Below, in pieces: positions 1 to 32,511 of a stretch of 32,511 bases of DNA. The stretch is from Acetobacteraceae bacterium (GTDB lineage: Bacteria; Pseudomonadota; Alphaproteobacteria; Acetobacterales; Acetobacteraceae). Where the stretch lies: positions 1 to 32,511 of the forward strand of contig JANXTL010000115.1 in the NCBI GenBank assembly GCA_025352375.1, given 5' to 3'. How positions within the stretch are numbered: position 1 is the stretch's first letter; each line of letters opens with the position of its first letter. The position numbers were made by a program, and so were the translations under genes. Below the pieces are notes generated by a model, which was not told where the DNA came from, searched no databases, and worked only from the letters and a program-made list of their open reading frames with translations.

Positions 1-141
1 ATCCCCTTTTTTCTTATCCAGACCCCTCCAGGGCTTTTTCAAACCGAGCCGCTGGCGTGACACTTCGGTATGTCGGTTCGCTGCAGGCCGCATTGATTTG
101 GATCAACGCGCCGTCTCCACAGCCGATGCAGCCTGCGCATC
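1..141. other. Left-edge region without a supported gene
   Basis: No coding region can be supported here. Several frames stay open, but only because the stretch is short, and none shows a recognisable protein motif. A perfect FNR/FixK-like dyad lies at 93-106 and is listed separately. The region ends where the first composite palindromic repeat begins. Confidence 0.4.
93..106. promoter_or_regulatory. FNR/FixK-type box candidate
   Basis: The 14 bases TTGATTTGGATCAA match the FNR/FixK consensus TTGAT-N4-ATCAA at all ten specified positions. Such sites normally sit in promoters of genes for microaerobic or anaerobic respiration. No gene start follows within the window on either side: the plus side runs into a repeat, and the minus side leaves the window. 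The target gene, if there is one, is probably to the left. A chance match cannot be excluded. Confidence 0.35.
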
Positions 142-260
142 CTAGACCATGATCGTTTGAGGTTGCACGCGATCTCGGCGTTGGATCATGGTCTAAGCTT
201 TTGTTTGAGAGGGTGATTCACGCCCGAGGTTGAAGTCAACCTCAGGCGATCACGCTCTAG
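142..260. repeat. Composite palindromic repeat, copy A
   Basis: The element begins CTAGACCATGATC and ends GATCACGCTCTAG. It holds two palindromic halves. The first half is bounded by a perfect 12-bp inverted repeat, 143-154 against 184-195 (TAGACCATGATC/GATCATGGTCTA). The second half, at about 220-253, has the core GAGGTTGA-AG-TCAACCTC flanked by CGCC/GGCG. The spacer contains TTTGTTTGAGAGGGTGATTC. The same two-part plan recurs at 1535-1650. It looks like a REP doublet (REPIN-like) or a small non-autonomous element. Its right end sits inside the vapC reading frame. Confidence 0.8.
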
Positions 261-338
261 TGCCTGGGTCGCAATGGGGTGGTCTTCGTCCTCGAAGACC
301 CAGCAGGCGGCAACCGATGCGTCGAGTACGAAGGGCAT
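186..338 (-). pseudogene. Truncated VapC-type PIN toxin remnant
   Basis: The frame starts with ATG at 338, overlapping the antitoxin stop by one base (TGATG), the usual vapBC arrangement. The first residues, MPFVLDASVAACWVFEDEDH, match the N-terminus of PIN-domain toxins, with the first metal-binding Asp in the VLDASV motif. After about 26 codons the frame enters the palindromic repeat at 260. From there it encodes only repeat-derived sequence (about 24 residues) before a TGA at 186. A full PIN toxin is around 130 residues, so the later acidic residues of the active site are absent. No continuation was recognised on the far side of the repeat. A functional RNase is therefore very unlikely. 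Confidence 0.75.
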
Positions 339-583
339 CAGTATTTATGCCCCTCGTGCCGGGCCGACAGCAGCTCATCGAGGGTGATCTTTCCGGTGTG
401 TTTGCGCAGCGCCTTGATGCTGTCGATCGCCCGATCGACTTCCTCCTGGCGACGATTCGCTTCAGGCACGATACGCGCGATCGGGCGGCCGTGACGCGTA
501 ATGCGGAGGGTTTCGCCGCGCTCCACCGCGTCGAGCAACTGGGGCAGATGGGTCTTGGCTTCGGAGGCTTGGATGTCGCGCAT
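338..583 (-). CDS. VapB/Phd-type antitoxin
   Basis: An 81-residue protein of the Phd/YefM-VapB antitoxin group. The N-terminal half (MRDIQASEAKTHLPQLLDAV, then GETLRITRHGRPIARI) is the DNA-binding and dimerisation fold typical of the family. The C-terminal part, about residues 45-81, would wrap the toxin. An ATG four codons upstream (595) is possible, but the ATG at 583 is preferred: GGAG lies about 7 bases before it and family members start at this point. In an intact system the protein would neutralise a VapC RNase and repress its own promoter. Here the downstream toxin is broken, so this may be an orphan antitoxin kept for regulation or immunity, or simply decaying. Family assignment is firm; present function is uncertain. 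Confidence 0.85.
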   Translation of the reverse strand: MRDIQASEAKTHLPQLLDAVERGETLRITRHGRPIARIVPEANRRQEEVDRAIDSIKALRKHTGKITLDELLSARHEGHKY

Positions 584-622
584 CGCAGGCTCCATTTCGA
601 TTGGTTGATTCGACTGGTGTAA

Positions 623-652
623 ATGGTATCATAAAGAAGACGCGTGCGTCAA
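623..652 (-). promoter_or_regulatory. Candidate vapB promoter with operator-like dyad
   Basis: On the minus strand TTGACG (652-647) is followed after 18 bases by TACCAT (628-623). The latter overlaps an imperfect dyad, ATGATACCAT (632-623). This is the place where VapB would bind for autoregulation. It is a pattern match only. Confidence 0.3.
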
Positions 653-734
653 GCGCCGTTTGTGCCGCTACCTTGCTTTCCTCCAAGCAGTTGCTAGGCA
701 CGCGCCAACCCGACACCAACCCCAGGACCCCAAC

Positions 735-1538
735 ATGAACCTCGGACTAAAAAACCGCCGCGCCCTCGTGATGGGCGGCACCAAAGGCCTCGGCCGCTCC
801 ATCGCCGACGCCCTGGCCGAGGAAGGCGCCACAATCGCCATCAGCGGCCGAGACCAGTCCCGCCTCGACGAAGCCACCGCCGCCCTCAAGCAAAAAGGCG
901 CCGCCAGCGCCACCGGCATCGTCGCCGACGTCGCCTCGGGCGAGGCCATGGACCACCTCGCTGAGACCGCAACAAAAGCGATGGGGGGCGTGGATATCCT
1001 GGTGCTGAACCATGGCGGCCCGCCGCAATGTACCGCCTCGGAGATGAAAGAAGCCGACCTGATAAAATGGTTCCAGCACATCGTGGTCTCGCCGATCCGC
1101 ATCGCCAACCGGCTGCTGCCCGCGATGCGCGAGCGCGGCTGGGGCCGCATCATCGTGGTCGGCAGCACCGGCATGCAACAACCGATCCCCAACCTGGCGC
1201 TGAGCAATACGCTGCGCGCCTCAATCTGGGCCTGGCTCAAGACCCTGTCGGGGGAGGTCGCGCCGGACGGCGTGACGATGAACGTGCTGGCACCGGGGAC
1301 GATTCTGACCGGCCGGACCAAGGAGTCAGCGGGGGCGCTGGCCCTGCGGAAGAATATTAGTTTCGAGGACGCTCTGGCCGAACGCGTCGCCGAGGCGGCG
1401 AAACAAATCCCCGCCGGCCGCGTCGGCATGCCCGACGAGTACGGCCCGATGGGCGCATTTTTGGCCAGCGAAAAGGCCGGCTATATCACCGGCAGCATGA
1501 TCCGGGTCGATGGCGGGCGCATCCGGGGGATGGTCTAG
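735..1538 (+). CDS. Atypical SDR-family oxidoreductase
   Basis: A 267-residue Rossmann-fold protein of the short-chain dehydrogenase/reductase superfamily. The nucleotide-binding glycine motif is unusual (VMGGTKGLG, about residues 12-20). The C-terminal VDGG motif before the end is typical of FabG-like SDRs. Counting 13 residues from Ser144, the usual catalytic Tyr and Lys positions hold Ser157 and Arg161 (SNTLR instead of YxxxK). This resembles a known 'BKR-like' SDR subgroup that lacks the canonical tetrad, so oxidoreductase chemistry cannot be assumed. The ATG at 735 fits the family start; a longer frame from 660 adds unrelated residues. The stop codon lies inside the left edge of the second composite repeat. 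The substrate is unknown. Confidence 0.85.
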   Translation: MNLGLKNRRALVMGGTKGLGRSIADALAEEGATIAISGRDQSRLDEATAALKQKGAASATGIVADVASGEAMDHLAETATKAMGGVDILVLNHGGPPQCTASEMKEADLIKWFQHIVVSPIRIANRLLPAMRERGWGRIIVVGSTGMQQPIPNLALSNTLRASIWAWLKTLSGEVAPDGVTMNVLAPGTILTGRTKESAGALALRKNISFEDALAERVAEAAKQIPAGRVGMPDEYGPMGAFLASEKAGYITGSMIRVDGGRIRGMV

Positions 1539-1650
1539 ACCATGATCGCCCGAGGTTGAAGTCAACCTCAGGCGATCACGCTCTAAGCCTTTGTTTGAGA
1601 GGGTGATTCACGCCCGAGGTTGAAGTCAACCTCAGGCGATCACGCTCTAG
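1535..1650. repeat. Composite palindromic repeat, copy B
   Basis: Second copy of the element at 142-260, with the same order: CTAGACCATGATCG, palindrome GAGGTTGA-AG-TCAACCTC with CGCC/GGCG arms, CTCTAAGC, spacer with TTTGTTTGAGAGGGTGATTC, the same palindrome again, then GATCACGCTCTAG. Here both palindromes are intact, whereas the first palindrome of copy A is diverged. It supplies the stop codon of the SDR at 735-1538. Transcribed, it would form two tandem hairpins between convergent genes. Confidence 0.85.
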
Positions 1651-1683
1651 CAACGGGGGGACGGTTCGGCCGTCCCCCCGTTG
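1651..1683. terminator. Strong GC hairpin between convergent genes
   Basis: A perfect 14-bp stem (CAACGGGGGGACGG at 1651-1664 with its complement at 1670-1683) encloses a 5-base loop. It lies three bases beyond the end of the minus-strand selenoprotein gene and just after the composite repeat downstream of the plus-strand SDR. It probably ends transcription from both sides. Neither flank carries a clear U tract, so its strength as an intrinsic terminator is uncertain. Confidence 0.6.
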
Positions 1684-1685
1684 CT

Positions 1686-2891
1686 TCAAACCGGCAAATA
1701 CGGCACCGGCACGAAGAACCGTCCGCCCACCGTCTTCAGCGCGTTGTTCGGACTGTCCATCGCCTTCGACCGCAACGCGATCAGTAGTTGCCCGGCGACC
1801 GTTTCCCGCCAGAACCACCGGTCGATTTGCCCAGCCGATGGCGCGGGACCGTCGGCCTGCGCGGCCTCCCCGTACATGGCCTTGATGTCGTCGCACAGGA
1901 AGCGCAACGCCAACGCGGGGGTGTCGTGCATCGCCACGGTCGGCAGTTCGCCGCGCAGGAACGCCGTCGCGAATTCCGGCCAATCCTGCAAGGATTGCCC
2001 CGACAGCCCAACCGTAGAACGCCCAAACCGCGCCTCGAAACGTTCCCAGGCCGGCAGGACCAGTTCGAGTTCATCGCGAAACGCCGACTCCCAGGCCTCC
2101 GCATCGTCGAATGCGCGCGGCGCCGGCACCTTCACGCCGGGCTCCCAACCCGAGCGATCGACATGCGAGGGATTATCGTCCGGGAAATGCTCCAGGATCA
2201 CCGGTCCGTCCGTCCGCTCCAGCAAGCGCAGGGCTTGCAGCAGCACGCGCCGTTGGAAGTCCGAATCATTCGGCTCGCCCAGCGGGCGCCCGAGCATGAA
2301 GGGCACCATCAACGCCCGCGGTGGACGGGTGTTCTCGACCTGGGGTAGCACCAAAGCCAAAACCGTCGTCGGCAGGCCGCGTTCTTCCAGCATATGTGCC
2401 ATCGCGCTCACGGCGCGGGTGCACAGCGGTCAAACCGGGGCGAGGACGACGGCGTCGACGTGGTCGGCCTTGAAGGCAGCGGCGATGAAGTCGGCGGACT
2501 CAACCATCGCAGCCGGGTCGGTGGACCCCATCACGGTGTAGTGCGTGTTCGCCACGCTGCCGATCAATCCGTCGATCGCGAGGTGCTTCAGACGCTCGAT
2601 CGGGTAGACCACGTCGATATCCCGCTGGTACCCCGCTCGGTCGAAATTGATCGATACATGGCTGACCAGAATGTCGTTGCTATCCCAGCTACGCTGCAAC
2701 GGGCGGCACTCGCCGGATCCGACCGGGAACGGCGCATCCCCGCGCTGGATCAGTGCGGCGCTGCTGACGATTGCGACCCGGCGTTTGGATAGCGGCGGGC
2801 CGGATACAAAGGGAGTCGTCTCGAAGGCAGGGCAAGGGATATTTGCCACCGCCGTTCGCGTTGGTTCCGGTATGTCTTCAAGGCGTGCCAT
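1686..2891 (-). CDS. GrdB/PrdB-family selenoprotein (in-frame TGA = Sec154)
   Basis: A 401-residue protein of the glycine/sarcosine/betaine/D-proline reductase selenoprotein B family, read through TGA at 2430-2432. Upstream of the TGA are family hallmarks: VAIVSSAALIQRGDAPF (about residues 38-54), then a stretch with YPIERLKHL, DGLIGSVA and HYTVMG. Residue 154 would be selenocysteine in U-P-L-C-T-R, a UxxC redox motif with Cys157. The frame then continues for about 245 residues. A stem-loop right after the TGA (2425-2395) fits a bacterial SECIS. The start ATG at 2891 follows GGGAGAA. GrdB and PrdB form the substrate-activating subunits of Stickland reductases, but this relative lies beside two D-2-hydroxyacid dehydrogenases and no other reductase subunit, so its reaction is unknown. 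The alternative, a nonsense-mutated pseudogene, is less likely given the motif and stem-loop. Confidence 0.82.
2395..2425 (-). promoter_or_regulatory. Predicted bacterial SECIS element
   Basis: Four bases after the TGA the mRNA forms UGUGC (2425-2421), ACC, CGCGC (2417-2413), loop CGUGA (2412-2408), GCGCG (2407-2403), AUG, GCACA (2399-2395). This gives two perfectly complementary 5-bp stems separated by a 3x3 internal loop. The apical loop begins 17 bases after the UGA and has G as its second base, the spacing and loop feature expected for SelB recognition. It supports reading the TGA as selenocysteine. Confidence 0.7.
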
Positions 2892-2912
2892 TCTGTGTTT
2901 CTCCCGTTCTCG

Positions 2913-3899
2913 TTACATCATCCGCTCATCTGGCCCGACCAGATACAGCGGCATCTCCCCAGCCAATGCTCGGCGAATATTCGCCACCGCCCGCCGCAGC
3001 CCCGTTTCCCCCGTGCCCGGCACGGACGCCGAATTATGCGGGGAACCGATAACGTTCGGCAGCGTCAGGAACGGGAAATCCATGCGGAAAATCCCGTGCC
3101 GCACCGGCTCGATCCACCAGGCGTCGATACAAGCCTGGAATTTCGGATGCGCTTGCAGGTGGGCGAACAAGGCGGCCTCATCGACGATCTCCCCCCGCGC
3201 CAGATTGGCCAGGATGGCGTCCGGTTTCATGAGCGCCAGTTCCCGCGCCCCGATCCAATTCTTCGTCGCGGGCGTCAGCGGGGTCGAGATCACCAGCACG
3301 TCCGCCGCTGCCAGCATCGTATCGAGATCGGCCGGTGTCCCGATCCAGTCGGTGGGTTCGTCGGATGCGCCACGCCGGTTGATCGCGTGGATCTTCATCC
3401 CGAGCGCCCGCATCAGCCGCGCGGTCGCCACCCCGATGCCGCCGAAGCCCAGGATCCCGCAAACGCCACCGGTCAAAGATCGGTTGCGCTTACCCTGGTT
3501 GAATTCGCCGCGGATCAGCGCGTTGTGCTCGACCAGCAGCCGTTTCGCCGCCGCCAGCACCATGGCCAGCGCGTGCTCCGCCATCGGTTCGGCGTAAGCG
3601 CCACCGTTGGAGGCAATCGGCACATGCGGCGAAAACATCTTCAGCGGCACGAAATCGACGCCGGCATTAATGAACTGGATCAGTTTGACGCCATCGAGCA
3701 AAGCCGCCTCGTGCGGCCGCAGTTCTTTCGCCGTGTTACGGGCCAGCAGCACAGTGGCGCTCCGCAACGCCGCCGCCCGCGTCCGATCGTCATCGATGTC
3801 GGCGAGGTAAACGACCTCCGCCGCACCCTGAAGCGCGTCTGTAATGAAGGGCCGCCCCTTTTCGTCCTGCGGGAATGTAACGACCACAGAATCGGTCAT
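2913..3899 (-). CDS. D-2-hydroxyacid dehydrogenase
   Basis: A 328-residue NAD(P)-dependent dehydrogenase of the D-isomer-specific 2-hydroxyacid family. The cofactor motif GFGGIG is mid-protein. The catalytic Arg lies in NLARGEIVDE, the Glu in WIEP and the His in GSPHNSA near the C-terminus. It would interconvert a 2-keto acid and a D-2-hydroxy acid in the cytoplasm; the substrate cannot be read from sequence. The ATG at 3899 overlaps the stop of the upstream dehydrogenase (TGATG), implying translational coupling. A GTG three codons earlier (3908) is possible. It is 21 bases from the downstream selenoprotein gene, so the three genes are probably one transcript. Confidence 0.88.
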   Translation of the reverse strand: MTDSVVVTFPQDEKGRPFITDALQGAAEVVYLADIDDDRTRAAALRSATVLLARNTAKELRPHEAALLDGVKLIQFINAGVDFVPLKMFSPHVPIASNGGAYAEPMAEHALAMVLAAAKRLLVEHNALIRGEFNQGKRNRSLTGGVCGILGFGGIGVATARLMRALGMKIHAINRRGASDEPTDWIGTPADLDTMLAAADVLVISTPLTPATKNWIGARELALMKPDAILANLARGEIVDEAALFAHLQAHPKFQACIDAWWIEPVRHGIFRMDFPFLTLPNVIGSPHNSASVPGTGETGLRRAVANIRRALAGEMPLYLVGPDERMM

Positions 3900-4882
3900 C
3901 AGAACCACGTCGCTTTATTAACAACGTTACGCAATTCCCGCCCCGCCGCGAAGGCGCGGCAGTTATCCTCCACGATCTCGTAACGGCGGTCGTTCAGATA
4001 TGGGCCGTGACCCGCCATGTGGGGTGTCAGAAGCACGTTTGGCATGGTCCATAACGGGTGGTCGGACGGCAGCGGTTCGATCTCGTAAACATCCAGCGCC
4101 GCCCCGGCGATCACGCCGGCGTTCAGCGCCGCCACCAGATCGTCCAGCTTCGTCGTCATGCCCCGTCCGATATTGATGAAGAACGCGGACTTCTTCATGC
4201 GGCCGAACCGGGCGGCGTTGAAAAACCCCTCGGTCGCAGGGGTATGCGGCACGGTCAAAATAACGAAATCGGCGCGCGGCAGCAGCTCATCCAGCGCTTC
4301 AGGCTTGTGCAGCTCCGCCACGCCCTCGGGCGGCGCGGTACGGCGCGCATCGGTGGCCAGCACTGTGATCCCAAACGCCGCGAGCAGCCGAGCGGTCTCG
4401 GCCCCGATGCCGCCGACGCCGACGATCAGAGCGGTGGCTTCCGGTAAATGCACAACGTTACCGTCTTCCTGGCCCGATTTCTTCCATTCCCGCCGCAGTT
4501 GCTGGGGAATGAACACCTGCAGACCGCGGGCGAAGGCCAGCACGAATGCCATGATATGGGCGCTGATGTGGTCGTTGAAGATCTCCCGGAAATTGGTGAC
4601 CGCCAGTGGATGCTCGATCAATTCCGAAAAATAATACCCCGCCGCCGGGGCGGCCTGAGGCGCCTGCAGCCAACGGAGCTTCTTGGCCGCGCCCAGCAAA
4701 GCGGGATTCAGCCAGCCGAACGCGCCCTCCGCATCCACGATTTCACGAGCAGCGGTTTCGGCGTCCTCGGCGATTACCACACGGGCTTCCGGCACGGATT
4801 CCGCCAGGCGCTTGCCCCAGGCGCGGGTGGTGTCGGACTGCGGCGGCAGCATCACGAACTTGAACGAATTGGCACCTGGCAT
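3899..4882 (-). CDS. D-2-hydroxyacid dehydrogenase, first gene of the selenoprotein operon
   Basis: A 327-residue member of the same D-2-hydroxyacid dehydrogenase family as the next gene, but clearly diverged from it. The NAD-binding motif is GVGGIG. Catalytic residues are present: Arg in NIGRGM, Glu in YEIEPLP, His in TPHMAGH. The ATG at 4882 is preceded by AAGGA at a good distance. As the first gene of the operon it probably shares a promoter with the second dehydrogenase and the GrdB-like selenoprotein. Two paralogous reductases in tandem suggest sequential or stereochemically related oxidation or reduction of hydroxy/keto acids that also concern the selenoprotein. That link rests on gene order alone. 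Confidence 0.88.
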   Translation of the reverse strand: MPGANSFKFVMLPPQSDTTRAWGKRLAESVPEARVVIAEDAETAAREIVDAEGAFGWLNPALLGAAKKLRWLQAPQAAPAAGYYFSELIEHPLAVTNFREIFNDHISAHIMAFVLAFARGLQVFIPQQLRREWKKSGQEDGNVVHLPEATALIVGVGGIGAETARLLAAFGITVLATDARRTAPPEGVAELHKPEALDELLPRADFVILTVPHTPATEGFFNAARFGRMKKSAFFINIGRGMTTKLDDLVAALNAGVIAGAALDVYEIEPLPSDHPLWTMPNVLLTPHMAGHGPYLNDRRYEIVEDNCRAFAAGRELRNVVNKATWF

Positions 4883-4924
4883 GTTAGGACGTCCTTGCGT
4901 TTGTTGGACGCCGATATAGCCGCT

Positions 4925-5632
4925 TTAGCTCCCAGGGGGAACGAACACATACCCCACGCCGCGTACGGTCCGGATCGCCTCCGGATGTGCGGGGTCGACC
5001 TCGATCTTCTTGCGCAACCGTGTAATCCGCAGGTCAATCGCGCGGTCGTAGGCTTCTGCCTCGCGGTGGCTGGTCGCCTCCAGCAGCCATTCGCGATTGA
5101 GCGGCTTGTTCGGGTTATCGGCGAACAGGCGCAACAGCTCGAACTCGCTGGCCGTGAGGCGTTCCTCCACCCCTTCGGGGTCCACCAGCACCCGCTGTTC
5201 CAGGTCCAGCATCCGGCGTCCCATCGGCACGCGCGAGCCGGTTGCAAGCGCCGCCGCCGGCACCGCCCGGCGCAGTACGCTTTTGATGCGGGCGAGCAAC
5301 TCCCTCGGTTCGAACGGCTTGGGGATGTAGTCGTCGGCCCCGGTTTCCAGGCCGATAATGCGATCGACCGTCGATCCGGCGGCCGTGACCATGATCACCG
5401 CGATTTTGGGGTGATTTTCCCGCAAATGCCGCGCCAGACTGTGCCCATCCTCCCCCGGCAGACCAAGGTCCAGAAGCACCAGATCCGGCTCGCCGCGCTG
5501 CAACGCGCGGCGCAGTGCCGCGCCGTCCGGGGCACCGGCGACCTCGAAGCCTTGTCGGGTCAGATACTCGACCAGCATCGTGCGCTGAGTCGCCTCATCC
5601 TCCACCACCAGAATGTTTTTTGTATCTGTCAT
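4925..5632 (-). CDS. OmpR/PhoB-family response regulator
   Basis: A 235-residue two-domain regulator. The N-terminal receiver domain (about residues 5-120) has the acidic pair E11-D12 (VVEDE), the phospho-acceptor Asp55 (LLDLGLPGEDG) and the conserved Lys in PKPFEP. The C-terminal winged-helix DNA-binding domain (about residues 135-230) ends with RTVRGVGYVFVPP, typical of OmpR-like proteins. The longer frame to 5833 is rejected because MTDTKNILVVEDE at 5632 is the natural family start. It is divergent from the large hybrid histidine kinase, the likely partner, across a 182-base intergenic region containing a 22-bp tandem repeat that could be its binding site. Confidence 0.92.
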   Translation of the reverse strand: MTDTKNILVVEDEATQRTMLVEYLTRQGFEVAGAPDGAALRRALQRGEPDLVLLDLGLPGEDGHSLARHLRENHPKIAVIMVTAAGSTVDRIIGLETGADDYIPKPFEPRELLARIKSVLRRAVPAAALATGSRVPMGRRMLDLEQRVLVDPEGVEERLTASEFELLRLFADNPNKPLNREWLLEATSHREAEAYDRAIDLRITRLRKKIEVDPAHPEAIRTVRGVGYVFVPPGS

Positions 5633-5639
5633 ACCCGAC

Positions 5640-5683
5640 GCCAGCCCCTTCGCCTGCGATGGCCAGCCCCTTCGCCTGCGATG
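5640..5683. repeat. Exact 22-bp tandem direct repeat between two-component genes
   Basis: Two identical adjacent 22-base units occupy 5640-5661 and 5662-5683. Each starts GCCAGCCCC and ends GCCTGCGATG. They begin 7 bases upstream of the response regulator ATG and lie in the control region shared with the divergent hybrid kinase. Direct repeats spaced about two helical turns are the usual layout of OmpR-family operators, so autoregulation is plausible. Replication slippage is the simpler alternative. Confidence 0.6.
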
Positions 5684-5814
5684 GAAGGTAAGCACGTTTC
5701 GTTTGCCCGCGCCATCGGCCGGGCCCATGCGGCCGCGATACAGACGATACAAATCCGCCCTGACGCGTCTGCCCTCATGTGGCATGCTGGCCCCTTGGAC
5801 CAGGACCGCTAGCC

Positions 5815-8800
5815 ATGCCCACCGTTCGCTCATTCGTTAGCGCCGACATCGCCGCCGCCCGACGCCCGCCGCCGCCGCCAGAGCAGGAAGCCGATATCCT
5901 GAGGGAAATCATCCTGAGCCTGCCGAACGCGATCGCCTATGTCGATCCCGACGACAGCGTGCGCCTCGCCAATGACGCCTATCTGGCCGCGATGGGCTGC
6001 GACCGCGACACCCTCGCGCGGCTCACCACAACCGAATCCCGCCTGCGCTGGCAGTTCGAAACCGGTCGACAGCCGCTGACCCATCCGACCGTCGAAGCAA
6101 GCGTCGCAAGCGCCCTCAGTCGCCAACAGGTCGGTGACGGCAGCCCGGCCATACGGGAATTCCTGGGGCGTATCTACGAACACCGCTTCGTCGCCCTGCC
6201 CGATGCGCGGACGATGACCGTCTATCACGACATCACCGCGTTGAAGAAAAAGGAAAACGAACTGCGGGAAACCCTCGCCTACGCCGCGGCGATGAACGAT
6301 GTGCTCAAGGTCATCAGCCGTTCCGCTTTCGATCTGCCGACGATCTTGCAAACGGTCGTCGCCAAGGCAGCCGAGCTCTGCGGGGCCGAAAGTGGCATCC
6401 TGTACCGCTACCAGAATGACGCCTGCCGATTCGAGGCCGGATATAACACGCCGCCTGGATATGAAGACATCGTGCGCGGCCGCCCGGTCTTCGCCAATAA
6501 CCGCACAGTCACCGGGCGGGCGTTGGTGGAGCGGCGCGCGGTGCAGATCGTCGACGCGCTCGCTGACCCCGAATACGTCGGCAAAGACGAAGCACGCGCC
6601 GGTTCCGTCCGCACCCTGCTCGGCGTTCCCCTGCTGCGCGACGGCGAGCCAATCTGCGTCGTGGCTTTGGCCCGGTCCTCGGTGGAACCGTTCAGCGAAC
6701 GACAGATCGAAATGGTGACCAGCTTCGCCGATCAGGCAGCGATCGCCATCGAAAACGCCCGCCTGCTAGAGGAGCTGCGTCGCGCTCGGGAAGAAGCCGA
6801 ACGGGAACGAGCCTTGATGCGGTCCGTCCTGGATAATGTCACCGACGGCATGGCATTGTATGAGGCCAATGGCGACATCGCGTTGTGGAACAATGCGATG
6901 TACGACATCAGCGGCTACCCGAAGGATGTGTTTGCGAAATTTCGCAACATACGCGAAAGCCTGCGTTGGCAGGTCGAGAATGGAATCATACCCCGCGAGC
7001 ACGACACCGCCGAAGCCGATGTCGAAGCGGCGGTGAACCGCTTTCACAATGCCGACACGGTAAAACTCACCCGGAAGCGGCCCAACGGGCGCTGGGTCGA
7101 TATCCGCTGGTCCTCGCTGCCGGATGGCCGCCGGCTGGTAACCCATCACGATGTCACCGACCTCAAGCAACGTGAATTGGAGCTGCGGCAAGCCCACGAC
7201 GCCACCGAACAATCGCGTGCCACCATGCAGGTGGTCCTGGACAACATGACCGACGGCGTGACGCTGTGCGAAGCCGACGGTACCATCATCCAGTCCAACG
7301 ACGCGGTTTATGCCATCAACGGCATTCCACGAGACGGCGTCGCCCTCCCTTATCCAGCACGCACGCCGGACGAGAAAGAAGCGGACGAGCAGCAGCATAT
7401 GGCGCTGTTCCTCAAAGGCGACGCTTATCGGCCCGCGGTTCTGCGCCCCAATGGCCGTTGGGTCGAGCGCTGGTTGCGACCGCTCGCGGACGGCCGCCGG
7501 CTGATGATCCACCGCGATGTGACGGATCTAAAACAACAAGAACTCGTTCTGACGCAACGCACGGGCGACTTGCAGGATGCGCTGGAATTCCAATCCGCCA
7601 TCAGCGAGACCCTGCGGATCATCAGCCGGTCGGCGTACGATCTGGACAGCGTTCTGACCGCGGTTCTGCATCGGGCCCGAGACCTGTGTCAGGCCGATCA
7701 GGCGATCGTGTACCGCTATCAGGATGGCGTGGGCCGGTATGGCGTCGGTATCTGTCAGTCGCCTGAATATGAGGCGCTGGAACGCGCATCCGCCATCGCG
7801 CCGGGCGAGGGCACCTTGGTCGGACGGGCGTTGTTGACCGGCCGGCCGGCCACCATCGCCGACGCCTGGACCGACCCCGCCTACGAGGCCCCCGAACACG
7901 CCCGGATCGGCAACCTCCGCTCCATGTTAGGCGTCCCGCTGCTGCGCGACGGGGTCCCGATCGGCGTGATTGCCCTGGCGCGTTTCAAAGTCGAGCCGTT
8001 CACCGACCGGCAAATCGAGCGCGTGGCGACCTTCGGCGATCAGGTCGCCATCGCGATCGAAACCGCCCGGCTGTTCGAGGAGCAACAGGCGGCTCGCCAG
8101 GCCGTCGAACGGGAACGCGCCCTTATGCAGGCCATCCTGGGCAACGTGACAGATGGCATGGGCCTGATCGAAGCCAATGGCGACATCGCGCTGTGGAACG
8201 ATGCGATGTACGATATCAATAGCTTCCCGCGCGATGTTTTCGCCGGGTTCCATAACATCGGCCAGACATTTCAATGGCAGGCCGATAATGGACACGATCC
8301 GGGCAGCGACGCCGATGCGCATGCGAACGCGGCCTATTATATGGATTTGTTCAAAGCCGGAGCGCCGTATACGCGAACATCGCAACGTCCCAATGGGCGC
8401 TGGGTCGACGCACGTTGGCGGGTGTTGCCGGACGGACGCCGTCTGTTCACCCATCGCGATATCACCGAACTGAAAGAACGCGAAATCGAGTTGCAACAGG
8501 CCCGCGACGCGACCGAACAAATCCGTACGCTGATGGAAACGGTCCTGGAGAACATGACCGATGGCGTCATCCTATGGGACCGGGACGGCGAATGGCGCTA
8601 CGCCAACAACGCGTTCTGCGTCATTCAACAAAGCTCCCGCGAACGGTTGGCCGCGTTGCGCCGCTTCGACACGATGATGGAGGCTTTGCTACAGCGCGGT
8701 CTGATCGACGAAGCGTTCCAGGTGGCCGCCAACGAGCGGTACAGGCGCGCGGACGGGGACCCGACGCAGCGCCCGACACACGACGGGCGCTGGGCCGAAG

Positions 8801-10416
8801 GCGCGTTCTACCGGCTCGCCGATGGCAGCACCCTTGGCGTGTTCCGCGATATCACCGCCCTGAAGCAACAGGAGCTTGGGCTCGCCGAGGAGCGCGACGC
8901 GGCCGAACGGGCCCGCGCGGACGCGGAAGCCGCCAATCAGGCGAAATCCACGTTCCTCGCGACCATGAGCCACGAAATCCGTACCCCCATGAACGGCGTT
9001 TTGGGCATGATGGACGTACTCGAGCACCAAAACATGAGACAGGATCAGCAAAATACCATTGCTGTCATGCGGGATTCGGCGGTATCTCTCATGCGCATCA
9101 TCGACGATGTGCTGGATTTCTCAAAAATCGAAGCCGGCCGGATGGAGCTGGAGGAAACGCCCTTCTCCCTGACCGATATTGTTATGAATACAATCCGTAC
9201 TTCGCGGGCGCAGGCTGCGGCGAAGGGCATCCGGATGGAGGCGGCGATCGATCCTGGATCGGCGGATTCCCTGATTGGCGACCCCACACGGGTCAGGCAA
9301 ATCCTGTTCAACCTGTTGGGCAACGCGGTGAAGTTCACCGAACATGGCAGCATTCGCATGCGTGCCGGCACGGAGCCGCTGGACGGTAGCCGCCACCGTG
9401 TCACCCTTACGGTCGCGGATACCGGCATAGGCATGGATAGGGAACAACAATCCCGTCTGTTCCAGCCCTTCGCGCAGGCCGACAGCTCCACCACCCGCCG
9501 CTTCGGCGGTACCGGCCTCGGCCTGTCGATCGTGCGCCGTCTGGCCCAGCTCATGGGCGGCGATGTGACCGCCGAAAGCACCCCCGACGAGGGGTCGGTG
9601 TTCACCGTCACCCTCTATTTACGGGCCGCCCCGAATGTCGAATGGACGGCGCAACCGGATCGCTCGGTGGCGCGGCTCGCGGCGAATGGCGGCCGCCTGC
9701 TGGTCGTCGACGACCACCCGATAAACCGAGAGGTTCTGGTCCGGCAACTTGGCCTTCTGGGCCTGCAAGCCGATACCGCCGAGGATGGAATCGCCGCCCT
9801 GGCCCTGTGGGCACCGGGCCGGTACGCTGCGGTGCTGGCCGACATACACATGCCCCGAATGGACGGTTACGACCTGACGGCGGAAATCCGAACCCGGGAG
9901 CACACGGCCGGCGCGGCCCGCACCCCGATCGTCTCGGTCACCGCCAATGCCATGCGAGGAGAGGAAGAACGCTGCCTCGCCGCCGGCATGGACGCCTACA
10001 TCGCCAAGCCCGTCAGCCTGCCCCGCCTGCGGGAAGTCCTGGTTCGTTGGGTCGAAGTCGGGCAGCCGGAAGCAGCCAAGGTCCCACCGCCGCCGAAGCC
10101 TGGCATCGACGGCGAACGCCTGAAGGATTGGGTGGGTGACGATCCTCAGGCGATCGAGTCGCTGCTCCGTCGCTTCATCGATAGCACCCGGGAGTCGGCG
10201 CGCGACATCGATACGGCCTTGGAAAGCGGGGATTTATTGGCGGCAGCCGCCGCGGCCCATAAAATGAAGGGCGCATCGCTCGCGGTCGGCGCGGGGACTT
10301 TGGCCGAAATCTGCAGCCGGATCGAAGCCGCCGCCAAAGCGGGTCAGCACAGTGTCTGCGTCAGCGCGATGGACGCGCTGGGTGCCGAGATGCGATCGAT
10401 CCGGGCTTCGGTCTAA
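5815..10416 (+). CDS. Hybrid sensor histidine kinase with PAS/GAF arrays, REC and HPt
   Basis: A 1533-residue soluble sensor kinase with no obvious membrane segment. Approximate domain order: PAS 30-143, GAF 165-320, PAS 335-450, PAS 470-570, GAF 600-755, PAS 770-886, PAS 905-1013, HisKA 1043-1110 with His1053 ([13 protein letters not shown]), HATPase 1155-1268 ([25 protein letters not shown]), REC 1295-1415 (VVDDHPIN, phospho-Asp1343 in [11 protein letters not shown]), HPt 1440-1530 with His1482 (HKMKGAS). The GAF-PAS-PAS block is internally duplicated with an offset of about 436 residues. It would pass phosphate His-Asp-His to a response regulator, most simply the divergent OmpR-type neighbour. 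The ATG at 5815 is preferred over 5779, which adds 12 low-complexity residues. The ligand is unknown. Confidence 0.92.
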
Positions 10417-11810
10417 CCCGGCGTGGGCGGCATCCGGTTCCAGGCGTCCAGTGCGGCGATCTTGTACGCCTCGGCAAGCGTGGGATAGTTGAAGGTATTT
10501 TCGATGAAATAATCCAACGTACCCTTCAAATTCAAAACGGCCTGGCCGATATGCACCAGCTCCGTCGCGCCCTCGCCCACGATGTGGGCGCCAAGCAGCC
10601 GCCGGGTTTTGAGCGAGAAAATGAGCTTCATCATGCCGGTGTTGAGACCCATGATGTGGCCACGGGATGTCTCCCGGAAACGGGCTATGCCGCATTCATA
10701 ATGAATGCCACGACGGCGAACTTCTTCCTCGCTCATTCCGACGGTGGAAATTTCCGGAACCGCGTAGATGCCGTAAGGGAAGAATTCCGGCGCGGGCGGC
10801 ATCGGCAAACCGAGCGCGTGGCAGGCGGCGATGCGGCCCTGTTCCATCGAGGTTGACGCCAGGCTGGGGAAACCGATCGCGTCGCCTGCCGCGTAGATAT
10901 GAGGAATGGCTGTCTGAAATGTATTCGGATCGACCTTTATGCGGCCGCGGTCGTCGGTTTCGATCCCGCACGACCCGAGGTTCAGCGAATCCGTCGCCCC
11001 CACCCGCCCGGCGGCATACAGGACCATATCGGAACGAATGGTACGGCCGTTCTCCAGCGTGACGACTGGCTGATCGTTTCTGAATTCAATCTTGGAAACG
11101 GCGGACCCGAACCGGATTGCCATGCCGCGGTCGCGGAGTTGATGGGTAAAATCCTCAATCAGCTCGTGGTCGACGAATTCCAGGAAGCGTTCGCGGGATT
11201 CCACCAGGGTCACCGCCACGTCCAGGGCGGAGAAAATGGTGGCGTATTCCACCCCGATTACCCCGCCCCCAATCACCGCCAGGCTGCGCGGCAAGCGCGG
11301 GATTTCGACGATCTCGTCGCTGTCCAGCACTGAAGTACCGTTGAAAGGCACGTCGGCCGGGCGGTATGGGCGGGTGCCCACGGCGATCAGTATCCTGCCC
11401 CCGGTTACGACCCTGATATCGCCATTGTCCAGGGTAATTTCGATTTCATGCGGACCGGCGAACCGGCCCATACCGAACATGGTCTGCACGCCGTTGCGGG
11501 CAAACTGATGCTCCAGCACGTCCACTTCATGATCCAGCGTCATGTGCAGGCGCGCCATCAGGTCCTTGGCCTGGATGTCGTGTTTGACCCGATAGGCCGA
11601 ACCATAAAACCCACGCTCCCGCCAGCCGGTCAGGTTGAGCACGGTTTCGCGGAGGGTCTTGGATGGGATGGTGCCTGTATGCACCGAAACGCCCCCGACC
11701 CGGCGGCCCTTTTCCACCACGAGTACCGACATCCCGCCCTTAGCGGCCTGAATAGCGGCCCGGCGGCCGGCGGGACCGCTGCCGATGACAATGGCGTCGT
11801 ATTGGGTCAT
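10413..11810 (-). CDS. Soluble (Si-specific) NAD(P)+ transhydrogenase
   Basis: A 465-residue flavoprotein of the pyridine nucleotide-disulfide oxidoreductase superfamily. The FAD motif is GSGPAG near the N-terminus, followed by [18 protein letters not shown], where the redox-active Cys pair of lipoamide dehydrogenases is missing. That loss is the mark of SthA-type transhydrogenases. A second Rossmann motif ([10 protein letters not shown]) and the FAD-binding YAAGDAIG follow, then the dimerisation domain. It moves hydride between NADPH and NAD+ in the cytoplasm. The ATG at 11810 is chosen because the family begins there; the longer frame adds 21 unrelated residues. Its 3' end overlaps the hybrid kinase stop by four bases, convergently. 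Confidence 0.9.
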
Positions 11811-11905
11811 GGAGCCATGTTGCGGTGCGCCGAATGCGGGCGCAAGCGTGCGAGGCGCGTTTCGGATGGCCAAACCGCGACATTCCCGTTACTTTGTCCA
11901 ACAGG

Positions 11906-12268
11906 ATGACCGCGCGCCACCCGCCTTCGCTGGGATTGCTGCTCACCCTGCTGGCCCTGGTCATGCAGCTCGGCTTCGGCGTGCCTCTGCCGCATTCGGA
12001 GGTCGATGCCGTCCTGGCAGCCGGCACGCTGTGTCATTCCGATGATAGCGGCGGTGCTCCCTCGTCGCCGCATGCGCCGGATTGTGGGCTTTGTCCGGTG
12101 TGCATGGCCGTCGCCAGCGTGGCGTTTATTCTGCCGGCGGACGGACCTGCCATGCAGGCGCCGCGCGCCAAGGTCATGCAAGCAACGGACGGCCGGACGA
12201 ATGCCGCCACCCCGCCATCCATCCCGCGGTTCGCCGCACAACCAAGGGCGCCCCCCATCCAGGCCTGA
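11906..12268 (+). CDS. DUF2946-like small secreted/membrane protein
   Basis: A 120-residue protein with an N-terminal hydrophobic segment (LGLLLTLLALVMQLGFG), then a His/Cys-rich stretch, CHSDDSGG...PHAPDCGLCPVC, and a Pro/Ala-rich tail. This layout matches DUF2946 proteins, which often sit in metal-homeostasis operons. The Cys/His pattern suggests metal contact, which is inference. The ATG at 11906 is the first after the hydrophobic segment becomes N-terminal; its ribosome site is poor, and an upstream ATG at 11825 in frame cannot be ruled out. It opens the copper/SCO gene run and is divergent from the transhydrogenase. Confidence 0.6.
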   Translation: MTARHPPSLGLLLTLLALVMQLGFGVPLPHSEVDAVLAAGTLCHSDDSGGAPSSPHAPDCGLCPVCMAVASVAFILPADGPAMQAPRAKVMQATDGRTNAATPPSIPRFAAQPRAPPIQA

Positions 12269-12308
12269 GTTCGCCTTCATCGGTTACACTCATGGATTGG
12301 ATAACAAC

Positions 12309-13265
12309 ATGGTGCGCTTATTCATCGCAGCCGCGGCTTGTGCCGTGCTGCTTGCTTCCCCCGCGTATGCGCACGGTGTCGCCGGCGCCCACCTGTTCGT
12401 CAGCACCCTACTGATCGACGATCCGAACGTCGCCGATGAGGCGAGCTTCCCGACATTCATGTGGTTGCCGCAGCCCAGCGACACCAGCCCCGCACCAGTC
12501 GCCTACAGCGCCAATATCGAGATCGACAAGCGCCTGACCGAGAACTTCGGCATTGGCATCGCGACCGGCTATTCCTGGCTGCGAACACCCAGTCGGAAGA
12601 CCGCCAATGGCTGGCAGAACCTGTCGGTCACGGCGAAGTACAAACCTTACGTCAACGCCGAACACGAGTTCATGCTGTCGGTCGGAGTCACCCGCAATTT
12701 CGCCCGCACCGGTGCGACCGGGGCCAACGGCGAAACGCTGGGCAACGCCGATACCGGCTCCACCACGCCGAAGATCTATTTCGGCAAAGGCTTCGGCGAC
12801 CTTCCGATCGGGCCGTTGCGCGCGCTGGCACTGACCGGGACGATCGGATTTCAGGTGCCGGACAAGCGGCTGAAGATCGCCGACGTTGACCCCGACAGCG
12901 GTAGCCCGACGTTCAATAACGGCTTGGCCAATCAGTGGCAGGGCGGGTTGTCGTTGCAATACAGCATCCGCTACCTGGAAACGCAGGTAAAGGATCACGG
13001 GCTGCCGGAATTCGTGAAGCGCCTGACCCCGCTCGTGGAACTGTCCTGGTCCTCGCCTGCCAGCAAACCGAACAATGGAGCGACTCAGTACCTGTTCGGC
13101 GTTGGGGTGAACTACACCGCGACCGACTATGCCATTACGGTGGAGGCGCTGATCCCTGGCAACCGGCAGACCGGCTCGCATCCCGGGTTCGTTGCCCAGT
13201 TCCACCTCTATTTCGACGATATGTTCCCGCACAGCCTCGGCAAGCCGGTGGCCCAATGGTTCTGA
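12309..13265 (+). CDS. Putative outer-membrane beta-barrel protein of the copper cluster
   Basis: A 318-residue exported protein. Residues 1-21 form a signal peptide with a likely cut AYA|HGV, so a histidine becomes the mature N-terminus. The rest consists of alternating amphipathic strands with Gly, aromatic and polar residues (GIGIATGYSWL, YLFGVGVNYT, FVAQFHLYF) and ends in an aromatic residue, as in outer-membrane barrels. It resembles barrel-like putative transporters but no catalytic motif is seen. It overlaps copC by ten bases, so they are co-translated, and a role in copper or small-molecule passage across the outer membrane is inferred from context alone. Confidence 0.6.
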   Translation: MVRLFIAAAACAVLLASPAYAHGVAGAHLFVSTLLIDDPNVADEASFPTFMWLPQPSDTSPAPVAYSANIEIDKRLTENFGIGIATGYSWLRTPSRKTANGWQNLSVTAKYKPYVNAEHEFMLSVGVTRNFARTGATGANGETLGNADTGSTTPKIYFGKGFGDLPIGPLRALALTGTIGFQVPDKRLKIADVDPDSGSPTFNNGLANQWQGGLSLQYSIRYLETQVKDHGLPEFVKRLTPLVELSWSSPASKPNNGATQYLFGVGVNYTATDYAITVEALIPGNRQTGSHPGFVAQFHLYFDDMFPHSLGKPVAQWF

Positions 13266-13612
13266 TCCGTTTCATCCTGGTCGCGGCGGCGCTGTTGGCA
13301 GCGCCCCCCGCCTTGGCACACGCGTTCCTCGCGCAGGCCAGCCCCTCGGCGGGTGCCGAACTGCTTGTCCCGCCGAGGGCGATCAGAATCACTTTTACCG
13401 AGGCGGTGGAGCCGCATTTTTCCTCCATCGAAGTTCGGGACGCCGCCGACAAGCGGGTGGACACCACCAATCCGCACGCCGGTGACGCACCCAAAACCCT
13501 GGTCGTGGACCTGCCCAAGCTGCCGCCGGGGACCTACACGGTGATCTGGCACGCGATCTCGGTCGATATGCACAAGACCGAGGGCAAATTCACCTACTCG
13601 GTACTGCCTTAG
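13256..13612 (+). CDS. CopC-domain periplasmic copper-binding protein
   Basis: A 118-residue secreted protein. The signal peptide (residues 1-21) is cut at ALA|H, leaving His22 as the mature N-terminus, the copper(II) ligand in CopC proteins. The family motifs AxxSPSAGAEL, ITFTEAVEP and VDMHKTEGKFTYSV are present, the latter carrying the Asp and His ligands. It is the single-domain type that would hand copper to CopD, encoded directly downstream: the copC stop at 13610-13612 is followed at once by the copD ATG. It starts inside the end of the barrel gene. Confidence 0.88.
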   Translation: MVLIRFILVAAALLAAPPALAHAFLAQASPSAGAELLVPPRAIRITFTEAVEPHFSSIEVRDAADKRVDTTNPHAGDAPKTLVVDLPKLPPGTYTVIWHAISVDMHKTEGKFTYSVLP

Positions 13613-15424
13613 ATGCTGGCGTTGCTGCGCGGGATGCATCTGGTCGCACTGCTTGCGGCGTTCGGCACGTTAGTCTTCGTCGAACTGGTCGCGCCGCAGG
13701 CCCTGCGCAGGCGCTTGATCCGGCACGCCCGGCTCGCTGCTTTGGCCGCTCTGATGGTCGGGGCGGCGTGGCTCGCGTTGCAGGCAGCGGTGTTCGCGGA
13801 CTCCTGGGACCCGGGCGCCGCTGTCGCGGCAACCCTTGTGTTCACGCGGTTCGGGCATGTGCTGGGCCTGCGCCTGATCCTGATTGTCGCCGCCATCCTG
13901 TTTACTTTCACACCCAAACTGGGGCGTTGGATCCCTCCGTTTTTGGCAGGGGCTGCATTGGCCATACAAGGCGCCATGGGTCATGCGGGCGCGACCGGGG
14001 GCAATGCGTCGCTAGGCCTGATGGCCGCCGAAGCGCTGCACCTGTTGGCCGCCGGGGCCTGGTTCGGATCCCTGCTACCGCTGCTGCTGTGCCTGCGGGC
14101 TCTGCCGCCGCATGAGGGACGTTTGGCGGCCGAGGGGTTCTCGCCGATCGGGATGACCGCGGTGTTGCTGATCGCGGCAACGGCATTCGCACAATCCGTC
14201 GCTTCGATCGGCGGATTTCCGGCGCTGATCGGCACCGACTATGGGCGGGCGGCGTTGGTCAAACTGGCCTTGTTCGGGCTGATGCTGGCCCTGGCCATGT
14301 GGAACCGGTTGTCGCTAACCAACCGCCTCGACGCCGCGGATCCCACACGAACCCGCCGGTTGCTGATCGTGTCGGTCGCCACGGAAGCGGTCTGCGGCTT
14401 ACTCGCGATCCTGACCGCGGGCTTGATGGGCTCACTGGTTCCCGGTGTGCACGAGCAACCGGTATGGCCATTCGCATGGCGCCCGAGTCTGGCGGCGCTG
14501 GAAGATTCCGATTTGCGGAATGAGGCGGCACGCGCCGTCCTGGCGTTGGGCGTGAGCGTTGGGATCGTGGCAGTCAGCTGGCTGGCGCGCCGGTTTCGTA
14601 TCCTCGCGCTGTCGGCCGCCATCGTCCTGACGATCTGGCAGGTGCCGTCGCTGCACCTGCTGCTGATCGCGGCATACCCGACCAGCTATCAGACATCCCC
14701 CACCGGATTCAGCGCGGCCTCTATCCGGAGGGGGCATACGGTGTTCGCGGCCAACTGCGCGTCCTGCCATGGCGCCGGCGGGCATGGGGATGGATTGGCC
14801 AGCACCAACCTGGCCGCGGGCCACCTGTGGGATCATCGGGACGGGGACCTTTTCTGGTGGATCGGTCACGGGATCGAAGCCCCCGACGGTAGGCTCGCCA
14901 TGCCAGGTTTCGCCGGCACACTGAACGAAGGCGATCGGTGGGCCGCGATCGATTTCGTGCGGTCGCTCAACGCGGGTGCCGCCATGCAGCTGAGCGGTGC
15001 CTGGACCCACCCCGTCCCCGCCCCGGATCTGCCAATCGCTTGCCCGCATGAGCAGGCGGATCGTTTGATCGAGCTTCGTGGACGCTTCGTCCGGATCGTC
15101 ACGACAGACCTGAAGGCTATCGCCCCCTACGGTGTCGCAATTTTGCGGATCGACCGCAGTGGCGGGCAGGCTCCCCCGGATAACGGCTGCGCATCGGCCA
15201 GCGCGGACGCCTGGGCGGCCTATGCCGCCATAGCCGGAGTCTCGGCCGACGCCTTGGCGGGGGCGGAGTTCATCGTCGACCCCCAGGGCTGGCTGCGTGC
15301 CGCGCACACCGGCGATAGCGGGCCGAGCTGGAACGATCCTGCCGTGTTCAATGTTGAATTGCGCACGCTGCGGGAACAACCCATTACAAGCGCATTGGGA
15401 GGTATCCATGTCCACGGAAACTGA
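13613..15424 (+). CDS. CopD membrane protein fused to a cytochrome c domain
   Basis: A 603-residue protein. Residues about 1-350 form a polytopic membrane region with the CopD fold (MLALLRGMHLVALLAAFGTL at the start, several further hydrophobic helices), expected to import copper. Residues about 365-450 are a periplasmic class I cytochrome c domain: heme-binding C382-A-S-C385-H386 and a candidate axial Met in LAMPGF. The last 150 residues are a further soluble domain without a recognised motif, containing a Cys pair. A typical CopD is near 300 residues, so the length reflects real fusion; no frameshift is visible. It overlaps the SCO gene by 17 bases. The heme domain suggests redox handling of copper or oxidase assembly, which is inference. 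Confidence 0.85.
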   Translation: MLALLRGMHLVALLAAFGTLVFVELVAPQALRRRLIRHARLAALAALMVGAAWLALQAAVFADSWDPGAAVAATLVFTRFGHVLGLRLILIVAAILFTFTPKLGRWIPPFLAGAALAIQGAMGHAGATGGNASLGLMAAEALHLLAAGAWFGSLLPLLLCLRALPPHEGRLAAEGFSPIGMTAVLLIAATAFAQSVASIGGFPALIGTDYGRAALVKLALFGLMLALAMWNRLSLTNRLDAADPTRTRRLLIVSVATEAVCGLLAILTAGLMGSLVPGVHEQPVWPFAWRPSLAALEDSDLRNEAARAVLALGVSVGIVAVSWLARRFRILALSAAIVLTIWQVPSLHLLLIAAYPTSYQTSPTGFSAASIRRGHTVFAANCASCHGAGGHGDGLASTNLAAGHLWDHRDGDLFWWIGHGIEAPDGRLAMPGFAGTLNEGDRWAAIDFVRSLNAGAAMQLSGAWTHPVPAPDLPIACPHEQADRLIELRGRFVRIVTTDLKAIAPYGVAILRIDRSGGQAPPDNGCASASADAWAAYAAIAGVSADALAGAEFIVDPQGWLRAAHTGDSGPSWNDPAVFNVELRTLREQPITSALGGIHVHGN

Positions 15425-16028
15425 CGAGACGCCGCAACCCGGTGGAGCCGGCCGGCTCTATGGGATTCTAGGACTGGTAATGGCCGTCCTGCTGATCGGC
15501 GCGGGAGGCGTGATCTGGCTGTCCGGCGGTTCGCCGCCGGGGGTCACGGTCGGTGGCCCGTTTGCCCTGACAAACGGCGACGGCAAGACAGTGACAGATC
15601 AGGATTTCCGCGGCAAATACATGCTGATCTATTTCGGCTACAGTTTTTGTCCCGATGTCTGCCCCACCACGCTCAGCGCCGTTGCCGACGCGATGGACAA
15701 GCTGGGCGCGAAAGCCGATCGGCTACAGCCGCTGTTCATCACGGTGGACCCGAAGCGGGACTCACCCGCGGTGGTGAAGCAATTCGCCGCGGCGTTCGGC
15801 CCGCGGGTGCAGGGGCTGACCGGTTCGGCGGCGCAGATCGCCACGGTCGCACGCGAATACCGGGTCTACTACGCCGAACACCGCACCGGACCGGGGCCTG
15901 ATGACTACACGATGGACCACAGTTCGGTGCTGTATCTCATGGGGCCGAACGGGCGGTTTATCGCGCCCATCAGGGCGGACATGACCGCCGATCAGATGGC
16001 GGCGGCCCTGGCGAAGCTCATTTCGTAA
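15408..16028 (+). CDS. SCO1/SenC-family copper chaperone
   Basis: A 206-residue protein with one N-terminal membrane anchor (about residues 17-40) and a periplasmic thioredoxin-like domain. The copper-binding C81-P-D-V-C85 motif and the distal His171 (TMDHSSVLYL) are present, as is VDPKRDSP. SCO proteins deliver copper or reduce the CuA site of cytochrome c oxidase. The start ATG at 15408 has GGGAGG five bases upstream and lies within the end of copD. As the last gene of the cluster it ties CopC/CopD to oxidase biogenesis. Confidence 0.92.
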   Translation: MSTETDETPQPGGAGRLYGILGLVMAVLLIGAGGVIWLSGGSPPGVTVGGPFALTNGDGKTVTDQDFRGKYMLIYFGYSFCPDVCPTTLSAVADAMDKLGAKADRLQPLFITVDPKRDSPAVVKQFAAAFGPRVQGLTGSAAQIATVAREYRVYYAEHRTGPGPDDYTMDHSSVLYLMGPNGRFIAPIRADMTADQMAAALAKLIS

Positions 16029-16038
16029 CCGACCACCA

Positions 16039-16593
16039 TTACCAGCGGCGCCAGCGCGGACCGTAGTAGCCGCCGATCACGACACCTGGCGCGTAACCGT
16101 AGCCGTACGGATAAGGGGCGGAATACGGGTAAGGCGACGCGTAGCTCGGGGGCGGGCTCAGCACCGTATTGCCGTACGAGTACATGCACTGGGTGTAGAC
16201 GGTGTCGTATTGTTGCTGCGCGTAGTAACCGCCGCCCGCAGCTTGCCCAGTGCCGGCCGCGCTACCGACCAGCAGGCCGGTTCCGGCGCCGATCGCCGCG
16301 CCCGCGCCGGCATTACCGCTCGCGGCGCCAATCACTGCACCCGCCGCCGCGCCCAACACCGTACCGACGGCCGCGCTGCCGACCGCGTTGTTCTGCGCAT
16401 TCGCAGCGGTCTGCGCCGCACCGCTATTGAACGCGGCTGTCTGACGGCAGTACACGTCTTCCTTCTGGAAGATTTCGAAGGACTTGCCCTGCCCCGGCAT
16501 CACCATCACCGTCGGCCCAGAGGGTGGTGCCACGACGCACCCGGCGAGAAGACCGGTTCCGGTCAAAGCAACCAGTAAATCCAAACGGCGCAT
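16039..16593 (-). CDS. Glycine-zipper lipoprotein
   Basis: A 184-residue protein with a lipoprotein signal (LLAGC, lipidated Cys19). A mid-region of small residues forms a glycine zipper (AAVGTVLGAAAGAVIGAASG and a second similar run, about residues 72-118). The tail is rich in Tyr, Pro and Gly, ending GPRWRRW. It resembles the YMGG-like Gly-zipper family, outer-membrane-associated proteins of unclear function. It converges with the SCO gene 10 bases away. The function is not known. Confidence 0.8.
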   Translation of the reverse strand: MRRLDLLVALTGTGLLAGCVVAPPSGPTVMVMPGQGKSFEIFQKEDVYCRQTAAFNSGAAQTAANAQNNAVGSAAVGTVLGAAAGAVIGAASGNAGAGAAIGAGTGLLVGSAAGTGQAAGGGYYAQQQYDTVYTQCMYSYGNTVLSPPPSYASPYPYSAPYPYGYGYAPGVVIGGYYGPRWRRW

Positions 16594-16680
16594 CGTACTG
16601 TCTCCTTGGTCAGAGTCGCGGCCCTGGTCATTTACCCGCGGGCCGGTTGCCCGACGGTAATATAATGTGTCCGCTGGGTT

Positions 16681-17223
16681 TTACGAGGCCGGGGGTCGGC
16701 CCATCGCCTGCCGAACGGCATCCGCCATCATCGATTCCGGCGTTAAATCGGCGCGGCGCACACGGATCGCGATACCACCCACGCCCTCGTATTCGTCTCG
16801 ACGCCACCGGGGGGTCGGCGCGGACGGCAGCGACGCCGGCGCCTGTTGCGGCACTTGCTTGCTGGGTGTTTTCTTCGGCTTCTGCGGCGCCGGCATTGCA
16901 CGGAGTTCAGACCGAATCAGCCCCGTGACCGCTCGTACCAAGCGCAGCGCCTGAGCCTCCGTCAATGACGGGTCGGTCCGACGGGCATTGGCCGCCGCGA
17001 CCACCGAGCGCAGGAGCCCGATCAACTCCGCCGGCCATTCCCCGGGAAGGCCGGCCAATTTGCGACATTGGCGCATGCAGCCAGAAAGGGCAATCACCGC
17101 CTGAAAGAAACCCAGTGCGAGCATCAGCGGCATGGCCGGTTTCATCGCCCGCGCCGCGGCATCGCGGAGGGCTGATTCCAGGCCGGCAAGCGTTTCGGCG
17201 GCGGGATTAGGCTGTTCGGACAT
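16681..17223 (-). CDS. Hypothetical protein
   Basis: A 180-residue protein with no recognised family. Residues about 25-50 are hydrophobic (MPLMLALGFFQAVIALSGC). The middle is helical. A Lys/Pro/Gln/Ala-rich linker at about 112-138 (PAPQKPKKTPSK) leads to a short C-terminal segment with VGGIAIRVRRADLTPE. GGAG lies upstream of the ATG at a suitable distance. A promoter-like site at 17259-17288 precedes it. Coding is supported by the ribosome site, length and codon bias; the role is unknown. Confidence 0.65.
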   Translation of the reverse strand: MSEQPNPAAETLAGLESALRDAAARAMKPAMPLMLALGFFQAVIALSGCMRQCRKLAGLPGEWPAELIGLLRSVVAAANARRTDPSLTEAQALRLVRAVTGLIRSELRAMPAPQKPKKTPSKQVPQQAPASLPSAPTPRWRRDEYEGVGGIAIRVRRADLTPESMMADAVRQAMGRPPAS

Positions 17224-17258
17224 GGGTCGTCTCCGGGTTGAAGGTTCAGTCTATGTTC

Positions 17259-17288
17259 CATATATGGTAACTCTAGGTTGTGTGTAAA
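17259..17288 (-). promoter_or_regulatory. Promoter candidate overlapping a palindrome
   Basis: On the minus strand TTTACA (17288-17283), 18 bases, then TATATG (17264-17259). The -10 element sits inside a perfect palindrome, CCATATATGG (17258-17267), in an unusually AT-rich patch between the divergent hypothetical gene and SDR. A repressor bound there would cover the promoter. This is a pattern match without further support. Confidence 0.35.
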
Positions 17289-17366
17289 CATGATTATTCC
17301 CGTATGTATAACGCGATCATCCGCGTATACCGGCGTCCTTCGGCCAAGGGGTGAGGCACCAACGCG

Positions 17367-18140
17367 ATGACGGGACGGGTTCAGGATAAAATCGCCGTAA
17401 TCACCGGCGGTGCGAGCGGCCTGGGGGACGCAACGGCCAGGATGCTGGCGCGGGAGGGAGCAAAAGTCGTCCTGGCCGACATCGATGAAGCCCAAGGCAA
17501 TCGTGTCGCGGATAGCATCGCCGGCGCGATTTTTATCCGCCACGACGTGACGCAGGAAGCCGATTGGGAACACCTGATCGCAGCCGCCACCGAACGGTTC
17601 GGTCGCCTCGACATCCTGGTAAACTGCGCCGGAATCAGCCGGCTCGGACCGCCGGAGGATGAAACGCTGGAACGCTGGCGGGCGCTGATGGCGGTCAATC
17701 TCGACGGGGTGTTTCTGGGGACCAAGCACGCCATCAGGGCGATGAAGAAGAACCGGCCCTTGGGCGGATCGATCGTCAATCTATCCTCGATCGAGGGGAT
17801 CGTCGGCAACCCCAATTTGGGCAGCTACAACGCATCGAAGGGCGGGGTGCGACTTTATACCAAGTCGGTCGCCTTATATTGCGCCAAAGCCCGTCTCGGT
17901 ATCCGGGTCAATTCGGTTCACCCCGCGCTGATTTGGACGCCGATGGTGGAAAACCAACTGCGCGAGCGCGGGGTCGAGAATACCGAGATGGCGCGCCGGA
18001 CCATGGACTTCATGCACCCGATCGGCCGCATGGGGGAGCCGGACGATGTGGCGTACGGGGTGTTGTACCTGGCGTCCGACGAGGCCAAATTCGTGACCGG
18101 CACCGAATTGGTAATCGACGGCGGCTATACGGCTCAGTGA
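17367..18140 (+). CDS. SDR-family oxidoreductase (classical)
   Basis: A 257-residue classical short-chain dehydrogenase. It has TGGASGLG for NAD(P) (about residues 13-20), VLADID with an acidic residue after strand 2 (suggesting NAD preference), NCAGIS, the catalytic Ser in NLSSIEG, and YNASK with Tyr and Lys. VIDGGY is at the C-terminus. It probably oxidises a secondary alcohol or reduces a ketone; the substrate is not readable. GGGGTGAGG lies upstream of the start. Its end overlaps the convergent acyltransferase-like gene by seven bases. Confidence 0.9.
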   Translation: MTGRVQDKIAVITGGASGLGDATARMLAREGAKVVLADIDEAQGNRVADSIAGAIFIRHDVTQEADWEHLIAAATERFGRLDILVNCAGISRLGPPEDETLERWRALMAVNLDGVFLGTKHAIRAMKKNRPLGGSIVNLSSIEGIVGNPNLGSYNASKGGVRLYTKSVALYCAKARLGIRVNSVHPALIWTPMVENQLRERGVENTEMARRTMDFMHPIGRMGEPDDVAYGVLYLASDEAKFVTGTELVIDGGYTAQ

Positions 18141-18880
18141 GGCGCGAGCGCCTGTAATTCCGCCAATATCGGGCCGGACAGCGCTGCCTGGAGCGCTTGA
18201 AAAGCCGCCACGGAATGACTGCCATCGAGCACGCGGTGGTCGAAGGTGAGATTCAACTCCATCCGCCCATCGGGGCCGATCGGGCCATAGATTAAAAAAC
18301 TGGTCCAATGGGTGCGAGGATTGGGGAATGCGATCCCGTCCAACACGACCGTGGAAATGCCGAAGGTGCCGAACTGGTTGGGTGCCTGTCGCCCGATATT
18401 GCGCCCCATCCAAACCGCCAGCCGGCGCAGCGGCTGCGGCAGACGCGCCACCATCAGCGCCAGTTTCAGGTTCTTGAAGTCGGATAATGGGGCCGATTTG
18501 GCCTGCCGGATGCGCTCGCTGATCCCGAGTAGCAGCAAGGTCTCCGGCGATTTGATCAGGGCGTAGAGCAACGCCGGCTCGCCGTCGATCTCCCGTTCCA
18601 CGACCACCGCCGCGACGCTGGAGGGCACCTCGTAGAAATGGGGCCAGGGCAGCTTGACGAAGATCCGGCGGAGTTCCGGCACCTGTTGCGCCGCCAAAGC
18701 CTGAGCCTTGGCGAAGATCGCGGTCCACGCGGGCCGGGTCGCCAAACGGGCTCGGGCGGCAACAAGCGGCGCAAGGTCTAGCGTTCCCACCAGGGAGCAG
18801 GTCGGCACGTCCATCGACAGCCGCAGATGCTCGACGATCAACCGGCGCGGCAGCGACAGGCCGATTTTGCGTCCCTTCAA
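18134..18880 (-). CDS. Stand-alone 2-oxoacid dehydrogenase acyltransferase domain protein
   Basis: A 248-residue protein matching the catalytic (CAT-like) domain of E2 acyltransferases. It ends with FDHRVLDGSHSVAAF, the HxxxDG active-site motif, and has a hydrophobic core strand pattern typical of the fold. There is no lipoyl domain and no E1-binding domain, unlike pyruvate or branched-chain E2 proteins, which are about 400 residues. No E1 or E3 gene is nearby. The start is a TTG at 18880 after GGGGGAAGG; no ATG or GTG precedes it in frame, and the next ATG (18814) would remove conserved sequence. It may be an independent acyltransferase. It is divergent from the SDR at 18920. Confidence 0.75.
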   Translation of the reverse strand: MKGRKIGLSLPRRLIVEHLRLSMDVPTCSLVGTLDLAPLVAARARLATRPAWTAIFAKAQALAAQQVPELRRIFVKLPWPHFYEVPSSVAAVVVEREIDGEPALLYALIKSPETLLLLGISERIRQAKSAPLSDFKNLKLALMVARLPQPLRRLAVWMGRNIGRQAPNQFGTFGISTVVLDGIAFPNPRTHWTSFLIYGPIGPDGRMELNLTFDHRVLDGSHSVAAFQALQAALSGPILAELQALAPH

Positions 18881-18919
18881 AGACCTTCCCCCGTACGTCG
18901 TATTTTGCGAAGACGCAGC

Positions 18920-19723
18920 ATGCCAACCTCAGCCTGGCCCGAAAAAGGCCGCCCCGCCATCGTGATCACCGGCGCGTCGTCCGGCATCGGCGCCGAACTG
19001 GCGCGGGAGAGCGCAAGCGATGGTCTACCTATCGTGCTGGTCGCGCGCAATCGGATGTCGCTCGCGACACTGGCGGAGGAACTGGCTGCCGCCGGCCATG
19101 AGGCCCATGTCCTGGCGCTGGACCTGCAGGCCCCCGATGCGGCCGGCACGATCGGGGCGATGCTGACTGAGGCCGGGCTGATCTGCGACGTACTGGTCAA
19201 CAACGCCGGCTACGGGCTGATTGGGGCAGCGGTGGACCTGCCGGCGGCAGAGCAAATCGGCATCCTGGACGTCAATCTCCGCGCGGCGGCGGAACTGGCA
19301 TTGGCGGCGCTGCCGGGGATGGTGCGGCGGGGGCGGGGCGGTTTGCTGAATGTCGGGTCTATCGCCGGATTCATGCCGGGACCGGGCATGGCGTCGTACT
19401 ATGCCAGCAAGGCGGCGCTACGGTCGCTGTCCGATGCGTGGTGGGCCGAGACACGCGGTTCGGGGGTGGCTGTCACACTGCTTTGCCCAGGGCCGGTGAA
19501 GACCCCGTTCCTGGAACGCTCCGGCGCGAAGGAAACCAGGTTGTTCCAGATGCTGCCAAAAGCCACCGCCGCGGCGGTGGCGCGGCGCGGCTGGGCGGGG
19601 TTCCGGCGGGGCAAGCGGATTGTCTTCCCGGATCCCATGAGCTGGCTGATGGCGCGGGCCTGCGCGGCATTGCCGCGCGGCATCCTGTTGCGCATCATGT
19701 CGCGATTGCAGCGAAAGCAGTAG
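18920..19723 (+). CDS. SDR-family oxidoreductase (DltE/YqjQ-like)
   Basis: A 267-residue SDR with TGASSGIG for cofactor binding, LVARN after strand 2 (Arg suggests NADPH), DVLVNNAGYG, catalytic Ser in NVGSIAG, and YYASK with Tyr and Lys. The C-terminal 50 residues are basic and hydrophobic (RRGWAGFRRGKRIVF, PDPMSWLMARACAALPRG), as in the membrane-associated SDRs that act on lipid-like substrates. The ATG at 18920 follows GCGAAGACGCAGC; the longer frame from 18827 is rejected because it runs through the divergent start region. It is 19 bases from the next gene, so both are likely one transcript. Confidence 0.87.
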   Translation: MPTSAWPEKGRPAIVITGASSGIGAELARESASDGLPIVLVARNRMSLATLAEELAAAGHEAHVLALDLQAPDAAGTIGAMLTEAGLICDVLVNNAGYGLIGAAVDLPAAEQIGILDVNLRAAAELALAALPGMVRRGRGGLLNVGSIAGFMPGPGMASYYASKAALRSLSDAWWAETRGSGVAVTLLCPGPVKTPFLERSGAKETRLFQMLPKATAAAVARRGWAGFRRGKRIVFPDPMSWLMARACAALPRGILLRIMSRLQRKQ

Positions 19724-19742
19724 CTGAACCGGAGGAACCAGG

Positions 19743-20486
19743 ATGACCCGCCAAGATCTGCGCCGCCAGGGCGAGGAAACCCTCCAGCGCCTGTTCGGCA
19801 CCACCCAGCAACAACCCGGTTTCGCCAACCTGCTGACCGAACCAGTGTTCGGCGGCGTGTGGAATCGCCCCGGCCTGGCGCTGCCGGACCGCATGCTGTG
19901 CGTCATCGCCGCCCTCGGGACCGGCCCGCGGTTGCGCCCGCTGCGCCGTCATATCGTCGCCGGGTTGGAACTGGGTCTGACGCCCGCTTCTATCCGTGAA
20001 ATCCTCGTGCAATGCGCCCTGTACGCCGGGTTCGCGGCCGCCGAGGAAACCTTGGCTCTGGCCGCCGAGGTGTTCGCCGACCGCGGCATCCCCTTCCCCG
20101 CCGACCCGCCGGAAGACGCCTCCCTGGAGGAACTCACCGCTCGTGGTGCCGAACTGATGCGTACGTTGCACGGCGCACGGGCCAGCCAGGGTTACGCGGC
20201 GCCGGACAACCCCACGACCGGGGCGCTGTACCCCACCGCCATCCAATACGGTTATGGCGAGATCTGGTTCCGCCCCGGCCTGGAACGCCGCCAGCGCGCG
20301 CTGGTCGCCGTGGCCGGCTTCACCGCGCTGCGGCTGCCGGAGCAAGTGGGAAAATTCGGACAGTCCGCGTTGAACGTGGGGCTGACCAAGACCGAGGTGA
20401 TCGAGGCCATCATCCAGACCGCGCCATACACCGGGTTTCCGCCGGCGTTGAACGCGCTGGGGGCACTCAGCACCGCGTTCGCCTAA
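19743..20486 (+). CDS. Carboxymuconolactone decarboxylase family protein, two domains
   Basis: A 247-residue protein with two CMD-like helical domains (about residues 20-110 and 135-245). The first contains VQCALYAGFAAAEETL, with a Cys at the active-site position; the second has IIQTAPYTGFPPALNAL, where Cys is absent. CMD proteins include decarboxylases and AhpD-type peroxidases, and the CxxC of AhpD is missing. GGAGGAACC lies just before the ATG. It follows an SDR and converges with the Bug-type gene, overlapping by four bases. The reaction is unknown. Confidence 0.85.
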   Translation: MTRQDLRRQGEETLQRLFGTTQQQPGFANLLTEPVFGGVWNRPGLALPDRMLCVIAALGTGPRLRPLRRHIVAGLELGLTPASIREILVQCALYAGFAAAEETLALAAEVFADRGIPFPADPPEDASLEELTARGAELMRTLHGARASQGYAAPDNPTTGALYPTAIQYGYGEIWFRPGLERRQRALVAVAGFTALRLPEQVGKFGQSALNVGLTKTEVIEAIIQTAPYTGFPPALNALGALSTAFA

Positions 20487-21460
20487 CCCCCGCTGGATTG
20501 CAGCCAAGGCTCCGTCGCCCAAAGCTTGCCGAGGTCGACGCGCTCGCGTTCGACCAGGGCGGTCCATTCGGGACCGGCCATCCAGGTTGGCAGGAAGCCA
20601 CTGGCGTCGGCCAACGCCAGAAAATCCGGGTCGGCGACGATGCCCTTCAGCGCTGCGATCAATCTGCCCGCCATCTCGTCCCCAATCCCAACCGGCGTCG
20701 CCAGACCGCGACGGATGGAGGCTGACAGGTTGACCCCAGCCTCCAGCAGGATTGGCAGATCGGGTAACACCCCGAAGCGGTTGCGGGCCGCGAGGCCAAG
20801 CCCCACCAGCTGCCGGTCTCGCAGCCCGGCGATCGCGTCCGAAAGGCCCAGCGCGGCGGCCGACACGTTGCCGGCCAGCACCGCCCGAGCGGCGGCGGCG
20901 GCGGAGGGAAAGGTCACCACGTTGAGTCGAGTTTGGGTCACAATCTGCAACCGCACCACCGCCAGATGCGGCGGGCTGCCCGGCGGCGGCGTGCCCAGCG
21001 GAACCGCGTCCTGATCGGCGCCGGCGCGCTGGATCATGTCCTGCACGGACTCCAGCGGTGCGGATGCCGGGGAGACGAAGGCTATCGGCTCCCGCTCCAC
21101 CGCACCCAGCAAGCGCAGGCGCTGCATAAGGGAGGCATCGTGCCGGTCGATCATGCGGGCGGCCAGGGTGGGCGTCGCGACCCAGCCCAGGGTCAGGCTG
21201 CGTGACGGTGCGTCCATCAGGGCTCGGATGGCGTTCATCCCCGCCTCCCCCGGCACGTTATGGACGGCGAAATCGAGCCCCGGCATGAACCGGGACAAAA
21301 ACGGGACGAACGCGCGCGCACTGAGGTCGTAGCCGGACCCTTCGGTGGCACCCACCAGAACGGAGACGGTATAAGGCCTGGGATTGACCCGCACGGCGCG
21401 CGCGGGGCGCACCGACAAAAGCGCGACCGAACCGGACAATACGGTTCGGCGCGAAATCAC
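20483..21460 (-). CDS. Bug/TctC-type substrate-binding protein
   Basis: A 325-residue exported protein of the tripartite tricarboxylate transporter binding-protein family. The N-terminus has a twin-arginine-like signal (SRRTVLSG, then a hydrophobic stretch, likely cut ARA|VRV). The mature part carries the family layout (GSGYDLSARA, NVPGEAGMNAIRAL, GTPPPGSPPHLAV). Such proteins bind carboxylates in the periplasm. No TctA/TctB membrane partner is in the window, as is common for Bug paralogues. The start GTG at 21460 overlaps the secF stop (GTGA), so it is translated with secDF. Confidence 0.85.
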   Translation of the reverse strand: MISRRTVLSGSVALLSVRPARAVRVNPRPYTVSVLVGATEGSGYDLSARAFVPFLSRFMPGLDFAVHNVPGEAGMNAIRALMDAPSRSLTLGWVATPTLAARMIDRHDASLMQRLRLLGAVEREPIAFVSPASAPLESVQDMIQRAGADQDAVPLGTPPPGSPPHLAVVRLQIVTQTRLNVVTFPSAAAAARAVLAGNVSAAALGLSDAIAGLRDRQLVGLGLAARNRFGVLPDLPILLEAGVNLSASIRRGLATPVGIGDEMAGRLIAALKGIVADPDFLALADASGFLPTWMAGPEWTALVERERVDLGKLWATEPWLQSSGG

Positions 21461-22416
21461 GGCTCCATGGCCGGGGAATCTTTCGTCACCGGCGCCGCGG
21501 CATCGCGGCGCAGGCGCTGCTCCCCCAGGAACAGCAGAATGGGGGCGGCGATGAAAATGGAGGAGGACGTGCCGACCACGATACCGAACAGCATGATCGT
21601 GGCGAAGCCGGAGATCGACTGGGCGCCGAAAATCGCCAGCGGCAGGCTCGCGAGGAACACCGTCATGGACGTGCCCAAGGTGCGGTTCAGCGTTTCATTG
21701 ATCGACAGATCGATCAGTTCCCGAAGCGGCATGGTCTTATATTTGCGCAGGTTTTCGCGCACCCGGTCGTAGACCACGACCTTGTCGTTGGTGGAATAAC
21801 CCAGGACGGTCAGGATGGCGGCGACCATCACCAGATCGAACTCGATGCGGGTGATCGCGAGGAAGCCGATGGCCTTGGTGACGTCCAGGATCAAAGTAGC
21901 CACTGCGCCGACGGCGAACTGCCATTCGAAGCGGAACCAGATATAGGCCAGGATCATCAGCAGGCTGATGCCAAGCGCCAACAGCCCGTTGCGGAACAGC
22001 TCGGCCGACACGCTGGCGCCCACCGCGTCGGTGCGCATGATTCGGGTGCCGGGCGCCGCCTTCTCCAGTGCGGCCCGGACCTGTGAAACCGCCTGTTGGG
22101 TGGCCTGCTCGTTGGGCTGGGTGCCCAGGCGGATCAGCACTTCCGAAGCGTCGCCGAAGCGCTGTACGCCCTGGGTGTGGATGTGCGCCTCGGTGAGGGC
22201 CGCGCGGATCTGGGCGAAATCGGCCGGCCCCACGGTCCGCACCTGCATCACGATGCCGCCGGAGAAGTCGATGCCCAGGTTGAGACCGGGGTAGAAGAAC
22301 AGCACCACCGAGGCGGTCGACAGCACGGCCGAGACGAGCAGGCCGAGGAACCGGCCCTTCATGAACTGGAAGTGGGTCTGATCCGGGGCGAGGCGGAGGC
22401 GTGGTTTGATGAACAT
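21457..22416 (-). CDS. secF: Protein translocase subunit SecF
   Basis: A 319-residue inner-membrane protein with six predicted membrane segments. It has the SecF signature near the N-terminus (LGIDFSGG) and the membrane motif LGYSTNDKVVVYDRVRENLRK. With SecD it uses proton motive force to drive late steps of protein export. Its ATG lies 11 bases after the secD stop, and its stop overlaps the start of a Bug-type binding protein. Confidence 0.96.
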   Translation of the reverse strand: MFIKPRLRLAPDQTHFQFMKGRFLGLLVSAVLSTASVVLFFYPGLNLGIDFSGGIVMQVRTVGPADFAQIRAALTEAHIHTQGVQRFGDASEVLIRLGTQPNEQATQQAVSQVRAALEKAAPGTRIMRTDAVGASVSAELFRNGLLALGISLLMILAYIWFRFEWQFAVGAVATLILDVTKAIGFLAITRIEFDLVMVAAILTVLGYSTNDKVVVYDRVRENLRKYKTMPLRELIDLSINETLNRTLGTSMTVFLASLPLAIFGAQSISGFATIMLFGIVVGTSSSIFIAAPILLFLGEQRLRRDAAAPVTKDSPAMEP

Positions 22417-22427
22417 TTTTGCGAATC

Positions 22428-24005
22428 TCAGACCGGCAGCAGCTTGGGTTTGTTGGCCACGTACCAGCGCGCAACCAGCAGGCGGGTCAACATCCAGGAC
22501 GTGAACATCGACGTGGCGATGCCCAGTGTGATCGTCACCGCGAAGCCCTTCACGGGACCGGAGCCGAACGCGAACAGCATCACGTGCGCCAGGAAGGCCG
22601 TCGCATTACTGTCGAAGATGGTCCGAAAGGCTCGGTTGAATCCATGTTCGAGTGCCTGTAACGGTGGGCGGCCGAGCTTCTGTTCTTCGCGGATACGCTC
22701 GTTGATCAGAATATTGGCGTCGACGGCCATGCCGAGGGTGAGAAGGATACCGGCCATGCCTGGGAGCGAAAGTGTGGCCTCCAGCAACGACATGATGGCC
22801 AGCATCAGCACCAGGTTGACCACCAGCGCGAGGTTGGCGAACCAGCCGAACAGCCCGTAGAAGACGCCCATGAAGGCAATGACCAGCACGAAGCCGACCG
22901 CGAGGGAGATCGCGCCGGCCTTAATGCTGTCCGCGCCGAGTTCGGGGCCGACGCTGCGTTCCTCGATCACCGTCAGCGGTGCCGGCAGGGCGCCGGCGCG
23001 CAGCAGGGTCGAAAGATCGTTGGCGCTGGCGGCGGTGAAGGAGCCGCTGATCTGCCCCCGCCCGCCGGTGATGGCGCTGCGGATGACCGGGGCGCTGATG
23101 ACCTTGTCATCCAGCACGATGGCGAAGCGATGGTTGACGTTGGCGGTGCTGATGTCGGCGAAGCGGCGGGCGCCGGCGGAATTGAAGGTGAAGTTCACCA
23201 CCCACTCCCCGGTTTGCGAGTCGGTTCCGGCCCTGGCATCGGTCAGGTCGGCTCCATCGACGTCGATCCGTTTGCGGACGGCGATCTTCGAGCCGGGACG
23301 GTCCTGTTCCGGCAGGAAATCCACACCCGGCGGCGCCGGGCCATTGCCGTTGGCATTGGCGGACTCGTCCACCAGACGGAATGTCATATGGGCGGTCTTG
23401 CCGATCAGCCGCTTGATGCGGTCGGGGTCGCCGATACCGGGGAGCTGGACGACGATCCGCCCCTCCCCCTGCTGGGCGATCTGGGGATCGACCACGCCGG
23501 TTTCGTCGATGCGGCGGCGCACGATCTCGATCGACTGCTGCACCGCACCGGTGGCCCTAGCGTGCAGCGCGACCGGGGACAGGGTCAGCGTGATGGTGCC
23601 GTCGTCGTTCGACAGCAACGTCAGATCCGGCGTGCCGGAGTTATTATCGATGGAAATCAGCGACTTGAGCGCTGTCACCGCGGAGGCGGTCTTTGAGGGA
23701 TCGCGCAGCCGAAGGAAAATCTGGTTCTGGTCCGGGCGAGCTTCCAGCGTCTGATAGAAGATGGCGCCGGGGCGCAGCGCCTGCCGGACGCCGTCCATCA
23801 GGCTATCCAAACGCTCCTTCAGGACGGCTTTCATGTCGACCTCCAGCAGCAAGTAACTGCCGCCTTGGAGATCGAGGCCGAGATGCACGGTGCGCCATGG
23901 GAGCCAGGATGCCGGCGCCTTCATGGCGTTGGGGATGCACAGCAACAGGCCGATCAGGCAGGCGCCGAGGATCGCGTAGGTCTTCAGGCGGCTGAAGTAC
24001 ATCAT
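22428..24005 (-). CDS. secD: Protein translocase subunit SecD
   Basis: A 525-residue membrane protein. One N-terminal helix is followed by LGLDLQGGSYLLLEVD, a large periplasmic domain (about residues 60-350), and a C-terminal membrane block with GMAVDANILINERIREE. It pairs with SecF as a proton-driven accessory to SecYEG. Two ATG codons stand in tandem at the start; 24005 is used here and 24002 is equally possible. The gene normally found upstream, yajC, is not here: the neighbour is a Hint-domain protein 144 bases away. Confidence 0.96.
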   Translation of the reverse strand: MMYFSRLKTYAILGACLIGLLLCIPNAMKAPASWLPWRTVHLGLDLQGGSYLLLEVDMKAVLKERLDSLMDGVRQALRPGAIFYQTLEARPDQNQIFLRLRDPSKTASAVTALKSLISIDNNSGTPDLTLLSNDDGTITLTLSPVALHARATGAVQQSIEIVRRRIDETGVVDPQIAQQGEGRIVVQLPGIGDPDRIKRLIGKTAHMTFRLVDESANANGNGPAPPGVDFLPEQDRPGSKIAVRKRIDVDGADLTDARAGTDSQTGEWVVNFTFNSAGARRFADISTANVNHRFAIVLDDKVISAPVIRSAITGGRGQISGSFTAASANDLSTLLRAGALPAPLTVIEERSVGPELGADSIKAGAISLAVGFVLVIAFMGVFYGLFGWFANLALVVNLVLMLAIMSLLEATLSLPGMAGILLTLGMAVDANILINERIREEQKLGRPPLQALEHGFNRAFRTIFDSNATAFLAHVMLFAFGSGPVKGFAVTITLGIATSMFTSWMLTRLLVARWYVANKPKLLPV

Positions 24006-24149
24006 GGGGTCGCGGGGGAGTCCTGGTTACAGTCTGGGGGGTGCTATGCGGTGGGGTGGGAATTGTCCAGGGGGTCGCGTTCTATTGGATCGCCCCGTCA
24101 AATCGTTTACCCGGCGCCGACAATCCGCAGCGCGCTGGCCTGGGCCGGA

Positions 24150-26273
24150 TCAGGCGGCGCGTTTGTATTGCATGCAGCCCTGGGCGATCGCGATCTCGAG
24201 GATCGCGGGTCCGTCCAAGGCCGGCAACGGCAGTACCGCGCCGCCGCCGGTCCAGCGCCGGAGCAGATCACCCTCTCGCTCCACCGCCCACCAACCCTGT
24301 GTCAGGCTGGGATGATCCAGCGGAATGTCCAGCACATCCGAACCCTGGTTCAGCCTGACCCGTTCCACATAGACCCCCAGGCATCGGCGATCTTCCAGCC
24401 ATGGTCGCGAGACCGTAGGCGTCGCGGCGCGGGATACGATGCGGACATCCGTGACGCCGGTTTGCAGCACGAACTGATAATGCCCGTTCCGAATGCTGAG
24501 CGGTCGCAATCTCCGTCCGTCGGCGACGATGACCAGGTCCGCATCGTTCGTTACGTCCGCCGCCGGAACCGGCTGGCCCAAAATCGCGGCACGATCCGCC
24601 AGGCGTTGCCACTCCGGCCGTACGCTGGCCGCATCCCAGACCAAGGGCACGCAGGACCCCACCGCTCGGTCGGGACAATCCGTTGCCGATGTCAAATCGG
24701 GATGCAGATGCAACGGCAAGTCCGCGTCGGCGAAGAAGCCCCGGTTTCCGGTATCGAGGTAGCTTTCGGCGGGGAGGCCCTCGGCCAACAAAATGGCGTG
24801 GGTATCGAGTTCGACGTGAAAATAATCCACCGAAGCGAGGCCGCGTTCGAACCGGATCGTTGTGCCGTTGACCAACTGACGGGCACAAATCAGCTTGCCG
24901 CCAACGAGAATTCCGTGGTCGGGGGAAACCATGAGATCGCGGTACGGCACATCGGCGGCGAAGGCATCGCGCTGGATAAGGACCGGTGCGACCGAATCCG
25001 GCCGGGGATGCGCGGTGAGATCGATCCGGCGATGGCCGATCCATTTCACCGGAACAAATGCGATACCGTCCGGCCCCTGCGTGGCGACCGGGTCGCCGGG
25101 CGCCAAGGCTTCAATCGCCGTTTCTCCGTCCGGTGTCGCGATCCGCGTGCCGCGGCAATAGCATAGGCTGTAACCAAGGACCTGTAGCACCTGTTGGTCG
25201 GTGGTTGTGATGAGACCCACCTGACCGATCGGACCGTCGGCGAACGCATCGTTATTGACCGTGCCGGCCCAGTCGGCCACGTCAGCGCCGTTGGCGACGG
25301 CGGTCGGCGTCTCGAAGAGTTGCGTAACCGTCGAGCCGTTATACGAGAAGTAGGAAGGTGCGTTGACGTTATAGCCGCTGACGAACGGCTCATCGCGCAC
25401 GCCCGCCGGCGCGCCGATCGGATTGGTGTCGAGTCCGTTGGCCGCCGTATACCGGAACATATCCAGGAGGGTATATTTGCCGCTGGTCGCATTTGCGCTG
25501 CGGCCAAGAACTTCCGAAATCTCGTGTTCGAGCGTACCGATTGCGTCGTTGTTGGTGGAGCCGACGCTCGATTGCGTCCAGGCCCAATTTTGAGATGTCG
25601 ATTTGTCCAGCCCAACCGACCCGCCAATGGGTATGCCGGACGTGTTAAAACCGAGCGCCGTCGCCTCCGCGGTTGCGATCGAAAAGACCGAACCGCCGGT
25701 AGGGTCGGTTGTCGGCAGCGAAGCGACGGCCGCGATCTGCACCGCCGACGTGGTCTCGGTTTTCACGACCTGGGTGTAGAGATCCGCGTAGGTCGTAGAG
25801 TACTGATACGTGCTGCTCTGGCCGCTTGCTCCCGCGGAGATGGGACTGCCGCCGGCCTCACCCCAGCCAAAAGCGATATTGACCGTGATCGGCGTGGAGA
25901 TCAGGTTCTGGAAGGCCTGAATGGCTGATTGGACCGCGGCGACGTAATTATTGTAGGTCGTTAGGTCGGATTGCTGGAGATTTGTGACAGAGGTGTCATA
26001 GGACGCCACGATTGTAATATGCGTGGCCAGGTTGGTACTGGTTGGGATCGGCGCCGACACCGATACGGTCGTTCCCGTCAATACCGCACCGGCCGACGTG
26101 TGCCCGGTCTGCTCCGACGCGACGAGCACCGAGGCATCCGCGATAACCGGGTCGCCGCCGTTCAAGCCCATTCCATGGTCGAGGTTCGGAAGCGACGAGT
26201 CTCCCGTGGTGTCATCGAGCTGGTTTCCCGATGCGTCGGTCAGGTTCCCGTGCCGATGCAGTAAATCGTTCAT
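24150..26273 (-). CDS. Metalloprotease-like protein with C-terminal Hint domain
   Basis: A 707-residue protein. Residues about 50-360 resemble the metalloprotease-like proteins often fused to Hint domains in Acetobacteraceae, with GTLEHEISEVLGR around H250-E251 and E254. The third ligand of a classical HExxH site is Glu here, so activity is uncertain. From C371/C373 (SLCYCRGTRIATPDG) a Hint domain begins, with VSPDHGILV further on, as in bacterial Hint_2 proteins that self-cleave at a Cys. No clear N-terminal signal peptide is visible, which suggests non-Sec export if secreted. RBS AAAAGGA precedes the ATG. It stands alone between secD and an SDR. Confidence 0.75.
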   Translation of the reverse strand: MNDLLHRHGNLTDASGNQLDDTTGDSSLPNLDHGMGLNGGDPVIADASVLVASEQTGHTSAGAVLTGTTVSVSAPIPTSTNLATHITIVASYDTSVTNLQQSDLTTYNNYVAAVQSAIQAFQNLISTPITVNIAFGWGEAGGSPISAGASGQSSTYQYSTTYADLYTQVVKTETTSAVQIAAVASLPTTDPTGGSVFSIATAEATALGFNTSGIPIGGSVGLDKSTSQNWAWTQSSVGSTNNDAIGTLEHEISEVLGRSANATSGKYTLLDMFRYTAANGLDTNPIGAPAGVRDEPFVSGYNVNAPSYFSYNGSTVTQLFETPTAVANGADVADWAGTVNNDAFADGPIGQVGLITTTDQQVLQVLGYSLCYCRGTRIATPDGETAIEALAPGDPVATQGPDGIAFVPVKWIGHRRIDLTAHPRPDSVAPVLIQRDAFAADVPYRDLMVSPDHGILVGGKLICARQLVNGTTIRFERGLASVDYFHVELDTHAILLAEGLPAESYLDTGNRGFFADADLPLHLHPDLTSATDCPDRAVGSCVPLVWDAASVRPEWQRLADRAAILGQPVPAADVTNDADLVIVADGRRLRPLSIRNGHYQFVLQTGVTDVRIVSRAATPTVSRPWLEDRRCLGVYVERVRLNQGSDVLDIPLDHPSLTQGWWAVEREGDLLRRWTGGGAVLPLPALDGPAILEIAIAQGCMQYKRAA

Positions 26274-26403
26274 TCCTTTTAACCCCTGAAAACTTCGCGT
26301 CTCGGGTTATCTTTTACTGCACCGAACTGAGACCGCATAGCAAGCCGCGGTTTACACATTTTCGCCCGGCGTCGGCCTGGGCCGATGATAAACGTCAAAC
26401 AAT

Positions 26404-27150
26404 TCAATTGACATAGGCCCCGCCGTTCACGTGCATCGATTGGCCGGTGATATAGCGGGCCTCATCGGAGCACAGGAACCGCACCATCGCCGCGATCTCA
26501 TCCGGCTTGCCGCGGCGACCCAGCGGGGACTCCGGCAGGGCCGAACGGCCGTGGTTGCCGCCGGCGGCGAACCCGCGGATGGTTTCGATCGATCCGGGAA
26601 CGACCGTGTTGACCGTGATATTGTATTCCGCCAGTTCCTTCGCCAGCGCGCGCGTCAGGCCGATCATGCCGGCCTTGGCGGTGATCGCGTGCACCCGGCC
26701 CTTGGTGCCGACATGGGACGAAATGCCGCCGAGGTTGACGATCGTTCCGCCTCCAGCGGCGATGATGTGCGGCGCGGCGGCGTGGGCGCAGTAGAACGCG
26801 CCGTCGATCGTTGTCCCCATGATTTCGCGCCATTCGGCCGGGGTCAGGTCGAGGAATTTAGTCTGCCGGCGGATCGAGGCGTTGTTGACCAGCACGTCCA
26901 GCCGGCCGAACCGGGCGACGGTGGCCTCGACCAGCGCTTTGGCCTGTTCGGGGTCGGAGATGTCGGCGAGGTACATGTCGGCTTCCCCGCCCGCTTCGTT
27001 CACCAAACGCACGGTTTCGCGGCAATCGGCCTCCGACTGGCGGGCTGTGACCATCACGCCGAACCCGTCGCGGGCGAGGTGCTGGGCAATCGCCCGGCCG
27101 ATATTCATGGCGCTGCCGGTGACCAGGGCCACCTTTGCTTCGTCGGTCAT
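26404..27150 (-). CDS. SDR-family protein lacking the canonical Tyr
   Basis: A 248-residue Rossmann protein of the SDR superfamily. TGSAMNIG binds the nucleotide, NNAS and a VNGG motif near the end are present. At the catalytic site the sequence is RVHAITAKAG: Lys159 is in place but the Tyr position is Ala155 (His154 precedes it), and the Ser expected 13 residues earlier is Gly. This pattern occurs in an SDR subgroup, so the change is probably ancestral, but classical dehydrogenase chemistry is doubtful. It is divergent from a CMD protein gene across 90 bases. Confidence 0.85.
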   Translation of the reverse strand: MTDEAKVALVTGSAMNIGRAIAQHLARDGFGVMVTARQSEADCRETVRLVNEAGGEADMYLADISDPEQAKALVEATVARFGRLDVLVNNASIRRQTKFLDLTPAEWREIMGTTIDGAFYCAHAAAPHIIAAGGGTIVNLGGISSHVGTKGRVHAITAKAGMIGLTRALAKELAEYNITVNTVVPGSIETIRGFAAGGNHGRSALPESPLGRRGKPDEIAAMVRFLCSDEARYITGQSMHVNGGAYVN

Positions 27151-27170
27151 GGCGGAGTCCTCCTTGGATG

Positions 27171-27195
27171 CGGCCGATTGGACTCCGAATGGCCG
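27171..27195. promoter_or_regulatory. Operator-like dyad in a divergent intergenic region
   Basis: CGGCC-GATT-GGA-C-TCC-GAAT-GGCCG reads as an interrupted dyad with both outer 5-base arms and inner 3-base arms complementary. It sits midway between the SDR gene (minus) and the CMD gene (plus), where a shared regulator would bind. No regulator gene is nearby, and the match may be chance. Confidence 0.3.
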
Positions 27196-27240
27196 ATGGT
27201 GTGCAATAGGTGGGTATCATCGTCCCCTCAGGAGGAAACC

Positions 27241-27564
27241 ATGGCAACGCCCCCGTCCGCATCCCGCGACGCCGTTCGCGCGACCGTCCCCTATATGATC
27301 GAGATGACCGAGAAGGTGCTGTTCGGCGACATCTGGGAACGCCCGAACCTGTCCAAACGCGACCGCAGCCTGATCGTCTGCGCGACCCTGATCGCGACGT
27401 ATCGTCCCGAGCAGCTGCGTGGCCATTTGCAGCGCGCGCTGGATAATGGGGTGACGAAGGACGAGATCTCCGAGATGATCACGCACCTTGCGTTCTATTC
27501 CGGCTGGCCGGCGTCGATGACAGCGGCGAATATCGCCAAGGACATTTTCGCGGCGAACCCGTAA
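27241..27564 (+). CDS. Carboxymuconolactone decarboxylase family protein
   Basis: A 107-residue single-domain CMD protein. RPNLSKRDRSLIVCATLIA and GHLQRALDNGVTKDEISEMI are the typical helices; the motif ITHLAFYSGWPASM carries the conserved His. The AhpD CxxC pair is absent, so a peroxidase role is unlikely. AGGAGGAAACC precedes the ATG; the longer frame from 26431 is rejected as antisense to the SDR. It is 12 bases from the next gene, so probably an operon. Confidence 0.88.
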   Translation: MATPPSASRDAVRATVPYMIEMTEKVLFGDIWERPNLSKRDRSLIVCATLIATYRPEQLRGHLQRALDNGVTKDEISEMITHLAFYSGWPASMTAANIAKDIFAANP

Positions 27565-27576
27565 GGAGCCTTCCCG

Positions 27577-28521
27577 ATGAAAGCCGGTTTTATTGGCCTG
27601 GGCACCATGGGTGCCAGCATGGCCGCGAATTTGCAAACGGGTTTCCAGACCACTGGAAATACCGTTTTGGTCCACGACGTGCGCAAGGAAGCCGCGGCGC
27701 CGCATATCGCGAACGGCGCCATCTGGGCCGACAGCCCGAGGGCATTGGCGGCGGAATGCGACGTGATTTTCTCGTCTTTGCCGGGTCCTGTCGAGTTCGA
27801 TGCCGTTTCCTATGGCGACAACGGCATTCTTGCCGGTGTGCGCAAGGGTGCGGCGTATTTCGACCTCACCACCAACTCCCCCACCACGGTGCGGAAAGCC
27901 CATGCGGATTACGTTGCCAAAGGCGCGCATCTGTTCGATGCGCCCGTTAGTGGCGGGCCGCGCGGCGCGTTCACCGGCAAGCTGGCGATTTGGTGCGGCG
28001 GCGATTCGGATGTGTTCGACAAGTGGAAGCCGGTTCTGGATATGATTGGCGACCAGGCCAGCTACATCGGCCCAATTGGCGCGGGTTCGGTGGCCAAATT
28101 GGTACACAATTGTTACGGATACATCGCCACAGCGGCGGCGGCCGAGGTGTTCAGCATGGGCGTGAAAGCCGGCATCGAGCCGCTGGCGATCTGGGAAGCG
28201 GTGCGTCAGGGCGCGATCGGCCGACGTGGCGCGTTCGAATCGATGACCGATCAGTTCTTGCCGAATAAATACGAACCCGCGGCGTTTGCGTTGCGGTTGG
28301 CGCATAAGGACGTTTCGCTGGCAACAGCTTTGGGGCGGGAGCTGAACGTGCCGATGCGTTTGGCCAATCTGGCTCTGGCCGATTTGTCGGAAGGCTTGAA
28401 CCGCGGCTGGGGCAACCGGGATTCTCGGTCGATCATGGTGCTTCAAACCGAGCGTGCGGGCATCGAGATTAAGGTCGATCCGCAGCGGTTGACCGAGGCT
28501 ATGGAGAAGAATCGGGGCTGA
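27577..28521 (+). CDS. 3-hydroxyisobutyrate dehydrogenase family NAD(P)-dependent oxidoreductase
   Basis: A 314-residue beta-hydroxyacid dehydrogenase. The cofactor motif is GFIGLGTMG (residues 4-12), the family signature is DAPVSGGPRGAFTGKLAI, and the catalytic Lys lies in GAGSVAKLVHNC. The family oxidises 3-hydroxy acids such as 3-hydroxyisobutyrate or tartronate semialdehyde; which one cannot be told. AAGGAG precedes the ATG. It is co-oriented with the CMD gene. Confidence 0.9.
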   Translation: MKAGFIGLGTMGASMAANLQTGFQTTGNTVLVHDVRKEAAAPHIANGAIWADSPRALAAECDVIFSSLPGPVEFDAVSYGDNGILAGVRKGAAYFDLTTNSPTTVRKAHADYVAKGAHLFDAPVSGGPRGAFTGKLAIWCGGDSDVFDKWKPVLDMIGDQASYIGPIGAGSVAKLVHNCYGYIATAAAAEVFSMGVKAGIEPLAIWEAVRQGAIGRRGAFESMTDQFLPNKYEPAAFALRLAHKDVSLATALGRELNVPMRLANLALADLSEGLNRGWGNRDSRSIMVLQTERAGIEIKVDPQRLTEAMEKNRG

Positions 28522-28526
28522 CATTT

Positions 28527-28569
28527 CGGTGGTGCCATCTGGGAGGGGTTTTTCTGGGTGGCACCTCCG
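28527..28569 (+). terminator. Possible transcription terminator hairpin
   Basis: GGTGCCA (28531-28537) pairs with TGGCACC (28559-28565). The stem extends to CGG/CCG across a T-T mismatch, and the 21-base loop contains a run of five T. It begins six bases after the dehydrogenase stop. There is no U tract after the stem, so the call is tentative. Confidence 0.35.
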
Positions 28570-28581
28570 GAACAGTTTCCC

Positions 28582-28758
28582 CACGAAGGGCACGAAGACT
28601 CAAAGCCACGAAGATTCGCGAAGCGATGGCATCGGCGCTTGTGCGTCCGCATCACCGATATCGGCTGGCTGAACTGCCGCACATTTTGTTATGGCGGCGT
28701 CGCCGCCGAAGTCGTCCTTCGCGATTCTTCGTGGCTTTGAGTCTTCGTGCCCTTCGTG
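28582..28758. repeat. Long inverted repeat with 42-bp arms
   Basis: Left arm 28582-28623 and right arm 28717-28758 are complementary over 42 bases with one mismatch. They are built from CACGAAG-like units (CACGAAGGGCACGAAGACTC). Weaker pairing continues outward to CCGG on each side. The 93-base middle contains a small GC hairpin. It lies 112 bases before the GxxExxY gene. The shape is that of a small non-autonomous element or a strong RNA hairpin. Confidence 0.8.
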
Positions 28759-28870
28759 AGGAACCTGCCGGAAGAACAAACCACACCGATCCCGCAAATT
28801 TACCTGCCGCGTTAACCGGATATTAACCCCTGCCGAGTAGGCTGCCCGAGCAACCGAAAGGCAACCGACC

Positions 28871-29242
28871 ATGTTCCAAGACCAGTACAGCAACCGTGTC
28901 ATAGGTCTCGCAATCGACGTGCATCGCATGTATGGCCCCGGCATGCTGGAATCCGCCTACGAGGACATCCTTTGTATCGAACTCACTGAGGCCTGCATAC
29001 CGTTCGAACGTCAGGTTTTCATCCCGACCATTCACAAGGGACACACGATCCACCGCACATACCGCGCCGATATCGTGATCGGCGACGATCTGGTCGTGGA
29101 ACTCAAAGCCGTCGACAGGATTACCCACGCTCATGAAGCACAGATGGTCACGTATCTGCGCCTGAGCGGCCGGCGCGTCGGTCTGTTATTTAACTTCAAC
29201 GCGGCACGACTGAAAGATGGCATGAAACACTTTGTCAACTAG
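28871..29242 (+). CDS. GxxExxY protein
   Basis: A 123-residue protein of the GxxExxY family, named for the motif GPGMLESAYE (about residues 23-32). Further on, YRADIVIGDDLVVELKAV has the D...ExK arrangement of PD-(D/E)XK nuclease-like folds. GLLFNFNAARLKDG near the C-terminus is typical. The function is not established; nucleic-acid processing is a guess from fold. AAAGGCAACC precedes the ATG. The preceding inverted repeat of CACGAAG units is noteworthy, as is the convergent overlap of eight bases with the aminotransferase gene. Confidence 0.87.
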   Translation: MFQDQYSNRVIGLAIDVHRMYGPGMLESAYEDILCIELTEACIPFERQVFIPTIHKGHTIHRTYRADIVIGDDLVVELKAVDRITHAHEAQMVTYLRLSGRRVGLLFNFNAARLKDGMKHFVN

Positions 29243-30335
29243 CCCGCAACGCCTCGACAATTCGCTCCACATCCGCACCCGAATTGTAGCCATGAAAACT
29301 GAACCGCACCCGTCCGTGCCCATTCCACGCCCATACGCCCTGTTCGGCCATCGCATCGACAATCGCACGCGCCCTGGGGCTGGCCACGCAGACGCTCGCG
29401 CCATGGCGTGATGGATCGCGCGGTGTGGTCGAGACAATCTGCAATGCCTCCAGCCGCTCCAACAGCGCAACCGTCAGACCTTGAACGTGCGCCAACACGT
29501 CTTTCATGTCGAATCGAGACAAATAATCCAGCGCCCCGTTCAACACGTAAATTGACGCATGCGCCGGATTGCCGCGGGTGAAGCGCATGGCATCGTCGCG
29601 CAGTGGCGGCACCGGATCGTAGCCCTCGGACGCGGAGCCCAGCGAATTCCAGCCGGCGGTCACCGGCATCCAGTTCGGTTGGCGCTTCTGGTTCCAATAC
29701 GCAACAGCGACGCCCGTCGTTCCCAGCATCCATTTGTAGCAGGCGGAAAAAGCAAAATCGGCGATTGACGCCTCGATTGGCAAATACCCGGATGCCTGGG
29801 TGTAATCCACCACCAGCGCTGCCCCCACCCGGTCCGCCGCACGCCGTATCGGCCCCAGATCGAACCGCTCCCCGGTCAGATACGAAACCGCGCTGACGCC
29901 GATCAGGCGCGTGCGATCGTTGACCAGGTCCGCCACCCGATCCGGTTCGCCGCCATGCGCGGTGCGCAGCTCGATCGCCGGCGACCGCCGCAGCGCGAAG
30001 GGCCCGACGACCGAGGGATATTCGTGCGCGTCGATGCAGATGTTGTCGCCGGCGCGCCAATCCAGGCTTTCGGCGACGATGGACACGCCCTCGGCCACAT
30101 TGGATACGAACCCGATCTCGTCGTGCCCGACGTGCCACAGCCGCGACAAACCCGCCCTGGCGCGCTCGATGTGAGTTTCCTGGCCGTGGCGGCCGGGCAT
30201 GCCGTTGCTTTTGTCCTCAGCGTATCGCAGCAACGCTTGGTCGTGGCTGTGCAGGAACGGTGTCTCCCCGGCCGCGCAGACATGCGCGATTCCGGGGGCC
30301 AAACGGAAGTCGGCCGGATCGAACAGCGGGCCCAT
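29235..30335 (-). CDS. Class V aminotransferase-fold PLP enzyme
   Basis: A 366-residue PLP-dependent enzyme of the aminotransferase class V / cysteine desulfurase fold. The PLP Lys is K201 in SACYKWMLG; VVDYTQASG carries the Asp that holds the pyridine nitrogen. The kynureninase/desulfurase-like layout gives no clear substrate. The start ATG at 30335 is five bases after GGAGG; the ATG at 30338, which overlaps the upstream SDR stop (ATGA), is equally possible. The long N-terminal extension to 30593 is antisense-like noise. It is coupled to the SDR gene upstream. Confidence 0.86.
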   Translation of the reverse strand: MGPLFDPADFRLAPGIAHVCAAGETPFLHSHDQALLRYAEDKSNGMPGRHGQETHIERARAGLSRLWHVGHDEIGFVSNVAEGVSIVAESLDWRAGDNICIDAHEYPSVVGPFALRRSPAIELRTAHGGEPDRVADLVNDRTRLIGVSAVSYLTGERFDLGPIRRAADRVGAALVVDYTQASGYLPIEASIADFAFSACYKWMLGTTGVAVAYWNQKRQPNWMPVTAGWNSLGSASEGYDPVPPLRDDAMRFTRGNPAHASIYVLNGALDYLSRFDMKDVLAHVQGLTVALLERLEALQIVSTTPRDPSRHGASVCVASPRARAIVDAMAEQGVWAWNGHGRVRFSFHGYNSGADVERIVEALRAS

Positions 30336-31120
30336 CATGCCTCCGGCGAGGTAACGGTTCCGGCGGTAATACCACCGTCGATGACCAGCGTATGACCGGT
30401 GGTGAAACTCCCGGCGGCCGAGGCCAAAAATACTGCCGCCCCAGCGATTTCGTCGGGTTCCCCGATGCGCTGCAACGGCGCCTGGCTGGTGGTCTTTTTG
30501 TAGCGAACCGGATCCTCCCACAGGGCCCGGGCAAAGTCGGTGCGCACGAGGCCGGGTGCAATGGCGTTGGCACGGATGCCGGACGGCCCCCATTCGACGG
30601 CGATATTTCGGATCAGCGCCATGTCGGCGGCTTTGGAGATGCCGTAGATGCCGATCTGCGGCTGCCCGATAAGGCCGCCGATGGACGAAATAATGGTGAA
30701 GGAACCCCCGCCGCGCGCCACCATGTGCGGGATGGTCATGTTCGCGAGCTGGAAATTAGCCCGCACATTGGTCGCCATGACGCGGTCGAACACCTCATCC
30801 GACGCGCCGGCCGCCGGACCGAAATACGGGTTGATACCGGCATTCGCGACCACGATGTCGATGCCGCCGCATTGTGCCACGGTCTGGTCCACCAGGTTCT
30901 GCAACTGCTCCCGCCGGCCGACATGGCAGGGGATGGACACCGCCTTCCAGCCCTCGGCGCGGATTTCCGCGACAACGGCCTCGCACGCGTCTTCCTTGCG
31001 GCTCGACACCACCACGGTCGCGCCGTGTTCGGCCATGCGGCGCGCGATGGCGAGTCCGATACCCTTTGTGGAGCCGGTGACTATGGCAATTTTTCCGGTC
31101 AGGTCGAACAGCGATGACAT
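30335..31120 (-). CDS. SDR-family oxidoreductase (classical)
   Basis: A 261-residue classical SDR. TGSTKGIG binds the cofactor, VSSRK follows strand 2 (NADP-like Arg), ANAGIN is the stabilising motif, the Ser lies in IISSIGG, and YGISK supplies Tyr and Lys. VIDGG is near the end. AAGGAAACCC precedes the ATG at 31120; the 28-residue extension is rejected. Its stop overlaps the PLP enzyme start, so the two proteins are likely produced together, for example to make or break down an amino/keto/hydroxy compound. Confidence 0.9.
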   Translation of the reverse strand: MSSLFDLTGKIAIVTGSTKGIGLAIARRMAEHGATVVVSSRKEDACEAVVAEIRAEGWKAVSIPCHVGRREQLQNLVDQTVAQCGGIDIVVANAGINPYFGPAAGASDEVFDRVMATNVRANFQLANMTIPHMVARGGGSFTIISSIGGLIGQPQIGIYGISKAADMALIRNIAVEWGPSGIRANAIAPGLVRTDFARALWEDPVRYKKTTSQAPLQRIGEPDEIAGAAVFLASAAGSFTTGHTLVIDGGITAGTVTSPEA

Positions 31121-31252
31121 TTGGTGGGTTTCCTTCGACTTGGTTCGGTCAGTATGAGTGCGGAAACGGCTTGCATCAACATTCGCTAGGCGACGCCTCC
31201 CCACAGTGCCAGTGTCGTGTCACCGACGTCGATCGGAATTGCAGAGGGCAAC

Positions 31253-32511
31253 ATGACGCCTACAACCACGCCGGGTCTGCTGCACCGCGACCGCACCATA
31301 GCTGGACCTGGATTCAGCCGCTGGATGGTACCCCCGGCGGCGCTATGCGTGCATTTGTGCATCGGCCAAGCCTACGCGATCAGCGTGTTTAACCTGCCGA
31401 TGACCAGGCTGATCGGCATCTCAGCCGCCGCACCCACCGACTGGAAACTAACCGAGATCGGATGGATTTTCAGCATCGCGATCGTGTTCCTCGGCCTGTC
31501 GGCCGCGATCATGGGGCGCTGGGTGGAAGACGGCGGGCCGCGACGGGCGATGTTTACCGCGGCGTTGCTGTGGGCCAGCGGATTCCTGATTTCGGCTGTG
31601 GGCGTGAACATCCACAACATCTGGCTGATTTACCTCGGCTATGGGGTACTGGGCGGCTGCGGGCTAGGGATCGGCTACATTTCGCCGGTTTCGACGTTGA
31701 TCAAATGGTTTCCGGACCGACCCGGCATGGCCACGGGCATGGCCATCATGGGGTTCGGGGGCGGGGCTTTCATCGCTTCGCCGCTCTCGGTTTGGCTGAT
31801 GGGGCAATTCACCACCGCCACGCATGTCGGGGTGATGGAAACGTTCGTGATCCTCGGCGTCGTCTATTTCTGCTTCATGATGGTCGGCTCCGCCATCGTC
31901 CGCCTGCCACCGCCCGGCTGGGCGCCGGAGGGTTACGTCCCGCCGTCTGAATCCAGGTCGATGATCACCGCGCACAACGTCTACGTGTATGAGGCACTGA
32001 AAACCCCGCAGTTCTGGATGATCTGGATCGTTCTCTGCATGAACGTATCCGCCGGCATCGGCGTTCTCGGGCAGGCGTCCGCCATGAGTCAGGAGATGTT
32101 CCCCGGCAAGGTGACCGCTGTCGCGGCGGCCGGTTTCGTCGGGCTGCTCAGTCTGTTCAACATGGGCGGGCGGTTCTTCTGGGCTTCGATCTCCGACTAC
32201 ATCGGGCGCAAGAACACCTATATGGTGTTCTTCACGCTGGGGTTCATCCTATACGCGACGGTGCCGAGTATCGGGCAGGCCGGAAGCCTTAGTCTGTTCG
32301 TGCTGTGCTTCTGCGTGATCCTGAGCATGTATGGCGGCGGTTTCGCCACCGTCCCGGCCTATCTGAGGGACATGTTCGGCACCCGTTACGTCGGTGCCAT
32401 CCACGGCATGTCGCTGACCGCGTGGTCGACGGCGGGCATCCTCGGGCCGGTGTTGGTGAATTACATCCGCCAATACAACTTGGATCACGGCGTAGCCTCT
32501 CGCGCTGCCTA
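31253..32511 (+). CDS. OFA-family MFS transporter, partial at right edge
   Basis: 419 codons of an open frame that runs off the window. The protein is a multi-pass membrane transporter of the major facilitator superfamily, most like the oxalate/formate antiporter (OFA) branch. Seen are WMVPPAALCVHLCIGQAYAI at the N-terminus, GIGYISPVSTLIKWFPDRPG in the first half, and GRFFWASISDYIGRKNTY before the second. The ATG at 31253 follows GAGGG. OFA proteins exchange small carboxylates. It is divergent from the SDR/PLP pair across 132 bases and could take up their substrate. The C-terminal helices are outside the window. Confidence 0.88.
   Translation, partial: MTPTTTPGLLHRDRTIAGPGFSRWMVPPAALCVHLCIGQAYAISVFNLPMTRLIGISAAAPTDWKLTEIGWIFSIAIVFLGLSAAIMGRWVEDGGPRRAMFTAALLWASGFLISAVGVNIHNIWLIYLGYGVLGGCGLGIGYISPVSTLIKWFPDRPGMATGMAIMGFGGGAFIASPLSVWLMGQFTTATHVGVMETFVILGVVYFCFMMVGSAIVRLPPPGWAPEGYVPPSESRSMITAHNVYVYEALKTPQFWMIWIVLCMNVSAGIGVLGQASAMSQEMFPGKVTAVAAAGFVGLLSLFNMGGRFFWASISDYIGRKNTYMVFFTLGFILYATVPSIGQAGSLSLFVLCFCVILSMYGGGFATVPAYLRDMFGTRYVGAIHGMSLTAWSTAGILGPVLVNYIRQYNLDHGVASRAA

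What the first reader, a model, noticed from the sequence alone, without database searches (positions are those of the whole stretch)
1686..2891. Overlooked selenoprotein: GrdB/PrdB-like protein read through an in-frame TGA
Two minus-strand frames that look separate are in the same phase, divided only by TGA at 2430-2432. Family motifs of the glycine/betaine/D-proline reductase selenoprotein B group run up to the TGA, which falls in a U-P-L-C-T-R motif, where the family carries selenocysteine. Automatic callers would split or truncate it. Its presence in a non-Clostridial, apparently alphaproteobacterial genome suggests a role outside Stickland fermentation.
Basis: partly seen in the sequence, partly recalled or inferred. 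Interest (0 to 1): 0.85.

Follow-up and report, generated by a model that had tools for sequence, protein, structure and literature searches.

The report
Overlooked selenoprotein in lake bacteria
A gene that standard software would cut in two is very probably one selenium-containing enzyme, a distant relative of the clostridial proline/glycine reductases, and kin of it occur in many alphaproteobacteria, often next to the genes that insert selenium into proteins.

Summary
One minus-strand frame (1686-2891), interrupted only by TGA at 2430-2432, reads as 401 aa. The genome has tRNA-Sec, selA, selB and selD. The family occurs in 18 of 33 genomes of the genus, own included, and 32 of 384 others of the class. 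Of 55 rows read, own included, 52 have TGA at residue 154 and 3 have Cys. The TGA aligns with Sec of two annotated clostridial PrdB genes. selA is in 28 of 29 other TGA-form genomes outside the genus and 0 of 3 Cys-form genomes. tRNA-Sec lies in 13 of 34 class-wide loci. Codons 157-161 are unusually fixed, under a hairpin that fits the bacterial SECIS model.

It belongs to the PrdB/GrdB superfamily but is not canonical PrdB or GrdB: below NCBIfam cut-offs, no pyruvoyl-subunit match in the genome, about 170 extra C-terminal residues without Pfam match. Substrate unknown; most likely a UxxC reductase working without a pyruvoyl subunit. PrdB-like selenoproteins have been counted in marine metagenomes since 2005: a new variant of a known kind.

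The parts
1686..2891 (-). PrdB/GrdB-like selenoprotein gene, 401 aa with TGA read as Sec, terminal TGA at 1686-1688
   Evidence: PF07355 28.5 bits (cut-off 22), TIGR04483 92.5 bits (cut-off 300)
2430..2432 (-). in-frame TGA read as selenocysteine, residue 154
   Evidence: TGA in 52 of 55 rows, Cys in 3; aligned with Sec of annotated clostridial PrdB
2421..2423 (-). codon of Cys157, second residue of the UxxC motif
   Evidence: invariant in the 40-row alignment A2 and in the 8-row alignment A3
2402..2418 (-). putative bacterial SECIS hairpin; apical loop CGUGA begins 17 nt after the UGA; in the window itself 5 of the family's 6 pairs form
   Evidence: codon conservation at residues 157-161; 91.7% of cells paired over 38 sequences, 2 pairs with compensatory changes; fits the model quoted in PMC13188914
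1689..2198 (-). C-terminal region, residues 232-401, predicted largely helical, without Pfam match in the window protein, not present in the two clostridial PrdB compared
2913..3908 (-). D-2-hydroxyacid dehydrogenase family gene directly upstream, same strand
   Evidence: directly upstream in 3 other genomes of the genus and 1.2 kb upstream in a fourth
3899..4882 (-). second D-2-hydroxyacid dehydrogenase family gene, overlapping the previous one

Best explanation
The frame is one gene for a 401-residue selenoprotein. UGA 154 is decoded as selenocysteine by the host's SelA/SelB/SelC/SelD with the help of a hairpin just downstream. In the predicted model the Sec sits between a beta strand and a helix, in a UxxC motif shared with PrdB and GrdB. 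Shown by comparison: conservation of the UGA, Sec/Cys exchange, match of form with machinery, hairpin, synteny with sel genes. Inferred: the selenolate attacks a small carbonyl- or carboxylate-type substrate and reductively breaks a C-X bond, Cys157 resolves the intermediate as a selenenylsulfide, and a cellular thiol system re-reduces it, without the pyruvoyl subunit that PrdB and GrdB use. The confidence given is for the selenoprotein claim; for the inferred chemistry I would say about 0.35.
For: Sec machinery complete in the own genome. TGA at residue 154 in 20 of 20 own-genus-type rows and 32 of 35 others, Cys in 3 of 35; the 3 Cys forms are one clade (100/100) nested inside Sec forms. selA over cut-off in 28 of 29 TGA-form genomes outside the genus, 0 of 3 Cys-form genomes, 3 of 26 non-genus relatives without the family; Fisher p 8e-4 and 3e-11. 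tRNA-Sec gene in 13 of 34 class-wide loci (mean 12.6 kb), selA, selB, selD or tRNA-Sec in 14 of 34; a rough expectation for tRNA-Sec is 0.1 locus. Invariant residues 157-161 keep nearly one codon (pairwise codon identity 0.80-1.0; 55 other invariant columns 0.44 on average). Hairpin with compensatory changes that meets the bacterial SECIS rule read as a passage of PMC13188914. Alignment with Sec of annotated PrdB genes, shared H78, D84, D91, P97, C157, E169. No PF09338 match in the own genome although that model finds PrdA; no PrdA-like hit in 64 loci.
Against: No protein or RNA data. Two TGA-form genomes of the genus lack a selA match: G004 (89% complete) and G027 (100% complete, 920 contigs); within the genus selA is over cut-off in 16 of 18 genomes with the gene and 11 of 15 without, so there is no tight linkage there. 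G298 has the TGA form without selA; its contig is probably misbinned. Folding energy alone does not single out the region: mean percentile 0.23, 10 of 51 genes below 0.1. One hairpin pair (columns 17/29) is broken in 15 of 38 sequences, and two of the five measures do not exceed the shuffles (pairs with change on both sides 89/500, further pair types 330/500). Of the eight invariant columns at 155-168, three are not unusually fixed, and one distant column (S77, 0.83) is as fixed as some in the hairpin. One copy carries an extra in-frame TAG (L156) and one is split between frames (L133). No neighbour cluster lies in more than 6 of 53 loci, so the substrate cannot be read from context.
Confidence: 0.96

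Rival explanations
1. The TGA is a true stop; the gene is a broken or split pseudogene, or two separate genes.
For: Table-11 reading gives two ORFs; copies in L156 and L133 are damaged.
Against: The same TGA in 52 of 55 rows, in 15 families of the class, with both halves conserved; residues 155-231, downstream of it, are the best conserved of three segments (63% mean pairwise identity); the form follows selA presence outside the genus.
Confidence: 0.02
2. A canonical D-proline reductase PrdB or glycine reductase GrdB working in Stickland-type metabolism.
For: TIGR04483 E 2.6e-26, PF07355 over its cut-off, Sec aligned with clostridial PrdB.
Against: 92.5 bits against a PrdB cut-off of 300, 46-57 bits against GrdB-type cut-offs of 65-800; no PF09338 match in the own genome (its control genomes were silent, one search shows that the model finds PrdA); GrdA model also without match, control silent too; no prdA-like hit in 64 loci; extra C-terminal region.
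Confidence: 0.04
3. A general thiol-disulfide or peroxide-type redox protein using UxxC, rather than a C-X bond reductase.
For: UxxC is also the motif of thioredoxin-like selenoproteins (table passage of PMC1088965); glutathione-transferase-like genes, by my reading of their sequences, lie near some copies.
Against: No thioredoxin-family match in Pfam or NCBIfam; sequence belongs to the PrdB/GrdB superfamily; H78, D84, R85 and H117 invariant in 40 of 40 rows suggest a substrate pocket.
Confidence: 0.3

Closest known systems
PrdB, Sec subunit of clostridial D-proline reductase (TIGR04483)
   Same: Homologous core (residues 33-228), Sec in UxxC at the aligned position, shared H78, D84, D91, P97, E169
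   Different: Far below the family cut-off, about 170 extra C-terminal residues, no PrdA-type (PF09338) match in the genome or PrdA hit in 64 loci
GrdB/GrdF/GrdH, Sec subunits of glycine, sarcosine and betaine reductases (PF07355, TIGR01917, TIGR01918)
   Same: The C-terminal part of these models matches the core of the protein; PF07355 over its cut-off
   Different: No match to the N-terminal part (matches start at model position 204 or later); no GrdE-type match in the genome, no GrdA match either though that control was silent
'Proline reductase PrdB' selenoproteins of marine metagenomes (PMC1088965, PMC2398784)
   Same: UxxC selenoproteins outside clostridial cultures, 42 in the Sargasso Sea and 235 (filed under pfam07355) in the GOS set (passages)
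   Different: I could not tell whether those sequences include this 400-residue form
Shorter paralogue of about 312 aa in the same genus; two plasmid-borne relatives of it are named by NCBI 'glycine/sarcosine/betaine reductase selenoprotein B family protein'
   Same: Same core, NUPVCHQT or NCPVCHQT at the Sec site, 6 Sec and 27 Cys of 33 rows
   Different: Shorter tail; mostly Cys; 26-37% identity

Membership tests
bacterial selenoprotein | in-frame UGA aligned with Sec or Cys in homologues | tested here: met
bacterial selenoprotein | tRNA-Sec, selA, selB, selD in the genome | tested here: met
bacterial selenoprotein | SECIS-like hairpin just downstream (loop 3-9 nt, G in its first two positions, 16-37 nt from UGA) | tested here: met
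   loop CGUGA 17 nt from the UGA; rule from a passage of PMC13188914; folding energy alone not outstanding
bacterial selenoprotein | selenium in the full-length protein | not testable with these tools
   needs 75Se labelling or mass spectrometry
PrdB (TIGR04483 equivalog) | score over the curated cut-off of 300 bits | tested here: not met
   92.5 bits
PrdB / D-proline reductase | pyruvoyl partner PrdA (PF09338) in the genome | tested here: not met
   no match in the 98% complete own genome; the model recognises PrdA of L187 with 79 bits, but the tool's own control genomes were silent, so absence is likely, not proven
GrdB (PF07355 superfamily) | Pfam match over the gathering score | tested here: met
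   28.5 bits, cut-off 22; 40 of 40 family rows match at E up to 0.01
GrdB of glycine reductase (TIGR01917) | score over the curated cut-off of 602 bits | tested here: not met
   46.2 bits
GrdB of glycine reductase | GrdA (PF04723) in the genome | tested here: inconclusive
   no match, but no control genome rang
PrdB/GrdB | reduction of proline or of glycine-type amines | not testable with these tools
   needs enzyme assay

The most novel reading that the evidence does not exclude
This is a separate, unnamed family of selenoenzymes in Alphaproteobacteria: it works without a pyruvoyl subunit, carries its own extra C-terminal region, and is a main client that keeps the selenocysteine machinery in these genomes, travelling with the sel genes as one island and switching to Cys when the machinery is lost.
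Probability: 0.3. Interest if true: 0.75.

Novelty: new variant of a known kind. Interest (0 to 1): 0.55.

Why it matters
Passages in two papers describe selenocysteine in Alphaproteobacteria as serving formate dehydrogenase only or mainly (PMC1794560; PMC8124441). A PrdB/GrdB-type selenoprotein in 15 families of the class (18 with the Cys form), with a sel gene nearby in 14 of 34 loci, gives another reason why these genomes keep the machinery, and it marks an enzyme whose substrate is open. Table-11 gene calling splits such genes at the TGA, so the family is easily missed. One Sec-to-Cys clade without selA makes the value of Sec in this enzyme directly testable.

Tried and rejected
A first reading of the relatives ignored strand and gave nonsense; it was redone. 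Raw folding energy was tried as a SECIS test and did not single out the region; codon conservation and pair counting did better. Conserved neighbours were sought for a substrate: the two D-2-hydroxyacid dehydrogenase genes lie directly upstream in 3 other genomes of the genus and 1.2 kb upstream in a fourth, and another gene of that kind lies downstream in L137 and L138; elsewhere I saw transporters, CoA transferases, DUF3830-like and glutathione-transferase-like genes (names from my own reading of the sequences), none general. A copy outside the class was sought: of 398 genomes drawn from the phylum only the own genome had a full-length match; but that draw held many genomes of the own class, also without one, so it says little about other classes. 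Foldseek found no PDB match with E up to 0.001; VIA-align 2 gave middling Z, best 9.8 (rmsd 3.3, 133 aligned), mostly to LacI-type, sugar-binding and Rossmann-type domains for residues 32-243, which tells no function; the C-terminal region was not searched alone. Profile search of solved structures gave one hit at E 0.93, a designed protein. Rfam found nothing in the window at gathering scores. One of 40 rows touches the UGSC family weakly (E 0.0043); not followed. Papers: search listings with abstract starts and passages found by term were seen, no whole text. The searches that turned up no description of this family were made; they cover open PMC papers only.

Full report
Observation. The window's minus strand holds ORFs at 2430-2891 (153 aa) and 1686-2411 (241 aa). 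They share one phase; the only stop between them is TGA at 2430-2432. Read with TGA as U the frame gives 401 aa, U at 154, motif PVUPLCTRAV. The start ATG at 2891 lies 21 bases after the stop of a D-2-hydroxyacid dehydrogenase family gene, behind a GGGAG stretch.

Machinery. The own genome (5.1 Mb, 355 contigs, 98% complete) has a tRNA-Sec of 74.7 bits, called tRNA-SeC with anticodon TCA by ARAGORN, 18 bases after the selA frame (551 bits), selB (390 bits) and selD (300 bits, in a 744-codon open frame).

Relatives in the genus. Of 33 genomes of the genus, own included, 18 have a full-length copy. With two more records (L063, labelled Kuenenia but of own-genus type, and the partial L065) 20 rows were read: 20 of 20 have TGA at the same residue, none Cys. 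12 of 14 records found in the named collection are labelled Acetobacteraceae.

Relatives in the class. Alignment A1 (19 rows) was searched in 385 genomes drawn from the class, own included. 36 long matches lie in 33 genomes of 18 families, own included. I fetched and read the 35 others; a few are partial or damaged (L133, L153, L156). 32 of 35 have TGA in PVUPxCT or PIUPxCT, 3 have Cys in PVCPNCTR. L161 among them is the same contig as L063. So over both sets 52 of 55 rows are TGA (51 of 54 with that duplicate removed) and 3 are Cys; the TGA form is found in 15 families, the Cys form in 3 others. A tree of 53 rows puts the 3 Cys forms in one clade with full support inside the TGA forms, which suggests one Sec-to-Cys change.

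Form and machinery. selA is over its cut-off in 28 of 29 TGA-form genomes outside the genus and 0 of 3 Cys-form genomes. The exception G298 is the genome that holds the Kuenenia-labelled contig, probably misbinned. Of 26 relatives outside the genus that lack the family, 3 have selA. Inside the genus the link is loose: selA over cut-off in 16 of 18 genomes with the gene and 11 of 15 without; G004 and G027 have the TGA form and no selA match.

Synteny. In 34 class-wide loci from 31 genomes (427,071 bases) ARAGORN finds tRNA-Sec in 13, and tblastn with the own SelA, SelB and SelD raises the count of loci with a sel gene to 14. Roughly 0.1 locus with tRNA-Sec would be expected if the genes were placed at random. 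Sel-linked rows occur on several branches of the tree. In the own genome the gene is on another contig than selA, selB and selD.

RNA signal. Among 37 TGA-form rows, invariant residues 157-161 keep nearly one codon each (pairwise codon identity 0.80, 0.80, 0.94, 1.0, 0.80), against 0.44 on average over 55 invariant columns elsewhere; residues 155, 164 and 166 are not unusual and S77, far away, reaches 0.83 (L156 was left out for its extra TAG). These codons lie in a hairpin in columns 15-31 after the UGA: 91.7% of 228 cells paired, two pairs with compensatory change in 5 cells, a number that none of 500 shuffles and none of the slid versions reaches, while two other measures do not exceed the shuffles; RNAalifold predicts five of its six pairs by itself. 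The loop CGUGA starts 17 bases after the UGA with G at its second place followed by U, as the bacterial SECIS model quoted in PMC13188914 asks (passage). In the three Cys forms several of these codons differ, Arg159 CGC being kept. Folding energy alone was not outstanding.

What family. The read-through protein scores 28.5 bits with PF07355 (cut-off 22) and 92.5 bits with PrdB TIGR04483 (cut-off 300), 46-57 bits with GrdB-type models. Residues 161-401 alone show no Pfam match at E up to 0.1. U154 aligns with the in-frame TGA of two genes annotated prdB, in Peptoclostridium acidaminophilum and Terrisporobacter petrolearius. Shared by all 8 rows of that alignment: H78, D84, D91, P97, Sec/Cys154, C157, E169, G172, T175, P191, R192 among others. 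Across 40 family rows R63, H78, S80, D84, R85 and H117 are invariant too. A model from 19 rows (mean pLDDT 81.9, pTM 0.83) puts residue 154 between strand 147-151 and helix 155-170, and makes residues 264-391 largely helical.

Function. PrdB and GrdB work with a pyruvoyl subunit (established knowledge). PF09338, which finds PrdA of L187 with 79 bits, has no match in the own genome (control genomes silent); PrdA itself has no hit in 64 loci of 802 kb. So this protein probably does not use that partner. I propose a UxxC reductase that breaks a C-X bond of a substrate already activated, resolved by Cys157. That is inference; the neighbours do not give the substrate.

Prior knowledge. PrdB-like UxxC selenoproteins in marine metagenomes were counted in 2005 and 2008 (passages of PMC1088965 and PMC2398784). 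A 2006 comparison found fdhA as the only selenoprotein of the Sec-decoding alphaproteobacteria then known (passage of PMC1794560). My five paper searches turned up no description of this 400-residue family, but most subscription journals are not in that library. I therefore call it a new variant of a known kind.

Noticed in passing
221-243, 1547-1569, 1611-1633: A 23-base repeat with inverted arms in three exact copies (none expected by chance), two of them just downstream of the selenoprotein gene; a 22-base word that overlaps it also occurs at the very start of the own selD contig (L182), as if it were a dispersed element.
   Followed up: partly
L023, L041-L052, L067-L086: A shorter PrdB/GrdB-like paralogue occurs in Sec (6 of 33 rows) and Cys (27 of 33) forms, mostly within the same genus, and genome G009 has both.
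   Followed up: partly
24150-26273(-): A 707-aa protein with a Hint_2 domain (141 bits).
   Followed up: no
5779-10416(+): A 1545-aa hybrid histidine kinase with four PAS_7 and two GAF stretches, receiver and Hpt domains, next to a response regulator gene of OmpR type on the other strand.
   Followed up: no
20483-21460(-): A TctC-type solute receptor gene (52 bits, PF03401).
   Followed up: no
L063, L161: A contig in a genome labelled Candidatus Kuenenia carries an own-genus-type copy of the gene; probably a misbinned contig.
   Followed up: partly
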